A DNA stretch of 64,000 nucleotides. Origin: Crateriforma conspicua (GTDB lineage Bacteria; Planctomycetota; Planctomycetia; Pirellulales; Pirellulaceae). Location of the stretch: positions 434,001-498,000 of the forward strand of contig NZ_CP036319.1 of NCBI RefSeq assembly GCF_007752935.1, read 5' to 3'. Of this stretch, positions 1 through 64,000 are shown one piece after another (within the stretch, counting starts at the first letter, position 1; every line of letters starts with the position of its first letter). Made by a program: the position numbers and the translations under genes. The notes beneath the pieces are model-generated. The model did no database searches, was not told the origin of the DNA, and saw nothing but the letters and a program-made list of their open reading frames with translations.

Positions 1-180
1 GACTATCCCAAAGATCATCCCCAAATCGAAGACTTGAGGCGGATCGATTTCATCGGTCTTGCACCACTGAGCCGTCAACAACTGCTTGCACCGGATGTGA
101 TTGCAACGCTTAGCGACCGGATGAAAGCCGCCCGACCATTGATGCGGTTTCTGTGCGATGCGGTGGAAGTGCCGTACTGA
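1..180 (+). CDS. DUF2461 family protein, C-terminal fragment
   Basis: The window opens inside a gene. Frame 1 reads 59 codons to a TGA at 178-180. The residues DYPKDHPQIEDLRRIDFIG followed by a Pro-Leu-Ser segment match the C-terminal part of DUF2461 (TIGR02453) proteins, where a Gly-Tyr-Pro-Lys-Asp-His-Pro stretch precedes a Leu-Arg-x-x-Asp-Phe motif. The function of the family is not established. Its 5' part lies outside the window. The next gene is convergent. Confidence 0.75.
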   Translation, partial: DYPKDHPQIEDLRRIDFIGLAPLSRQQLLAPDVIATLSDRMKAARPLMRFLCDAVEVPY

Positions 181-219
181 CACGGGCGACCCGGCGATGA
201 ACTGGACGGACCGCAGTTG

Positions 220-1137
220 CTAGGCGGCCGCCTGTTGGTCACCGGCGATGGGCAATCGAATGATGAAGGCGGTGCCCACGCCGACGGTGCTTTCGACACG
301 GATACGTCCGCCATGGCGGTCGATGATTTCTTTGCAGGCCGCCAGGCCCAACCCGGTGCCACCTTTGCCCGATTCATCGGGACCGGATTTGGTCGTAAAG
401 AATGGTTCGAAGATCTTGGGCAGCTTGTCCGCCGGGATCCCGGTTCCCGAATCACGCACCGTTAATTCGACACAGCGACCTTCCCCACCGGCGGCGATGC
501 GAACCAAGACTGTGCCGCCATCGGGCATCGCTTGGCGGGCATTGATCAACAGGTTCAGCAAGACACGCTGGATCTGATTCCCGCTGGCCTGGGCACGGGG
601 GACGTTGTCCGCGAATTCGGTTTCCACCGCGATGCGATACTTTCGCATCTCTCGTTCCAGCAACACCAGCGAACTTTCGACGATGTCCACCAGGTCGGTC
701 GGTTCCAACGAATCGCTGCGGTTGCGCGCCTGTGCCAGGATTGTCCCGGTGATTTTCGCGGCGCGTTCGGACGCTTCCAAGATCTTCGTCAGTGCTTTGG
801 TGCGGCTGGCGGTGTCTTCGTTACGCAGCCCCAGCTTGGCGTAGTTGATGACCGTCATCAGAACGTTGTTGAACTCATGCGTCGCCGTGCCGGTTAATGC
901 CCCCAATGCAGCCAACGCTTGGTTTTGGCGCAACTGTCCTTGCAGGAATTCCAGTTGCTGTTGCGTGGTGGCGGTTGAGGTCGACGGCGATGGCGTGGTG
1001 GGCATAAGTCCAAGTGTCCGGATCGGCTGTGCGAGCGGTTGAAGGCGGAGTCGCTTTATCCGATCTATCGTCAACATCGTCAGACCTGCTATACCGCAGA
1101 TGATCAGCGCGGCAAAGCTTGCCAAGTCCACGGACAC
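220..1137 (-). CDS. Membrane-anchored sensor histidine kinase
   Basis: Two-component sensor kinase. From the chosen GTG start at 1137 it has 305 residues: one transmembrane segment (about residues 6-24), a dimerisation/phosphoacceptor helix with His87 in THEFNNV, an N-box (LLNLLINA, about 193-200), a G1 box (DSGTG, about 229) and a G2 box (GGTGLGL, about 259). There is no PAS or periplasmic sensor domain, so the stimulus is unknown. An in-frame ATG at 1224 exists, but it would overlap the divergent gene starting at 1223, whereas the GTG is preceded by AGGGA nine bases upstream. No response regulator is adjacent (orphan kinase). Confidence 0.85.
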   Translation of the reverse strand: MSVDLASFAALIICGIAGLTMLTIDRIKRLRLQPLAQPIRTLGLMPTTPSPSTSTATTQQQLEFLQGQLRQNQALAALGALTGTATHEFNNVLMTVINYAKLGLRNEDTASRTKALTKILEASERAAKITGTILAQARNRSDSLEPTDLVDIVESSLVLLEREMRKYRIAVETEFADNVPRAQASGNQIQRVLLNLLINARQAMPDGGTVLVRIAAGGEGRCVELTVRDSGTGIPADKLPKIFEPFFTTKSGPDESGKGGTGLGLAACKEIIDRHGGRIRVESTVGVGTAFIIRLPIAGDQQAAA

Positions 1138-1222
1138 CGTTTCAATTCCCTGTTTCGACCCCCGCGATGCCGCAAATTTTGCACTGATTCGGGGGTGTCT
1201 TCGTCGCCTTGGACGAAATCCC

Positions 1223-1513
1223 ATGAAACCGACTCAAGATCACGTCGTCAGCCGGCTGAAATGGCGCATTCAAGACGCGACGCAGATGGGTTTTCATGTC
1301 CGCACTGAACCGCTGGACGGGCGCGGTGCCGATTGGTGCCAACTGGGCCGGCGACGAATCCTGTTTCTGGACATGACCCAGACCGCGGCGGACCAGTTGG
1401 AGCAGCTGGACCAGATCTTGGCCGAATTCCGGTCACGAACGCAGCCACCGAACGGCGACACGCCGGCCCATCCGGCGGTGTCCATGGCACGCGTGTCCGC
1501 AAAAGCCGCCTGA
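1223..1513 (+). CDS. Small hypothetical protein, 96 aa
   Basis: Begins at the ATG reading MKPTQDHVVSRLKW; a longer in-frame reading from 1100 would run into the divergent kinase gene and has atypical composition. The protein is soluble, with a basic N-terminus, a central segment with a Trp-Cys pair (about residue 38) followed by a hydrophobic strand LFLDM, and a Gln/Leu-rich helix (about 52-68). The C-terminal quarter is low-complexity. From memory, similar short proteins occur in other planctomycetes, but no function is known. It diverges from the histidine kinase. Confidence 0.6.
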   Translation: MKPTQDHVVSRLKWRIQDATQMGFHVRTEPLDGRGADWCQLGRRRILFLDMTQTAADQLEQLDQILAEFRSRTQPPNGDTPAHPAVSMARVSAKAA

Positions 1514-1645
1514 ATGGGACTGCGAAACGCCGGCCGATGGCCGTCGTCCCGCCGCCACAATGACGCACCGGCCTGAATCGGTCACAATACCGGGCGATTG
1601 CCTGATGTTACCGATCCTAGATGACTTGCTTGGCGGCAAGGCCCC

Positions 1646-2686
1646 ATGTTTTTTTCACGCATGAAACTCAGTTCCGTCGCCGGATTCACTCGACGATTCG
1701 GCACGGGGCTGCACGCCGGCGCGAACATCGTTGATTTGTTGCGTGCCGAGGCCAAGCAGGGATCGGCGCGGCAACGCGATGCGTTGAACGATCTGGCCGA
1801 CCAGGCATCGCAGGGCGAACAGTTGCACGCGGCGATGAAACGCAGCGGTCAGTTTTTTCCGCCGCTGTTACAGTCGATGACTCGCGTGGGGGAATCGACC
1901 GGTCGATTGGAACGGACGATGTTTTCGCTGGCCAGTCATTATGAGACTCAGCTGGCCCTGCGTCGCGCGTTCATCGGCGCTATCACGTTGCCGATGCTGC
2001 AACTGATCGCGGGACTGGGGGTGCTGAGTCTGTTGATTTGGATTCTGGGTGTGCTGACGCCGGCGACCGGCGGCCAGATGAGCGATGTTTTGGGGCTGGG
2101 CTTGCGCGGTCCCCGTGGCGTGTTGATTTTCTGGGGATATATCCTGGCCATCTTGGCGTTGATCTTCGGCTCGCTCTGGGCGTTCAGCCGTAATGTGGCC
2201 GGAGTCCAGAATCTGATTCCCCTGCTGTACATGATTCCGGGTTTGGGACCGTCATTGCAAACGATCACGCTAGCCCGTTTCAGTCGCACATTGGCGTTGT
2301 CGTTGGATGCCGGATTGGATCCGGTCCGATCGATCCAGTTGGCTTTGGACAGCACCGACAGCGATTACTACCGCGCCGCGTCGGACCGAGTGGAACAGGC
2401 GATTCGCGGCGGCGCGACGTTGTCGGGCGCTTTGGAAGCGGCGTCCGTTTTTCCTGACGATTTCATCAGTCGTGTGGAGGTCGCCGAACTGTCCGGAACG
2501 GACGCCGAATCCATCGACGGACTTGCCAATGAATACGATGAGCGTGCCAAGACGGCCATGCGGGCGATCGCCGGACTGGCCAGCGGTTTGGTTTGGGCCA
2601 CCATGATTCTAGTGCTGCTGTTCTTCATCGTTCGTCTGTTGATGTCGGTGATGGGGCTTTACGACCAAGCCTTGCAGCCGATCTGA
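1646..2686 (+). CDS. Type II secretion system F family protein
   Basis: Inner-membrane platform protein of the GspF/PilC family, 346 residues. It has two T2SSF-like repeats: the first at about residues 10-135, ending in a long hydrophobic segment (about 108-135), the second at about 205-340, starting with the typical ARFSRTLALSLDAGLDPVRS signature and ending in a transmembrane segment (about 314-336). A further hydrophobic stretch lies near 158-182. The usual length is about 400, so the N-terminus is slightly short. AAGG lies just before the ATG. No ATPase or pseudopilin gene is adjacent, so assignment to a pilus or secretion machine is open. Confidence 0.85.
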   Translation: MFFSRMKLSSVAGFTRRFGTGLHAGANIVDLLRAEAKQGSARQRDALNDLADQASQGEQLHAAMKRSGQFFPPLLQSMTRVGESTGRLERTMFSLASHYETQLALRRAFIGAITLPMLQLIAGLGVLSLLIWILGVLTPATGGQMSDVLGLGLRGPRGVLIFWGYILAILALIFGSLWAFSRNVAGVQNLIPLLYMIPGLGPSLQTITLARFSRTLALSLDAGLDPVRSIQLALDSTDSDYYRAASDRVEQAIRGGATLSGALEAASVFPDDFISRVEVAELSGTDAESIDGLANEYDERAKTAMRAIAGLASGLVWATMILVLLFFIVRLLMSVMGLYDQALQPI

Positions 2687-2927
2687 GTTCCATCATCGAT
2701 TCGAAGCATTCAAGCGGCCGCTGCAACAATGGGTCGCGTTTGGGGGGACGCACCCGAAGTCGCACCGGCCGACTAAAATGGCGTTTGCCGAACCAGCCCC
2801 GGGGATCAACCATGTTCCGACGCGTTGTCAAACCCAGGTGATCCGCCCGTGGATCGAAGACACCCGACCATTCGGCCGAACCGAAATCAAGTTTCTCAAC
2901 CCGATAGACCCGCCCCGAAAGACAAAG

Positions 2928-3881
2928 ATGATTCATCGCAGAGATTTGTTGAAATCCGCCGCTGTTGCCGCCGCCGCCACGATGACGTCGCGTGTCGTTT
3001 CCGCTCAGGGGTCATCGCAACCGAAGTTCAATCTGGGCTATGCACCGCACCCCGGGATGTTCAAGAACTTGGCCGGCAAAGACGTGATCGATCAGATCAA
3101 GTTTTGTGCGGACCAGGGATTCACCGCTTTTGAATACAACGGCTTGCCGGGTGAAACGCCCGAAATGCAAGAAAAAATCGGCAAGACGCTATCCGATCTG
3201 AACATGCAGATGGGCGTCTTTGTCGCTTACGGAAGTTTCGACAAGCCGACGTTTGCACGCCCCGCCGAAGACACGACCGCGGAAATCTTGTCGAAGATGA
3301 ACGACGCGGTCACAGTCGCCAAACGAGTCAACGCCAAATGGTGCACCGTCGTCCCCGGCAGCGTTGATCAACAGCACGGCGAACAAGAAAAATGGAACCG
3401 GTACGGTGGTCCACGTTTGGCCATGGGATATCAAACGGCCAATGTGATCGACACTCTGCGACGCTGCGTGGAAGTCGTCGAACCGCATGGCTTGGTCATG
3501 GTTTTGGAGCCGCTGAACTGGTACGCCAACCACGGCGGAACCTTCTTACAGAAAAGTGATCAAGCCTTTGCCATCTGTCGTGCGGTGAACAGCCCGTCGT
3601 GCAAGATCTTGTTCGACATCTATCACCAACAGATCACCGAAGGCAACCTGATCCCCAACATCGACGCTTGCTATAGCGAGATTGCCTATTTCCAGTCGGG
3701 TGACAATCCGGGACGAAAAGAACCCTACACCGGCGAGATCAATTACAAGGGCGTCTTCGAGCACCTGCACGAAAAGGGGTACAAGGGCGTGATCGGCATG
3801 GAACACGGCAACAGCCAACGTGGTGCCGATGGTGAACGCAAAGTGATCGAAGCCTATCGACAAGCGGATTCGTTTGCGTGA
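2928..3881 (+). CDS. Tat-exported TIM-barrel protein, hydroxypyruvate isomerase-like
   Basis: Sugar-phosphate isomerase/epimerase (AP endonuclease 2 fold) of about 317 residues. The start was placed at the ATG of MIHRRDLLKSAA, because this gives a twin-arginine signal peptide followed by an Ala-rich core and an AQG cleavage region; the upstream in-frame extension is not protein-like. Candidate metal-binding barrel residues include VLEPLNW, ILFDIYHQQ and IGMEHG, typical of hydroxypyruvate isomerase-like proteins. Its stop overlaps the start of nadE (GTGA), so the two are probably co-translated, although one product is predicted to be exported and the other cytoplasmic. The substrate is not predictable. 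Confidence 0.85.
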   Translation: MIHRRDLLKSAAVAAAATMTSRVVSAQGSSQPKFNLGYAPHPGMFKNLAGKDVIDQIKFCADQGFTAFEYNGLPGETPEMQEKIGKTLSDLNMQMGVFVAYGSFDKPTFARPAEDTTAEILSKMNDAVTVAKRVNAKWCTVVPGSVDQQHGEQEKWNRYGGPRLAMGYQTANVIDTLRRCVEVVEPHGLVMVLEPLNWYANHGGTFLQKSDQAFAICRAVNSPSCKILFDIYHQQITEGNLIPNIDACYSEIAYFQSGDNPGRKEPYTGEINYKGVFEHLHEKGYKGVIGMEHGNSQRGADGERKVIEAYRQADSFA

Positions 3882-5896
3882 TTGAATCTGACGAAGCTTT
3901 TCCCCACGGCATCTTCCGAATCGCTGCCGCCAGTCCTGCGGTTTCGGTAGCACAACCGTCGGCCAATGTCGACGCAATCGAATCGTTGATTCGTTCGGTC
4001 GATGCCGATTTGATTTTGTTGCCCGAATTGGCACTGACGGGATACACCTGCGGTGATCTGTTTGCACAAGACGACCTCTTACGTGCGACCGCCGAAGGAT
4101 TGTCGCGACTGATCCAAGCCACCCATGGCGACCAGCGAGTGATCGTGGTTGGATTGCCCTGGCGTGTCGGCGGTTCGCTGATGAATGTGGCCGCCGTGAT
4201 TCACGATGGTCAGCTGGCGGGAATGGTTCCCAAGTCGTATCTGCCGACGTATCGTGAATTCTATGAAGGCCGGCATTTTCGACCTGCCGGTGAAGCGGAT
4301 CCGGATCACGTGCGGTGGGCGGGACAGACAGTTCCCTTTGGCACCGATCTGTTGTTTCAGATCCGTGACGCCGTGATCGCAATCGAAATTTGTGAAGACT
4401 TTTGGACTCCGATGCCGCCGTCCAGTCACGCTGCGGTCGCCGGTGCCAACGTTTTGCTGAATTTGTCGGCCAGCAACGAAACGATCGGCAAGGCGACTTG
4501 GCGGCGAGACTTGGTGACCAGTCAATCAGGCCGGTGTATCGCCGCGTACGCCTATGCATCATCGGGGCGATTGGAATCGACGTCCGATTTGGTCTTCGGC
4601 GGACACTGTCTGATTGCGGAAAACGGCATGGTTCTGACGGAGTCTCGCCGGATCGGTGACGGACGAGATCCGATGATTTTCGATGAAGCGACCGCGGTCG
4701 CTGACGTCGATCTGCAGCGATTGGCACATGATCGCCAAGTGATCGGTTCGTTCGATGACCTGTTGCCACAGTTGCCAAAATCGTATCGCCGCATCAAGTT
4801 GCCGACCCCGACGTTGACGAAGCGTACCGACTTGCTGCGTCGCGTGGATGCTCACCCCTTTGTCCCTGACGAATCCGCGGAACTGGATGCAAGGTGTGCC
4901 GAGATATTTGCCATTCAAACGGCAGGTTTGGCGAAACGTTTGTCGTGTATCGGCAACGACACGACGCTTTCGATTGGGGTATCCGGTGGGCTGGACAGCA
5001 CCTTGGCGTTGTTGGTGGCACTGCGGGCGTGTCAGTCGACCGGTCGGTCGCTGCAGACGATTTGTGGGATCACCATGCCGGGGTTCGGGACGACCACACA
5101 CACCAAAACCAGCGCCGATCGATTGATCGAACTGACCGGGATTCGTGGCGAAACCATCGACATCCGCCCGCTTTGTTTGGACACGTTTCTATCGCTCGGG
5201 CACCAGCCTTTGGGCATCGCGATCGATGACAGCACCACGGTGCAGCAACTCCAGGACGAACTGATTGCGACACCGGACGACGCCACGGATTTGGTGTTCG
5301 AAAACGTTCAGGCTCGCGTGCGCACGATGCTGTTGATGAACCGAGGTTTCGTGCTGGGGACCGGTGATATGAGCGAACAGGCTCTCGGCTGGTCCACTTA
5401 CAACGCCGACCACATGTCGATGTACAACGTCAATACATCGATCCCCAAAACGCTGGTTCGCTTTTTGGTCCGGTATGCGGCCGATCACTATTTCGAAGGT
5501 GAACTGAGGAAGGTACTGCATCGGATCGCTGATACACCGATCTCCCCGGAATTATTGCCGCCGGCCCCGGATGGGACGATTCGGCAAAGTACCGAGCAGT
5601 CCATCGGTGCGTACGAGCTGCACGATTTCTTTCTTTATCATTTCGTTCGTAACGGTTTCAGCCGCGAAAAGATCCTTCATTTGGCCAGTCACGCGCAATT
5701 CGACCAAGAATATGCACCGGAGCATATCGCCACGGTGTTGGACACGTTCTTGCGGCGTTTCTTTGCCAATCAGTTCAAGCGGAATTGCGTTCCCGATGGT
5801 CCCAAGGTCGGCAGTGTCAGCCTTTCACCACGGGGCGATTGGCGAATGCCAAGTGATGGCAATGGTGGCGATTTTCGCGATCCGTCGGCCGGCTAG
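3878..5896 (+). CDS. nadE: Glutamine-dependent NAD(+) synthetase
   Basis: Converts nicotinic acid adenine dinucleotide to NAD+, using glutamine as ammonia donor. The 672-residue protein has an N-terminal nitrilase-type glutaminase domain with the expected catalytic triad Glu50 (LLPELALTGY), Lys119 (VPKSYLPTYREFYEGRHF) and Cys172 (EICEDFW). A C-terminal ATP-pyrophosphatase domain carries the P-loop SGGLDS (370-375). Length and architecture match the long glutamine-hydrolysing form. It starts with GTG overlapping the stop of the upstream TIM-barrel gene. A housekeeping cytoplasmic enzyme with no missing residues seen. Confidence 0.95.
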   Translation: MIESDEAFPHGIFRIAAASPAVSVAQPSANVDAIESLIRSVDADLILLPELALTGYTCGDLFAQDDLLRATAEGLSRLIQATHGDQRVIVVGLPWRVGGSLMNVAAVIHDGQLAGMVPKSYLPTYREFYEGRHFRPAGEADPDHVRWAGQTVPFGTDLLFQIRDAVIAIEICEDFWTPMPPSSHAAVAGANVLLNLSASNETIGKATWRRDLVTSQSGRCIAAYAYASSGRLESTSDLVFGGHCLIAENGMVLTESRRIGDGRDPMIFDEATAVADVDLQRLAHDRQVIGSFDDLLPQLPKSYRRIKLPTPTLTKRTDLLRRVDAHPFVPDESAELDARCAEIFAIQTAGLAKRLSCIGNDTTLSIGVSGGLDSTLALLVALRACQSTGRSLQTICGITMPGFGTTTHTKTSADRLIELTGIRGETIDIRPLCLDTFLSLGHQPLGIAIDDSTTVQQLQDELIATPDDATDLVFENVQARVRTMLLMNRGFVLGTGDMSEQALGWSTYNADHMSMYNVNTSIPKTLVRFLVRYAADHYFEGELRKVLHRIADTPISPELLPPAPDGTIRQSTEQSIGAYELHDFFLYHFVRNGFSREKILHLASHAQFDQEYAPEHIATVLDTFLRRFFANQFKRNCVPDGPKVGSVSLSPRGDWRMPSDGNGGDFRDPSAG

Positions 5897-5924
5897 GGGA
5901 CGTGGGCCGGTGCGACCGCATCAC

Positions 5925-7001
5925 TTAACCCAGAAAGCGAACGCCAAGCGTTTCCGCCCACGCTTGGTCGAAAGTGCCCAGGCGATCCGACACCGAACCG
6001 TCCAGCGTCGACAGCAGCATGCCGGTGAAACGCTCGATCGAAGCTCGAAGGTGGGACGCGGCAATGGCATCAATATGTGACTGTGCCGACGGCGTCTTGT
6101 TGTCGGTGAATCCCAATCGCGCCGCTGCCGACGCAGGGGGGCGAAAGTCTTCTTCACGCAGCGGTTGGCACCAGGCATCGATGGCCACTGCGCTGGCACC
6201 CAAGGCGACCAATTTTGCGGCGTCGTCCGCGGTGATTGGTCCGGGCACGATCCACAGCGGAAGCGTCGCAGAGTGTCGGTCATCAATGATCCGGCGAGTC
6301 TTCTGGATTAGCTTCGCTAGCTGAAAGCCGGTCAGGTGGAACCGGTCGGCGCGCAGGATGATGCCATCGGGGTCGGCGTCCAAGATGGCGGGCAATTCGT
6401 TGTCCAAATCGATCGGATTGATCGAAACCATCACGGCGGCCGATGGGCTGAGTGTACGGATCTGGACGATTTTGGATCCGAGATGCATCAAGTCGGCCAC
6501 GTCCGGAGGGAATGATGCGGCTTCCACCCAACCGCCGCCACTGATGATTTCTTTGCCAGAATCCGATTCCCAGCGAGCGACCTGGGCAGGTGGGAAAGCG
6601 AATCGACCGGAAGGTTCACGGACCAGTGTCAGTCGCAAATCGACGAACTGGGCGTCATCAAAATCGGTGCACTGAAATCCATAGCGTTCGGGCCGATAGG
6701 GAACCAAACGTGGCATCGCTTCGTCATGCAGCGGCGAGGGGTGATCGCCGCCGGCAACCTCGCTGCGAAGTGCGGCAACGCATACGCCCATTTGGGCAAC
6801 GGCCGCGGCCAAGTGTCGGGAGACTTCCAGCGGATACAGGTACCAATCGGGCGCATACCAAAACAGCGGAAGCGGCATGGTGACGACGGACCCGTCGGCC
6901 CGGCGAATGCGTCGCGCCGGGGATTGATTCCGCAACGCATCCCAGGGTTGCGTCGTCGGCGGTGGCAACAGATGAAGTGGATCCAAAAGCGCGGCGGTCA
7001 T
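5925..7001 (-). CDS. Degenerate glutamate-synthase-like (FMN barrel) protein
   Basis: A 358-residue protein whose overall pattern resembles the FMN-binding alpha/beta barrel of glutamate synthase: an N-terminal Leu-Pro-rich lead, a SGGGWVEAASFPPDVADL segment resembling the family's region before the barrel strands, then PDGIILRA and a late LWIVPGPITADDAAKLVALGASAVAI corresponding to the phosphate-binding strand. The [3Fe-4S] cysteine cluster that follows in true glutamate synthases is absent (only one Cys nearby). It lies 36 bases downstream of the GXGXG gene on the same strand, so the two probably act together. Whether it binds FMN is uncertain. Confidence 0.6.
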   Translation of the reverse strand: MTAALLDPLHLLPPPTTQPWDALRNQSPARRIRRADGSVVTMPLPLFWYAPDWYLYPLEVSRHLAAAVAQMGVCVAALRSEVAGGDHPSPLHDEAMPRLVPYRPERYGFQCTDFDDAQFVDLRLTLVREPSGRFAFPPAQVARWESDSGKEIISGGGWVEAASFPPDVADLMHLGSKIVQIRTLSPSAAVMVSINPIDLDNELPAILDADPDGIILRADRFHLTGFQLAKLIQKTRRIIDDRHSATLPLWIVPGPITADDAAKLVALGASAVAIDAWCQPLREEDFRPPASAAARLGFTDNKTPSAQSHIDAIAASHLRASIERFTGMLLSTLDGSVSDRLGTFDQAWAETLGVRFLG

Positions 7002-7037
7002 TCGTCTCTTTCTGTTTGATGTCTTTGGCCGGGACGG

Positions 7038-7739
7038 CTATCGCCAGTTCGGTACCACTTCGCCTTGTTGGGCTTGTTCCGCATGCAGTTTTGCATCGGG
7101 GACGATTCGACGAAACTCCGATGCATCGCCTCGTATGGACGCATTGATCAGCAACAGACCCAATCGCAGTTGCTCGCGTTTACGCAAGGGAGCTTCGGTC
7201 ACACCTTCGGCCAAGCTTTCGGCGGAACCACGGATGAAGATGGACACGTCGCTTTGCGCATTACCGATCCATCGGCCCGCGTTTCCGCCGATCACGATCG
7301 TGCCGCCCAAGGCGCCGATCCCGATGTGGTCCCCGGCATCACCACGAATGAAGATCTCGCCGCCACGCATGGCGGCACCGCAGCGGTCGCCCACGCTGCC
7401 GTAAATCGCCAGCGTTCCGCCTCGCATCGCAACACCCGGGCCGATGCCCGCGTTGCCACGGATGCCGATCGTTCCGCTACGCATGCCTTCGCCCACTCCG
7501 TTTCCAACGCTTCCGGTCAAGCGAACGGTCGCCTGGGCATGATGGGCAAACGCAAAGTCACCCAGGTCGCCCTCGGCCTCGATTCGCACCGGATGGTCCA
7601 AACGCATCATTGCGGCGTGTTGACCCTTCACGCCGTCGACTTGGACCACAGGAAGATCTTCGCCGTCATCGAGAATCGGAATCGCTGCGATCGCATTGCG
7701 CAGCGATTCGTGGTCATGTTCGGAAAGGTCGAATCGCAT
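7038..7739 (-). CDS. GXGXG (glutamate synthase beta-helix) domain protein
   Basis: About 233 residues, dominated by repeated Gly-x-x-Gly beta-helix turns (for example SGTIGIRGNAG, RGGTLAIYG, MRGGEIFIRGDAG, GGTIVIGGNAG), the signature of the C-terminal GXGXG domain of glutamate synthase and of GlxC/MgsB-type subunits. The ATG at 7739 places the start directly before the conserved MRFDLSEHD segment; a TTG at 7835 is the alternative. It precedes the degenerate FMN-barrel gene on the same strand. A glutaminase (GATase II) partner is not in the window. The reaction is unknown. Confidence 0.75.
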   Translation of the reverse strand: MRFDLSEHDHESLRNAIAAIPILDDGEDLPVVQVDGVKGQHAAMMRLDHPVRIEAEGDLGDFAFAHHAQATVRLTGSVGNGVGEGMRSGTIGIRGNAGIGPGVAMRGGTLAIYGSVGDRCGAAMRGGEIFIRGDAGDHIGIGALGGTIVIGGNAGRWIGNAQSDVSIFIRGSAESLAEGVTEAPLRKREQLRLGLLLINASIRGDASEFRRIVPDAKLHAEQAQQGEVVPNWR

Positions 7740-7902
7740 GGAGTGCTGGTTGATTGCATCCGGGGATTGTCGGTAATCGCGTGATCGATCAAGCGGGGCC
7801 GTTGACCGGGCCGGACCGAAAACCGATGCCGTCAAACAACCGCATGGACGCCAGGACGGGTGGGATTAAGAGTTGGCTGAACGCCTCAGTCTAATCGAAT
7901 GT

Positions 7903-8754
7903 TCACCCGGACGTCTGGTTGCGATGTTTCGACACGATGTCGCGAACCACGGATTCCAGTTTTCCTGCCGCCTGGCGACCGGCCAGCAAGACTTCCTCGT
8001 GGCTGGCCGCTTGCGGTTGGTCCGGATTGGCGACATTGCTAACCATCGACAGGGCCAAGACTTTCATCCCCATCGACGCCCCGGCGATGGTTTCGGGCAC
8101 CGTACTCATGCCAGCCAAATCGGCACCGATGCGTCGCATCATGCGGTACTCCGCACGCGTTTCGTAGGTCGGACCAGTGGTGGCCAAGTAAGTACCGCGT
8201 CGCATGGCGAAACCGTTGGCGACCGCGGCGTCCAAGGCCCACTGCATCAGTTGGGGATCATAGATTTGCGGTTGGCGGTGAAGCACGCCCGGGACTGCAG
8301 TGTCGGTGCGGTTGGGCCCGCCATGGATCCAGTCGATGTGGCTGTCGATCAGGACGATGTCGCCGACGTTCAGCCGCGGATCAATCCCGCCGGCCGCATT
8401 GCTGACGATCAAGGTTTCCGCACCAAGTTGTGCCATCAACCGAATCGGAAAGAAGATCGCGTCACGGCGATGGCCTTCGTAGCGATGCAAGCGCCCGGCC
8501 ATCGCCACCACGGCAACGCCGTCGATGTGCCCAAGGATCAGTTGGCCGCGATGTCCGGCTGCGGTCGACGCAGCGAAGCCGGGCAAGGAATCGAAAGGAA
8601 TCGTGGCGGTGGCGTCGATCCGGTCCGCAACGCCGCCCAGTCCGCTTCCCAGCACCACAGCGACTTTGGGAACCAGGTCGCATTGCTGGCGGACCAAGTC
8701 CACGGCGCGGTCAAGGACGAGGTCGGGCGGCGCGGTCGAAATCTGTTTGGCCAT
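7903..8754 (-). CDS. Purine nucleoside phosphorylase (trimeric type)
   Basis: Phosphorolyses purine nucleosides to base and ribose-1-phosphate for purine salvage. The 283-residue protein has the phosphate-binding GSGLGG loop, GRLHRYEG (catalytic His region), VSNAAGGI, TGPTYETRAEYR (Glu for base binding) and GMSTVPETI. The specificity position has Asn (SMVSNVA), as in 6-oxopurine (inosine/guanosine) enzymes. Start chosen at MAKQISTAPPD; upstream in-frame sequence overlaps the promoter region of the divergent DUF1080 gene. A second paralogue lies at 9668-10507. Confidence 0.92.
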   Translation of the reverse strand: MAKQISTAPPDLVLDRAVDLVRQQCDLVPKVAVVLGSGLGGVADRIDATATIPFDSLPGFAASTAAGHRGQLILGHIDGVAVVAMAGRLHRYEGHRRDAIFFPIRLMAQLGAETLIVSNAAGGIDPRLNVGDIVLIDSHIDWIHGGPNRTDTAVPGVLHRQPQIYDPQLMQWALDAAVANGFAMRRGTYLATTGPTYETRAEYRMMRRIGADLAGMSTVPETIAGASMGMKVLALSMVSNVANPDQPQAASHEEVLLAGRQAAGKLESVVRDIVSKHRNQTSG

Positions 8755-8961
8755 GGCGGTATGATGCGAAGGCAAATGGACGAGATCGATCGTGTGATAC
8801 GCCGGCGCGAAACGACGATGGTGCGTCAAACCGACGCAAATCGCTGTTGTCGGACGACGGATCGCTGGACGACCGGTGTCCGGTGCGATCAACATGGAAC
8901 GTTCCAGCGAACATTCGTCCCCCTTTCCGTCTTGGATCCGTACGAAACGACGAGGATCAAC

Positions 8962-9648
8962 ATGTCGATAATGCAACGTTTGACCCCATTTTGCCCGCTG
9001 GTGTTGTGCTTGGCCATGACATCGATTTCGGCCGGACAAGACACCAAGGCCGTGTCACTGTTTGACGGCAAAACGTTGGACGGCTGGACGGCGTATTTGT
9101 TTGATTCGCAATCCGATCCGGCGGACACCTGGAAGGTCGACGATGGCGTGATCGTGTGCACTGGCGATCCGATGGGCTATCTGCAAACCGACAAGTCTTA
9201 CAAGGATTTTCGTCTGACCCTGCAGTACCGTTGGCCCAAAGGTTCTGATGGTGGCAATAGCGGCTTGTTGCTTCGGATGTCGGGCGACCCGCCATCGTTT
9301 CTGACTAAGTGCACCGAAGTCCAACTGATGCACGACCATGCCGGTGACGTGTGGGGCTTTTATGGTTTCCACGTTGACGGCGATCCCCAGCGGCTGAAGA
9401 AGGTCACCGGACACGAAGTTTTGGGCGACTTTCAGGGGCTAAGCCATCTTGAGAATGCCGAGAAGCCGGTGGGCCAATGGAATCGGCTGACCGTGCGGCT
9501 GAAGGATGGAAAGATGGTGGTCCGCATGAACGGCAAGAAGGTCAACGTGGTGGACGACGTGGAAGACGTCGCCGGAACCATCGGGTTACAAGCCGAGGGC
9601 GCGGAGATTCATTTCCGTGGGATCGAACTAACGCCGCTGGCGGATTGA
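8962..9648 (+). CDS. Exported DUF1080 domain protein
   Basis: A 228-residue secreted protein with a signal peptide (residues about 1-25, ending SISAGQ) and a single DUF1080 / 3-keto-disaccharide hydrolase-type domain with a concanavalin-like fold. Family signatures seen: LFDGKTLDGW near the N-terminus, DDGVIVCTG, GNSGLLLRM, and WNRLTVRLKDGKMVVRMNGK near the end. GAGG lies seven bases before the ATG. Such proteins are highly expanded in Planctomycetota and probably act on or bind carbohydrates at the cell surface. Upstream in-frame sequence is the antisense of the phosphorylase gene and is not coding. Confidence 0.88.
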   Translation: MSIMQRLTPFCPLVLCLAMTSISAGQDTKAVSLFDGKTLDGWTAYLFDSQSDPADTWKVDDGVIVCTGDPMGYLQTDKSYKDFRLTLQYRWPKGSDGGNSGLLLRMSGDPPSFLTKCTEVQLMHDHAGDVWGFYGFHVDGDPQRLKKVTGHEVLGDFQGLSHLENAEKPVGQWNRLTVRLKDGKMVVRMNGKKVNVVDDVEDVAGTIGLQAEGAEIHFRGIELTPLAD

Positions 9649-9667
9649 TACCCCGCGGTGCCAACGA

Positions 9668-10507
9668 TCAGGCCAAGCGGGTCTGGCCGGCTTCGGCGAC
9701 AACGCCTCGGACGATTGCCCGCAGCTTTGGTTCCGCCTGGTTGGCTGTTTCGATGATCTCTTCGACGTTGGCCGGTTTCAACGCATCGGGCAAACACATG
9801 TCGGTGATGACGCTAAGTCCCAAAACCTTCAAACCACTGTGGACGGCAACAATCGTTTCCGGCACGGTGCTCATTCCGACCACGTCGGCACCGATCAGAC
9901 GTAAAAAGCGATATTCGGCGCGGGTTTCAAGGTTCGGGCCGGCCACGGCAACGAAGACGCCTTTGTGCGGATAGATTCCGTCACCGCGTGCGACCTGCAT
10001 CGCTTTGTCGATCCATTGTTGGTCGTACGGTTCGCACATATCGGGGAACCGGGGCCCCAGTCGGTCGTCGTTGACGCCGATCAGCGGATTGTCGCCCATC
10101 AGGTTGATCTGATCTTCGATCACCATGATGTCGCCATTGTTGTATTGCGGATTCAGACCACCACAAGCATTGCTGACGACCAACAACTCGGCCCCCAGGG
10201 CCTTGAAGACACGCACCGGCAATGTGATCTGCTTCAGCGCGTAGCCCTCGTACATATGAAAACGGCCCTCCATGGCCAACACGGGAACGCCGCCCAGCGT
10301 GCCGCAGACCAATCGGCCCGCGTGGCTGGTCGCCGTTGATCGGGGAAAGTGCGGAATGTCTTCGTAAGCGATGGTTGCCTGGACATCGATGTCGCCGACC
10401 AGACCGCCCAACCCGGTCCCCAGGATGATGCCGACCCGTGGTGTGGCGTCAAAATGCTGGCGGATGACTTGGCAGGCGTCTTGGATCTTGTCGTACAGGT
10501 CAAGCAT
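9668..10507 (-). CDS. Purine nucleoside phosphorylase paralogue
   Basis: Second trimeric-type phosphorylase, 279 residues. It keeps GTGLGG (phosphate loop), GRFHMYEG, VSNACGG, ETRAEYR and GMSTVPETIV, but differs from the neighbour at 7903-8754: GPNLET replaces GPTYET, and the specificity position is Asp (VITDMCLPD) rather than Asn. Asp at this place is found in a distinct bacterial subfamily and in methylthioadenosine phosphorylases, so substrate preference may be shifted towards 6-aminopurines (inference). Convergent with the DUF1080 gene, and divergent from the HerA-like gene. Confidence 0.9.
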   Translation of the reverse strand: MLDLYDKIQDACQVIRQHFDATPRVGIILGTGLGGLVGDIDVQATIAYEDIPHFPRSTATSHAGRLVCGTLGGVPVLAMEGRFHMYEGYALKQITLPVRVFKALGAELLVVSNACGGLNPQYNNGDIMVIEDQINLMGDNPLIGVNDDRLGPRFPDMCEPYDQQWIDKAMQVARGDGIYPHKGVFVAVAGPNLETRAEYRFLRLIGADVVGMSTVPETIVAVHSGLKVLGLSVITDMCLPDALKPANVEEIIETANQAEPKLRAIVRGVVAEAGQTRLA

Positions 10508-10801
10508 GGCCGGAAACTGGCATCAAGGGAATCGATTGAAAAGCAGGTGCCGCAAACACGAGTGCCGCAGATCGCGTGGCACGCGCGGAAAACATAGCCG
10601 ATATCGACGCCGACGTGGACGTGGGGCAGATCATTGTTGCGGGCCGGTGTGGAATCCAACCTTCCAGTGTCCTGAACGAAAACTGCAGACGTCACGCTGC
10701 GGCTACGCGTCTTAATGGGATTCGCTACGATTCAAACGGCACGCGACGCAACGCCGGCCGGCTTTTCTAAACCGCTTCATCTCATCACGACGGAAACGTT
10801 G

Positions 10802-13264
10802 ATGCCCAAGAACGACACCAAAGCCAACACGCCTGATCCGAAGGTCTTTGAGAAACTGTCCGCGTTTTACCTGGGGCGTCATTACGACCTGCAGCAGGGC
10901 GAAATGTTGGACGACCTGCTGATGTACGACGCCAAAGACCTGTGCACACACGCGATGTGCGTCGGGATGACGGGCAGCGGCAAGACGGGGTTGTGCTTGT
11001 CACTGTTGGAAGAGGCCGCGATCGATGGTATCCCGGCGATCTGTGTCGATCCCAAAGGAGATTTGGCGAACTTGCTGTTAACGTTTCCCGATCTGAAACC
11101 GGAGGATTTCAAGCCTTGGCTGGAATCGGGCGAAGCCACCCGGCAAGGAAAAACACTGGATGAACTGGCCGAATCCACCGCGACGATGTGGCGTGACGGG
11201 CTGGCGTCGTGGGGACAAGACGGCCAGCGAATCCGTCGGCTGAAGGAAGCGGTCGATGTGGCGATTTACACACCCGGCAGCAACATCGGTTTGCCCATGA
11301 CGGTGCTACGTAGTTTCGATGCACCGACACCCGAAGAACTGGAAGACGGCGAAGCGGTGGCCGAACGAATCACCGGCGCGGTCAGCGGTTTGCTGACGTT
11401 GATCGGGATCGACGCCGATCCGATGGTGTCGCCCGAACATATTTTGGTCTCGTCGATCCTGCAGCACGAATGGTCCGAGGGAAAGAGCGTCGCGGTCGCG
11501 CAACTGATTCGCTTGATCCAATCGCCACCGATCAGCCGGGTCGGTGTCTTGGATCTTGAATCGTTCATGCCGGCGACCGAGCGTGCCAAATTGGCCATGC
11601 GATTGAACAACTTGCTGGCGTCCCCCGCGTTCGCGTCATGGTTGGAAGGCGAATCGCTGTCGATCCAGGATCTGTATTTCACCGCCGAAGGCAAACCGCG
11701 TCTGACGATTCTTTCGATCGCTCATTTGAATGAGAACGAGCGGATGTTTTTCGTCACGATTCTGCTGAACGAATTGTTGGCTTGGACGCGACGGCAATCG
11801 GGCACCAGTTCATTGCGGGCGATGTTTTACATGGATGAAGTGGCGGGGTACTTTCCGCCGGTCGCCAACCCACCGTCCAAACCGCCGATGTTGACGCTGT
11901 TGAAACAGGCCCGTGCGTTCGGTGTGGGGATCACACTGGCCACGCAAAACCCGGTCGACCTGGATTACAAAGGCCTGTCCAACATTGGGACTTGGTTCTT
12001 GGGACGTCTGCAAACCGAACGCGACAAGGCACGTGTCTTGGAAGGCTTGGAAGGTGCCGCATCCGAATCGGGCCAAACCTTTGATCGGGGCCAAATGGAA
12101 CAGACGTTGGCCGGTTTGGGCAAACGCGTCTTTCTAATGAACAACGTCCACGATGGTTTCCCGTCGGTTTTTCAAACACGATGGGCCATGTCATTTTTGG
12201 CCGGACCTCTGGCCAGAAATCAAATCAGCCGGTTGATGCGGGACCGCAAAAAGGCGATGGCCGCCGCCCAAACGGATGCGGGCGATGAAGACGATGCCGG
12301 GCAATCCGATCAGCCGCGACCCGTCGTGCCGGCGGGCATCGAGGAGTGTTTTCTGGTGCCACAAGTGCGATCCACCAAAGGTTGCAAGCGGATCTATCGT
12401 CCGGCATTGCTGGTCGAAGGATCCATGCGATTTTCCAAATCCAGCTTGGACCTGGAACACTGGCGTGACATTTGCCACTTGGAACGATGTGACCACGGAT
12501 TATCGGATCCGCTGTGGGAAACAAGTGCTCCGCTGCATCGCGATGTCGAACGAAGTGATGAACCGGAGCCCGACTTTGTTTTCAAAGATCTGCCGAACGA
12601 ATTGATCAGCAAAGCAAAGTATCGGACCTATCGATCGCAGTTCAAAGATTACATGTATCGTCACTGCACCTTCACGTTGTATCGGTCCGTGTTGCTGGAC
12701 GAAGAAGCCAAGGATTCCAAGAATCGTGGCGAGGCGATGGCCTATTTCCGTCAACGCTATCGCGAGGAAAAGGACCGCTTGGAAGAAAAACTGCGCGACA
12801 AGATCCAGTCCAAGGTTCGGACGCTGGAAAACAAACTGCACAAAGCACAGGAACGTGTCGATCGCGAAGCGGCGCAGAGTTCGTCGTCGATGATTTCGGC
12901 CGGCGCAACCCTAGTTCAGGGCGTCTTGGGAGCATTTTTGGGCGGTCGCCGAACCGGAATGTCGACCGTTGCCCGCAGTGCAACTTACGCCAATCGCCAG
13001 CGTTTGGACGTCAAGCAGGCCGAACAAGCGATGGACCGCCTGCGCGATGATATTTCTGCGTTGGAAGATGAACTGGGCCGCGAAATCGATCGGCTGAACG
13101 AAACCTATGATCCCGAGCGGATCGAGATCGACACCACGGAAATTCCGCCTCGCAAAGGTGACTTGAAAGCGGAGACACCGGTCATTGCTTGGGTGCCCTG
13201 GCAGGTGGACGCCGACGGGATTGCCACACCGTTGGTTCCATTGGAGCCATCGTTGGAATCGTGA
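10802..13264 (+). CDS. HerA-like P-loop ATPase (DUF87 type) with C-terminal coiled coils
   Basis: An 820-residue ATPase of the HerA/FtsK superfamily. Walker A is GMTGSGKT (residues 55-62); a Walker B follows in MFYMDEVAGYFPP (about 341); a conserved LATQNPVDLDYKGLSN segment and an FLGRLQTERD motif lie downstream. The C-terminal third is charged and predicted coiled coil (about 650-710 and 745-790), interrupted by a Gly-rich hydrophobic stretch (about 715-735). Start chosen at MPKNDTKANTPD; an ATG at 10715 is the alternative. No nurA nuclease or defence effector is adjacent, so its DNA or protein substrate is unknown. Confidence 0.8.
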   Translation: MPKNDTKANTPDPKVFEKLSAFYLGRHYDLQQGEMLDDLLMYDAKDLCTHAMCVGMTGSGKTGLCLSLLEEAAIDGIPAICVDPKGDLANLLLTFPDLKPEDFKPWLESGEATRQGKTLDELAESTATMWRDGLASWGQDGQRIRRLKEAVDVAIYTPGSNIGLPMTVLRSFDAPTPEELEDGEAVAERITGAVSGLLTLIGIDADPMVSPEHILVSSILQHEWSEGKSVAVAQLIRLIQSPPISRVGVLDLESFMPATERAKLAMRLNNLLASPAFASWLEGESLSIQDLYFTAEGKPRLTILSIAHLNENERMFFVTILLNELLAWTRRQSGTSSLRAMFYMDEVAGYFPPVANPPSKPPMLTLLKQARAFGVGITLATQNPVDLDYKGLSNIGTWFLGRLQTERDKARVLEGLEGAASESGQTFDRGQMEQTLAGLGKRVFLMNNVHDGFPSVFQTRWAMSFLAGPLARNQISRLMRDRKKAMAAAQTDAGDEDDAGQSDQPRPVVPAGIEECFLVPQVRSTKGCKRIYRPALLVEGSMRFSKSSLDLEHWRDICHLERCDHGLSDPLWETSAPLHRDVERSDEPEPDFVFKDLPNELISKAKYRTYRSQFKDYMYRHCTFTLYRSVLLDEEAKDSKNRGEAMAYFRQRYREEKDRLEEKLRDKIQSKVRTLENKLHKAQERVDREAAQSSSSMISAGATLVQGVLGAFLGGRRTGMSTVARSATYANRQRLDVKQAEQAMDRLRDDISALEDELGREIDRLNETYDPERIEIDTTEIPPRKGDLKAETPVIAWVPWQVDADGIATPLVPLEPSLES

Positions 13265-13276
13265 TCGGCCAAGGCC

Positions 13277-15325
13277 CTATTCCGCCAACGCCGACACCAC
13301 GGAATCAGCGGTCAGCGGCTGGCCACAGGTGAAGTCTTCACAGACATAGAGCGTCGGCCGGCCGTCGACACAGGACTTTTGATCGGCCAACGCCACGTTG
13401 TCAGCATCGCCCAAATGCCAAGCCAGTGTGGTGTGGCTGCGATGCTTGGCAAACAGTTTGCCGCGCCAAGCCGGGACATCCGATTTGGACGGGACCGCCA
13501 GAACCATCTGGCGGTTGCCGCGATGAAGGCGATCCAGTTCGATCACCAACGACGCGGCCGCGGCCGATTGGCTTTGCAGGATTTCCGCCGCGGTGTTCAG
13601 CGTTCGCTGAGCGTGTTGTCGATATCGGTCATTGCCGGTCAGGTCGGCCAGCGTCAGCAACACGTTGACCGCGGCGCCGTTGCCGCTGACCAGACTGCCG
13701 TCGTGCCAGTCTTTGTTTCGGGTGATCAAAGTTTCGGAATCATCCGCGGTGTAATAGAAACCGCCCTCGGTATCGTCCCAGAAATGTTCGATCATGCTGT
13801 CGACAAGCTGGTTTGCCGTGTCGATCCAAGTCTTGTCGGCAGTCACTTGGTACAGCGTGACGAACGCCGATGCGGTCAACGCATAATCGTCCACATAGGC
13901 GTCCAAGTGCGCGGTTCCCGCCCGAAACGCGTGCAACAAACGACCATCATCACGTCGCATGCGTGAACACAAGAACTGCCCTGCTTTGGTCGCGACGTCG
14001 ATCCATTCTTGGCTGTCGAACACGGCGCCGGCGACGGCAAACGCGTCGATGGCAAGCGCGTTCCAGGCGGTGATGATTTTGTCGTCGCGGCCCGGTCGCA
14101 CGCGTTTTTGACGTGCCTGTCGCAAGGATTCGCGATCGGCGGCCAATTGCGTTTCCAAGGCTTGGGGTTCCAAGTCCCAGGCGTTGGGATCCGTCGCGTG
14201 CAGTCGGTTGGGGATCGATGTGCCTTCGAAGTTTCCGGCATCGGTGATGTCATAGATCTGGGCAAACCGATCGCTGCGATCCTTGCCCAGCACCGCCGTC
14301 ACCTGGCCGGGTTTCCAGACGTAAAACTTGCCTTCAACGCCTTCGCTATCGGCGTCTTCGCTGCAGTGCAGACCGCCGGACGGGTCGACCATGTCGCGTG
14401 CCATGTAACGCAGCGTGGCGTCTGCAACGGCGGCGAAGTGGCCGCTGCCTGTGACTTGGAAACCACGCGTGTATGTGGTCGCCAGCAGTGCGTTGTCGTA
14501 AAGCATCTTTTCGAAGTGCGGTACCAGCCATTTACTGTCGACGCTGTACCTGGCAAATCCACCACCGATGTGATCGAAGATGCCACCGGCGGCCATTTTG
14601 TTCAGCGTCAATTCGCAGGCACCGCGATAATCGACGTTCGGTTTGACGGCGACTTGTGACAACAGCAACAACAGGTCGGTCGCATGAGGGAACTTGGGCG
14701 CGCCGCCAAAACCGCCGTCGTTGCGGTCCAGGACCCGGACCAGTTGGTCGCAGGCTTGACGGACGATACGGCGTGCCAGTTCGACGTCATCGGCGGGTTG
14801 GTCGACCGAATCGCCGGTGCCCTTGGCCAGTTGCGTCAATGCCGCGGTGATTTGATCCGCATGATGCACCACTTCGTCGCGACGGTCCTGCCATGCCGCT
14901 GCGATGGCATCCAGGACTTGCGCGAAACCGGGCATCCCGGCGCGCTGTGTCGGCGGCCAATACGTCCCGGCATAAAACGGACGCCGATCGTGATCCAGGA
15001 ACACGCTCATCGGCCAACCACCACGGCCGCTCATCACCTGGACGGCGTTCATGTAAATCTGGTCGACGTCGGGTCGTTCTTCGCGGTCGACTTTCACACT
15101 GATGAAGTAGTTGTTCAGAAACTCTGCGATCGCTTCGTTTTCGAAGCTCTCGTGTTCCATCACATGGCACCAGTGGCAAGCCGCGTAACCGACCGACAGA
15201 AAGATCGGCCGGTCCAGTTTCTTGGCCAACTGGAACGCTTCGTTACACCAGGGGAACCAGTCGACCGGGTTGTTTTGGTGTTGCAGCAGATAGGGGCTTA
15301 ACGATTCGGCAAGTCGATTCGGCAT
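13277..15325 (-). CDS. DUF255 thioredoxin-fold protein (YyaL/SSP411-like)
   Basis: Six-hundred-and-eighty-residue cytosolic protein. The N-terminal thioredoxin-like DUF255 domain begins with the family signature [20 protein letters not shown] and carries ACHWCHVME (Cys50 and Cys53). The rest is a large alpha/alpha-barrel region resembling N-acylglucosamine 2-epimerase/glycosidase folds (for example [35 protein letters not shown]). Homologues (YyaL, human SPATA20) have no settled reaction. ATG at 15325 preferred over GTG at 15334. It ends 12 bases from the convergent HerA-like gene. Confidence 0.92.
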
Positions 15326-15446
15326 GGTGTCCACGATGGGTGGCGGAATGGATGCGGGATCATGACACGCCGGCGCGACGCGCGCCCCGGAAGCGATTCG
15401 TCACGGTCGCGGCCGGGGGCGATTGGAGCACGAATCCGAAGAAGAA

Positions 15447-18053
15447 TCAGACGTCCAGATTGCGGACGTCAAGCGCGTGCTTTTCGATGAATTCGCGACG
15501 CGGTTCGACCTTGTCACCCATCAACAACCGGAACATTTCGTCGGCCGCGCCGGCGTCGGTCAAGTTGACTTTGATCAGCGTTCGGTTTTCGGGGTCCAAG
15601 GTCGTTTCGCGAAGTTCTTCGGCGTTCATTTCACCCAAGCCTTTGAAACGAGTCAGCTGTAGACCCTTTTCACCGGCGCTGCGGATCTCGGGCAACAGAG
15701 CTCGAAGATCGTCCAGCGGTCGGCGAACCTCGTCGCCCCGCAGTAGTTCGAAACGCGGTGCGGTCGTTCCGGTGCGGTCGACCGGGATCAAGTCATCCAA
15801 CCCGAACCCGACCGGTTGCAGGTCTTTCAATCCGCTGTTGATCGTGCGAACTTCGTGAATCTCTTCCAAGTGGGCCAAGTTCACGATCTCGGTGACTTCC
15901 TTAGGCTCGGCATCGCCATCGCCATCGCCATCGCCATCGCCCTGGCCCTCGCTGTTTGCTTCGGCTTCCTCGTCGTCTTCGTTTTCCTCGACGTCCAGCA
16001 CCAGATTGTTTGCGCTCAAGAATGCATCGACGTCTTCCTGGGAACCGAACCAGTGTTCGTCGTTGCCGGCGGTCAACAGGAACGTCGGCAGCTTTCCGGT
16101 CACCGGGTCCAAACGAACGGCATGATTCTTAAGACTGGTGCCACGTCGTTCCAAGGCAACGATGGCGTCTTCTATCGACGCCAGCGTGGTGGCCAGCGAT
16201 CGCATCGTGTCGCCTTCGGCGCGGCGTCCGTCTTCGGATTCCAGTACCGAATCGGACAGACCGCGTTCCAGCAATCGCGTCCGCATTTCTTCATCGGTTT
16301 GGACGTAGTACCGATTCCGTCCCTGCTGCACGCGATACAGCGGCGGTTGAGCGACGAACACGTGGCCACCGGCGACCAAGTGGTACATCTGGCGGTAAAA
16401 GAAGCACAACAACAGCGTCCGAATGTGGCTGCCGTCCACATCGGCGTCCGTCATGATGACGACTTTGTTGTACCGCCGCTTGCTGATGTCTTGATCGGCT
16501 CCGATGCCGGTGCCGATGGCCTGGATCATCGACTGGACTTCTTCGTTGGCCAAGACCTTGTCTTCGCGCGATTTGTACGCGTTGATGATCTTTCCACGCA
16601 GCGGCAGGATGGCCTGGTATTCACGCATCCGTCCGCCTTCGGCCGATCCGCCGGCCGAATCACCTTCGACCAGATAGATTTCGCACTCCTCCATCTTCTT
16701 GCTGATGCAGTCGCGAAGTTTTCCGGGCAAACCACCGCCGCCCAAGGCGTCTTTCCGCTTGCGAAGCAAGTCCTTGGCTTTTCGGGCCGCCTCGCGTGCC
16801 TCGGCTGCCAACAGACCTTTGCGGACGATCGTCTTGGCGACGCGGGGGTTTTCTTCCAAGTACTTGGTCAGCTGTTCGCCAACGCCGCCGGCGATGATGC
16901 CGTCGACTTCGCCGTTGCCCAGCTTGGTCTTGGTTTGCCCTTCGAATTGCGGGTGCGGCACGCGCACGCTGATCACTGTGGTCAGACCTTCGCGAAAATC
17001 GTCGCCGGTTGGCGTCGTGTTCTTGAACAGGTTTTCTTTCTTGCCGTAATTGTTCAACGTCCGCGTCAGCGCGGTACGAAAACCTGAGACGTGCGTGCCG
17101 CCTTCGATCGTGTGAATGTTATTGACGTACGACTGGACGTTTTCGGTGAACTCGGTGCTGTACTGCATCGCGATTTCGTATTCGACGCCTTCGCGACTGC
17201 CGGTGAAGACGATCACGTCGCTGTGCAGGACGTCGCTGGCGCGATTGAGGTGTTCGACGAATTCGATGATGCCGCGTTCGTACAGAAAATCACCGCCTTC
17301 GCCGTTGCGTTCATCATGAAATCTGATGTGAACGCCACTGTTCAGGAATGCGAGTTCCTGCAGCCGTTTGGCCAGCGTGTCGAAGTTGTACTTGGTGGTG
17401 CTGAAGATCTGGTTATCAGGTTTGAACGTGGTCTTGGTGCCCGATTTTTTAGTGGCACGTCCTTTTTGGATCGGGCCGGTGGGGACGCCGCGTTCGTATT
17501 CCTGGGTCCACGTCGAACCGTCACGGCTGACTTCGACCTCGGCCCACTGCGACAGGAAATTGACGACCGTCACGCCCACGCCGTGCAGACCGCCGGAAGT
17601 TTGGTAGGCACCTTTTTCGAATTTGCCGCCGAACTTCAAGACCGTCATCACGCCCTCGAGCGTGCTGACCTCGCGGTCCAATTCTTCGGACAGTTGGTCG
17701 TGACGGGTCACCGGAATGCCGCGGCCGTCGTCTTCGACCGTGACGCTGCCGTCGGTGTGGACGGTGACCGAGACGGTTTTGGCGAAGCCCGCCATCGCTT
17801 CATCGATCGAGTTATCCACGACCTCGTACACCAAGTGGTGCAGCCCGCGCCCGGTCGTGTCCCCGATGTACATCCCCGGCCGCTCGCGGACGTGTTCCAA
17901 GTCCGAAAGGTGCTGGAGGTCCTTGTCGGTGTATTCCGAATTGGCTGCCGGAGCCGCCGCGGCCGGTTGGCCGGCGGGTTGCTGGGCAGATTCCTGGGAA
18001 TCGGGCGACTGAGGATCAGTGGGCTGTGGATCGGTTGACTGAGGATCGCTCAT
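15447..18053 (-). CDS. gyrB: DNA gyrase subunit B
   Basis: ATP-hydrolysing subunit of the type II topoisomerase that introduces negative supercoils. The 868-residue protein has a GHKL ATPase domain (YEVVDNSIDEA, DDGRGIPV, QTSGGLHGVG), a transducer domain, and a TOPRIM domain with EGDSAGGSA (about 467) and TDADVDGSH (about 532). The C-terminal Toprim-linked tail ends with FKGLGEMN and LRETTLDPENR. Odd features are a Gln/Pro/Ala-rich N-terminal extension (about 40 residues with TDPQ repeats) and an acidic insert with five Gly-Asp pairs (about 705-714). ParE is the alternative, but FKGLGEMN plus overall similarity fits GyrB. Confidence 0.93.
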   Translation of the reverse strand: MSDPQSTDPQPTDPQSPDSQESAQQPAGQPAAAAPAANSEYTDKDLQHLSDLEHVRERPGMYIGDTTGRGLHHLVYEVVDNSIDEAMAGFAKTVSVTVHTDGSVTVEDDGRGIPVTRHDQLSEELDREVSTLEGVMTVLKFGGKFEKGAYQTSGGLHGVGVTVVNFLSQWAEVEVSRDGSTWTQEYERGVPTGPIQKGRATKKSGTKTTFKPDNQIFSTTKYNFDTLAKRLQELAFLNSGVHIRFHDERNGEGGDFLYERGIIEFVEHLNRASDVLHSDVIVFTGSREGVEYEIAMQYSTEFTENVQSYVNNIHTIEGGTHVSGFRTALTRTLNNYGKKENLFKNTTPTGDDFREGLTTVISVRVPHPQFEGQTKTKLGNGEVDGIIAGGVGEQLTKYLEENPRVAKTIVRKGLLAAEAREAARKAKDLLRKRKDALGGGGLPGKLRDCISKKMEECEIYLVEGDSAGGSAEGGRMREYQAILPLRGKIINAYKSREDKVLANEEVQSMIQAIGTGIGADQDISKRRYNKVVIMTDADVDGSHIRTLLLCFFYRQMYHLVAGGHVFVAQPPLYRVQQGRNRYYVQTDEEMRTRLLERGLSDSVLESEDGRRAEGDTMRSLATTLASIEDAIVALERRGTSLKNHAVRLDPVTGKLPTFLLTAGNDEHWFGSQEDVDAFLSANNLVLDVEENEDDEEAEANSEGQGDGDGDGDGDAEPKEVTEIVNLAHLEEIHEVRTINSGLKDLQPVGFGLDDLIPVDRTGTTAPRFELLRGDEVRRPLDDLRALLPEIRSAGEKGLQLTRFKGLGEMNAEELRETTLDPENRTLIKVNLTDAGAADEMFRLLMGDKVEPRREFIEKHALDVRNLDV
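15911..15940 (-). repeat. Hexanucleotide microsatellite inside gyrB
   Basis: Five perfect copies of the 6-base unit catcgc (plus strand), read on the minus strand as alternating Gly-Asp codons. The tract stays in frame when a unit is gained or lost, so it can vary in length without breaking gyrB. It lies in a linker-like acidic insert in the C-terminal half of the protein. Confidence 0.9.
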
Positions 18054-18247
18054 GAACGTCTGCGTTGAGGACCGAATCGGGGGCGGCGTGGGGACGCCGA
18101 AGAAGCCGCAATTCTAGCGGTTTGCAGCCCTTTTGACGATGCCGCCGGGGCGTCGGTGGGGTCCGGCCCCGGACCGGGTGATTCCGCAGCCCACGTCACC
18201 GGAAAACTGTCAACAAAGACATGAAAGGCCCGCCAAAAGGGTCACCG

Positions 18248-18265
18248 GGGCCGGGAAGCCGGCCC
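18248..18265 (-). terminator. Possible hairpin after rnhA
   Basis: Seven-base perfect inverted repeat (gggccgg / ccggccc) with a four-base loop, about 25 bases past the rnhA stop on the minus strand. There is no clear U-tract after it on that strand, so it is only a candidate terminator or RNA 3' stabiliser. Confidence 0.3.
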
Positions 18266-18290
18266 GGGATCGATCCGCAGAGACGCAGGC

Positions 18291-18755
18291 CTAACGAGAC
18301 GAATGGTGTAAGTATTTTTGGTACGCGGCGACGGCCAGTTCGTCACAGCGTTCGTTTTCGGTGTGGCCGGCGTGGCCTTTGACGTGCCGAAATTTGACGC
18401 GATGCGTCTGCATCAATTCGTCCAAACGCTTCCACAATTCGACGTTCTTGACCGGGACCAGTTTTGAACCGTCTTTGCGTTTCCAGCCGCGACGTTTCCA
18501 TCCGGCCATCCAGCTGTTGATGCCCTGCCCGACATAGGTGCTGTCGGCATGCAGGGTGACGTCGCATGGTTCCTTCAGCAATTCCAAGCCTTTGATGACG
18601 GCCATCAATTCCATCTTGTTGTTGGTCGTCGGGTTGTCCCCGCCACTGCGTTCGACCTGTTTCCCCGTCGACCCGCACCGCAAAATGAACGCCCAACCGC
18701 CCGGTCCAGGATTACCGCTGCAGGCGCCATCGGTATACAAATCAACGGGTTTCAT
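18291..18755 (-). CDS. rnhA: Ribonuclease HI
   Basis: Endonuclease that degrades the RNA strand of RNA/DNA hybrids. The 154-residue protein has all catalytic carboxylates in the usual places: Asp9 ([14 protein letters not shown]), Glu49 (NKMELMA), Asp71 (HADSTYV) and Asp138 (ERCDELA), with the loop histidine region HVKGHAGH before the last one. It contains the basic handle region ([11 protein letters not shown]) of bacterial RNase HI. The start codon overlaps the stop of the upstream sensor kinase (ATGA), so translation is probably coupled to it. A hairpin at 18248-18265 lies just downstream. Confidence 0.95.
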
Positions 18756-20665
18756 AGCGCATCGGTCGGTGTGGGGAAATGCGGTGGTGATCCGCTGTCG
18801 GTTTGCGGCGTACCATTGCTTGCACCGGAGCCGTCGGGGCCGGTGCCGGATTTTTGTTGCGGATCGTTGTCCCTGTTGGACGCAACGTGTGGTTGGGACG
18901 CGGTAAAGATGTCGGCGTTACGAAGTTCCCACGGCAGGGTCACCCAAAACGTGCTGCCACGCCCCAGTTCACTTTCAAAGTCGACTTCACCGCCCAACAG
19001 CTTTGACAATTCGCGGACGATTGATAACCCCAGGCCGGTTCCGGCAAACTCACGGGTCAAGCCTTCGCCGTCCAGCACTTGCTTGCTTTGTCGAAACTTT
19101 TGAAAGATCACCGAATGATCTTCCTCGGCAATGCCGACACCCGTGTCGCGGACGGACAATCGAAATTCATCGCCCAAGTTCTGAACGCCGATCGTGATGA
19201 TGCCGCCTTCGGGCGTGAACTTGATGGCGTTGCTTAGCAAGTTGTTCAGGATCTGTCCCAGCTTGCCGGCGTCCTGGTACGCGGTCGGCAAATCGTCTGG
19301 AATCTGTTGAATGACGGAGATGTTCTTTTCCTCCGATAGCGACCCGATCATGTCGCACTGAGCCGCAACGACACGTTTCAAATCGAATTCGCCGCGTTTG
19401 ACCTCCAGCTTGCCCGCTTCGACTTTGGCCAAGTCCAAGATGTCGTTGATCATTTCCAGCAACAAACGACCGCTTTTTTGAATGTTTGACGCGTATCGCC
19501 GCTGTTTGTCGTTCAGCGAATCGATGTCTTGCAGGACCTCGGAAAACCCGATGATGCTGTTCAGCGGCGTCCGCAGTTCGTGACTCATGTTGGCCAAGAA
19601 GTCACTCTTCAACCGGTTGGCTTCGTACAGTTGCAAGTTCAACTGTGCAAACTGGTCGACACGCGCGTCCAGTTCGCGGTTGACGTCTTCAATCTGGGAC
19701 TGCGTTTCGGTCAAGTGACGCAGCATCCGGTTGAAAGCGTCGGCCAATTCGCGGAATTCGTCTTCGGTGTCGATCAAGGCCCGCTGGCTGGTGTCCCCAT
19801 GGGTGATGGCGTCGCTGACGTCACGCAGATGATACAGAGGTTGCAAAACCAGATAACGCACGATCGCATGCATCACATACAACGTTGCGGCGACGATCAG
19901 CATGGCCATCGCGATGATGATCGCACGGATCCCTTCGGTCGATGCGTTGGTGCCGCTGTTGGGCATCGTGACCTTCATGACCCGAAACGGATACTGGGCG
20001 GCACGGGCGACCGGGTCCTCATTGCTGAGCGATTGATTGCTTTGTCCGATCGGGGCATGACAGGACACGCAGGTTTCATCGGGCCAAATCGGCGTGTACA
20101 GAACGTATTCGTTGTTGTCGACTTCTTCGCCCAAGGCGACCGGGTTGCTGCCGGCCCCGATGCGGGCCATCGCTTCGTCGTCGCCCAGGTCGATCGGATG
20201 AGTGATGTCGACGCCGCTGGAAGCGATACGGTTGGCCAGCCGTCGCCGAAACTCCGCTTCCAAGTTTTCCAATTTCCGCAGCAGTTCGGGCAACTCCGGT
20301 GCAAGCCGTGGTGGCAAATTGCTGAAGCCGGGTGAATCGGAGTGATCCAGACCCAGGATCTGGAACCGCATCTTGTCGCCCAACAATTGCTTATGCAGCT
20401 TGTCCAAGGCGGTCCGTTTCGTTTCCGCCGCCTCGCTGGCGAAATCCTGATCGTTCCAGAACGCCTGTTCGTGCAGTGTTTCTAGCGCGTGCGGCTTGAA
20501 GTCCAACGCGCGTTGCTTGGTCGTGTTCAGCACCAACCCGCGGGCCAACACCTGGACGACGGCGAACGCACCAAACATCAAGACCAACAGGGCCGAACCG
20601 AAGAAGAGCAAGCACTTGCGCTCCAGGCTCATCGACGAGATCAAACTTTGCAGCAATCGGAGCAT
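18752..20665 (-). CDS. Sensor histidine kinase with periplasmic c-type haem site
   Basis: 637-residue hybrid-free sensor kinase. Order of parts: transmembrane helix (about 21-43); a periplasmic region of about 200 residues ending with a CVSCH haem-attachment motif (199-203), as in DUF3365/Tll0287-like sensors; second transmembrane helix (about 246-268); HAMP (about 270-325); coiled linker; HisKA with [10 protein letters not shown] (His362); HATPase_c with [15 protein letters not shown] and GTGLGLSI. The C-terminal 60 residues are Pro/Ser/Gly-rich and disordered. Probably senses a redox or gas signal through haem (inference). No response regulator is adjacent; rnhA follows with a 4-base overlap. 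Confidence 0.9.
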
Positions 20666-21047
20666 TGCGATGGGATCTGTCGGATGGAGACGCGGGCGGG
20701 GAAACGTAGCCGCCGAGTTTGACGAATCAGCGGGACGGCGCGGAGACGAATTTCAGAGGGCTTGGGTTGACCTTACCGCCCGCAAGACCGTTTCAAACCC
20801 CTCTATCTTACCCATCCGGCGCTTCTTGCCGTTGTAAAGGGCCATAATTACAGTGAACCGGCAATATGGCCCTGTTGTTGTCTCCGTTCGCCGTCACGGC
20901 AGCGTCTTTGACCTAAGCTTTTGGGAATAACAGCCGGTCTATCCGTCGATTCACCCCCCAGAATTGCGGCCCCGCACGTCCGAAGGGGACCGTTTTCTGC
21001 CTACTTCCGACCTTTTCGGCATCAATCCGGCGAGGAGCCAGAGAAAG
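20666..21047. other. Divergent intergenic region with short palindrome
   Basis: About 380 bases between the minus-strand sensor kinase and the plus-strand SHD1 protein gene, so it should hold both promoters. The only structure seen is an 8-base perfect inverted repeat gggccata / tatggccc at 20839-20872 with an 18-base spacer, which could be an operator or a weak hairpin. No convincing -35/-10 pair or RNA gene was recognised. Confidence 0.4.
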
Positions 21048-23129
21048 ATGAAACGCACGATCCGTCTCGTGGTCCGATGGACACTCGTCCTTTGTTTGAT
21101 CACGGTCCTTAGTATCAGTCCCGCCACAGCGGGGTGGTTGCTGGAAAACCTGGGGAAGGGGCACGACGCGTGCGGCAGCCGTTCCAAGGCCGCCCCCGCC
21201 GCTTGTGCACCCGCCGCTTGTTGTCCCACGCCGGTTTGTGAACCGGCACCCGCGTGCCAAGTTGCACCCGTTTGCCAGCCCACGCCCGTTTGCCAGCCTG
21301 AGCCGGAACCCTGCTGCGCCGCACCCGCGGATCCCTGTGCGGATGCCGTCGCGGCGCCCGTGATCCAAGACGATTGCTGCGGCGGAACCGTTGTTGAACC
21401 GACCATCATCGAATCGGCACCGATCGTCGAAGGCGAAGTGGTCGCACCGCCAGCCGATGTTGTGGTGCCACCGGCACCGGTCGAAGAGCCAGCCGAAGCG
21501 ATGGAGGCTGAAGAGCCGGCCGCTGACGACGAAGTGGCGACTGAGCCCGAGGCGTCACCTGTCGCGGAAGAATCGTTCCCCGAACCGCCCGCCGAGACTG
21601 AGCCGCCCGCCGAGACTGAGCCGCTTGAAGCCGAAGAACCGGCAACCGAAAGCCCATCGGATGTTCCGGCCGAAGAACCTGTGATGGAAGAACCGGCCAT
21701 CGAAGAGCCCGCAGTTGAGGAACCGGCTGTCGAAGAACCAGCGGTTGAGGAGCCTGCCATCGAGCAACCCGCCGAAACGGAAGCCCCGGCTGCTGAAGAC
21801 GCGATGGACGACCTGTTCGGTGAACCCGCCGAAGCGGAAGCCCCGGCTGCTGAAGAAGCGATGGACGACCTGTTCGGTGAACCCGCCGAAGCGCAAGCCC
21901 CGGCTGCTGAAGAAGCGATGGACGACCTGTTCGGTGAACCCGCCGAAGCGGAAGCCCCGGCTGGTGAAGACGCGATGGACGACCTGTTCGGTGAACCCGC
22001 CGAAGCGGAAGCCCCGGCTGCTGAAGACGCGATGGACGACCTGTTCGGTGAACCTGCCGAAGCGGAAGCCCCGGCTGCTGAAGAAGCGATGGATGACCTG
22101 TTCGGTGAACCTGCCGAAGCGGAAGCCCCGGCTGCTGAAGACGCGATGGACGACCTGTTCGGTGAACCTGCCGAAGCGGAAGCCCCGGCTGCTGAAGACG
22201 CGATGGACGACTTGTTCGGTGAACCCGCCGAAGCGGAAGCCCCGGCTGGTGAAGACGCGATGGACGACCTGTTCGGTGAACCCGCCGAAGCGGAAGCCCC
22301 GGCTGCTGAAGACGCAATGGACGACCTGTTCGGTGAGCCCGCCGAAGCGGAAGCCCCGGCCGCTGATTCGGAACTGGACCAACTGTTTGATACCCCGGAC
22401 ACCGCACCGGCCGCCGAAGAATCGACCGACAGCTTGGGAGATTTGTTCGGTGACGAAGCTCCGGCGATGGAAGAGGCTCCCTCCGGCGAAGAAGGAACCT
22501 TGAACGACCTGTTCGGTGATCCGGCCGAAGAGGCACCGGCACCCGAAGGCGACAGCTTGGAAGACTTGTTCGGTGATCCGCCGGCCACCGAAGAACCGGT
22601 CGATGACTTGGACGATTTGTTCGGCGAACGTGAAGCTTTGGAACGTGCCGAAAAAGAGCGTGAAGGCGTCTTCGATGACCTGTTCGGTGCCCCCGAAGAA
22701 ATGACCCCGACCTCGGAGTCGGAAGAAAACGACGACTTTGAATTCTCGACCGATGACTTGTTCGGTGCGAATCGCAAAGCGGCTCCGGTGCAAGCGGACG
22801 TGGCAACGCCTTCGGCCGATGCCCAAGACGAAGATCGTGTCGCCGAAGTCCAGCCGGCGGAAAGCTCGCTGCAAGTCGTCAGCGCCAAACCGGTCGCCGT
22901 GGATCCGTTGTCCGAAACCCGCGTTCGCGTCTGGGTCGACAACACGGGTAACTTCAGTACCGAAGGTCGCCTGATCCAGATTTCGTCCAGCGACGTTCGT
23001 TTGATGAAAGCCAATGGACGCACCTGCACGGTGCCGCGTGAACGGTTGTGCGAAGCCGACAGTGCCTATGTTGCCGCGATCGAATCCAAGATCCAGCGGT
23101 CACGTCTGGCCATGGTTGCCGACAAGTAA
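21048..23129 (+). CDS. Exported repeat protein with C-terminal SHD1 domain
   Basis: 693 residues. A signal peptide (about 1-27, ending PATAG) follows the ATG, which has cgaggagcc upstream. Then come a Cys/Pro-rich region (about 40-100), an acidic Pro/Glu/Ala region (EEPA repeats), ten near-identical 19-residue repeats built around AMDDLFGEPAEA (about 245-434), and six more degenerate units ending with DLFG. In all there are 16 DLFG motifs. The C-terminus (about 622-690) matches the SHD1 (Sla1 homology 1) domain common in planctomycetes: RVWVDNTGNFSTEGRLI and VPRERL. Probably extracytoplasmic and protein-binding; its partners are unknown. A strong terminator follows. Confidence 0.82.
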   Translation: MKRTIRLVVRWTLVLCLITVLSISPATAGWLLENLGKGHDACGSRSKAAPAACAPAACCPTPVCEPAPACQVAPVCQPTPVCQPEPEPCCAAPADPCADAVAAPVIQDDCCGGTVVEPTIIESAPIVEGEVVAPPADVVVPPAPVEEPAEAMEAEEPAADDEVATEPEASPVAEESFPEPPAETEPPAETEPLEAEEPATESPSDVPAEEPVMEEPAIEEPAVEEPAVEEPAVEEPAIEQPAETEAPAAEDAMDDLFGEPAEAEAPAAEEAMDDLFGEPAEAQAPAAEEAMDDLFGEPAEAEAPAGEDAMDDLFGEPAEAEAPAAEDAMDDLFGEPAEAEAPAAEEAMDDLFGEPAEAEAPAAEDAMDDLFGEPAEAEAPAAEDAMDDLFGEPAEAEAPAGEDAMDDLFGEPAEAEAPAAEDAMDDLFGEPAEAEAPAADSELDQLFDTPDTAPAAEESTDSLGDLFGDEAPAMEEAPSGEEGTLNDLFGDPAEEAPAPEGDSLEDLFGDPPATEEPVDDLDDLFGEREALERAEKEREGVFDDLFGAPEEMTPTSESEENDDFEFSTDDLFGANRKAAPVQADVATPSADAQDEDRVAEVQPAESSLQVVSAKPVAVDPLSETRVRVWVDNTGNFSTEGRLIQISSSDVRLMKANGRTCTVPRERLCEADSAYVAAIESKIQRSRLAMVADK
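21780..22349 (+). repeat. Ten tandem 57-bp repeats
   Basis: Ten consecutive 57-base units, each encoding the 19-residue unit starting EAPAAED/E and containing AMDDLFGEPAEA. Differences between units are single bases or the Asp/Glu and Ala/Gly swaps at fixed positions (for example GAAGAC versus GAAGAA, gctgct versus ggtggt-type changes). Near-identity at the DNA level points to recent expansion or gene-conversion homogenisation; copy number is likely to vary between strains. Flanking copies on the 3' side are degenerate. Confidence 0.95.
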
Positions 23130-23215
23130 TCATGCCCCAGACGCCCGACGCACAACGGTGAATCGCATTTGCCGCTGTGCCTAGGCAAAACTGGCTAAAA
23201 CCGAAGAATTGTATT

Positions 23216-23250
23216 CCGGTCCGGGCGTCCTGCTCGGACCGGTTTTTTTT
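23216..23250 (+). terminator. Intrinsic terminator of the SHD1 gene
   Basis: Perfect 8-base stem (ccggtccg / cggaccgg) around an 11-base loop, followed directly by eight T residues on the plus strand. It lies about 85 bases after the stop of the SHD1 gene, the classic layout of a Rho-independent terminator. Confidence 0.92.
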
Positions 23251-23304
23251 GTGCTCGCGGCGTCACGCATCGCCCCGGGAATTGACCCCGCATGAGTGAA
23301 GACC

Positions 23305-23829
23305 ATGGATGAAGACGCTGACTTGCCGATTCGGCTGAGCCATCACGATCCGCGTTGGCGTCAGGAATTTCAACAAATTCGCAGTGGCGTTTTGCAGTGT
23401 GGTCAGGGAATGATCACTCAGGTCGAACACATCGGCGGCACTGCGTTACCGGGACGGATCAGCCAGCCGATCATCGATGTGCTTGCCGGGGTTCACGACG
23501 CGGACCAGATGGACGAAGCGGCGTTGTCGATCGAAGGGCTGTATTTCCGGCCTCTGCCACCGCCCCACTGGGATTCGTCCGCGGTGCGGTTGATCAAGCC
23601 TCGCGGGGGGCCGGTGACGCACCAATTGTTCCTGATGCCCATCGGCACGCCGGCCTGGCATGCGGCGCTTGCGATTCGCGATCATTTACGCGCCGATACC
23701 GAGGCAAGCCTTCGCTTCGAAGACGCCAAAGTCGGCATTTGGAAGCGGACCGGCGGCGATCCGGAGGACTATCCGCGTGCTAAAGACGGCGTGTTCACCC
23801 ATTTGATGGAACAATTGAATTTGCCGTGA
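23305..23829 (+). CDS. GrpB family protein (UPF0157)
   Basis: About 174 residues. Matches the GrpB/UPF0157 family, which has a nucleotidyltransferase-like fold: an N-terminal HHDPRWRQEF segment, VEHIGGTALPGRISQPIIDVL (family signature with GGTA and the Pro-Ile-Ile-Asp strand), and a C-terminal WKRTGG / PRAKDGVFTHLM segment. The true catalytic role is unknown; some members are fused to dephospho-CoA kinase. An in-frame GTG at 23296 is the alternative start. It follows the SHD1 gene across a terminator, so it is probably transcribed on its own. Confidence 0.88.
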   Translation: MDEDADLPIRLSHHDPRWRQEFQQIRSGVLQCGQGMITQVEHIGGTALPGRISQPIIDVLAGVHDADQMDEAALSIEGLYFRPLPPPHWDSSAVRLIKPRGGPVTHQLFLMPIGTPAWHAALAIRDHLRADTEASLRFEDAKVGIWKRTGGDPEDYPRAKDGVFTHLMEQLNLP

Positions 23830-23880
23830 CGTCGGGCTGATCGTCCAAACATCGGCGGGGCTGAAAGCCGGCGGTCGGGT

Positions 23881-23886
23881 TATAAT
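23881..23886 (+). promoter_or_regulatory. Candidate -10 element (TATAAT)
   Basis: A perfect TATAAT lies 19 bases before the ATG of the pseudokinase gene, implying a 5' leader of only about a dozen bases. No good -35 was found 16-18 bases upstream, so this is a weak promoter candidate. Confidence 0.3.
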
Positions 23887-23905
23887 CGCCTTTGACGTTG
23901 TAACG

Positions 23906-25564
23906 ATGCCGACCGTTTCCCACTTGCCAATCAATCACATGGCACGCAGCCGCCTTGGGCCCCTGGCCATTGAAACGAAGCTCGGGGACCACCCATCGCG
24001 CAGTTCCGTTTGGCGGGCCATTCATCTGAAACAGAAGGCCGCCGTTGCCGTCAAAGTCTTCAATGTTCCCTTCGGCGGAACGCCAGAGACCCGCGCCGAA
24101 TTCAAGTCGGAATGGGACCAGCTGAAAACGATCCGGCATCCCGGCATTGCCAAGTGCTATGGCGGCGGATTCGAGCAAGCCGATGCGTATTTGGCTTACG
24201 AGTTGATCGAAGGCGAAACGTTGGATTCGATGCTGATCCGTCGGGACCGCCTGCCTTGGGAAACGGTTCTGGACCTGGCCGAAGGCATCGTCGACGCGCT
24301 GGAGTACTTGCACGAACGGCAGATGTATCACGGTCGGTTGCAGCCGGACAAAGTGATCGTTGCGGGGCTAAGTCCGATCTTGGTCGACATGCGACTTGCC
24401 CGTGGCGACGGACCCTTTCAGACCGGTCGACCGCTGGAGACGCATGAGTTGGCGTACCGCGCCCCGGAAGCCGTGGATGACGACGCCGCGACCGGTGTGA
24501 AGTCGGATTTGTTCGCGTTGGGCGTGATCATGTATCGATGCCTGACCGGCCGTTTGCCGTATGACGCCGATACGCCCGCCGAGATGCGTGATGCGGTACG
24601 TCATGCCGTGCCGACATCCCCGGCAACCGTGGTGATGGACTTGCCGGTTTGGATGGACAAATTGGTCGGTCAGTTGATCCACCCCGAATCGGCGTCGCGT
24701 CCCGCGGGCGCGGCCGCGGTCAAATTGGGGTTGGCCGAGGTGCGAAAGCGATCGATGTCTCGGGCCGGTGTCGCCGAGCAGGTTTCTTCCGGTTTCAGTC
24801 CCGTACAGATCGGTGACCAGAGCCAGCGTGACGAAGCCCGGGTTTTGTTGGGACAACAGATCGTTGACTTGGACGACGATCAGCCCGTTGATGATGCGTC
24901 ATGGTACGACCAGTGGTGGGCGTTGCTGCTTGGCCTTGCCGCGATCATTGGATTGTTGGCGTATTTCATGTGGCCGCTTGGCGAAGACAAGATGCGTCAA
25001 CGGGCCGAAGACCTGTTGGCCGAGGGGACGCGCGGCGCCAAGATCCAAGCCAAAATCAGTTATCTACAGCCGATGCTGAACAAGTTCCCCAACGGTGAAC
25101 ACGCGACTTGGGCTGCGGACCAAATTGAACAAGTGGAGATGGTCGAAGCGGAGCATTTTCTGTCGGTCAAGATGAAACGCAACTTGCCGCTGCGTGGTGA
25201 AGGCGAACGTTTGTACGCCGAAGCACTGCAGTACCAGCGGTTCGGCGACGATGCATCGGCGCTTGCCAAATACCGCAGCATCGTCACGCTGTTGGCCGAT
25301 CAAGATCAGTACCGCGCGTTCGTGAACCTGGCGCGGCGTCAGATCGCCCAGATCGAATCGACCGGCCAGACCGGTGGCGAAGCGGCGGGAATCATCATCG
25401 CAAAGATGAAGGAAGCCGATTCGGCATACCGTAGCGGAAACGTGATCGCGGCCAGGAAGGTCTGGTATAGCATCATTGACCTGTACGCCGACAATGCCGC
25501 CGTCGCGCCCCTGGTTCAACAAGCCCAAGACCGCATCGAGGCGGTGGCGTCCGGGGCAAATTGA
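23906..25564 (+). CDS. Membrane-anchored Hanks-type pseudokinase
   Basis: 552 residues: a protein-kinase fold (about 15-280), a transmembrane helix (about 338-356) and an extracytoplasmic tail with helical, repeat-like segments (about 360-550). The fold is clear (AVKVFN with Lys50, VKSDLFALGVIMYRCLTGRLPY for subdomains IX-X), but catalytic elements are lost. The glycine loop is absent (GDHPSRSS), the HRDLKPxN loop reads HGRLQPDK (142-149, catalytic Asp to Arg), and DFG reads DMR (161-163). So it is probably catalytically dead and signals by binding. The 103-residue membrane protein downstream may be in the same operon. Confidence 0.85.
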   Translation: MPTVSHLPINHMARSRLGPLAIETKLGDHPSRSSVWRAIHLKQKAAVAVKVFNVPFGGTPETRAEFKSEWDQLKTIRHPGIAKCYGGGFEQADAYLAYELIEGETLDSMLIRRDRLPWETVLDLAEGIVDALEYLHERQMYHGRLQPDKVIVAGLSPILVDMRLARGDGPFQTGRPLETHELAYRAPEAVDDDAATGVKSDLFALGVIMYRCLTGRLPYDADTPAEMRDAVRHAVPTSPATVVMDLPVWMDKLVGQLIHPESASRPAGAAAVKLGLAEVRKRSMSRAGVAEQVSSGFSPVQIGDQSQRDEARVLLGQQIVDLDDDQPVDDASWYDQWWALLLGLAAIIGLLAYFMWPLGEDKMRQRAEDLLAEGTRGAKIQAKISYLQPMLNKFPNGEHATWAADQIEQVEMVEAEHFLSVKMKRNLPLRGEGERLYAEALQYQRFGDDASALAKYRSIVTLLADQDQYRAFVNLARRQIAQIESTGQTGGEAAGIIIAKMKEADSAYRSGNVIAARKVWYSIIDLYADNAAVAPLVQQAQDRIEAVASGAN

Positions 25565-25666
25565 ATCAAACGCAACACGGCCGGCGGGCAACCGTCGCAC
25601 GTATCTGCGGCCCTGGCGGTCTGCAGTCCCAACGGTTCCCATCTCATCCACAGGACTTTCGACGTC

Positions 25667-25978
25667 ATGTCGCCGACCGAACCTCAGGACGCATCGGACG
25701 AACCGATTTACGAAGCCACGGTCGTGCACCCGGAAGATGGCCCGTCGCCGTCCGGCCAGGGCGTGACACAAAGCAAGGCGGCCGTGTTGGCGGTGTTGTT
25801 CTTGGTCGCCGGTGTTTTCGGTGTTCCGTTGCTGTGGATCAACAAACGATTCAATACGGCCGAGCGAATCTTGTGGACCGTCGTCGTGACGATTTACACG
25901 TTCCTGTTGGTTTGGATTGCCTACAGCGTTGTGATGTGGTCGCTGGACCAAATCGCTGCCAGTCGACTGGGAACGTGA
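25667..25978 (+). CDS. Small two-TM membrane protein
   Basis: 103 residues. Acidic, low-complexity N-terminus (about 1-35), then two hydrophobic segments (about 39-58 and 68-90) separated by a short basic loop (INKRFNTAERI). No domain recognised. It starts 102 bases after the pseudokinase stop on the same strand and could be co-transcribed with it. Confidence 0.6.
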   Translation: MSPTEPQDASDEPIYEATVVHPEDGPSPSGQGVTQSKAAVLAVLFLVAGVFGVPLLWINKRFNTAERILWTVVVTIYTFLLVWIAYSVVMWSLDQIAASRLGT

Positions 25979-25999
25979 CGTCGTTGTGAATCGAATCGG

Positions 26000-26578
26000 T
26001 CAACGCACACAGCGATAAACAAATGCGGGCGGCAGATTGGCCCACGCGGTGGGGCTGTGTTGGACGCTGGAAAAGTTCTGGTCCAACCGTCGCCGAAACC
26101 GCTGACCGGCTGGCAGGATGACGCCCTGCCAGTAAGCAAATGTGACGAATTGCCCGCCGGGACGCAGCACCGCCAATGTCGCATCCATGATTTCTTGTTG
26201 CAGCGAATCGGGAAACGAAGCCCAGGGCAGCCCGCACAAAATGGCGTCGACGTTCTGCATGTCGTGCTGCCGGCAAAGTGCTTGAACATTGGACGCGCTG
26301 TCTTCGACGACGGTCACACCGGGGCAACGCTGACGCGTGGTGGCGGCCAGTTCCGGCGAACGCTCGATTGCAAAAAAGCGGGCTTCGGGATGCAGGCGAC
26401 CGGCAATGGCCTCGGTAAACACCCCGGTGCCCGGACCGTATTCGACGACATTGCGGGCCGATTCCCACTGGATCCATTCGGTCATTCGGTCCACCAACTG
26501 ACGTCCGCTGGGCGCGATTGCCCCCACCTGCGTGGGCGATCGGATGAAATTTTTCAGGAACGTCAGGGTGTCGGACAT
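26000..26578 (-). CDS. SAM-dependent methyltransferase, phospholipid methyltransferase-like
   Basis: 192-residue class I methyltransferase. Motif I is VVEYGPGTGVFTEAIA (about 44-59), followed by an acidic motif II (FAIERSP) and a motif IV region (ILCGLPWASFP). The N-terminal FLKNFIRSPTQVGAIAPSG segment resembles the lead of bacterial phospholipid N-methyltransferases (PmtA type) and of rRNA dimethylase-like proteins. Start chosen at MSDTLTFLKN; longer readings lead into the CHAT gene downstream region. Substrate (phosphatidylethanolamine or other) unproven. It lies about 80 bases from the end of the CHAT-like gene, same strand. Confidence 0.75.
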   Translation of the reverse strand: MSDTLTFLKNFIRSPTQVGAIAPSGRQLVDRMTEWIQWESARNVVEYGPGTGVFTEAIAGRLHPEARFFAIERSPELAATTRQRCPGVTVVEDSASNVQALCRQHDMQNVDAILCGLPWASFPDSLQQEIMDATLAVLRPGGQFVTFAYWQGVILPAGQRFRRRLDQNFSSVQHSPTAWANLPPAFVYRCVR

Positions 26579-26657
26579 CGTGTCGGGCAATCGTTGGGGC
26601 GGCGATCCGGGGAACTTCGGCCGGCCGCGTTTCGGGAATCGCCTGGACCGTGTCACG

Positions 26658-29621
26658 TCAGGGCTGGGGCACCGACGTCGGCGGTTGAAGCGATGTGGGG
26701 CTGGCCAACAGGTATCCCGCCCAAAACAGCGGTTGTCCACCGGTGACCCCTTCACGTTTATGTTCGGACTGTGGGATCAACGGTTCGGCCGCCGGGTCCA
26801 ATTCGGTTTCCTTCAGCACGCTTTTGGCCCGCTGCCATGCGCCGACCAGACCCAGGAAGGGAATTTCCGGCAACAGTTCGCTCAAGGCCGTGGCGGTCGA
26901 TTGGCCTCCCACCGCCCAGCGAGTGATCATCACGTCGCGGACGCCTGCGGCCTGCAACGCCGTGATGGTCATGAACAGTTCGTCACCGCCGCCCAGTTTT
27001 CCGACGCCCACCGGGGTACGGAACCCGGCCAGAACAACCGACCGAGGGCTGGGGCCGGGCAACCGCATCCAACCGTCCAGCGATCCCATCGGGGAAGCCC
27101 CGTCGTAGGCCCCGACGTTGAAAGCCAACGGACGTTTCAAATCCGGCGCCTTGGCCGCGGCCACCGCCAGCACCGAAACGCTATCACCCAGCAACCCGCT
27201 GGGCATCTTGTCTTCGACGCCCAGGCGTCGCGACTGTTCCAGTCGTGCCAACACCGATTCGATCGCGGCCTCATTCGCTTGGCGATCTTGGGGTTGAAAG
27301 AACGAACCACCGACGAAGGCGATCGGTCCATTGGCGGCCGTCGGTGCGGTTGGATGGAATGCCGATCCCGGCGTGGTGGCGTAGCGCACCGAAAGGGCGT
27401 CTCCCAACATGACGTCGTCGGCTTCATTGACGGGCAACAATTCGAACGGCAGGTACCACAACAGACCGTCCGGAACGATGACCACTTCTTGCAAGCCTTG
27501 CAGGTCTTCAATGCGTGAATCGGGAAACAGACGTTTCGCCAACTTGCCGGCCGTTGATTTCCAGTTGTCGTTTTCGGGCAGCCGTTTCCCGCGGCTTTTC
27601 ATCGCCCCGATTTCACGCAGCACCATGGCGACTTCGTTGCCCAATCGGTTCGCTCCGGCAACCGCCCAGATGTCGGTTTCGCCTTGGAACGTCATGGTGG
27701 CGATGACGCCGGTTCCCACGCGGGTGAAAGTGACCAACGCGCGGCCTGCCGGGATTTGGTCGGCCAGTGGCGTGGGATCGGCGGGCGCCGGAATGACCCG
27801 TGGCAACGTTCCACGGTTCAGGGCGATCTGAGTCGCCAAGACCTCTTGCTGGTTGCCCTTCACTGTCGCCGCATCGGCATCCAGAGGCACGGCCTGTCCG
27901 GCCGCGTTTCGCAAAGGCTCAAACACGGGGCCCGCATCGGCCAAGAAATTCACCGCATCGGTCGGCAGGATGGTTTCGGGAGCCGTTACAAGTTGACGCA
28001 CCTGAGCGATGCGGCCGCCCAGTGGTAATTGACGCAGGAAGCGATCGGCCAGGACGACGTCCAGACGCCGCAGAAACTCACGACCGTCGGTATCGTTGGC
28101 GGCCAGCCGTAGCCACAGATCAAGCGCCGTTGATTTGTCCAGCATCGTGATCGCCATCGCGTCGACCGGGTCACGTCGCCAGACCTCCGCTGGAGCAGCG
28201 GAACAGTAACGTTGCAACGCTTCATCGCCAGCGGTGGCCCCGCGAGTCGCCGTGGTGGCTTGGACAATCAACGACAGTTGCGACACGCGGGGCATCGACG
28301 TCACGCTGCGACGACCGAACGAATGGTTCAGCGCGAACTTGGAAAGGCTGGCCAGCGATTGGTCCAGCTTGCTGGCACCGGAACCTGTGCCCTGTAGCGT
28401 TGTCCCCTGCAAGGCTGCCAACCTGGATGCCACGTAGGCACCATAAGCATCGATACGCGGCTGGACCACATCGCGACGCGACGACAATGTCTGTGCTTGG
28501 CGGATCAATTCCAAAGCCGACGCCGCGTCGCCCGCGGTGACCGCCGCGTCCGCCGCAGCCACCAAACAGTGCAGCGCCGCCAGTCGTGATTCGCGACCGA
28601 TCGCTAACGCCGCGGTTTTGCAAAACGTGGCGACGGCAACGGCATTGGCGCCCGTCGCGCATCCCGCGGCCAACTGTGCGGCTTCGCCGACCAACTCCGG
28701 TTGCTCCAGGGCCGCGGCGGCATTGGCGGTCATTCGAGCCTTGGCGGGCGTCGCGGACCAGTTTTCCGTTCCCGCCACCGCATAGGTGTCACACAGCATC
28801 AGCGCGCCGGCCAGCGGATGCACACCGCCCTGTACCGCCGAGTATTTGGAAACGTCCGACATGACACGACCATCGTCCATGACGCCCAAGCGTTCGCAGG
28901 CACGCATCGAACCGATCAAGGTCTTGCCCAGAACCGAACTAAGTTCCGACGGATACTTGGTCGATTCCAACGCATCAGTGCCCAGCGGATCTTGATTGCT
29001 GAGGGGGCCCATCAAGACACGACGTCGAAAGGATGCCAGAGCGATGCCACGCATGACTTCGACGGCATCGATCGATTTGATATTCAATTGTTGAAAAGAC
29101 CCGCCCTGAGCGATTCGCTGTTCGGTGGCCTGTTCGCCCGACAAGAACGAAGTCTTGCGGGACAACGTCAGCACCCGCACCGCCGCCGCTTCGGGCCAAA
29201 GTCCACGCGTCGGGGATCGCACCGCACCGGGCTGGACCAGTTGGTCCCAGTCGACACGGGCCAACCATCCACGGTGACGCGCCACCAACTGGAACACCTG
29301 ATCCAGTGCGGCCCGGCAGGCGGGAAGATTACCGGCATGCCAATGGCACTCGGCGGTCATCGCCAAGACGGGTATCGAATCAATCCAGCGACCGTTGATG
29401 TCTCGTCGGCAACGTCCCAAGGCGACGTCGAACCTGTCCATCGCCAGTTCCAGGTCACCGTTGCGATAGTCCTGCAACGCGACGTAATAGAATTCGTTTG
29501 GGTAGGTTCCGCTCGGTTCGCTGCCGGGAAAGCCGACGACCGGTTGGGCGTGGACATCAACCAACGACACCGCAACGACGACCAGAGCAAGCAGGGCTGG
29601 GGTGGCGGAGTGGCGAACCAT
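26658..29621 (-). CDS. Exported TPR-like protein with inactive CHAT domain
   Basis: 987 residues with a signal peptide (about 1-27, VVVAVSLVDVHA) chosen at MVRHSATPALL. Helical repeat-like middle (about 35-600) and a C-terminal CHAT-type caspase-like domain (about 640-985): ALVTFTRVGTG, PDGLLWYLPFELLPV and VRDVMITRWAV fit the family. The catalytic pair is missing: the usual His-Gly loop reads AFNVGAYDG, and the usual Leu-Ser-Ala-Cys reads VVLAGFRTP. So it is probably a binding or scaffold protein rather than a protease. The methyltransferase gene lies downstream on the same strand. Confidence 0.8.
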   Translation of the reverse strand: MVRHSATPALLALVVVAVSLVDVHAQPVVGFPGSEPSGTYPNEFYYVALQDYRNGDLELAMDRFDVALGRCRRDINGRWIDSIPVLAMTAECHWHAGNLPACRAALDQVFQLVARHRGWLARVDWDQLVQPGAVRSPTRGLWPEAAAVRVLTLSRKTSFLSGEQATEQRIAQGGSFQQLNIKSIDAVEVMRGIALASFRRRVLMGPLSNQDPLGTDALESTKYPSELSSVLGKTLIGSMRACERLGVMDDGRVMSDVSKYSAVQGGVHPLAGALMLCDTYAVAGTENWSATPAKARMTANAAAALEQPELVGEAAQLAAGCATGANAVAVATFCKTAALAIGRESRLAALHCLVAAADAAVTAGDAASALELIRQAQTLSSRRDVVQPRIDAYGAYVASRLAALQGTTLQGTGSGASKLDQSLASLSKFALNHSFGRRSVTSMPRVSQLSLIVQATTATRGATAGDEALQRYCSAAPAEVWRRDPVDAMAITMLDKSTALDLWLRLAANDTDGREFLRRLDVVLADRFLRQLPLGGRIAQVRQLVTAPETILPTDAVNFLADAGPVFEPLRNAAGQAVPLDADAATVKGNQQEVLATQIALNRGTLPRVIPAPADPTPLADQIPAGRALVTFTRVGTGVIATMTFQGETDIWAVAGANRLGNEVAMVLREIGAMKSRGKRLPENDNWKSTAGKLAKRLFPDSRIEDLQGLQEVVIVPDGLLWYLPFELLPVNEADDVMLGDALSVRYATTPGSAFHPTAPTAANGPIAFVGGSFFQPQDRQANEAAIESVLARLEQSRRLGVEDKMPSGLLGDSVSVLAVAAAKAPDLKRPLAFNVGAYDGASPMGSLDGWMRLPGPSPRSVVLAGFRTPVGVGKLGGGDELFMTITALQAAGVRDVMITRWAVGGQSTATALSELLPEIPFLGLVGAWQRAKSVLKETELDPAAEPLIPQSEHKREGVTGGQPLFWAGYLLASPTSLQPPTSVPQP

Positions 29622-29944
29622 GGACAGTTTCCGCGGGTGGCAAGAGTGACAGAGAGGACGTTCCGCCGTTGGACGCGTCACGATGCTTTCCGCAGGCCCC
29701 GGGTGTGATCCACACCGGCGGTGGCGGAGGCAACGGACGGAGCGGACCGGACCAGTGAAGCAATTTGGAAAAGAACCATTCAGTCTAACCGGTCCGGCGG
29801 CGCGGTCGAAATGTTTCGCCACGCACGAAAAAAGCTCGGCCGCTAACGCGACCGAGCTTATCGATTGTGGCTGTTACAGCGATGCTTTCGGCCCCCGTCC
29901 GCATGCGACGCGGTGGTCACGGCGGGGCGAAGGCTATGCGAACA
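29622..29944. other. Intergenic region with minus-strand terminator
   Basis: About 320 bases between the exported thioredoxin-like gene (minus) and the CHAT-like gene (minus). It holds the terminator of the former at 29828-29858 and, on the CHAT side, probably the CHAT promoter. An antisense reading through this stretch is low-complexity and was not accepted. No RNA gene seen. Confidence 0.5.
29828..29858 (-). terminator. Intrinsic terminator, minus strand
   Basis: Seven-base stem (agctcgg / ccgagct) with a 12-base loop, followed on the minus strand by six U residues (the aaaaaa at 29828-29833 on the plus strand). It lies about 90 bases past the stop of the thioredoxin-like gene. Confidence 0.8.
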
Positions 29945-30508
29945 TCAGTTCAGCATTTCTTGGACGTGCTTCATGACATCGGCGATGTCGATCGCGTCGG
30001 CCTTGTAGGTGTGCGATGCCACCACTTGGCTTTCGTTGGCGACCACGATCGCAACTTCCGCGTCCTCGGGGATCTTGTAGCTGGACGGACCGTTGGCGTC
30101 ATCCGAAACCACGACGGGGATGTTCTTCGCCTTCGCGGCGCTGGCGAACTTCTCACCGCTCTTCTTCATCTGCTCGGACTCGCCACCAATCAGGGTCACC
30201 AGACCCTTCAGTTGCGCGTCTTGGTGTGATTCCACGGCCTTGTCCAACTTCTGAACAAACTCGGGCAATTTGCCTTCGGTGGTGCGGGTGAAAACCATCA
30301 CCATCGGTCGCGATCCATAGCGGCAGCGATAGCAAAGCTTTTCGCCGACTTCGACGCCGTCTTCCTCGGCACCGGCAACTTTGGTCACGTGAAAGGCGCC
30401 GATTTGCGAACCTTCTTCCAGGCATTGGCCTGACTGGCAATCCTCTGCAAAAGCGGTCGTGCCCAACATCGCAACGCTCAACGCGGCACCCAGAAACAAC
30501 TTGGTCAT
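29945..30508 (-). CDS. Exported thioredoxin-like protein with CYRC motif
   Basis: 187 residues, signal peptide about 1-21 (ending TTAFA). The ATG at 30508 has GGAG nine bases upstream; a TTG at 30523 is rejected. The mature part has a CxxC-type motif (CYRC, in VGEKLCYRCRYGSRP), a beta strand MVMVFTR, and a C-terminal helix DVMKHVQEM. This suggests a thioredoxin/peroxiredoxin-like fold. From memory, similar secreted proteins recur in planctomycetes; function unknown, perhaps periplasmic redox. Terminated at 29828-29858. Confidence 0.7.
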   Translation of the reverse strand: MTKLFLGAALSVAMLGTTAFAEDCQSGQCLEEGSQIGAFHVTKVAGAEEDGVEVGEKLCYRCRYGSRPMVMVFTRTTEGKLPEFVQKLDKAVESHQDAQLKGLVTLIGGESEQMKKSGEKFASAAKAKNIPVVVSDDANGPSSYKIPEDAEVAIVVANESQVVASHTYKADAIDIADVMKHVQEMLN

Positions 30509-30665
30509 GCTCAGATTCTCCAAATTCTTTGGAAAGGACTATAACGGGGGATTTGGGATCGACGGTGACCCGACGATCGGGACTGTGCCGTTCCCAGCGG
30601 CCTGACGCTTTCAATGTCCACGCAGTGCGTCAACCCGCCACGCTAAGGGCACATTAGGGGAAAGT

Positions 30666-32438
30666 CTAGGGATTTCGCGAAACGTACGCATAGTACGCAC
30701 CGAAAACTTCACCATCGGCGGTTTCAAACAGAGCCGACATTTGGGTTTGGCCGGCCGGTAATTGCATCGTCAAAACGACTTCTTTGTCGCCCGGCTTCAC
30801 CGAGGTTTCCGCCGTCGATTCGCCAATTTTTACGCTAGCATTCACCGGTGAAATCGCCTTGCCGGGCCGGGTACGGTACGCGGCCACACCGGGCACGTCG
30901 GCTCCGGGCGGCAGTGATGAATCGATCGCCCGATCCGCTTCCTCGGGCCAACGCCGCAGCCGAATCGTGTACTCGCCCGCGCTCGCCACGTCGACGTTCC
31001 AGAACCCGGTATTGGCGTCGCCGTTGACGGCCGATCGCACGTGAGCTTGGTTCCACGGCGTGCTGCCGGTCGTGATCCAGTCGTGACAGGTCAATCGAAC
31101 GACCGGGGCCTGTTCGGCACCCAACGCGATGTAGGTCGATTGCGCAAACGTCGGTTCCAGTTCGGCCCACCAACGTTCATAGAAATCGGTCAGGCGCGAA
31201 ACGACATCGGGATACCGCGTCGCGACATCGGTGGTCTGTCCTGGATCAGACGAGATGTCATACAGTTCTTTGCCATTGATCAGCCGCCACTGTGTGGTCA
31301 TGACACTGGATTTGCGCCACTTGATCGGGTCTTTGACCCGCTGCGAATCGGTGACCAAGATTCGGTCCGGCCAGTCTTTTACCGAACTCGGATCGCTCAA
31401 CAGACCCGTCAAACTGGTTCCGTCGAATTTCACACCCGAGGGTGACGTCAAATCACACAGATCGATCAGCGTGGGCAATACGTCGACATGGGCCGTGATC
31501 GGCTGGACATCTTTTCCACCGGTCAAACCACCACCAGGCCAGCGAATGAAAAATGGAACACGGTGGCCGCCGTCATACTCGCTGCCTTTGCCCGCTTTCA
31601 TCCCGGCGTTGAACAATTTCCATCCCGATGATGATCCGTTGTCGGTCGTGAAAATGAAAATCGTGTTTTCGGTCAGCCCCAGGTCATCCAAGTAATCCCG
31701 CAGCTGACCAACGTTGTGGTCGATGTTGGCGATCATCCCAAAGAAGTTCGCCAGCGATACGCTTTGATCCGCATACGGAGCACTGAAATCCTCCGGTGCA
31801 TGCATTGGTCCGTGGGGGGCGTTCGGTGCGATGTAGGCAAAGAACGGCTGGCCGTCATCGTGACACTGTTTGATGAATTGCTTGGCATGGCCGAAGAAAA
31901 CATCGGTGCAAAAACCATCCACCGGTTTGGGGGCACCGTTGTGAAAATAGCTGCCGTCAAAGTAAGCGTTGTCCCAGTAATCAGGGGTCTGGCCGACGCC
32001 GCCACCGCCGTGACACAGAACTTCGTCAAAACCGCGATCTTGAGGTCGATAGGGATAGTTGTCGCCCAGGTGCCACTTGCCAAACATTCCGGTCTTGTAT
32101 CCGGAATCGGAAAAGACGTCGGCCATCGTGACTTCATTGTCACGCAGCATCGACCGCCCCATGATCGTGTGCCAAACACCCGTGCGATTGGTCCAGTGTC
32201 CAGTCAAGAAAGCGGACCGCGTCGGCGAACATGTCGGCGAAACGTGGTAATCCGCCAAGCGAATCGATTCGGAATACAGGCGATCCAGCTCCGGCGTCTT
32301 CAGCACCGGATTGCCGTGGCATGACAGGTCACCGTAACCCTGGTCATCGGTGATGATCAGGACGACGTTGGGACGGTCCGCGGCCTGGCACGCCAGCGTG
32401 CTCGCGGCCATCGCCAAGGCTAAAAACAGAGATCGCAT
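30666..32438 (-). CDS. Sulfatase (formylglycine type)
   Basis: Hydrolyses sulfate esters, probably of algal polysaccharides in this group (inference). 590 residues with a signal peptide (about 1-20, SAACQAA region) and the sulfatase active site CSPTRSAFLTG, in which Cys70 becomes formylglycine. Metal ligands are visible in IITDDQGYGD (Asp31/Asp32) and TTDNGS (about 265), and KWHLGD carries a conserved Lys. A C-terminal carbohydrate-binding-like or sandwich extension follows residue 440. No maturase gene (FGE) is in the window. Monocistronic. Confidence 0.92.
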   Translation of the reverse strand: MRSLFLALAMAASTLACQAADRPNVVLIITDDQGYGDLSCHGNPVLKTPELDRLYSESIRLADYHVSPTCSPTRSAFLTGHWTNRTGVWHTIMGRSMLRDNEVTMADVFSDSGYKTGMFGKWHLGDNYPYRPQDRGFDEVLCHGGGGVGQTPDYWDNAYFDGSYFHNGAPKPVDGFCTDVFFGHAKQFIKQCHDDGQPFFAYIAPNAPHGPMHAPEDFSAPYADQSVSLANFFGMIANIDHNVGQLRDYLDDLGLTENTIFIFTTDNGSSSGWKLFNAGMKAGKGSEYDGGHRVPFFIRWPGGGLTGGKDVQPITAHVDVLPTLIDLCDLTSPSGVKFDGTSLTGLLSDPSSVKDWPDRILVTDSQRVKDPIKWRKSSVMTTQWRLINGKELYDISSDPGQTTDVATRYPDVVSRLTDFYERWWAELEPTFAQSTYIALGAEQAPVVRLTCHDWITTGSTPWNQAHVRSAVNGDANTGFWNVDVASAGEYTIRLRRWPEEADRAIDSSLPPGADVPGVAAYRTRPGKAISPVNASVKIGESTAETSVKPGDKEVVLTMQLPAGQTQMSALFETADGEVFGAYYAYVSRNP

Positions 32439-32655
32439 GGGAATTTAAGACAGAAGAAAGGGGCAATTCCGTGGGCGTTTCCGAGGGGCAGGAACGCCGA
32501 CGACCACCAGGTAGGCGATCGATTGGAGGTGGGAAAGCCGCAATTCTAATCCCTGGCCACGTCGGTCGCATGCCACCGGTCGATAACCGCCACCAGTCCA
32601 TGGCCGCTGCCACGCCGATTCTTGATTCTGTGCAGGTTTTGCGCAGAGACCGATC

Positions 32656-33324
32656 CTAAACCGATCCCGATTCATCGCCGGTCAATTCGGGAAACACCGA
32701 ATCGTCCAAGTCTTGGCGTTTGACGATCGATTTGATCCGCAGCAAGAAATCGCTCTTGTAATTGGCGACCTGCTGTTCGGTCGTGCCCGTCGTCTCGGCA
32801 ACCTGCTTGTTGGGCATGCCGATGACGAACAGCAGCTCCAGCACCTTCAGCTTGACGAAATTTCCCGATTCCTTCCAACGAGCGATCTGTTCTTCGATCG
32901 CTTGCCGGACGGCCTGTTCCTCGATTCGTTTGCGTTCGACGCTGCGGACAATCGAACTGGCCACGCGTGCCGAACCGACCGGTTCGATCGCGCGGCTGGC
33001 GTCGTCACTGCCGCGGGCATGCAGTTGCAATGCCGGGCGGCGGCCTTCGCGGCGCAAGTGGTCGGTCAGCTTGTAGGCGCAAATGGAAAACAAATAGCTT
33101 TCCAGCGGCCGCGCACCGTCATAATTCGGCAGGCTGACCAGAAAGCCGACAAAGGCCTCCTGGACGATGTCTTCGCTGGTCGCCCGGTTTCGAATGCGGC
33201 TGTCGGTGTAGGCCAACAGCCGACCCTCGTAGCGTTCGATCAGCTTGGCCCAGGCGTCCGAATCGCCTTGGCGGATTTGCTGGATCAGAAAGCGATCGAC
33301 GTCATGGCCACTGGTGTCGTTCAT
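32656..33324 (-). CDS. RNA polymerase sigma factor, ECF-like
   Basis: 222 residues. Region 2 is recognised by AWAKLIERYEGRLLAYTDSRIRN and DIVQEAFVGFL; region 4 by VIGMPNKQVAETTGTTEQQVANYKSD, a helix-turn-helix reading. The spacer between the two (about 95-150) is long and basic. ATG at 33324 preferred over GTG at 33330. No anti-sigma factor is adjacent. It probably directs RNA polymerase to a specific stress regulon (inference). Confidence 0.82.
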   Translation of the reverse strand: MNDTSGHDVDRFLIQQIRQGDSDAWAKLIERYEGRLLAYTDSRIRNRATSEDIVQEAFVGFLVSLPNYDGARPLESYLFSICAYKLTDHLRREGRRPALQLHARGSDDASRAIEPVGSARVASSIVRSVERKRIEEQAVRQAIEEQIARWKESGNFVKLKVLELLFVIGMPNKQVAETTGTTEQQVANYKSDFLLRIKSIVKRQDLDDSVFPELTGDESGSV

Positions 33325-33409
33325 GCCCACACGCTAACCGGTGTGCGGTGTTTTTGCCACTGCGGGTGGTTGAGGTGACGCTGGAAATTCCCGCCCAAAT
33401 TGGACGAAT

Positions 33410-34081
33410 TTACGTGGGTTGGAACCGTTGATTGCGGCGGGCCAAATAGGCTTGCCAGACCATCCGCACGCCGACGCTGCGGAACGGGCGCCAAGATTCG
33501 GTGCGTCGTTCCAATTCATCCGGATCGCCGTAGACGGCATCGTCCAATTCGGCCAGCCCCTTTACCAAGGCCAAATCGCCGTGGGGCAGCACGTCCGGAC
33601 GCAGCATCGCCATCATCAGATAGACCCCCGCCGACCAATCGCCCAACCCCAGACGGTCGGTGATTTGGCGTCGCACATGATCGTCCGGCATCGCCCGCAA
33701 AGCCGGAATACGAAAGCGACCGGCGATCACGTCGTCGGCAAGCGCAACGGCATAGCGGGCCTTTTGGCGACTGAATCCGACCGCTTGCAAACCCGGTTGG
33801 CCGGCCGCCGCGACCCGCGTCGCCGTGACGCCCTCGGGCATCGACTGCGACAAACGCAGGAATGTCGACCGCGCCGAAGACAGCGACACCTGTTGTTCCA
33901 AGATGATGCGGACGAACGTCGCGAATGTTTGCGGGCGTTTCCACAGCGGTGGCGGGCCGTGCGTTTGCAGGACTGCGGCCATCACCGGATCGCCATCGGC
34001 AATCGTTTCGGCCGCAACCCGCATCGTCGTGGTGTACAGGCGACCCGGCGGCCGATCGCCCGATTCGGAATCGTCCGACAC
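33410..34081 (-). CDS. DNA-3-methyladenine glycosylase II-like (HhH-GPD)
   Basis: 223-residue base-excision repair glycosylase. It carries the helix-hairpin-helix and GPD loop: ITDRLGLGDWSAGVYLMMAM, followed by the conserved Asp in PHGDLAL (catalytic). Upstream LEQQVSLSSARSTF matches the AlkA/HhH-GPD N-terminal part of the fold. The stop of pepF is two bases before its ATG, so the two are probably co-translated. Short relative to E. coli AlkA, lacking the N-terminal domain. Substrate range unproven. Confidence 0.85.
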   Translation of the reverse strand: MSDDSESGDRPPGRLYTTTMRVAAETIADGDPVMAAVLQTHGPPPLWKRPQTFATFVRIILEQQVSLSSARSTFLRLSQSMPEGVTATRVAAAGQPGLQAVGFSRQKARYAVALADDVIAGRFRIPALRAMPDDHVRRQITDRLGLGDWSAGVYLMMAMLRPDVLPHGDLALVKGLAELDDAVYGDPDELERRTESWRPFRSVGVRMVWQAYLARRNQRFQPT

Positions 34082-34083
34082 GC

Positions 34084-35904
34084 CTACACCAACTGGTCCA
34101 ATTCGGCGGTCAATGTCGCGAAGCGATCCAGCGTGGTCTGCACCGGTTGCGGATGCGTCATGTCGACGCCGGCATCACGCAAAAGGTCCAGCGGGTCTTT
34201 GCTGCATCCGCCCTTAAGGAACGAAAGGTAGTCATCCAGTTCTTGCTCGCCGCCTTCCAACACGCGAGTGGACAGTGCAACGGCGGCACTCAAACCCGTG
34301 GCGTATTTGTACACATAGAACGCACGATAGAAGTGTGGGATGCGGAAGCATTCCAGTTCCAAGGATTCGTCGATGACGAAATCAGGGCCAAAGTAAGCGT
34401 CCAACAATTCACGATAGGCGGCACGAAGCGATTTGACCGTTAACGGTTCGCCGGCTTCGCACATCTCATGCGTCTTCTTTTCAAATTCCGCGAACATGGT
34501 TTGGCGCACCACTGTCGCACGGATGCTGTCCAGTTCGTTGTTGATCAAGTACGCACGCTCGTTGTCGTCGGCCGCATGGTCCAGCATGTATCGAGTCAAC
34601 AATTGTTCGTTGAACGTGCTGGCGACTTCGGCCACAAAGATCGTGTAGTTGTAATACTGAAACGGCTGTTCCGATGCCGAGTACCAACTGTGCATGGAGT
34701 GTCCGGCTTCGTGTGTCAACGTAAACACATCATTCAGGACTTCTTCTTTGAAGTTCATCAGAATGTACGGGTCACCGTCGAAGCTGCCGCAGCTGAACGC
34801 GCCGCTTTGTTTTCCGCGATTGGGGAACCGGTCGGCCCATCGGCCACGCAAGCCTTCGGCCAACGTGTCGACATAGGCTTGGCCCAAGGGTGCAAGCGAT
34901 TTCAAAACGACATCGACCGCTTGGTCCCAGGTGTGGTGCTTTTCCACATCACTAAGAATCGGCACGTAGGTGTCATAGTGATGCAGATCGTCCAGCCCCA
35001 TTTTGCGGCGCCGGACATCAAAGTAATGGTGCACGGCCGGTAAGGCGCCGCGAACTGCGGTGATCAAATTGTCATAGACGTCGGTCGGCACATTGTCGGG
35101 GAACAACGCGGATTCCAAACTGCTTTCGTGATTGCGTGCACGAGCGTAATACACGTCCCGCTGGACGCTGCCGGCCAGGGTTGCGGCCAACGTGTTTTCG
35201 TGTGCTTGGAATTGTTCGTAATACTGATTGAACGCGGCCTTTCGCACGCCACGATCCGGGCTTTGCAAGAATTGTGCGAAACTGGCATGCGATAGCTCTT
35301 GCCGGCGGCCCTTGTGATCGGTGATGTGCCCGAATTTCAAATCGGCATCATTCAGTTGACGGAATGCATTGCCGGCGGCCGAGGCCATTTCACCCTGCAT
35401 CGCTAACAAACGTTCTTCACGATCGCTCAAGGTGTGCGGACGAAATCGCAGCACTCGTTCCAGCTGCAATCGGTACGGCTGCACCGCCGGATCGTCCATC
35501 AATTCGTCCATGCGTTGCGGATCAATTGCCAGCAATTCGGGTCGCATGAAGCTGGCCGCTTGGCCCGCACGGACGGCCAGGTTTTGGAAACGCGACTTCA
35601 TTGCCTGCGCATCGCTGTCGGTCTGGTCTTCGGTCGTTTTCAAAAACGCGTACGTCCCCAGACGTTCGGCGATCTGATCGAAGTCGCGATCGAAATCCAA
35701 AGCCGCGATCAAGGTTTCGGTGGATTCCCCCAAGCGTCCCTGAAAGGTCGCGAATGTTTCGATCATCCCGTCCAGCTTGGCAAAGTCCGCTTCCCACGTC
35801 GGGGCATCGGCGTACAGGCTGCTCAAGTCCCAACAGTGTTCGGCCGGGACGTCTTGACGTTGTGGCAGCGATTCGGTCGGCATGGTCGAAGATGATGAGG
35901 ACAT
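34084..35904 (-). CDS. pepF: Oligoendopeptidase F
   Basis: Zinc metallopeptidase of family M3, 606 residues, cytosolic. The catalytic HEXXH appears as THEAGHSMHSWY (about residue 395), with the downstream Glu expected in VAEVASTFNEQLL (the M3 third ligand). An N-terminal helical region (about 20-200) is typical of the clostridial/Bacillus-type family. It probably degrades peptides of about 7-17 residues. It heads a short operon with the HhH-GPD gene. An internal ATG at 35883 is the alternative start. Confidence 0.92.
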   Translation of the reverse strand: MSSSSSTMPTESLPQRQDVPAEHCWDLSSLYADAPTWEADFAKLDGMIETFATFQGRLGESTETLIAALDFDRDFDQIAERLGTYAFLKTTEDQTDSDAQAMKSRFQNLAVRAGQAASFMRPELLAIDPQRMDELMDDPAVQPYRLQLERVLRFRPHTLSDREERLLAMQGEMASAAGNAFRQLNDADLKFGHITDHKGRRQELSHASFAQFLQSPDRGVRKAAFNQYYEQFQAHENTLAATLAGSVQRDVYYARARNHESSLESALFPDNVPTDVYDNLITAVRGALPAVHHYFDVRRRKMGLDDLHHYDTYVPILSDVEKHHTWDQAVDVVLKSLAPLGQAYVDTLAEGLRGRWADRFPNRGKQSGAFSCGSFDGDPYILMNFKEEVLNDVFTLTHEAGHSMHSWYSASEQPFQYYNYTIFVAEVASTFNEQLLTRYMLDHAADDNERAYLINNELDSIRATVVRQTMFAEFEKKTHEMCEAGEPLTVKSLRAAYRELLDAYFGPDFVIDESLELECFRIPHFYRAFYVYKYATGLSAAVALSTRVLEGGEQELDDYLSFLKGGCSKDPLDLLRDAGVDMTHPQPVQTTLDRFATLTAELDQLV

Positions 35905-36440
35905 GGCAATCGGATTCGGAAGGGTTCACTTTTGTGGGATTCGATTCAGGCGGCTGGTTTTACAACATCTGTGTCAGGCTGTCGCACCCTCTGAAGCGGT
36001 GATCAATCGTTGATGCCCCACAGCCGTGCGTCTGCGGTGGACGATTTGCCGGTGGCGGCGAACGTCCCCGTGCCGTTGTGCGATGTCCACCGGAATCCGT
36101 CGGCCCGCGAACGGAATTTCCTGATGCGTTTTGTCGCACTGGGATCTGTTTGATAATCCGTCGCATGGAAACCGAACACGTACGATGGCACGGTTCGCTA
36201 ATGTGAACACTGTCATAGGAACCACCGGCATCACTGGATTGGTCGGCATCGCACGCGTCTCGTCTCGGGGGTGTGACGTTTTGCACGATTGGATCGGTTG
36301 CGGGCATTTCCTATGGTGCGTCGTGTCTCGGCATTCCCCACACCGCCAGTACGTCTCATGTGATTCGTGTTGATCTCGGAAGTATCCCTTCCGATTTCGC
36401 AGGTGCCCCGAAGCCGTCGGATGAAAGGTCAGATCAAACG
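35905..36440. other. Long divergent intergenic region
   Basis: About 535 bases between pepF (minus) and the pyruvate oxidoreductase gene (plus). A 62-codon minus-strand reading at 36003-36191 has GC-rich third positions in its second half but no ribosome-binding site, and was not accepted. No tRNA, riboswitch or terminator was recognised. The 440-base stretch upstream of the oxidoreductase may be regulatory. Confidence 0.35.
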
Positions 36441-39400
36441 ATGTCCGAACCACAGTATGTAACCGTTGATGGCAATGAAGCGGTTGCCAGAATCGCTCAC
36501 TTGGCCAGCGAAGTGATCGCGATTTATCCCATCACCCCCGCGTCGTCGATGGGGGAATTGGCGGATCAATGGACCAGCCAGGGCAAACGGAACGTGTTCG
36601 GCGTTTCGCCTACCGTGATCGAAATGCAAAGCGAAGCCGGTGCCGCCGGCACGGTTCACGGCGCGCTGCAGGCCGGAGCATTGTCGACGACGTTCACCGC
36701 GTCGCAGGGTTTGCTGCTGATGATTCCGGAGATGTACAAGATCGCCGGACAGTTGTTGCCCACCGTTTTCCACGTTGCCGCGCGGTCCTTGGCGACTCAT
36801 GCGCTGTCCATCTTTGGCGACCACAGCGACGTGATGGCGGCTCGCGCGACGGGCTGGGCCATGTTGTGTTCTGCTGGCGTACAAGAGGCACAGGACTTTG
36901 CGTTGATTTCGCACGCCGCAACGCTGCAGGTACGCGTGCCCTTCTTGCACTTCTTTGACGGATTTCGAACGTCCCATGAAGTGTCCAAAATTGTCCAAGT
37001 CAGTGAAGACGACGTTCGCGCGATGATCGATGAAGACGCCGTCGTGGCGTGTCGCGATCGCGCATTGACGCCGGATCACCCGGTCGTCCGTGGCACGTCA
37101 CAAAATCCAGATGTGTTTTTCCAGTCTCGCGAAGCTGCCAATCTGTACTACTGCGGTCTCGGCCACATGTTACAGGCGACGATGGACCGGTTCGCCAAAC
37201 TGACCGGTCGCCAGTATCACCTTTACCAATACGAGGGTGCCCCGGATGCCGATCGCGTGATCGTGATCATGGGCAGCGGCACCGGCGCCGTTCGCGAAGC
37301 CGTCCAACGTCTGAATGAACAGGGGCAAAAGGTCGGCGTCTTGTCGGTCAAGCTTTACCGCCCACTGGACGCCCAGCGTTTGATCGAAGCGTTGCCCGAT
37401 ACGGTGAACAGCGTCGCCGTGTTGGACCGCACCAAAGAACCGGGGGCGATCGGCGAACCGCTGTATCAAGACTTTGTTGTCGCCTTGGACGAACAGTGGG
37501 CCGAAACGCACCGGCACCGCGCCGAAAATCCGCCGCGGGTGATCGGCGGTCGCTACGGGCTTTCGTCCAAGGAATTCACGCCCGCCATGGCCGCGCGAGT
37601 CTTTGACGAATTGACCCAGTCCGGTGCCAAGAAACATTTCACGATCGGAATCTACGACGACGTGACCCGATTGAGCCTAGATTGGGACGTCGATTTTTGC
37701 ACCGAGTCCGACGCCGTTACGCGAGCCGTCTTCTACGGATTGGGCAGCGACGGAACCGTTGGTGCCAGCAAGAACACCGTCAAAATCATCGGTGAAAACA
37801 CACCGTTGTATGCCCAAGGTTATTTCGTCTACGACAGCAAAAAGTCGGGATCCACCACCGTTTCACATTTGCGGTTCGGCCCCCAACCGATCGATTCCAC
37901 CTATCTGATCGATGAAGCTACGTTTGTCGGCTGTAACCAGTTTCCGTTCATGAAACGCTTGGACGTGCTGAAATCCGCTTCGCGCGGCGCCACGGTGTTG
38001 CTGAACAGTCCCTACGACGCCGATCACGTTTGGGACCAACTGCCGGCCACCGCCCAGCAACAGATTCTGGATAAAGACCTGAGCCTATACGTGGTGGATG
38101 CCTACAGCGTCGCGAAGAAAGCGGGCATGGGCAATCGGATCAACACGATCATGCAGACATGCTTCTTCGCCTTGTCGGATATCTTGCCCACCGAACAAGC
38201 CGTCGACCTGATCAAAGAATCCATCCGCAAGACGTACGGCAAACGCGGTGACGAAGTCGTCCAGAAAAACTTTGGTGCGGTCGACGCCGCCATCGAAGGT
38301 CTGGAGAAGGTCGACGTGCCCGGCGAAGTCACCACGACCCTGCAGCCCATGCCCGCGGTTTCGGGCGACACCACGGAGTTTGTTGATCTGGTCACGGCCC
38401 AGTTGATTGCCGGGGCCGGTGACTTGTTACCCGTCAGTGCCCTGCCCGTCGACGGTACATTCCCGGTGGGGACGTCCAAGTTTGAAAAACGCAGCATCGC
38501 CCAAGAAATCCCGATTTGGGATGCCGATCTGTGCACCGCGTGTGGGCTGTGTTCTCTGGTTTGTCCCCACGCGGCGATTCGTGCCAAGGTCTATCCCGTT
38601 GAACTACTGGTGGATGCACCGGAGTCCTTTGCGTCGGCCGCCTGGAAAGACAAGGCATCGCCCGGCCAAGCGATGACGATTCAGGTGTCTCCCGACGACT
38701 GCACGGGATGCCGTGTGTGTGTGGACGTGTGTCCGGCGAAAAGCAAGACCGTCGAAAACCACAAGGCCATCGACATGATGCCGATGCAGGATCATGCCGA
38801 GGTGGAACGAAAGAATTATGGATTCTTCGAATCGATTCCGGAGTTCGAACGATCCTCCGTCAAGCAAACGACGGTCAAGGGAGCTCAGCTTCTGAAGCCG
38901 TTGTTCGAATTCTCCGGTGCATGCAGTGGTTGCGGTGAAACGCCGTACATCAAGCTGATGACGCAGTTGTTCGGGGATCGTGCCGTGATCGCCAACGCGA
39001 CCGGTTGTTCATCGATCTTCGGCGGCAATCTGCCGACCGCACCGTGGACCACCGACGATGAAGGTCGCGGTCCGGCGTGGGCCAATTCGTTGTTCGAAGA
39101 CAACAGCGAATTCGGGTTGGGCATACGCTTGTCAATCGATCACCAACGGCAACAAGCCGAACACCTGTTGCGGTGCATGCAACCCAAGGTGGGTGACGAG
39201 CTGGTCGACGCGATCGTCGCCTTTCATGGTGGACCGGAGGCACAAGTCGAACAGCAACGTCAGCGAGTCGCGCAGTTGAAGCAGGCGTTGTCGGGCTTGG
39301 GCGACGATCCCATGGCCGCAGATCTGTTGGAACGCGCCGACGCATTGGTGCCCAAGAGTGTTTGGATCGTGGGCGGTGACGGTTGGGCGTATGACATTGG

Positions 39401-40001
39401 TTTTGGCGGTCTGGATCATGTGATTTCAACTGGTGCCAACGTCAACATCCTGGTGCTGGATACCGGCGTGTATTCCAACACCGGCGGCCAAAACTCCAAA
39501 GCCACGCCGCGTGCGGCCACCGCGAAGTTCGCCGCCGGTGGCAAGGCCGGGCGCAAGAAAGACCTGGGCATGATTGCGATGTCCTATGGCAACGCTTACG
39601 TGGCCCAGATCGCGATGGGGGCCAATCCGAACCAGACGATGAAGGTCTTCCACGAAGCGGAATCATTCGTCGGCCCGTCGTTGATCCTTGCATACAGCCC
39701 ATGCATCGCTCACGGCATCGCGATGGGAACCGGGATGACCCACCAAAAAGATGTCATCGCATCGGGGTTGTGGCCGCTGTACCGTCACGATCCGCGTTTG
39801 AAGGACGAAGGCAAAAACGCATTTCGTCTGGACAGTCGCAAACCGAAGATCACGTTTGCTGAACTGGCCAAGCAGGAGGGCCGCTTCGCCGCCGTGTCGC
39901 GAACCGATCCCCAGCGTGCCGAACAGTTGTACCAACTGGCACAAGATGACATTGATCAACAGTGGCGACGATACGAATCGCTGGCCGCCGAAACGGAGTA
40001 G
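36441..40001 (+). CDS. nifJ: Pyruvate:ferredoxin (flavodoxin) oxidoreductase
   Basis: Converts pyruvate and CoA to acetyl-CoA and CO2, passing electrons to ferredoxin or flavodoxin. The 1186-residue single-chain enzyme has all domains: POR-N (MSEPQYVTVDGNEAVARIAHL), gamma-type domain II-III, two [4Fe-4S] ferredoxin motifs (CTACGLCSLVCP about 698, CTGCRVCVDVCP about 754), the proximal cysteine CSGCGETPY (about 827), and the thiamine site GGDGWAYDIG (about 979). Start chosen at MSEPQYV; upstream in-frame sequence is not conserved in type. Monocistronic. Confidence 0.95.
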   Translation: MSEPQYVTVDGNEAVARIAHLASEVIAIYPITPASSMGELADQWTSQGKRNVFGVSPTVIEMQSEAGAAGTVHGALQAGALSTTFTASQGLLLMIPEMYKIAGQLLPTVFHVAARSLATHALSIFGDHSDVMAARATGWAMLCSAGVQEAQDFALISHAATLQVRVPFLHFFDGFRTSHEVSKIVQVSEDDVRAMIDEDAVVACRDRALTPDHPVVRGTSQNPDVFFQSREAANLYYCGLGHMLQATMDRFAKLTGRQYHLYQYEGAPDADRVIVIMGSGTGAVREAVQRLNEQGQKVGVLSVKLYRPLDAQRLIEALPDTVNSVAVLDRTKEPGAIGEPLYQDFVVALDEQWAETHRHRAENPPRVIGGRYGLSSKEFTPAMAARVFDELTQSGAKKHFTIGIYDDVTRLSLDWDVDFCTESDAVTRAVFYGLGSDGTVGASKNTVKIIGENTPLYAQGYFVYDSKKSGSTTVSHLRFGPQPIDSTYLIDEATFVGCNQFPFMKRLDVLKSASRGATVLLNSPYDADHVWDQLPATAQQQILDKDLSLYVVDAYSVAKKAGMGNRINTIMQTCFFALSDILPTEQAVDLIKESIRKTYGKRGDEVVQKNFGAVDAAIEGLEKVDVPGEVTTTLQPMPAVSGDTTEFVDLVTAQLIAGAGDLLPVSALPVDGTFPVGTSKFEKRSIAQEIPIWDADLCTACGLCSLVCPHAAIRAKVYPVELLVDAPESFASAAWKDKASPGQAMTIQVSPDDCTGCRVCVDVCPAKSKTVENHKAIDMMPMQDHAEVERKNYGFFESIPEFERSSVKQTTVKGAQLLKPLFEFSGACSGCGETPYIKLMTQLFGDRAVIANATGCSSIFGGNLPTAPWTTDDEGRGPAWANSLFEDNSEFGLGIRLSIDHQRQQAEHLLRCMQPKVGDELVDAIVAFHGGPEAQVEQQRQRVAQLKQALSGLGDDPMAADLLERADALVPKSVWIVGGDGWAYDIGFGGLDHVISTGANVNILVLDTGVYSNTGGQNSKATPRAATAKFAAGGKAGRKKDLGMIAMSYGNAYVAQIAMGANPNQTMKVFHEAESFVGPSLILAYSPCIAHGIAMGTGMTHQKDVIASGLWPLYRHDPRLKDEGKNAFRLDSRKPKITFAELAKQEGRFAAVSRTDPQRAEQLYQLAQDDIDQQWRRYESLAAETE

Positions 40002-40043
40002 CCATTCATCCACGCTCGATCGACACGTTGCCAACGGCGATGA

Positions 40044-40415
40044 TCAATCGTCGTCGCCCAGCATTCTGCGTCGCAATTCGGGCAGACGTCGGCGGTGATA
40101 CCGGTGCGTGCGGACGGCGTCCAGCAACGCCAGTCCGACGACCGTGATCAGGCACAGCATCACAATGCTCCAGCAACCGAGCCACACGGCGCGGCTTTCC
40201 GGCCCCTTCACCGTGGCGATCAAGATCAACAGCCCGCAGATGCCAATGATCCCGTGGATCCGCCGCCGGCTACGAAAACGCGAACGCAGATAATCCGCAT
40301 CCGTCTTGTCATCGTACTCGGATTCTTCCCCCGGCCATCCCTGTCGCTCGTTCCACTGCAGCCACACGGCAAACAAGATCAGCGTGACCGAAAGGATGAT
40401 TCCGCCGCTAAACAT
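40044..40415 (-). CDS. Small membrane protein, 3 TM
   Basis: 123 residues with three hydrophobic segments (about 3-20, 50-68, 75-97), a charged acidic loop (GEESEYDDKTDADY) and a basic C-terminus ending RRRMLGDDD. No domain recognised. It follows the M28 peptidase gene (stop to start gap six bases, same strand), so the two are probably co-transcribed. Confidence 0.6.
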   Translation of the reverse strand: MFSGGIILSVTLILFAVWLQWNERQGWPGEESEYDDKTDADYLRSRFRSRRRIHGIIGICGLLILIATVKGPESRAVWLGCWSIVMLCLITVVGLALLDAVRTHRYHRRRLPELRRRMLGDDD

Positions 40416-40421
40416 GATGCG

Positions 40422-41741
40422 TTATTGCCGTTGTAGCCATTGATGCACGACCCAAACCACCGCGGCCAGACTTTCGCCGCTGCAGTTTTCGGGGATGTCT
40501 TGTTCGGTGTGCCAGTATTGCGGGGCACCCAGTCCAGGCCTGGGATAATCGAAATCGATCAAGTCCACCGTCGGAATGCCCGCAATCTGATTCAATGGCA
40601 GATGGTCGTCACGAATTTCATGGCGACTGCGCGGGACAAATGCGGTGACCCCCAAATCGTCCGCCACGTCCCAAATTTGATGCGCCACTTGGCGGGCGTA
40701 CTTCAAACTGTTGCGTTCGTAATAGATCTTTAGTTCTTTGTCGCCGACCATGTCCAACAGCACGCCGGCGGTGTACGGCGATTGGGGCGGCTGCATTCGG
40801 TACTGTTGGGCGAAATAGGTGGAACCCAGAAAGTACTTGTCACGCCGCTCGTCAAAGACGAATTCTTCGGCGTCAAACATGACCAAGTCCACGCCGACAT
40901 CCGGCGGCAACTGGTCCAAGTGATGAGCCATTTCCATCAGACCCGCGACTCCGCTGCCACCGTCATTGGCCCCGACAAAGCGACCTTTGGGATTGCGGCG
41001 GTCTCGATCGGGGAACGGACGTGTGTCGTAGTGGGCACACAACAGGAATCGTTTCGGACGATCCAAGTGCCATGATGCGATCAGGTTGGCCATCGGGATG
41101 ACATCGCCCGTTTCCGGATGCCGGATACGCGTCGATTGCAAGCGAACCGTTCCTCCCAGCGATTCGAAGTGACGCTTCAGAAACGCTTGCTGGGTTTCCA
41201 TGCCGGCACTGGCCGTGGGCCTGGGCCCGATGTCACAGATCTGGCGCAAGTATCCCATCGCGCGATCCGCATCGTAGGGTGCCGGGATCGCGGTGCGCGC
41301 CGGCGCGGCGGCGATGTCGTTGTCCAAACCGCCGCCGGACTGAATTCCAATCGCGACCAGTGCGATGCCCGCCACCACCAAGGTTGCGGCGACGGCCAAC
41401 AGCGGTGTCGCCCGTCGCGTGTTGGACGGCACGGCCGAGGCGTCTGCATCATCGGGGCGGTGGGGGCCAGCGTCATGAACGGCGGAACGATGGGATGCCC
41501 GATGACCGGCCGCCGCGCGCGAATGTTCTGACTTTCCAGCTGTCTTTGTCGATGCCACGTCGGCCGCCGGCGTTAAGGTTGCCAAGGGAGGTTCGTTTGG
41601 GGGGACTCCGGAGGCCGCCACGAAGCCTCGTCGATGCCAAACGTAGGCGTTTGGCGGTTCCAAGTCCAGGTTTACCAGCCGAACGGGTGTGTCCGGAAAA
41701 CTGTTCAAATGTGCCCTGATTCGCGTTGGCGTGGTGACCAT
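40422..41741 (-). CDS. M28 family peptidase, glutaminyl-peptide cyclotransferase-like
   Basis: 439 residues. A Pro/Ala-rich N-terminal region (about 1-115), one membrane anchor (about 114-134), then a zinc-dependent alpha/beta-hydrolase fold. Family motifs are AHYDTRPFPDRD, GANDGGSGVAGLMEMA (metal Asp), FDAEEF (Glu), HLPLNQIAGIPTVDLIDFDYP and YWHTEQDIPENCSGESLA (metal His). The last two are typical of glutaminyl cyclases rather than aminopeptidases. Probably extracytoplasmic. ATG at 41741 gives a long N-terminus; a later start is possible. It precedes a small membrane protein gene. Confidence 0.82.
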   Translation of the reverse strand: MVTTPTRIRAHLNSFPDTPVRLVNLDLEPPNAYVWHRRGFVAASGVPPNEPPLATLTPAADVASTKTAGKSEHSRAAAGHRASHRSAVHDAGPHRPDDADASAVPSNTRRATPLLAVAATLVVAGIALVAIGIQSGGGLDNDIAAAPARTAIPAPYDADRAMGYLRQICDIGPRPTASAGMETQQAFLKRHFESLGGTVRLQSTRIRHPETGDVIPMANLIASWHLDRPKRFLLCAHYDTRPFPDRDRRNPKGRFVGANDGGSGVAGLMEMAHHLDQLPPDVGVDLVMFDAEEFVFDERRDKYFLGSTYFAQQYRMQPPQSPYTAGVLLDMVGDKELKIYYERNSLKYARQVAHQIWDVADDLGVTAFVPRSRHEIRDDHLPLNQIAGIPTVDLIDFDYPRPGLGAPQYWHTEQDIPENCSGESLAAVVWVVHQWLQRQ

Positions 41742-41829
41742 GGATTTGGTAACCGGGGGCCTGCCCGGCCGGTGCGCAAAGGCTGGGGAATGCTTCGCAC
41801 AGTTTCACATTCAGCACGCCGGTGTCGTC

Positions 41830-42792
41830 ATGGACCGACCAATCGATCACAGAGCGGTTTCGTTGCCGTTTCTGCTATTCGTCACGCTTCTCATGGTTTC
41901 AGGCAATCTGACCAGCACGACATCGGCCTTCGGTCAGTCGTCGGTGCCGACCGAGCCTTGGCTACAGGCGCCGATCATTTCCGAACCGATCCCGACCCCG
42001 GTGCCGATGCCGGAGGAACCCGTGATCCATGGGCAAACGGTGGACTTTGATGCCGTCATTGGATCGCAAGCGGTGGCCGAATCGCCGCCGCTGCAGCAAG
42101 AGGTCATTCGTTGGTACCAATACCCGTGGCGGTGGATGACGCAGGGTTGGGAAAACCATGCGGAGTTCGGTTTGGACGGCAGCGAAGGCAACGCCGACAC
42201 ACTGGCCATCCAAACCGGTCTGGAAATGAAGCGTTCCACCGACGCGTACACCCTGGCGATCGACTTTGATTACCGCCAAGCCAGCAGCCGCAGCGTTCTG
42301 ACCGAAGACAACGCGCGACTGAATATCGACTATGACCGATTGTTGGGTGACAGCAATTGGTCGGCATTCGGCAAGTTAGGCTTTGAGTATGACGATTTCA
42401 AAGCCTTCGATTTGCGTCTGAACCTGAACGGTGGTCTCGGGTATTACTGGATTCGAAACGATCGAACTTCGTTTGTGACTCGTTTCGGTGCCGGTGCGTC
42501 GCGTGAATTCGGGGCTCCGATTGACGACTGGACTCCGGAGGCGGTGTTCGGCTTGGATGCGGAGCATCAGTTGAATTCACGCAACAAACTGAAAGGCAAG
42601 GTCGATTACTTCCCCAGTTGGGAAGATTTCTCCGACTATCGCCTGGTCACCGACTTGGCGTGGGAGATCTTGCTGAACGAGGCCGAAAACTTCAGCCTGA
42701 AGCTGGCCGTGACCGACCGCTATGACAGCACACCGCAAGGCGCTTTGGCCAACGACGTCTATTATTCGATGCTGTTGCTGTACAAATTTTAG
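41830..42792 (+). CDS. DUF481 outer-membrane protein
   Basis: 320 residues. Start at MDRPIDHRAVSLPFLL gives a signal peptide (about 1-36, ending SAFGQ). After a Pro-rich lead, the rest (about 95-320) is alternating beta strands with an aromatic C-terminal strand MLLLYKF, typical of outer-membrane beta barrels; the family resembles YdiY/DUF481. Substrate unknown. Divergent from the M28 peptidase gene with 88 bases between starts. Confidence 0.8.
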   Translation: MDRPIDHRAVSLPFLLFVTLLMVSGNLTSTTSAFGQSSVPTEPWLQAPIISEPIPTPVPMPEEPVIHGQTVDFDAVIGSQAVAESPPLQQEVIRWYQYPWRWMTQGWENHAEFGLDGSEGNADTLAIQTGLEMKRSTDAYTLAIDFDYRQASSRSVLTEDNARLNIDYDRLLGDSNWSAFGKLGFEYDDFKAFDLRLNLNGGLGYYWIRNDRTSFVTRFGAGASREFGAPIDDWTPEAVFGLDAEHQLNSRNKLKGKVDYFPSWEDFSDYRLVTDLAWEILLNEAENFSLKLAVTDRYDSTPQGALANDVYYSMLLLYKF

Positions 42793-42934
42793 TTGACGCT
42801 GGAATGGTGCGGTGAAAGCTCATCGTTGGCGGCAGCTATTCGTTCTGGATCGATTCTTATGACTGGCGTCAACGCAATCCAGCGATGCAATAGAAGCGGG
42901 CGATTGGTAAGGCAAACGCATCCTGAACAAGACG

Positions 42935-42970
42935 AGACGTAGATGCTTTGAAATCAACGCATCTACGTCT
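42935..42970. terminator. Perfect 12-bp hairpin, possible bidirectional terminator
   Basis: Inverted repeat agacgtagatgc / gcatctacgtct with a 12-base loop, between the convergent DUF481 (plus) and PEP-CTERM (minus) genes. It lies 30-65 bases past the PEP-CTERM stop. No long T-tract follows on either strand, so its role as a terminator is probable but not certain. Confidence 0.5.
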
Positions 42971-43000
42971 GTCAAAATACTGATGGTGGCAATGAAAGGT

Positions 43001-43762
43001 TTATGATTCCTTTCGTCGCTGACGGAATCGTCGGCGAGCCCCAATGCTGATCATACCAATCGAGAAGAAAGCTACCGTACTGGGTTCGGGAACAGCGCTA
43101 GCATTCCTGAACTCAACATTGTCGTAGAACATCCCCGAACTGTCATAGTTGCCCACGAGGTTATTAAAGCCGAATTGAATGCGACCTTCGGTCCAAGTGG
43201 GATCCAGAGTCACCGACAGCGTTGAAGCTGACAGAAAGGCTCCAGTCGCGTCGCCTGTGTCTAGGGTGTCTCCGCCCAACAGGTTGAACGCCGGATCAAA
43301 GACACGAATAAATGCACCGACCTCGGTGTCGCCTGCTGGCGGCGCGGCTGGATTAAATGCGTAGTCAAAGTCAAACGTCCAAGTATCTCCTGATGACGTG
43401 TCAGCTGCGGTGAATTGATATTCAACGAAAAAGCTGATTGCTTCTTGCGCGTTTGGTGACATCGGATCTTGGCCAGGATTGCTACGGTTATGAACAGCCG
43501 CATTGTCGTAATTGGCGAAGAAATTCAAGTACTGATTGCCAGCCCCATCGTCGGCAAGTTGAAAAATTTGAGCGTTATTCGTCGCCGGCTCGGAAATGAA
43601 ATAGCCTCCGGGGAATCCGCCGTTGTCAGAAAAAACAACCCAAGGCGAGAAGGTGGCGCCCGTGGATTGAAAGTCGTCTGAAAAGGCCGAGATCGCAGCG
43701 GATGCCGGACTTGACAGCATCGCAGCAACACCCCCGGCAATTAAAATAATGAAGTGTTTCAT
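43001..43762 (-). CDS. PEP-CTERM sorting domain protein
   Basis: 253 residues. The ATG at 43762 (MKHFIILIAGG) has GGAG ten bases upstream; ATG 43771 is too close to that site. Signal peptide about 1-20 (ending SPASA), a beta-rich exported part (about 25-220), and a C-terminal sorting signal VPEPS, hydrophobic helix and basic end RRRFRQRRKES. Such tails are recognised by exosortases; none is in the window. Third positions are more AT-rich than in neighbouring genes. Confidence 0.88.
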   Translation of the reverse strand: MKHFIILIAGGVAAMLSSPASAAISAFSDDFQSTGATFSPWVVFSDNGGFPGGYFISEPATNNAQIFQLADDGAGNQYLNFFANYDNAAVHNRSNPGQDPMSPNAQEAISFFVEYQFTAADTSSGDTWTFDFDYAFNPAAPPAGDTEVGAFIRVFDPAFNLLGGDTLDTGDATGAFLSASTLSVTLDPTWTEGRIQFGFNNLVGNYDSSGMFYDNVEFRNASAVPEPSTVAFFSIGMISIGARRRFRQRRKES

Positions 43763-44194
43763 TGACGTCATTCTCCTCGAAGAGTCTTGGGGAAACGCAC
43801 GAAGCTCGTTGTGGACCCAGTGCATCAACCACGATTCTTCTTAAAGCCTTAAAAATCAATGCTCGAGTTTCACCAGCGGCGATACATTTTAAGGCGTCTT
43901 GGCTCACAAGCGGGGGCTCCCTTGGCTTTCTGGGTGTGGTGAATTTGATTTTTTTTTGCGTCCTGTGAGTCCAGGTTGCCTAGACGCGGAATTCCTTGAA
44001 TTCCATAACTCTATTGGGAAGCGTGTTAGTCGATCGAATGATGGGGGGAGCAGCCAATTGGCTCAAACGCTACCCGATCGGAAAATGCTCTGTCGGGGGG
44101 AGGCGGAGGCTGGAATTGGGCAGCAGTACCCGTGTAAGTACAAAGACGCCAGTATGGTGGTGGGAAGCCTTGAGTCTCAGCAGCATTGGCGATG
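43763..44194. other. AT-richer gap upstream of PEP-CTERM gene
   Basis: About 430 bases with lower GC than the surroundings, including a nine-T run near 43950. It should contain the promoter of the minus-strand PEP-CTERM gene. No gene, RNA or hairpin of note seen; short readings here lack plausible starts. Confidence 0.4.
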
Positions 44195-44458
44195 TCAGTG
44201 CATTCGTCGGCCGAGTCGGATGAAACGCACGATGCCGACCAACAGCATCAGTGCGCCGGCGGTGATCAGCACCCAGGCGACGCTTCGTGTCCACGACAGG
44301 TCCGCGAAAAATTTAATCAGCGTGATTCCGCTTCCGGCGAACATCAAAGCGGTCCGCACATAAGCCAACAAGGTGCGTTCGTTGGCCAGGTCGGTGCGGA
44401 TCAACGCCAGATCATTTCGGCGATCAGCTTTATCTTTTTCGGGCTCCGGTGCGACCAT
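44195..44458 (-). CDS. DUF202 (YidH) family membrane protein
   Basis: 87 residues. Charged N-terminus, then the DUF202 signature LANERTLLAYVRTALMF (with the Arg-Thr-Leu-Leu-Ala-Tyr-Val-Arg-Thr core), followed by two transmembrane helices (about 38-58 and 63-79). Function unknown. It follows the ROK kinase gene, same strand, 18 bases after its stop, so they are probably co-transcribed. Confidence 0.85.
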   Translation of the reverse strand: MVAPEPEKDKADRRNDLALIRTDLANERTLLAYVRTALMFAGSGITLIKFFADLSWTRSVAWVLITAGALMLLVGIVRFIRLGRRMH

Positions 44459-44476
44459 TGGTTCGCGACCTGCTGA

Positions 44477-45556
44477 TTAGGCTTCGTTTGCCGACAAGGC
44501 GTCGACATAGGCCCCGATGACCGCGGCGCTGTCGCCACAGTCGGAAAACTCGATGTCGGTAAAATCCCGGAATCCGTCCAACGCGTGATCGTAGAACGAT
44601 TCTTGGGCGATCCGCAGGTAACGCTGACGCACATCGGGTGCCAGGTCACAGACGCCACCGCCGACGACCAACAGGTCGTAATCACCGATGTACTGCAGCA
44701 TCAACAATGCCATGCCCAGCGCTTTGGCTTGGTCGTCGAAAAGTTCGATGGCCAGTGCGTCGCCGTCGGCCGCCAATTCACGAAGCTGTTTGGCACGGTC
44801 CTTGTCGGTGCCTTCGACACTGTTCAGCGGATGATCCTTCCAATCGTCCAGCTTCAAGCGATACGCCAGTTGGTGTGTCAGCGCGGTCAATGACACGGCG
44901 GATTCGACCGCGTTGAAGGTGTTGCCGACTTTCAATTCGCGATCTTGGGGATAACGAAAGGCGTCGACCGGCAACAGAATGTGTCCGGCGTGTCCGGCAC
45001 GACCCTTGCGACCGCGGACGACTTTGCCTTCACGAACTTCGCCACCACCAAAGCCGGTGCCCACGGCAATCATGAACAGCGAATCGAGTTGTTTGTTGGG
45101 ACGATCCAAATTCAGCCCGGTGTGCTGGGCCAATTTTGCATCGATCTTCAAATCGCCTCGCCGCACGGCAAATTCGCCCAATGCCGCGGCCTGGCCGTCG
45201 CCCAGATAGCGGACCTCGATCGCCGGCGCGGTTTCACGCAACTTCTCCTGCAACATTTCGCGGATCGGACAATGGTTCCAATCCGGATGATTCAGGTTGG
45301 GTGACCCGTGAAGCACACCATCGATGGTGGCCGGCCCGGGCGTTGCCAAGGTCACGACCGGAAAGTCATCCAAGGACAGATGCAGACGATCCGCCGAACG
45401 CAGGATTTCGGCAACGATGTCGTCCACGGTCGCACCGGGGCCATCGTTGGAACGGGTGCGAAATTGATCCGACAGTTCGATCAGTTGACCCTGATGGTCA
45501 CCCATGCAAATCGTGGACGTTGTTCCGCCCACATCGACGCCGATGAAATATGACAC
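44477..45556 (-). CDS. ROK family sugar kinase/ATPase
   Basis: 359 residues. N-terminal phosphate loop VDVGGTTSTICMGD, then ATPGPATIDGVLHGSPNLNHPDWN and IAVGTGFGGGEV, as in ROK glucokinases and N-acetylhexosamine kinases. The usual zinc-binding cluster (C-x-C-G-x-x-G-C-x-E) after GHAGH is missing: the region reads RAGHAGHILLP with no following cysteines. Substrate is probably a hexose or its derivative (inference). Followed by the DUF202 gene. Confidence 0.82.
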   Translation of the reverse strand: MSYFIGVDVGGTTSTICMGDHQGQLIELSDQFRTRSNDGPGATVDDIVAEILRSADRLHLSLDDFPVVTLATPGPATIDGVLHGSPNLNHPDWNHCPIREMLQEKLRETAPAIEVRYLGDGQAAALGEFAVRRGDLKIDAKLAQHTGLNLDRPNKQLDSLFMIAVGTGFGGGEVREGKVVRGRKGRAGHAGHILLPVDAFRYPQDRELKVGNTFNAVESAVSLTALTHQLAYRLKLDDWKDHPLNSVEGTDKDRAKQLRELAADGDALAIELFDDQAKALGMALLMLQYIGDYDLLVVGGGVCDLAPDVRQRYLRIAQESFYDHALDGFRDFTDIEFSDCGDSAAVIGAYVDALSANEA

Positions 45557-45834
45557 GTGAAGTTTCCTTGAAGGCCGGTCGGGAGATCCGCCATCAAAGC
45601 CCGCCGACGGCGGACCTGAGCGATCATCCCGGCCTGTCGCGAGGGTGCGTCAGGCGATTGCGAGGCTGGTTCTGACCAAGTCGGCGACGGTGATTGTCAA
45701 TTCGCCAGTCGTCAGAGGAGCGGATTTGATATCGCACATCCCACTGCCGGACAAGATGACGGCGGTCTTTCCCCACGCCGGTCGACCGAATTTCACGGCG
45801 ATTGGTAGCCAGTTCGTCGGCAGCACGGACGCGT

Positions 45835-47145
45835 TCACCCGACGTTGAAATCCAACCCCGCCATGGTTCCCGTGCTGGTGGCAAATTGATCCGCCGGAAC
45901 ACCCATCTGCTGCAAAATGGACACAAACAGATTCGGTAGCGGATAGTTATTCTTGCGGTCAAAGCCCAGATGGGCGCCGTGTCGGAATTTGCCGCCGCCC
46001 AACAGCACGGGCATGTTGCGGTTGTCGTGATTCGACGCGTTGCCCAGATTGCTGGTCATCAGCAACGTGGTTTGATCCAGCAGGCTGGTCCCGGAATCTT
46101 CGCTGGCCGCCAAGTCACGCATGAACTGACCCCAGTGCCGGACGATGGCTGTTTCCACTCGTTGCAGCTGAGCCAGTTTTTCTTCATCTCGGCCGTGGTG
46201 CGACAGGCTGTGATAACCCTGGTCAACGCCGTCGATCGGCACCACGCCGCCACCGGCCGGCAAGTGAAGTGAAATGACCCGCGTGGAATCGGTTTCCAAT
46301 GCCAGTTTGATCATGCCGCACATGACATCAAAACGCTGGATCAAATCGTTCGGGTCGGCCACGTCCACTGGTCGCGGCACGTCCACCGACGGTTTGGGTT
46401 GCAGCGCCCATTGTTGGTTGGTCTGCATCTGTTTTTCGAGTTCACGGACGCTGGTGAAATAGGCGTCCAAGCGGTCGCGGTCGGCGACACCCAATTCACG
46501 TTGCAACGATTTGGCGTCATCGCCGACCAAGTCCATGATGCTGCGGCTTTGCAGCACCTTTTGGGCTTGGCGTTTTCGCTGAGCATCGGATTCATCGACA
46601 AACAGTTTCTCATACAAACGCGACGGCGACGTTTCCGGCGGGATCATCGCACCGTGACGGGTGTAACAGGGGCTGCCCGTCCCGGACGTCGCCAGAACCA
46701 GACTTTCGTATCGGGTTCGTCCGCTGAACTGTTGGGCAACGTGTTGGTCCAGGGAGATCGTGTTGCGGACTTGGCCGGTCGTCCCCATCGGCCTCGCCGT
46801 CAAGATGCTGGCTTCGGCGCGGTGGCCTCCGCTGACACCCGGGTGCGATGTCCCCGAGATGATCGTGAATCGATCACGCAAGTCGTCCAGCGATTTCAAG
46901 TACGGCGATGCCGCGTAGTCGCGACCGGTTTGCGTCGGATTCAAATTGCCGTCGACCAAACCCAAGCCAAGCGTTGTGGTGACCATCCGGCGTGGGGCCC
47001 CGCTTTCCAGATCATCAGCGAAGGATCCCGCCATGGCCGACAGCCACGGCAGACTCATCGCCACGCCGCTTCCACGCAACACCGTACGGCGATGTAGCAG
47101 CGAACGGATTCGCGACGAAACGATTTTTGCAGGGTTCAAATTCAT
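45835..47145 (-). CDS. Tat-exported DUF1552 protein
   Basis: 436 residues. Begins with a twin-arginine-like signal (RRTVLRGSGVAMSLPWLSAMAG, here kept short) followed by the DUF1552 body: HPGVSGGH, YESLVLATSGTG, and SLHLPAGGGVVPIDGVDQGYHSLSHHG. DUF1552 proteins occur next to DUF1592/DUF1588 proteins in planctomycetes and are of unknown function, possibly exported sulfatase-fold or alkaline-phosphatase-like enzymes. Here the partner gene precedes it at 47216, 70 bases away. Confidence 0.88.
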   Translation of the reverse strand: MNLNPAKIVSSRIRSLLHRRTVLRGSGVAMSLPWLSAMAGSFADDLESGAPRRMVTTTLGLGLVDGNLNPTQTGRDYAASPYLKSLDDLRDRFTIISGTSHPGVSGGHRAEASILTARPMGTTGQVRNTISLDQHVAQQFSGRTRYESLVLATSGTGSPCYTRHGAMIPPETSPSRLYEKLFVDESDAQRKRQAQKVLQSRSIMDLVGDDAKSLQRELGVADRDRLDAYFTSVRELEKQMQTNQQWALQPKPSVDVPRPVDVADPNDLIQRFDVMCGMIKLALETDSTRVISLHLPAGGGVVPIDGVDQGYHSLSHHGRDEEKLAQLQRVETAIVRHWGQFMRDLAASEDSGTSLLDQTTLLMTSNLGNASNHDNRNMPVLLGGGKFRHGAHLGFDRKNNYPLPNLFVSILQQMGVPADQFATSTGTMAGLDFNVG

Positions 47146-47215
47146 GGCGGTGGTGCCTGTCGGGCGGTCTGTTTTCGGCGGGCGAACAGTTTTCAGCGGG
47201 CGATGTGCGTTCGGT

Positions 47216-49645
47216 CTACTTTTCCAGGAACAACGGGCTGGTGATGACAGCCATCAGCAGATCATTGATCGCGTATTGCGAGTCCGCGGTCCGTTGGACG
47301 ATGGATTCGACCCTGGCGCGATCGGCGAATCGGACTCGCTGGCCGGTGCCATAGGTGATCCAGTGATCCGCCAAGTTTTCGGCCAGTCGATGATCTTCGT
47401 GGCTGACCAGATGACGGAATTCGGTGAAGTCATCGAACTCGTCTCCGCCGGGCAGCGTCCCGCTGGGGTCCACCGCCGGGCCTTTGTTGCGGCTGTTGCC
47501 GCGTTCATAACGGGTCCGGAATTGGCCCGATGCGTCGAAGGATTCCAGCGCGAAACCGGCCGCGTCAATCTTGCGGTGGCATCCGGCACAGTTCGGGTCT
47601 TCTTCGTGACGGATCAACATTTCCCGGATTGATGTGGAACCTCGCGTGTCCGGTTCGATCGCCGGGACGTTCGACGGTGGCGGTGGAATTGGGGTTCCCA
47701 AGATGCGATCGCACAGCCAGACGCCGCGAAGCACGGGCGACGTATCGGTGCCGTTGGCCGTGACCTTCAAGACGCTGCCGTGGGCCATCAGTCCGCCACG
47801 AACCGAGTCGTCGGGAAGGTGGACCAATCGCAACTGGTCTCCTGCGACGTCGTCGATCCCGTAATACCGTGCCAAACGGCTGTTCAAAAACGTGAAGTCA
47901 GCGGCGACAATCTGTTGCACCGGAGCGTTGTCTTTCAAAAGCTGATTCAGAAACGCTCGCGTTTCGGCAAGCATCGCGTCTTGCACGATCGGATCGAATT
48001 CGCTGAAACGACGTCGGTCCGGTTCGGTGTCGGTGATCTGGTCCAGTTCCAGCCACTGATCGGCGAAGTCCGACATGAACGACCTGCCGCGGGGTGTATC
48101 AAGTAATCGGTGGGCTTGTCGTATCAATGTCTGGGGATTGTGCAGCTGGCCGCGTCGCGCTGCTTCCAGCAATTCCTGATCGGGCATGCTTTGACACAGG
48201 AAATAGCTCAGACGCGATGCGATCGCGAAATCGTCCAAACGGCCGACCGGTTCGCTGAAGTACAAGAATCGTGGCGAACAAAGGACGGCCCGATACGTCG
48301 CACGCAACGCATCGACCGCCGGTACGCCTTCGTCCAATTGTTGGGACAGCATTTGCTGGAAACCGACCAGCCGATCCGGTTCGATGTCGCGACGGAAAGC
48401 CAGTTGTGCGAACCGGACCAGTTGATCGGAAAGTTGTTGTCGGGTGGCCGATGGATCGACTTGGAACGAAACGACGCCGTCACGTCCATGCTTTGCGATT
48501 GCGAGGTCTCCGAACAAAACGGCGGCGGTATCCGCGGCCGATCCTGCGGGTTGGACTTCACGCATCGAAAGTTCGCTGAGAGCCAAACCGGGAACGTTCT
48601 GTGGTTCCCCTTCCCCGGTGCCGACTTGGCCACCGGCGAACCGAGCCCTTTTCAAGGTCGAATCGTTGGGCCGGATCTCCAGCTTTTCCCCCTTGGGGAT
48701 CCAGGCCCGGTATTCCAGCGTGCGTGGTTCGCTTTCCGCTTCGAACGATCCGATCCACGTCATCAAGGGTGAATTGGAAACGCACTCGCCACGGCGAACG
48801 GTGCACCAAACGCCGCCTTCGCTGGGCGGTTTGACCGCCGATGCGGTGAATCGGATGTCGTACCAACCGCTGCGTGGGACGCGGGTGGCTTCCATACGAC
48901 CGTAAAACGGCATGTTGCAGGACCAGACCACGGCCCGGCCTTGGCGCATTTCAGGTTCGCGACATCGCCGACGCGGGTTTTTCCGGGCGATGCCCGCCGC
49001 GTCCCATTGTCGTTCCAGCAGCGGTTCGGTTCGCGAGACCTTTTGAAACGCCGCATCCAACGCGACGTCGACAACATCCAAATGAGTCTGCAATTGATAC
49101 GGTGACATCGGCTGGGCGTCGGCGATGCCCACGTAACCGTGAAGCCGAGGTTCGCCCGACATCAGCGGAGCCAACGGGGTGCGGATCACCAGCAGATCCT
49201 GCAGCGTTTTTTCCAGCTGGCGGTTGGTCAGACGCCGGCCTCGCACACGACCGAGCGAATCATCTTGCCGAGTTTGATGGTCCGCCAACCAGCGCGACGC
49301 CTGCTTTAAGAATCGTTTTGCGTCATCGGGATCCGCGGCACCATAATCTTCCGGTGGCATCTCGCCGTCGCGGACTCGGTCGACGACGCGCACCCAACGT
49401 GCGAACGCTTCCTGGTCGTCCAAGTCGGCCGATAAGGTTTCCAGGTCCAGGCCGGCTTCGGCGTCTGGCCCCTGGTGGCAATCCAGGCAGTAGTCTTGCT
49501 GAAATACCGAGATCGAATCCGGCGGCTCCACGCCGATCGCCCGATCGGAAACGAGTGTCAACGTCAGGAAGGTGACGGGAACCATCAACCATCCGCACAA
49601 GCGTGAAACGCGTCGGCGCGTGACGCGGACGAAGGGTTGGCGCAT
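47216..49645 (-). CDS. DUF1592-type cytochrome-like exported protein
   Basis: 809 residues. Start chosen at MRQPFVRVTRRR, giving a signal/anchor helix (about 17-35). N-terminal haem-type motif CLDCHQG (about residue 55), then DUF1587, DUF1595, DUF1592 and DUF1588/DUF1585 domains, ending with ITYGTGQRVRF and VITSPLFLEK. A second haem motif CAGCHRKID lies near residue 683. These multi-domain proteins are typical of planctomycetes and are probably periplasmic c-type cytochrome-like oxidoreductases (inference). Probably an operon with the DUF1552 gene. Confidence 0.9.
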   Translation of the reverse strand: MRQPFVRVTRRRVSRLCGWLMVPVTFLTLTLVSDRAIGVEPPDSISVFQQDYCLDCHQGPDAEAGLDLETLSADLDDQEAFARWVRVVDRVRDGEMPPEDYGAADPDDAKRFLKQASRWLADHQTRQDDSLGRVRGRRLTNRQLEKTLQDLLVIRTPLAPLMSGEPRLHGYVGIADAQPMSPYQLQTHLDVVDVALDAAFQKVSRTEPLLERQWDAAGIARKNPRRRCREPEMRQGRAVVWSCNMPFYGRMEATRVPRSGWYDIRFTASAVKPPSEGGVWCTVRRGECVSNSPLMTWIGSFEAESEPRTLEYRAWIPKGEKLEIRPNDSTLKRARFAGGQVGTGEGEPQNVPGLALSELSMREVQPAGSAADTAAVLFGDLAIAKHGRDGVVSFQVDPSATRQQLSDQLVRFAQLAFRRDIEPDRLVGFQQMLSQQLDEGVPAVDALRATYRAVLCSPRFLYFSEPVGRLDDFAIASRLSYFLCQSMPDQELLEAARRGQLHNPQTLIRQAHRLLDTPRGRSFMSDFADQWLELDQITDTEPDRRRFSEFDPIVQDAMLAETRAFLNQLLKDNAPVQQIVAADFTFLNSRLARYYGIDDVAGDQLRLVHLPDDSVRGGLMAHGSVLKVTANGTDTSPVLRGVWLCDRILGTPIPPPPSNVPAIEPDTRGSTSIREMLIRHEEDPNCAGCHRKIDAAGFALESFDASGQFRTRYERGNSRNKGPAVDPSGTLPGGDEFDDFTEFRHLVSHEDHRLAENLADHWITYGTGQRVRFADRARVESIVQRTADSQYAINDLLMAVITSPLFLEK

Positions 49646-49835
49646 GGGAGGACCCGATGCAGAGGGTGGGAAGGATCGCAAGGCGGGAATCTTTGCAAAG
49701 GCGGGGCGGGCCGCGTCATCCGCGGGCCCGTGTGCTCCATTGTGTCCAAAGATCAATCCCGACACAAGTTTCGTTGCGTGGTGGTCTGTTCACCACTGCC
49801 GCGTTCGTCCACCAAGCGCATCGGTGGTCGACGCA

Positions 49836-50948
49836 TCAATAGCCGGCCGGCTGCTGTGGCGGCGGTTGCTGTCGCGGGAAGCCTGGATCGGACACGAACC
49901 GAGGATCGGCGACGTATTGACTGCTCATCATCAAAAACGCGACCGCGGTCAGCAGCATCGATGCAGGAGTGGTGACAAGCAGACCCACGTAGCACATCAG
50001 TGTTCCGACCAGGGAAAGCCCGATCGAAACCACGACGATCAACAGCGACGTCAACTTGTTGTGCATGGCGATGCGGAACGAATCACCAATTGCGCCCATC
50101 GCCGTCGATTTGCCACAGCAGATCGAATACAGCCACGGCCACATGAAGAACTGAAAGACGAATTGGGCCACCAATTGAAAGACGACGCCGACGATTCCGC
50201 CCAGCGTCGCAGCGGCATCCGGTCCCGCGGCGGCCCCCAAAAGACCGACGAAAATCCCGAAGAACATGACCGTGCCCAACACGATCGCACCGATCAGCAA
50301 CGAGCTAAGGATCACCCGCATGACCAACGACATCGGGGGCATCATCTCCGACAGCGGGTTCGGGTGGTCTTGGGCGATCGCTATGATCGCGCGGCCCCAG
50401 CCGGTCCAGATGTATCCGGACAACAGCATCATCGCGGGAATGAAGATCAAAGCGCCCAGCACGATCGCCAAAACGCTCATCCCGTCCGCTCCGGCCGCAC
50501 CGAAGAACATCCCCACGCCGCCGAACAACAGAAAGAACAACGCGACCATCGCGATCCCGACGCCCATCACCACCAATGTCGTCAACAACAGATTGACCCA
50601 TCGCTGTTGGAAAATGGCCCAGCTGGTTTGAAAAATCTGCTCGAAAGAGACGTCCACGACTTGGTAGGGGCCGATCGTCACCGCGGGACTGGTCGATGCC
50701 GACGGTTGATAGGGATTGACCGGCGATGGTCCGGCACCGGGGCTCGAACCGAAGCTGCCGCTGGGGGCGGATCCAGGGGAAACCGGCGCGGTCCCGGCTG
50801 CCCACGGATCGGGCTGGACGTCCGCCGCGTTCCCGGTCACCTGGAACGTGGCCTCGCACGCCGGACAGCGAGCGGTTTTTCCCACCGCTTCGGCGGGCAA
50901 TTGCAGCTGACGGCCGCATCCCGGGCACAACTGTTGGATCGTGGTCAT
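49836..50948 (-). CDS. Zinc-ribbon membrane protein
   Basis: 370 residues. An N-terminal zinc ribbon with CPGC and CPAC pairs (about 8-11 and 28-31), a Pro/Ser/Gly-rich linker, then five or more hydrophobic segments (about 110-320) ending in a QQPPPQQPAGY tail. No enzymatic domain recognised. Zinc ribbon plus membrane domains of this type are common in planctomycetes, function unknown. Confidence 0.7.
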   Translation of the reverse strand: MTTIQQLCPGCGRQLQLPAEAVGKTARCPACEATFQVTGNAADVQPDPWAAGTAPVSPGSAPSGSFGSSPGAGPSPVNPYQPSASTSPAVTIGPYQVVDVSFEQIFQTSWAIFQQRWVNLLLTTLVVMGVGIAMVALFFLLFGGVGMFFGAAGADGMSVLAIVLGALIFIPAMMLLSGYIWTGWGRAIIAIAQDHPNPLSEMMPPMSLVMRVILSSLLIGAIVLGTVMFFGIFVGLLGAAAGPDAAATLGGIVGVVFQLVAQFVFQFFMWPWLYSICCGKSTAMGAIGDSFRIAMHNKLTSLLIVVVSIGLSLVGTLMCYVGLLVTTPASMLLTAVAFLMMSSQYVADPRFVSDPGFPRQQPPPQQPAGY

Positions 50949-51156
50949 GGTTTATCCGTCGTGGAAAGGTCTTGATCCGGCGGGCAATTTATACTCCCCT
51001 GCCCGAACCGATGGCCACCGCGGCGCTGTGTTTCGCGGCGCCGTCGGCCGTTTCGTGCGGTGTTCGGGTTGGGAATGTGGCTGTCTGGGTAAGCAGGCTG
51101 TTTAGGGATTCGGGCCGGCGACTCGTATCTTGTTCTTCTTTGTCGGGTTTTGTTCG

Positions 51157-53217
51157 TTGTCGGATGAATTGACCGTCGAATCTGTTTTGGGCAAGGGCGG
51201 CAGCATCAGCCGTCGCTTGAAGCAATACGAGCCGCGACAGCCCCAATTGACGATGGCCGCCGCGGTCGCCGACGCGTTGGAAAGCCAGCAGCATTTGATC
51301 GCCGAAGCCGGAACGGGCACGGGCAAGAGTTTCGCTTACCTGGTGCCCGCGATTCTGCACGCAACGTCCGACCAACAAGTCGTCAAGAAACCAACCGGGG
51401 CTGACACGTCGGACGCGGAGGATGATCCGCCACGCAAACGCCGGGTCGTGATTTCCACCGACACGATCAGCTTGCAAGAACAGCTGATCGCCAAGGACGT
51501 GCCGCTGCTGAACAGTGTCATCCCTCGCGAGTTCAGCGCCGTTTTGGTCAAGGGGCGTCGCAATTATCTGTCGATGCGACGGATGGAACGCGCGATCGCC
51601 AAATCGGTGTCCCTGTTTGAAACCGATCGGCAATACGACCAGCTTCGCCGGATCAAAGCCTGGTCCAAAGAAACCGGCGACGGTTCGCTTTCGTCGTTGC
51701 CACAGAAACCCGATGCGGTGGTCTGGGACGAAGTCGCCAGCGACACGGGCAACTGTTTGCGGCGATCCTGTCCGCACTTTGCCGACTGTTTCTACTTCCG
51801 CGCTCGTCGACGTGCGGAGAACGCTCAACTGTTGATCGTCAATCACGCGATGCTGTTCAGCGATCTGGCACTGCGCCAACAAGGCGTGGCGATCTTGCCC
51901 GATTACGACGCGCTGATCTTGGACGAATGTCACACGATCGAGTCGGTGGCCGGCGATCACTTGGGGCTGCGTCTGACCAGCGGACAGTTCGATTATCTGT
52001 TCAACCGCCTGTACAACGACCAAACGAACAAAGGCTTGCTGGTCGAAAAGGGCTTGCGCGGCCTGCAACAAGTCGTTAATCAGTGTCGTTTTGCGTCCAG
52101 CAATTTGTTCGCCGACGTGTTGGATTGGTGGGAAAGGGATGGACCCAAAAATGGACGCGTCACCCGTCCGGGGATCGTTGCCAATGAATTGAGCGAGGTC
52201 ATGGAACGGCTGGCCAAAGGATTGCGTCAGCAAGCCGACGGACAAGACAATGCATCGGAGCGACAGGATCTGGAATCCGCGTTCCAACGCACGATCGCAT
52301 TGGCGGGAGGTTTACGGCAATGGATCAACCAAGATCTGGACGATTCGGTGTACTGGGTCGAACGATCGGGCAGCCGGCGTGGGCTGGACCGCGTGACCTT
52401 GGCGGCTTCGCCGGTGAACGTGGGCGAAGTGTTGCGGACGGAGCTGTTTCAAAACGAAATGATCGACAGCGTGGTGATGACCAGCGCCACGATCGCCAGC
52501 GGTGACGATGACAAGTTCGCCTTCTTTCGTTCACGCATCGGCTTGACCGGCGGCGCGTCGGTGCGCGTCGGCAGCCCGTTCGATTATCGCCGGCAGGCGA
52601 AGTTGGTGATCGTCGATGACATGCCCGATCCGTCCGCCGATCGCCAAGCGTTTGAAAAAGCGTTGCCCGAACAGCTGAAACGGTTCATCGGGCACACCGA
52701 TGGACATGCGTTCGTGCTGTTCACCAGTTACGACCTGCTGCGGCGCTGTGCCGATGCGATTCGGTCGTGGTTGGTGCAGCGTGATTTGCAGCTGTACAGC
52801 CAAGCCGGCACCCAAACGCGGTCCCAGATATTGGACGCCTTTCGGGCCAATCCTCGCGGCGTGTTGTTTGGCACCGACAGCTTTTGGCAGGGTGTCGATG
52901 TGCCCGGCGACGCCCTGCAAAACGTGATCATCACCAAACTGCCGTTCGCCGTGCCCGATCACCCGTTGCTGGAAGCCCGTTTGGACGCGATCCGCGCCGG
53001 CGGTGGCAATCCGTTTGTCGATTATCAGGTGCCCGCCGCGGTGCTGAAGTTCCGTCAGGGGTTCGGCCGTCTGATCCGGTCCAAGCAGGACACGGGGATG
53101 GTCGTGATGCTGGATCCGCGAATCTTGAGCAAGCCGTACGGACGGACGTTCATCCAGTCGCTGCCCGATTTGCCGGTCCAGCGCGTGCGTCGACGACGCA
53201 GCAAGGGAACCGCCTGA
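51157..53217 (+). CDS. DinG-family ATP-dependent DNA helicase
   Basis: Superfamily 2 helicase, about 686 residues. Q-type motif EPRQPQLTMA, Walker A AEAGTGTGKSF, DEAH-type DECHTIESV, and C-terminal motifs TDSFWQGVDVPGD and QGFGRLIRSKQD. Iron-sulfur ligands: CLRRSCPHFADC gives three cysteines, but the first ligand of other family members, in NYLC, is Ser here (NYLSMRR). TTG at 51157 (MSDELTVESV) is chosen; TTG at 51130 gives an unlikely Phe-rich N-terminus. Upstream neighbour is divergent; the AsmA-like gene follows on the same strand. Confidence 0.85.
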   Translation: MSDELTVESVLGKGGSISRRLKQYEPRQPQLTMAAAVADALESQQHLIAEAGTGTGKSFAYLVPAILHATSDQQVVKKPTGADTSDAEDDPPRKRRVVISTDTISLQEQLIAKDVPLLNSVIPREFSAVLVKGRRNYLSMRRMERAIAKSVSLFETDRQYDQLRRIKAWSKETGDGSLSSLPQKPDAVVWDEVASDTGNCLRRSCPHFADCFYFRARRRAENAQLLIVNHAMLFSDLALRQQGVAILPDYDALILDECHTIESVAGDHLGLRLTSGQFDYLFNRLYNDQTNKGLLVEKGLRGLQQVVNQCRFASSNLFADVLDWWERDGPKNGRVTRPGIVANELSEVMERLAKGLRQQADGQDNASERQDLESAFQRTIALAGGLRQWINQDLDDSVYWVERSGSRRGLDRVTLAASPVNVGEVLRTELFQNEMIDSVVMTSATIASGDDDKFAFFRSRIGLTGGASVRVGSPFDYRRQAKLVIVDDMPDPSADRQAFEKALPEQLKRFIGHTDGHAFVLFTSYDLLRRCADAIRSWLVQRDLQLYSQAGTQTRSQILDAFRANPRGVLFGTDSFWQGVDVPGDALQNVIITKLPFAVPDHPLLEARLDAIRAGGGNPFVDYQVPAAVLKFRQGFGRLIRSKQDTGMVVMLDPRILSKPYGRTFIQSLPDLPVQRVRRRRSKGTA

Positions 53218-53336
53218 GCCGCCGGCCAGAGCCGGCCAGATCAACGCAAAAAGACATCTTGGGTCGATCGGCCGACAATCGGTAAGGTTGGCGCTGATTC
53301 TGTCGTTGTCGTCCGTCGAAGAAGCTTGTCGCAAGG

Positions 53337-56300
53337 ATGCGTGTTGTGCTGAAATCCCACCGATTGTTGGATCAGCTGGACCGGTCCCAGCGTCAGAAGA
53401 CGAATCGTCGTCGCGAAGACCGGATGCGACGGCGTAACCTGATTCTGCTGGTCACGGCCGCTTTTTTGGTGCTGGTCGTTTTGTCGCTGCCCAGTCTGGT
53501 CAGCCACACCGGTTTTGCGCGATCGTTCTTGCAAGAAATCGGTGACGACTATGACCTGGACCTGGATGCCGAAGGCGTCCGTGTCGGCTGGCTGACACCG
53601 CTGCAGTTGACACGGGTCACCATCGATGGACGAAACGCCGAAAGCCGGATCCGCGTCGACCGTGTGGACACATCGTTGACGGCTTGGGATCTGGTGTCGT
53701 CGTCGATGGACCAACTGGGCGCGATCGATGTCCGCGGGCTGCGTGTGGATTGTCTGTGGAACGGCGGGCGTTGCGGGTTGGAAGACGATCTGCATGCCTT
53801 GATGCAATCCGATTCAGAGTCATCAGCCACGGTATCGGCGGTGGTCCGGTTGCAAGAAGTCGGCGTGAATGTGCATGACGTCCGCACGGATCAGACGTGG
53901 TCGTTGAATCAGTCCAATGCGGAAATCACCATCCAACCGGATGCAATCCAAGCCAATGCATCGGGAGTCCTGCGAGAGCCCGGTGGCAGCGAAGGATCGG
54001 TTCAAGCCGATGTCCAGTGGACGCCGAATTCCGAAACCGTCGCCCAGGCCGATGGACGTGAGACATGGAAAGCCGCCGTCGATCTGGAATCGCTGCCGCT
54101 GTCGATCATGGCGTTGATCGGACCCCGTTTGATCGATGACCCGTCGTTGTTACCGGAAGAAATCGGCGGCGAATTGACGGGCCAAATCACATCGACCGGT
54201 TTTGACGATGGCGTGATGGACGTTTCACTGCGCGGCGTCAAGGTTCGGAATTTCGTCGCGGCGATGGCAAGCCCATCACCCGATGGCCGGCCGACAACCC
54301 GGCGCTGGGGCAACGAATTGGCAACACTGTCGGGTGATCTGGTTTGTTTGACGGATTCCGTGGTCGGCCGCGATTTGACCGTGGTCACCGACTTTGCACG
54401 CGTTGATTTTGACGGTGCGATTTCCAATTCAACATCTTTCGTGGATCCCAATGATCACTTGTTGGCTTGGTTCCGCAGCATCGCCGGTCGCGCGTCGGCC
54501 GAAATCGATCTAGCACGCTTGGATGCGGCGATGCCCGGCGTCTTGCCAATGCGGGATGGCGTATCGATCGTTGATGGGCGGATCGTGGCGACCGCGGAAT
54601 CATTGGTCAACGATGCCTCCGGTGGTTCACGCAGTCGCGTCACACTTCGCAGCGAAGCCATCCGCGCCCGCACCAACGGCGGCAACGTCGATGTCGCTCC
54701 GGTGCAAATGGTTGCAACGGTCGCCGAAGATCGCGGAACGCTTCGTGCCGACGAATTTCGATTGCAAAGTACCTTTGCCCGGGCCACCGGTGGGGGCGAC
54801 CTGCGTCGCGGGCAAGCCGACGTGCAGGTCGATTTCGGCAAGCTGGCGGAGACTCTGCAGCCGCTGTTTGATCTGTCCGAATCACCGCTGCGTGGCACGA
54901 TCGAAGGCCAAATCGATTGGAACGTGGATCGACAAGACCGCTGGCGACTGCGAGGCAACGGGCGGGGAAGCCAGTTGGCGCTGACGCTGCCCGACGGCGG
55001 ACGTCTGCGACGCGATGCGGTCGACGCATCGGTCGAAGCGACCGGGGTGTGGGACGGCCAAACGCTTAGCGAATTGGATACCGCGATCGTCCAATTGCGC
55101 AGCGACGGCGTTCACCTGTCGGCCGAATTGCAACAACCGACGCGGATCGACGGCGGGGCGGCAACCAAACTACCGTTGCGGCTGACGGGCAACGGACCGC
55201 TGGGCACGTTGCATTCGATGATCGCCAATTGGACGCCGTCGACCATTGCCAGCGTCGACGGTTCGTTCCAAATCGCCGCCGAATTGCAGGCGTCCGCCGG
55301 CGGCGCGACGCTGCGAACACTTTCGGGTGACTTGCGAGCGGTCCGCGTGGTCACGCCCCAGCGCGAATACCAACAGAACCATTTGGACATTCACTTTGCC
55401 GGGGACGTGTCATCGTCGGCCGATGACTTGCGGGTCGACGAACTGACCCTCAAAGGCGACACCGTCTCGGCCGCCCTGGCCGGTCGCTGGTCCGAACAAG
55501 CCAAACAAATGGAAATGCACTGGCGGGCCGATTTGCGTCAGCTGCAGGGCAGCGTTCGCCCACGCATCGCCGCGTCGGCCGAGATCCGCCAAGCCAGTTT
55601 CCAAGGCAACGCACCCGCCGCGTCGGCCGATACCGACGGCTGGTTGGTCGACGGGTATTGCGAAGGCCGGGTCAAACTGGCGGGCCTTGCCGATGGCCGA
55701 TACCGCATCGATACCACCGCCACGGGATCGAACATCGCCGTGATCCAGCCGCCGCAATCGGCCGGCCAAACGCCACGGACCGTCTGGTTCGAACCCGATT
55801 TGAAACTGGATGGTCGCTTGATGTTGGATTCAGCGACCGGCGTGGTCCAGGCGGATCACACCAAGCTGACCAGCGGTTGGTTCACGACGGAACTTTCCGG
55901 CCCGGCGTCCTGGCAACCGGGGAACTATGACGTGCGTCTGAAGGGACCGACATCGCTGAAGATGGACGAAGTCGCACGTTTGCTGACAACGCTGACCGGG
56001 ACGCCCATCGCGGCCGCCGGTCAGTACCAAACGCCGGTCGCCATCCGCGTGGGAATGTCCAAAGCGGGCGACGTTGCGTTTGACATCTCCGGCGACCTTG
56101 GCTGGGAAAGTGCCGCGGTCGGCGGTATCGATCTCGGTCCCGCCCAGATCCCCTTTCACATGACCGAGACGACGGTCACAATCGATCGGTCGTCGGTGCC
56201 GGTGGGCGATGGGGCCGTGATTCTGGATGGAGCGGTCGACTATCGTCCGGGGCCGATCCGGATGCGGCTGACCCCCGGCCAGATCGCTCGTCAGATCCGG

Positions 56301-56975
56301 GTGACGCCGGAGATGGCGGATCGATGGTTGAAGTACGTCGCCCCGGTGGTCGCCGACGCGGCCCGGATCCAAGGCACATTCGATGCCTATGTCGATGTCG
56401 GCGACGTGAACCTGGACCAACCGGCCGACAGCCACGTTGCCGGACGGCTGGACATTGTGGAGGTCCAGATGCTGTCCGGACCGATGACGACGCCGATCAT
56501 CGCGGGGTTGGATCAATTGCGTGGGCTGACCGGCGCGCCGAAGGATCGCACCGAGACAAAGCTGGTGTCGTTGCCCGCCCAGCAGGTCGACTTCGAGTTG
56601 GCCGATCGTATGGTGACTCACCGGCGACTGGTCATGCAGGTCGACCAGGCACAGATCTTCACCGGCGGCCGAGTCCACACCGACGGGCGATTGAACTTGG
56701 TGGCCCAGGTGCCGCTGAACGAGCGGTGGTTGGGCAGCGACCTACGCATGCTAAGCGGCCAGACGTTGCGGTTCCCGATCAGCGGTACGATCTGGCAGCC
56801 TCAGTTGGACAACCGCGAGATGGCTCGGGCACTGACCGGGCTGGGGCAGCAGGCGGCCAGCGCGGCGGCGGAAAACTACCTGGACCGTGGCCGCCAGAAG
56901 ATCAACAGCGAGATCAACCGCGGCATCGAACGGCTCAACGAGTCCCTGAACCTTGGGCCGATCCTGGGCTGGTGA
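53337..56975 (+). CDS. AsmA-like large envelope protein
   Basis: 1212 residues. Basic N-terminus, a membrane anchor (about 33-55), then a long beta-rich periplasmic part without repeats. The C-terminal region (about 1115-1190) fits the AsmA-like C-terminal domain: GRVHTDGRLNLVAQVPL, LRFPISGTIWQPQLDNREMA. Members of this group (AsmA, TamB) bridge the envelope and move lipids or help insert outer-membrane proteins. It lies 120 bases after the DinG gene, with the preceding AAGG next to the ATG. The exact family (AsmA, TamB or DUF748) is not certain. Confidence 0.7.
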   Translation: MRVVLKSHRLLDQLDRSQRQKTNRRREDRMRRRNLILLVTAAFLVLVVLSLPSLVSHTGFARSFLQEIGDDYDLDLDAEGVRVGWLTPLQLTRVTIDGRNAESRIRVDRVDTSLTAWDLVSSSMDQLGAIDVRGLRVDCLWNGGRCGLEDDLHALMQSDSESSATVSAVVRLQEVGVNVHDVRTDQTWSLNQSNAEITIQPDAIQANASGVLREPGGSEGSVQADVQWTPNSETVAQADGRETWKAAVDLESLPLSIMALIGPRLIDDPSLLPEEIGGELTGQITSTGFDDGVMDVSLRGVKVRNFVAAMASPSPDGRPTTRRWGNELATLSGDLVCLTDSVVGRDLTVVTDFARVDFDGAISNSTSFVDPNDHLLAWFRSIAGRASAEIDLARLDAAMPGVLPMRDGVSIVDGRIVATAESLVNDASGGSRSRVTLRSEAIRARTNGGNVDVAPVQMVATVAEDRGTLRADEFRLQSTFARATGGGDLRRGQADVQVDFGKLAETLQPLFDLSESPLRGTIEGQIDWNVDRQDRWRLRGNGRGSQLALTLPDGGRLRRDAVDASVEATGVWDGQTLSELDTAIVQLRSDGVHLSAELQQPTRIDGGAATKLPLRLTGNGPLGTLHSMIANWTPSTIASVDGSFQIAAELQASAGGATLRTLSGDLRAVRVVTPQREYQQNHLDIHFAGDVSSSADDLRVDELTLKGDTVSAALAGRWSEQAKQMEMHWRADLRQLQGSVRPRIAASAEIRQASFQGNAPAASADTDGWLVDGYCEGRVKLAGLADGRYRIDTTATGSNIAVIQPPQSAGQTPRTVWFEPDLKLDGRLMLDSATGVVQADHTKLTSGWFTTELSGPASWQPGNYDVRLKGPTSLKMDEVARLLTTLTGTPIAAAGQYQTPVAIRVGMSKAGDVAFDISGDLGWESAAVGGIDLGPAQIPFHMTETTVTIDRSSVPVGDGAVILDGAVDYRPGPIRMRLTPGQIARQIRVTPEMADRWLKYVAPVVADAARIQGTFDAYVDVGDVNLDQPADSHVAGRLDIVEVQMLSGPMTTPIIAGLDQLRGLTGAPKDRTETKLVSLPAQQVDFELADRMVTHRRLVMQVDQAQIFTGGRVHTDGRLNLVAQVPLNERWLGSDLRMLSGQTLRFPISGTIWQPQLDNREMARALTGLGQQAASAAAENYLDRGRQKINSEINRGIERLNESLNLGPILGW

Positions 56976-56990
56976 GATGCCAGCGTCTTT

Positions 56991-57141
56991 CACCCTCCCG
57001 CTTGCGCGTGGTTGATTTGTGGCGTCAGCCCTCCCCTCGCTTTGGCTCGACCCTCCCGGAGGGAGGGTGAAGATTACGGAATTTACCCTCCCTCCGGGAG
57101 GGTCGCGAAGTGAGCTTCAGCGAACTCACGCGGGGAGGGTG
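56991..57141. repeat. REP-like nested palindrome
   Basis: A perfect 20-base inverted repeat (57049-57068 and 57085-57104) with a 16-base spacer, rich in CCCTCCC/GGGAGGG. It sits within an outer pair of caccctccc (56991-56999) and gggagggtg (57133-57141). Repeats of this style look like bacterial REP/BIME elements in planctomycetes; whether other copies exist in the genome cannot be seen here. Confidence 0.8.
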
Positions 57142-57157
57142 GATCGCTGGGCGCACG

Positions 57158-57189
57158 AAAAAACGGCCGCGAAATGGCTTCGCGGCCGT
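57158..57189 (-). terminator. Intrinsic terminator, minus strand
   Basis: An 11-base stem (acggccgcgaa / ttcgcggccgt) with a short loop, followed on the minus strand by six U residues (aaaaaa at 57158-57163). It lies about 65 bases past the stop of the second PEP-CTERM gene. Confidence 0.88.
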
Positions 57190-57254
57190 GGATGAACGGT
57201 TCGACTGCACGAGTTCAGCAAGCCAGCTCGTCAAGAGTCGCGGTTGAGCCCGCC

Positions 57255-57917
57255 TCAGGCAACCTTCTTGCGACGCACTCGGCGGTAGACCGCACCGCAC
57301 CCCAGCAAAGTCAAGCAAGCAACGCTGGAGGGTTCGGGAACGGCAGTGATCTGATAGGTGCCAATCGGAAACGGAGTTGTTGCCCCCGCATTTGTGGCCT
57401 CACCATCCAGTGCATTGGGACCAGAGAAGGTCCACTCCGCTATGTTGAAAGCACCTGGGCCTGTGTCATCATTCCGATAGGCCCATCCATCCAAATACTC
57501 CCAAGCTTCTCCCGTTCCGTCGGTTCCGGGAGTCCCAAACGTGTCGACAATCGAACCGTTAAGGTTCAATACAACTGAATCATCGCCGTTGATAGATCCA
57601 CCACCGGTGATCGTGGGAGCAAATCCGAAAAACGTGTTGAATTCAGCTGCGTTTGGCGTGATGTAAATGAATTCGCCAGCGCCGATGCTCACGCCGGAGA
57701 AATCGACGGTCACGGACGGGGTAGCATTTGCGTTGAAATAGTATTCAAGGGTGTAACCGGCAAGGTCAGCTGAGGCTGTAGTGGAGTACAGTTCGACTGC
57801 CTTCGGAGTTCCTCCAGAAAGTGGACCATCAACTAAACCGGTAACGACCAACGCGGCGTTCGCCGGAGCCATCCAAGTGCAAGCAGCCGCCACCAACGCG
57901 AATAAAACCTTCTTCAT
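57255..57917 (-). CDS. PEP-CTERM sorting domain protein (second)
   Basis: 220 residues. Signal peptide about 1-21 (ending PANAA). Exported part rich in beta strands, with TGLVDGPLSGGTPKAVELYS, AGYTLEYYF, and NLNGSIVDTFG, similar in pattern to a lamin-tail-like fold. C-terminal sorting signal VPEPS, hydrophobic helix, then basic RRVRRKKVA. Probably targeted by an exosortase elsewhere in the genome. Terminated at 57158-57189. AT-rich codon use compared with neighbours. Confidence 0.88.
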   Translation of the reverse strand: MKKVLFALVAAACTWMAPANAALVVTGLVDGPLSGGTPKAVELYSTTASADLAGYTLEYYFNANATPSVTVDFSGVSIGAGEFIYITPNAAEFNTFFGFAPTITGGGSINGDDSVVLNLNGSIVDTFGTPGTDGTGEAWEYLDGWAYRNDDTGPGAFNIAEWTFSGPNALDGEATNAGATTPFPIGTYQITAVPEPSSVACLTLLGCGAVYRRVRRKKVA

Positions 57918-58275
57918 TGTTTAACCTCAAGGCGCTTTGGAATCAGTGCGAATTCGAGTGTGTTCGTCGGCACGATAGTAGCCCCTCACTTGTTCTGAAC
58001 AATGTAAAAATGCGGGGACTTGGTAAACTTAACGTAATCCTTACAAACGTCAAATCGCGGTGTCGTCGCGATCGCGACAGATTCGAAATCTTGAAGTCCA
58101 TTTTTCGTCAAATTGGTGGTTGAGCAGGGCCTTTCTTCGCTGGCATGCCTCTCGTAGCCTGTCCAGCGTTACGTCATGCTGTGCCTGACGACTCCTGGGT
58201 CACGTCTGGCGTGGCCGATGTATTGCGAAGCCGGAGATTCACCGCCGGCGTATTCCACGAAAAAGATCTGATCGT
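57918..58275. other. AT-richer gap before repeat-protein gene
   Basis: About 360 bases between the second PEP-CTERM gene (minus) and the plus-strand repeat-protein gene; it should hold both promoters. No hairpin, RNA or gene was recognised. The second gene has no ATG in frame near its start, only a TTG at 58276. Confidence 0.4.
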
Positions 58276-59823
58276 TTGTCAACTGAATTGCTTTCCGGGC
58301 TGCTTGGCTCCGACGTTGATCCCGCCGAGGCGGGGGTGCGGCTGGGGCAAATGGCCGCCGATTTGGAATTGGACGTGGCGGCGCTTCTGCGGTCCATGGC
58401 GGCCGACCCACAGCGGCTGGCCGACAGCGATCCGGCGATCCTGGGCGGCCTGTTTCGGCTGTTCCATTTGCGGCTGGCCCGTGCGGGCATCGAATCGATT
58501 CCCGAAGACACCGAGTTCGCCAAGCTGGCCCATGGCTGGATCGGTGCGATCCTGTCCGCGGTCCCCGAAGTCACGCCGAACCAATTTCTGTTGCTGCAAC
58601 TGCTGGCCACCCGCGGCAGCGATGCGTCGCTGGGCGTTTTGGTGAACCAACTCCGCCAGCGGCCTCCACAGACTTGGATGCAGGCCGGACAGATCTTGGG
58701 GCCGTTGATGCAGCGAGACGGCTGGAACGTCGACGCCGTCTACCCCGATCTGCTGGACTGCCTGAGTTCGCCGGCGATGGCCGCACCGGTGTTGGACTTG
58801 GCCAACTTTCTGTACCGCAAAGGTCGCGTGGGCCGGCATCCGGCCGCCGATCAGTTGACGGTGTTGAATCACTTGCTGGGCGAAGTCAGCGGACGATTGT
58901 CGCGGTTTGAAGAAGATCCGCGGTCGTTCGGCGACGACGTCGAAACGGTCCAGAATCGCTTGTCCGAATCCGTGGCGCTGGCGGTGTCGTTGTGCGACGC
59001 GGTGGGGCTGATCGGTGACGAATCGTCCATCGGCAAGCTGAACCAAGCCATCGAGCTGAAGCACCGTCGGGTGCAGTGCGAGGCCGCCGGGGCGCTGGCA
59101 CGCTTGGACGACGATCTGGGCAAGAAGCGGTTGCTGCAGTTGACCGAAGAACCCGCCGCACGGCTGCGGGCGATCCAGTACGCCGATGAACTGGGATTTG
59201 GCGATGACGTGGATCCCGATCAACGCACCGAAACCGCGTCGGCCGAAAGCGAAATGGCGCTGTGGCTGACCCAGCCGCAACAAATGGGCGTGCCGCCGAC
59301 CGGGGTCGAAGTGATCGAGAGTCGCCGGATGATGTGGCCCAGCTTTGACGATCCGATCGACGTCCATTTGGTCCGGTTCGAATACAACTTTGGCGATCGC
59401 CAATACAGCAATATCGGAATCGTGGGGCCGGTGACGTTTGCCCTGGCCGCCGACGTCGCGGATCTGCCGGTCGACGACATCTTTGCGATCTACGCCGGCT
59501 GGCACGCCGAACACAACGAGATCTTCACCGTCGCGGCGGACCAGCTGAACGAGGCTCAAAAGCGTCTGATGGCCGCCTATCGCGATCACTTGGATCGGGC
59601 CGGTTACGAAGACGCCACGCCGGAATTGCTGGGTCTGTTCTTGGACGAAACCGCGGGGATCTTTCGCGCCGTTCGGGATGAAACGGAGTGCCGTGTGGTC
59701 ACCGATGGTCTGGAAACGATCGACCAGCCGATCGCCGGGCGTCAGCGACCGCTTCAGGGCGGCGACGTCTTCAATCTGTACAAGGGCCGCAAAATGTTGC
59801 GGACGTTCAATCCCGGCACATAG
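58276..59823 (+). CDS. HEAT-like repeat protein
   Basis: 515 residues. The first 300 or so are helical repeats resembling HEAT/Armadillo (for example VQCEAAGALARLDDDLGKKRLLQL), a protein-binding scaffold. The C-terminal 180 residues (about 330-515) have beta-like segments with no recognised domain. TTG at 58276 is chosen, because no in-frame ATG exists closer than the middle of the first repeats. No ribosome-binding site is evident, so the start is uncertain. Function unknown. Confidence 0.65.
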   Translation: MSTELLSGLLGSDVDPAEAGVRLGQMAADLELDVAALLRSMAADPQRLADSDPAILGGLFRLFHLRLARAGIESIPEDTEFAKLAHGWIGAILSAVPEVTPNQFLLLQLLATRGSDASLGVLVNQLRQRPPQTWMQAGQILGPLMQRDGWNVDAVYPDLLDCLSSPAMAAPVLDLANFLYRKGRVGRHPAADQLTVLNHLLGEVSGRLSRFEEDPRSFGDDVETVQNRLSESVALAVSLCDAVGLIGDESSIGKLNQAIELKHRRVQCEAAGALARLDDDLGKKRLLQLTEEPAARLRAIQYADELGFGDDVDPDQRTETASAESEMALWLTQPQQMGVPPTGVEVIESRRMMWPSFDDPIDVHLVRFEYNFGDRQYSNIGIVGPVTFALAADVADLPVDDIFAIYAGWHAEHNEIFTVAADQLNEAQKRLMAAYRDHLDRAGYEDATPELLGLFLDETAGIFRAVRDETECRVVTDGLETIDQPIAGRQRPLQGGDVFNLYKGRKMLRTFNPGT

Positions 59824-60047
59824 GCCGCTTGCATCGCCTCAGCGACCCCCAACGCGTATGGGTAATGGCGGGGACCCGAGTGGCAATCTGCCAAGATCGG
59901 CCGCGATGCTGCGAAACCCATTCGTCTATCGCCCAGCCGGCGTTTGACCCACAATGCGTCTTTCCGTCCAGCCGACCGGTACGCCAGAACGCGTGATCGG
60001 AGCCCGGACAAAACCAGAACGAATGACCGAATCGGTTTCTGTATCCG

Positions 60048-60689
60048 ATGACCAAAGAAGAATCCAACGTGATTGAGGTCGACGGCCAATTGGTCGACCT
60101 TCGCAACCGACATCTCGCGGCACTACTGGCTTGGCTGATCCCCGGTGCGGGGCATTTTTATCAGGGGCGTCGCGCCAAGGGCGGGCTGTTTGTGATCAGC
60201 ATTCTGATGATTTGGATTCTCGGTTTCGCCCTGGGCGGCAATCATGTCGTCTACGCGTCTTGGCAACCGGGCGACAAACGCTGGCATTATTTCTTGCAGG
60301 CCGGTGTCGGTGCCGCCGCTTTGCCGGCCCTGATTCAGGGCGACCGGATGCGGCGGATGACCGATCCGACGACCGGACGAACGCTGGACGGGTACCAGCC
60401 GCTTTGGAACGGGTTCATGGCCCCGCCGCACCGTCCGGTGATTGAAAAGAACGCCGACGAGGTTTCGGCATGGTATGCCCGGCGAGGCGCCGGTTACGAA
60501 ATGGGAACCTGGTACACGATGATCGCCGGGTTGTTGAACATCCTGGTGATTTACGACGCCTACGCGGGACCATTGTCGATTCCGATCAGCGGTCGCAAGG
60601 GACGCGAGCGAGCCAAAGAGGACGCGGATGAATCGGTCGAACCCGATGGCGACGGATCGCACCAGCCTGCGACCACGGCATCCGCTTAG
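60048..60689 (+). CDS. DUF6677-like planctomycete membrane protein
   Basis: 213 residues with about four transmembrane segments. The opening segment NRHLAALLAWLIPGAGHFYQGRRAKGGLF fits the DUF6677/TM2-type start (short motif GAGHFYQGR). It ends in a charged low-complexity tail. Function unknown. It leads a cluster with a small membrane protein and trkA on the same strand. Confidence 0.72.
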   Translation: MTKEESNVIEVDGQLVDLRNRHLAALLAWLIPGAGHFYQGRRAKGGLFVISILMIWILGFALGGNHVVYASWQPGDKRWHYFLQAGVGAAALPALIQGDRMRRMTDPTTGRTLDGYQPLWNGFMAPPHRPVIEKNADEVSAWYARRGAGYEMGTWYTMIAGLLNILVIYDAYAGPLSIPISGRKGRERAKEDADESVEPDGDGSHQPATTASA

Positions 60690-60752
60690 CCGCTTTCCCC
60701 ACTCCGCCCCTCAAGTCTGACGACAAGCCGTCCTTCATTCAGGCACGCATCC

Positions 60753-60944
60753 ATGCTTTCGATCTCGCCGACCTACTTGCTGTACTTCGTGCCGTTGCTG
60801 ATCGCGATCTCGTTGGTGTTCGGTGCGACACGCCACGAAGACATGAATCTGGTTTTGCGTCACGCGGCCGGAACGGCGCGTTGGATCGGCGGATTCATGG
60901 GGCTGATCTTTGTCGTGTTGCTCGTTTTGGAATACATCGTCTAG
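60753..60944 (+). CDS. Small two-TM membrane protein
   Basis: 63 residues: hydrophobic segments about 6-23 and 43-61, joined by a loop with TRHEDMNLVLRHAAGTARW. The stop is eight bases before the trkA start, so they are probably co-translated. No domain recognised. Confidence 0.65.
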   Translation: MLSISPTYLLYFVPLLIAISLVFGATRHEDMNLVLRHAAGTARWIGGFMGLIFVVLLVLEYIV

Positions 60945-60953
60945 GAACGATCG

Positions 60954-62300
60954 ATGCGTGTTTTAACTCTGGGCGGCGGAACCGTCGGACGGTGGGTGGC
61001 CGACATGCTGTGCCGACGCCGGCACAGCGTGACCGTGATCGACAACGATCCGGAAAACGTTCGTCGGTTGAACAGTGAACTGGACGTCCGGGCGATCGAA
61101 GGCAGCGCATCGCAGGCCACCCTGTTGTTCCAGGCCGATGTGCTGAGCGCCGACCTGTGCTTGGCCGTGACCGGCGACGACGAAGTCAACATCGTGGGCG
61201 CCAGCATGGCCAAAGCGCTGGGAGCACGCCGCAGCATCGCGCGGGTCTATGCGCCAGCCCTTCGTGACTTGAGCACGTTCGATTACCAAAGCCATTTCCG
61301 AATCGATAGCCTGCTGAGTTTGGAACAACTGTCCGCGTTGGAACTGGCGCGTGCCATCCGCAACCCCGATTCGATCCCGCTGGAGCACTTTGCCCGAGGC
61401 CAACTGGAAGTCTATGAATTGGACGTGGCGACCGGCGCCGATGCGGCCGGCCAGCGGTTGACCGATCTGAAGCTACCCAGCGGCGTGCGGGTCGGATCGA
61501 TCGCTCGTGACGGACGCATGTGGATCGCCAGCGGTGCCGATGAAACGCGTCCCGGCGACCGTGTGTCGCTGGTCGGGATGCCCGATGACGTTGCCAAAGC
61601 ACGCGACTTGTTCAGCGGATCGACGGGCAAGAAACGGGCGTCCAAAGTCATGGTCGCTGGTGGCGGCGAAACGGGATACCACGTTGCCGCTTCGTTGTGT
61701 TCGCACGGTTATCGGGTGACCCTGTTGGAATTGGCCGCGCACCGCTGCGATATCCTGGCCAAGCTGTTGCCCGAGGTCACCGTGGTCAACGCCAATGCGA
61801 ACCGACGCAGCATCTTGGAAGACGAAGGTGCCGGAACGGTCGACTACTTCGTCGCCTGCACCGGCAACGATGAAAACAACATCATGGCGGGCGTTGAAGC
61901 GCGCGAACTGGGGGCATCCCGTGTGCTGTGTTTGGTCGGGCGCCCCGACTATGCAAACGTGGTCGGAAAATTGGGGATCGATCGCGCGGTCAGTGAACGT
62001 GACGTCGTCGCGCGACAAATCTTGGGCTTCTTGAACGAAGGTGCCATCATCAGCCAGCGAAAGTTGCCCAACGGTGCGATCGCGGTCTGCGAACTGGAAG
62101 TGATGGAAGGCAGTCGTGTGACCCAAGCCCCGCTGGCCGATCTGCCATTGGCGGGACGTTGCTTGATCGCAGGATTCCAGCGGGACGGTTTCGTCCGCGT
62201 GCCTCGTGCCGATGACACATTGCAGGCCGACGACATCGTCGTGGCCTTGGTCGATCAGGACGCCGCCGGCGAGTGCTTGCCGCTGTTCGACCGTGGCTAA
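60954..62300 (+). CDS. trkA: TrkA-type potassium uptake regulatory protein
   Basis: 448 residues: two RCK_N/RCK_C units. The first NAD-binding Rossmann motif is LGGGTVGRWVA (about 6-16), followed by the acidic VIDNDPE end of the second strand; the second is MVAGGGETGYHVA (about 233). Each is followed by a TrkA_C-type domain. The protein gates a TrkH channel, which is not in the window. AGGA lies just before the ATG. Part of the cluster with the two small membrane protein genes. Confidence 0.9.
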   Translation: MRVLTLGGGTVGRWVADMLCRRRHSVTVIDNDPENVRRLNSELDVRAIEGSASQATLLFQADVLSADLCLAVTGDDEVNIVGASMAKALGARRSIARVYAPALRDLSTFDYQSHFRIDSLLSLEQLSALELARAIRNPDSIPLEHFARGQLEVYELDVATGADAAGQRLTDLKLPSGVRVGSIARDGRMWIASGADETRPGDRVSLVGMPDDVAKARDLFSGSTGKKRASKVMVAGGGETGYHVAASLCSHGYRVTLLELAAHRCDILAKLLPEVTVVNANANRRSILEDEGAGTVDYFVACTGNDENNIMAGVEARELGASRVLCLVGRPDYANVVGKLGIDRAVSERDVVARQILGFLNEGAIISQRKLPNGAIAVCELEVMEGSRVTQAPLADLPLAGRCLIAGFQRDGFVRVPRADDTLQADDIVVALVDQDAAGECLPLFDRG

Positions 62301-62341
62301 TGCCGGCCCGGTTTTGAAACGGGCCGGATCATCAAGACGGC

Positions 62342-63193
62342 TCAGTTGTCAAACCAACCCAGCGACTGCAGAAAGCTCATCGCGCGATCGGTCGTCGAAC
62401 GGTACGCCGAATTGTCGCCTTTGCCGGCATTGAAGAATCCGTGGCCTTCGCCTTCGTACAAGTACAGTTCCGAGCGCAGACCCGCTTCGGTCATCTTGTC
62501 GCGAAAGCGTTTCGCGGTGGCAACGGGGATCAGTTTGTCCTCGGTGCCCAAGAACACGATTGCTGGCGGGTCGTCCTTGGTGATGTTTTCCGACGGCGAG
62601 AATTCCTTCACTCGATCGCCGACACGGGCGTCGCCCCACTGACCCGGACGGTTGTCGTAAACCGGATTGAACAACAGCAATGCGTTGGGCTTACGTGACA
62701 CGCCGTCAACGGCGACGTCATCCATCATGCCCAGGAAAGACGCCAAGTGGCCACCGGCACTGCCACCGCCGGCCGCGATACGATTCGGATCGATGCCCAA
62801 TTCCGACGCATGACTGCGGATGTATCGAAAGGCATCGGAGACGTCTTCGGTGCACGTGATCGGTGGCAGCTTCGACTTTTTATCCAACAGCCGATATTCC
62901 ACGCGAAAGCACACCACGCCTCGATCGGCCAGTTCCAAGCTGTGTTGGCTGAACTGACCCGGTTTGCCACCGGTCCAACCGCCGCCGTGAATGAAGACGA
63001 CCGCCGAACGCTGGTCTTCGGCGGTCCAATCGGTCGGTCGGGTAAAGTCGATCCGCAAATCGCGTCCATCGACCGTCTTGTAAATCAACGATCCTTCGGT
63101 CACCGACGACCCGTCGCCGCCCGGTGCCTGGTCGGCCACCAGTGTGGAAGCGAAACCGAACAGGCAAACAACGACGGCGATGGTGCGGATCAT
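62342..63193 (-). CDS. Exported alpha/beta-hydrolase (esterase/lipase-like)
   Basis: 283 residues. Signal peptide about 1-20 (ending LVADQ). Oxyanion motif HGGGW, nucleophile GGGSAGGH (Ser in the elbow), acid Asp in FLGTEDKLIPV and His in GEGHGF. This is the BD-FAE/acetyl-xylan-esterase-like family. Probably extracytoplasmic, on sugar esters (inference). It lies six bases after the NRDE gene on the same strand, so they may be co-transcribed. Confidence 0.88.
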   Translation of the reverse strand: MIRTIAVVVCLFGFASTLVADQAPGGDGSSVTEGSLIYKTVDGRDLRIDFTRPTDWTAEDQRSAVVFIHGGGWTGGKPGQFSQHSLELADRGVVCFRVEYRLLDKKSKLPPITCTEDVSDAFRYIRSHASELGIDPNRIAAGGGSAGGHLASFLGMMDDVAVDGVSRKPNALLLFNPVYDNRPGQWGDARVGDRVKEFSPSENITKDDPPAIVFLGTEDKLIPVATAKRFRDKMTEAGLRSELYLYEGEGHGFFNAGKGDNSAYRSTTDRAMSFLQSLGWFDN

Positions 63194-63199
63194 GGCGAT

Positions 63200-63973
63200 T
63201 TAAACCCTTGCTTTGGTGCGTGCTTCACGAAGACCACGGCTAAGGATATCACGCAGCATCGGTGAATAGTCCTCGTACTTCGACTGATCCGGTGCACCGC
63301 TGCTGAATTGATAGATCGCATCGCGAGGCTTGACGCCCAAAGCGATCAGCGAACTGCTGACCGTTTGGTAATCGCCGTTGCGGACGACCATGCTGGGGCG
63401 ACCCGGGCCGACCGGGGCACGAGCGAACACGCGGCTGGCAACGGCCAGGAACTTCACCGGCGAATCCAGCGTCTGAAGCGTCAACAGTCGACGTGCCATT
63501 TGCACCCGTTGGTCTTCCGGGTCGTTCAAGTCGCGGGCGCCGATGATGTTCAGGCCTTCCTGCAAGGGAGCGACCGAAACTTGTTCTTCGGCATAGATCG
63601 CGTAGCCCGCTTGGGCGTCGGCCACAATGATGTTGCAGCCTTCGTACCGCGTCTTGTCCAGTTCCATTTCCGCTTTGGCCAAGGCCTTGCTAGCCGAAGT
63701 GCATCGCAGCAAATCCAATGCAAGCAAACCGCGGGATCGTTGACCGAACAACGGCGATGCGGTCGCGCGATTGGTCAGTCCGACGAACAAGCCATTCTGG
63801 TTAACGCCCAACCACGTGCCGCCGGCTTTTTGGTCGATGCCGCATAAGACACGAGGTTTCCCAGATTGAATGGAAGGTAATTGGCTGGGGCGATCGATGT
63901 ATTCCTCGCGGTTAGCGGCAACCAAAATGGGGCTTTCGGGGACCAGACGGTACTGAACGGCCAGTAAGCACAT
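63200..63973 (-). CDS. NRDE/TANGO2 family protein
   Basis: 257 residues. N-terminal MCLLAVQYRLVPESPILVAANREE carries the NRDE motif and Cys2, the likely N-terminal nucleophile after Met removal, and RPSQLPSI follows. The TANGO2 family may transport or metabolise haem, but the bacterial role is unproven. The ATG is at 63973, near the window end; no promoter seen. It is followed by the esterase gene. Confidence 0.88.
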   Translation of the reverse strand: MCLLAVQYRLVPESPILVAANREEYIDRPSQLPSIQSGKPRVLCGIDQKAGGTWLGVNQNGLFVGLTNRATASPLFGQRSRGLLALDLLRCTSASKALAKAEMELDKTRYEGCNIIVADAQAGYAIYAEEQVSVAPLQEGLNIIGARDLNDPEDQRVQMARRLLTLQTLDSPVKFLAVASRVFARAPVGPGRPSMVVRNGDYQTVSSSLIALGVKPRDAIYQFSSGAPDQSKYEDYSPMLRDILSRGLREARTKARV

Positions 63974-64000
63974 CTCGCAGCTTTCAATTTCAAAGATCGG

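Follow-up and report, generated by a model that had tools for sequence, protein, structure and literature searches.

SHD1 is already known as a peptide receptor in yeast, where the domain of Sla1 binds NPFx(1,2)D and, less well, DPFxD, NPF and DPF (PMC7889276, accessible part); the ligand of the fungal domain has also been given as NPF (PMC12808100, accessible part). Extracellular SHD1 in bacteria has been mentioned as well, together with extracellular chromo-like domains, in the accessible part of PMC5906684. Partial likenesses to the locus described here are also offered by the FG-nucleoporins (PF13634), in which FG is repeated along a low-complexity chain, and by the YTV proteins of Planctomycetales, which are cysteine-rich cell-wall proteins (PMC8567305, accessible part). 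Among the matches listed by literature searches covering few subscription journals, none describes a DLFG/SHD1 family or a bacterial SHD1–motif system with a 16-copy array.

The locus lies in the window, the whole stretch of 64,000 nucleotides of Crateriforma conspicua that was analysed (Table 1). Its gene runs from an ATG at 21048 to a stop codon at 23127-23129 and encodes 693 amino acids, arranged as a putative signal peptide, a Cys/Pro-rich part, a Cys-free acidic motif region and an SHD1 domain. An SHD1 protein with sixteen DLFG motifs had been proposed from the sequence alone, and this description is borne out by the ORF at 21048-23129, by the match to PF03983 at its C-terminus and by the motif count, which comes to exactly 16 DLFG, with a degenerate QLFD besides. 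The protein is acidic in composition (119 Glu and 67 Asp), with spacers rich in E, A, P and D, and a Pfam scan of it returns SHD1 and Nucleoporin_FG only.

Table 1. Features of the DLFG/SHD1 gene and its neighbours (positions within the window)
Feature	Positions	Strand	Basis
Sensor histidine kinase gene, CVSCH in N-terminal half of product; divergent, conserved neighbour	18752..20665	-	profile and locus comparison
Gene of the 693-aa SHD1 protein with 16 DLFG	21048..23129	+	ORF and translation
Putative signal peptide, about residues 1-28, ending SPATA	21048..21131	+	by inspection
Cys/Pro-rich segment, residues 42-111, 13 Cys	21171..21380	+	sequence and family Cys counts
57-bp tandem array, 10.5 copies; ten 19-aa units with AMDDLFGEPAEA	21766..22366	+	repeat analysis
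Divergent motif part: QLFD and six DLFG in non-repetitive acidic spacers	22367..22766	+	sequence
SHD1 domain (PF03983), residues 624-679	22917..23084	+	profile, PDB sequence and fold matches
GrpB-family gene, downstream in 15 of 39 loci	23296..23829	+	profile and locus comparison
Gene of a Ser/Thr protein kinase, co-directional and downstream in 7 of 39 loci	23906..25564	+	profile and locus comparison

Among the closest described counterparts of this protein is Sla1 (PDB 2HBP), with which it shares an SHD1 that is the same domain by sequence and by fold, a KxNG loop and a motif class, [ND][P/L/I]F, near NPF/DPF. It differs from Sla1 in being bacterial and probably exported, and in carrying motifs that are mostly DLFG, numerous and located on the same chain as SHD1. 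Pfam finds in it neither SH3 nor any other Sla1 domain, and the signal peptide recognized by inspection sets it apart from the cytoplasmic Sla1-type endocytic adaptor. Most relatives have similar hydrophobic N-termini as judged by eye, the chosen start being wrong in some rows. A median of 13 cysteines precedes the first motif in the family (at least four in 52 of 54 sequences, two or three in the other two), as counted on stop-to-stop frames that include leader residues, and none of the 54 sequences has a cysteine between the first motif and SHD1. The likeness to YTV proteins is confined to a cysteine-rich planctomycete composition; searches of Pfam and NCBIfam, where the presence of a YTV model is unconfirmed, give no YTV match in the protein.

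The PF03983 profile scores 45.7 bits against a cut-off of 23.7 (E 6e-12), and Sla1 SHD1 is the sole PDB sequence match of the domain up to E 1, at E 1e-5. In structural searches of the PDB with an AlphaFold model, the best match is again 2HBP (Foldseek E 1.5e-4, SH3-like fold), which aligns over 59 residues at 2.1 Å with Z 8.4, the runner-up reaching Z 5.7. VIA-align also returned many Hfq chains at Z near 5, a likeness set aside as that of a common small barrel. The loop of the DLFG-family rows is KxNG as in Sla1, and the lysine of KANG is kept in 59 of 59 rows, a few loci being counted twice; it corresponds to K525, which we take to be required for NPFxD binding in Sla1.

In the window protein, [DNE][LIP]F occurs 16 times in the linker against about 1.2 expected by shuffling. 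When 53 relatives are included, 622 of 733 linker Phe lie within [DNE][LIP]F, against 43.9 by shuffling, with at least three in each sequence. Around these 733 Phe, position -2 is D in 618, position +1 is G in 569, and position -1 is L in 506, P in 107 and I in 51; the consensus is D-D-[L>P>I]-F-G-[D/A/E]-P, so that DLFG, DPFG and DIFG interchange. Two relatives (L051 and L075) carry DIFG throughout, and a third (L056) mixes DPFG with DLFD. The sample comprises 55 usable loci, the window copy included, yielding 54 ORFs (L033 holds a 5′ part only and L073 is a 100-base placeholder); alignment A1 covers 50 of the 54 ORFs, and alignment A2 covers 37 of 38, one duplicate being left out and one row beginning with M where the frame reads V. 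Most relatives were chosen by a query containing the repeats, which biases the sample toward motif-bearing ones; some chosen through SHD1 alone (L051, L058, L061, L070, L071 and L075) have motifs too.

A search with the window protein at E 1e-3 finds matches in 170 of the 199 genomes of the taxonomic family, many through SHD1 alone, and a profile of the last two motifs plus SHD1 matches 92 of 118 genomes of the order, partly through SHD1 alone; profile relatives, named here irrespective of their motif counts, include Rhodopirellula, Stieleria, Rubripirellula, Roseimaritima and Neorhodopirellula. Upstream of SHD1, each of the 29 order-level loci, 27 of them from other families, has one or more [DNE][LIPV]F (181 of 311 Phe, a count that has no shuffle baseline), and three loci have one motif only. 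Variants in the loci from other families include NPFA, DPFA and NLFD. Confinement to one strain without conserved neighbours, or free drift of the repeats, would have spoken against the docking peptides proposed in the sequence-only reading; instead, the motif occurs in 53 relatives and persists while the spacers drift, and a kinase gene accompanies many of the loci (below). Multivalent docking outside the cytoplasm is thus favoured by the conservation of the motif core and not of the spacers, the protein being probably exported and its motifs presumably bound by a receptor.

The nature of that receptor is suggested by other planctomycete SHD1 proteins. These were gathered nearly all from the class as 137 ORFs, clustered to 100 and reduced to 95 non-redundant proteins by removal of five DLFG-like ones. 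In the 35 residues that follow the end of the SHD1 profile, the top tripeptide is NPF, found in 22 of the 95 proteins against 0.23 expected, and [ND]PF reaches a density of 10.4 per 1000 aa, against 0.30 elsewhere in the same proteins. In the same 35-residue window of the 95 proteins, the controls FP[ND], [ND]PY, [ND]PL and [ND]PW are all at zero; the near-controls [ND]AF and [KR]PF occur twice and once. Some proteins terminate in NPFE, NPFEP, NPFAQ or NPFRVE, and others hold two or three motifs. Of the 43 architecture families only two supply the NPF-bearing proteins, with 19 of 30 members in one and 5 of 7 in the other, so the 22 are not independent, and this narrow distribution counts against SHD1 as the receptor. 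Such proteins (propeller-like ones and those with a C-terminal SHD1 followed by NPFE, for example) resemble the DLFG protein in uniting SHD1 with [ND]PF in one chain, and differ from it in having one to three motifs right after SHD1 and no long preceding array. The genome of Crateriforma itself encodes five SHD1 proteins, the DLFG protein and four paralogues; NPFAGG follows SHD1 in one paralogue and DIFAGG in another, and the lack of either after SHD1 in the other two is a further point against. The sequence-only reading had compared the repeats with [DE]LF-type motifs that bind clathrin adaptors, a comparison to which no result of this analysis lends support. Sla1 SHD1 itself, as a receptor for NPFxD, NPF and DPF, is the closer and more specific parallel; NPF or DPF stands beside SHD1 in some planctomycete SHD1 proteins.

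It is nearly an even call that the DLFG repeats are ligands of exported SHD1 domains and that the protein is an exported multivalent scaffold. The observations behind this reading are the anatomy of the protein, the conservation of its motif, the homology of its domain to that of Sla1, the enrichment of NPF beside some SHD1 domains and the motif clusters of a VWA protein. The protein would be exported and then anchored or cross-linked in the envelope by its Cys-rich N-terminal segment. Sixteen weak short linear ligands, of a class [DN][LIPV]F[G/A/S] that would also include NPF and DPF, would be displayed on a flexible acidic linker. Their receptor would be SHD1, either the protein's own domain acting in trans (self-assembly) and/or the domains of the four other SHD1 proteins of the genome, and the SHD1 at the C-terminus of the scaffold would bind exported proteins that carry the motif, for example the VWA protein. 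Many weak SHD1–motif contacts would add up to a reversible network in which the single SHD1 makes the scaffold a node. A role in uptake or in shaping the envelope, as suggested from the sequence alone, is speculation.

Candidate partners in trans can be sought through the motif. A DNA pattern that covers DDLFG, and DDFFG as well, hits the genome at 56 sites, 13 of them in the DLFG gene; the reversed pattern has two. Flanks were examined at 40 of the 43 sites outside this gene, ORFs below 60 aa being ignored, and the other three sites encode DDFFG; within this coverage, exact DDLFG clusters in three proteins, namely the DLFG/SHD1 protein and, with two copies in one frame, a VWA protein and a zinc-ribbon protein. 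The VWA protein (L348, 198-3101) has a signal-peptide-like N-terminus, three DLFG and a Gly/Met-rich stretch; it is probably exported, Pfam finds no SHD1 in it, and it is present in 39 of 40 family genomes searched. Linkers could be delimited in 25 of 30 VWA proteins, the other five ORFs being without motif; 11 of the 25 contain [DN][LIVP]F[GAS], with 40 motifs against 1.11 expected, of the kinds DLFG, DIFG, DVFG, DPFG, DPFA, NPFG and NPFA. One linker (L369) mixes DLFG, NPFG and DPFS, and such mixing gives the strongest hint that DLFG and NPF may belong to a single motif class. The zinc-ribbon protein (L344, 908-2776) holds PLFGD and two DDLFGD without an evident signal peptide, an occurrence that weighs against the scaffold reading; it was rejected as a partner, DLFG being found in just 3 of 18 members of its family, its own and that of the congener included. 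A small Cys-rich, perhaps exported protein (L335, 1212-1829, minus strand) has a single DDLFGE.

The search for DLFG arrays together with partner families, proposed in the sequence-only reading, finds the motifs in relatives; for the partner, the VWA motif accompanies the scaffold in 10 of 21 genomes and occurs in 1 of 9 without it (p 0.065 one-sided, 0.10 two-sided, kinship uncorrected), a co-occurrence that is not significant, is not claimed and falls on the negative side for SHD1 as the receptor. Scaffold presence was here called by profile score at a cut-off of 1e-20, chosen after the list was seen, and arrays were not individually checked. More tentatively, these proteins could share an extracytoplasmic code in which SHD1 reads [DN][P/L/I]F and the DLFG protein is a high-valency hub joining exported SHD1 and VWA proteins into an envelope-associated network. 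To our knowledge, the reading of such peptides by SHD1 is otherwise confined to the fungal Sla1 endocytic pathway, and we know of no [DN]LF peptide described as an SHD1 ligand. If SHD1 does read NPF-type peptides in bacteria, a receptor–ligand pair of fungal endocytosis works outside the planctomycete cytoplasm, in a group whose envelope and uptake biology is debated, and the code would give a handle on the partners of many unannotated SHD1, VWA and DLFG proteins.

The motifs could instead dock a different extracytoplasmic receptor, the SHD1 of the same protein having another ligand. This reading is unlikely, yet it draws on several features: Leu or Ile at position -1 and Gly at +1 are unlike yeast NPFxD, and in most SHD1 domains adjacent to NPF a D takes the place of the N found in KxNG of the DLFG family and Sla1, the SHD1 rows outside the family being mostly [KR]xDG. 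The KANG lysine is also kept less often, in 11 of 24 NPF-bearing SHD1 domains against 45 of 73 motif-free ones. Since it is not commoner beside NPF, it was discarded as a marker of NPF binding among SHD1 domains, a result that also tells against SHD1 as the receptor. Finally, AlphaFold models in cis of the window C-terminus and of an NPF-bearing SHD1, the only models built, show a confident SHD1 and an undocked motif, a weak argument in the same direction, the motif-holding blocks having pLDDT of about 50-65 in both. Against a separate receptor stand the replacement of DLFG by DPFG, DPFA or NPFA in relatives, partly within one array or linker, and the adjacency of NPF to SHD1 in two other architectures.

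Less probable still is a role of the repeats as cohesive stickers, by which an acidic disordered chain with spaced Phe would form an extracytoplasmic gel or condensate, like FG-nucleoporins, with no folded receptor. The array is regular in spacing and high in copy number, and the Nucleoporin_FG profile of Pfam scores 46.4 bits against a cut-off of 32.2. However, Asp at -2 and Gly at +1 are kept in the proportions given above, beyond what stickers need. The spacers of FG-nucleoporins are uncharged and rich in S/T/N/Q/G; the DLFG protein, unlike the GLFG nucleoporins, has D-x-F-G in acidic spacers and, beyond that, a signal peptide and an SHD1. Identity with a nucleoporin was rejected, the Pfam match being probably compositional. 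As this match exceeds the cut-off, automatic annotation could mislabel the DLFG/SHD1 family, and Pfam-based labels of such proteins as nucleoporin-like call for caution.

It is quite improbable that NPF or DLFG acts as a lid, folding onto the SHD1 of its own chain in autoinhibition and serving no partner. The short distance in the NPF group, where the motif starts 0-18 residues after the end of the SHD1 profile and within 0-6 in 21 of 24, would suit such an arrangement. The variable linker length, the 16 copies for a single SHD1 in the 693-aa protein, the predicted disorder of the tail (pLDDT about 50) and the motif clusters of a VWA protein that has no SHD1 by Pfam are all at odds with it, and ligands recognized by exported SHD1 domains remain the preferred reading.

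The 57-bp array holds ten DLFG with 96% matches between units, and the remaining six lie in non-repetitive spacers; the ten thus go back to the expansion of a single unit and do not count as ten separate events. Comparison with one congener (95% identity) gives 5 synonymous and 0 non-synonymous changes in 85 codons of five-residue motifs, 31 and 13 in 252 spacer codons and 11 and 2 in 80 SHD1 codons, the position-by-position comparison being approximate because both species have ten array units, which differ mainly by E/D. To judge by these units, the array looks homogenised within each species. A functionless array spread by replication slippage is scarcely credible and already disfavoured: 10 of 16 copies are indeed near-identical units, but the spacers around the other six are divergent, the motif persists throughout the order while spacers drift, and no motif codon has changed non-synonymously.

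The surroundings of the gene are conserved in part. At a threshold of E below 1e-60, 27 of 39 loci have the sensor histidine kinase; its divergent orientation is clear in 24, and in the other three it lies on the opposite strand, the stop-to-stop frames overlapping. CxxCH occurs in 14 of these 27 kinases. No such kinase was found in 12 of the 39 loci, two of which have only about 300 bases upstream, and this absence is counted against the SHD1-ligand reading. The 220 bases 5′ of the ATG (20828-21047) are identical to those of the congener at 219 positions, though the gene has many synonymous changes, and the kinase/scaffold intergenic region appears to be under strong constraint. An in-frame DLFG-coding stretch at about 21021-21032, just 5′ of the ATG, is shared with the congener within this near-identical upstream region and is probably 5′ leader DNA. 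Upstream of relatives such as L040, L050 and L038, a promoter-like pair consists of CTTG, about 17-20 bases and [CT]TAGCAT, placed roughly 95-210 bases 5′ of the start. Of 54 upstream sequences, 40 contain the word [CT]TA[GA][CG]AT; with the stretch taken in reverse order the number falls to 11.
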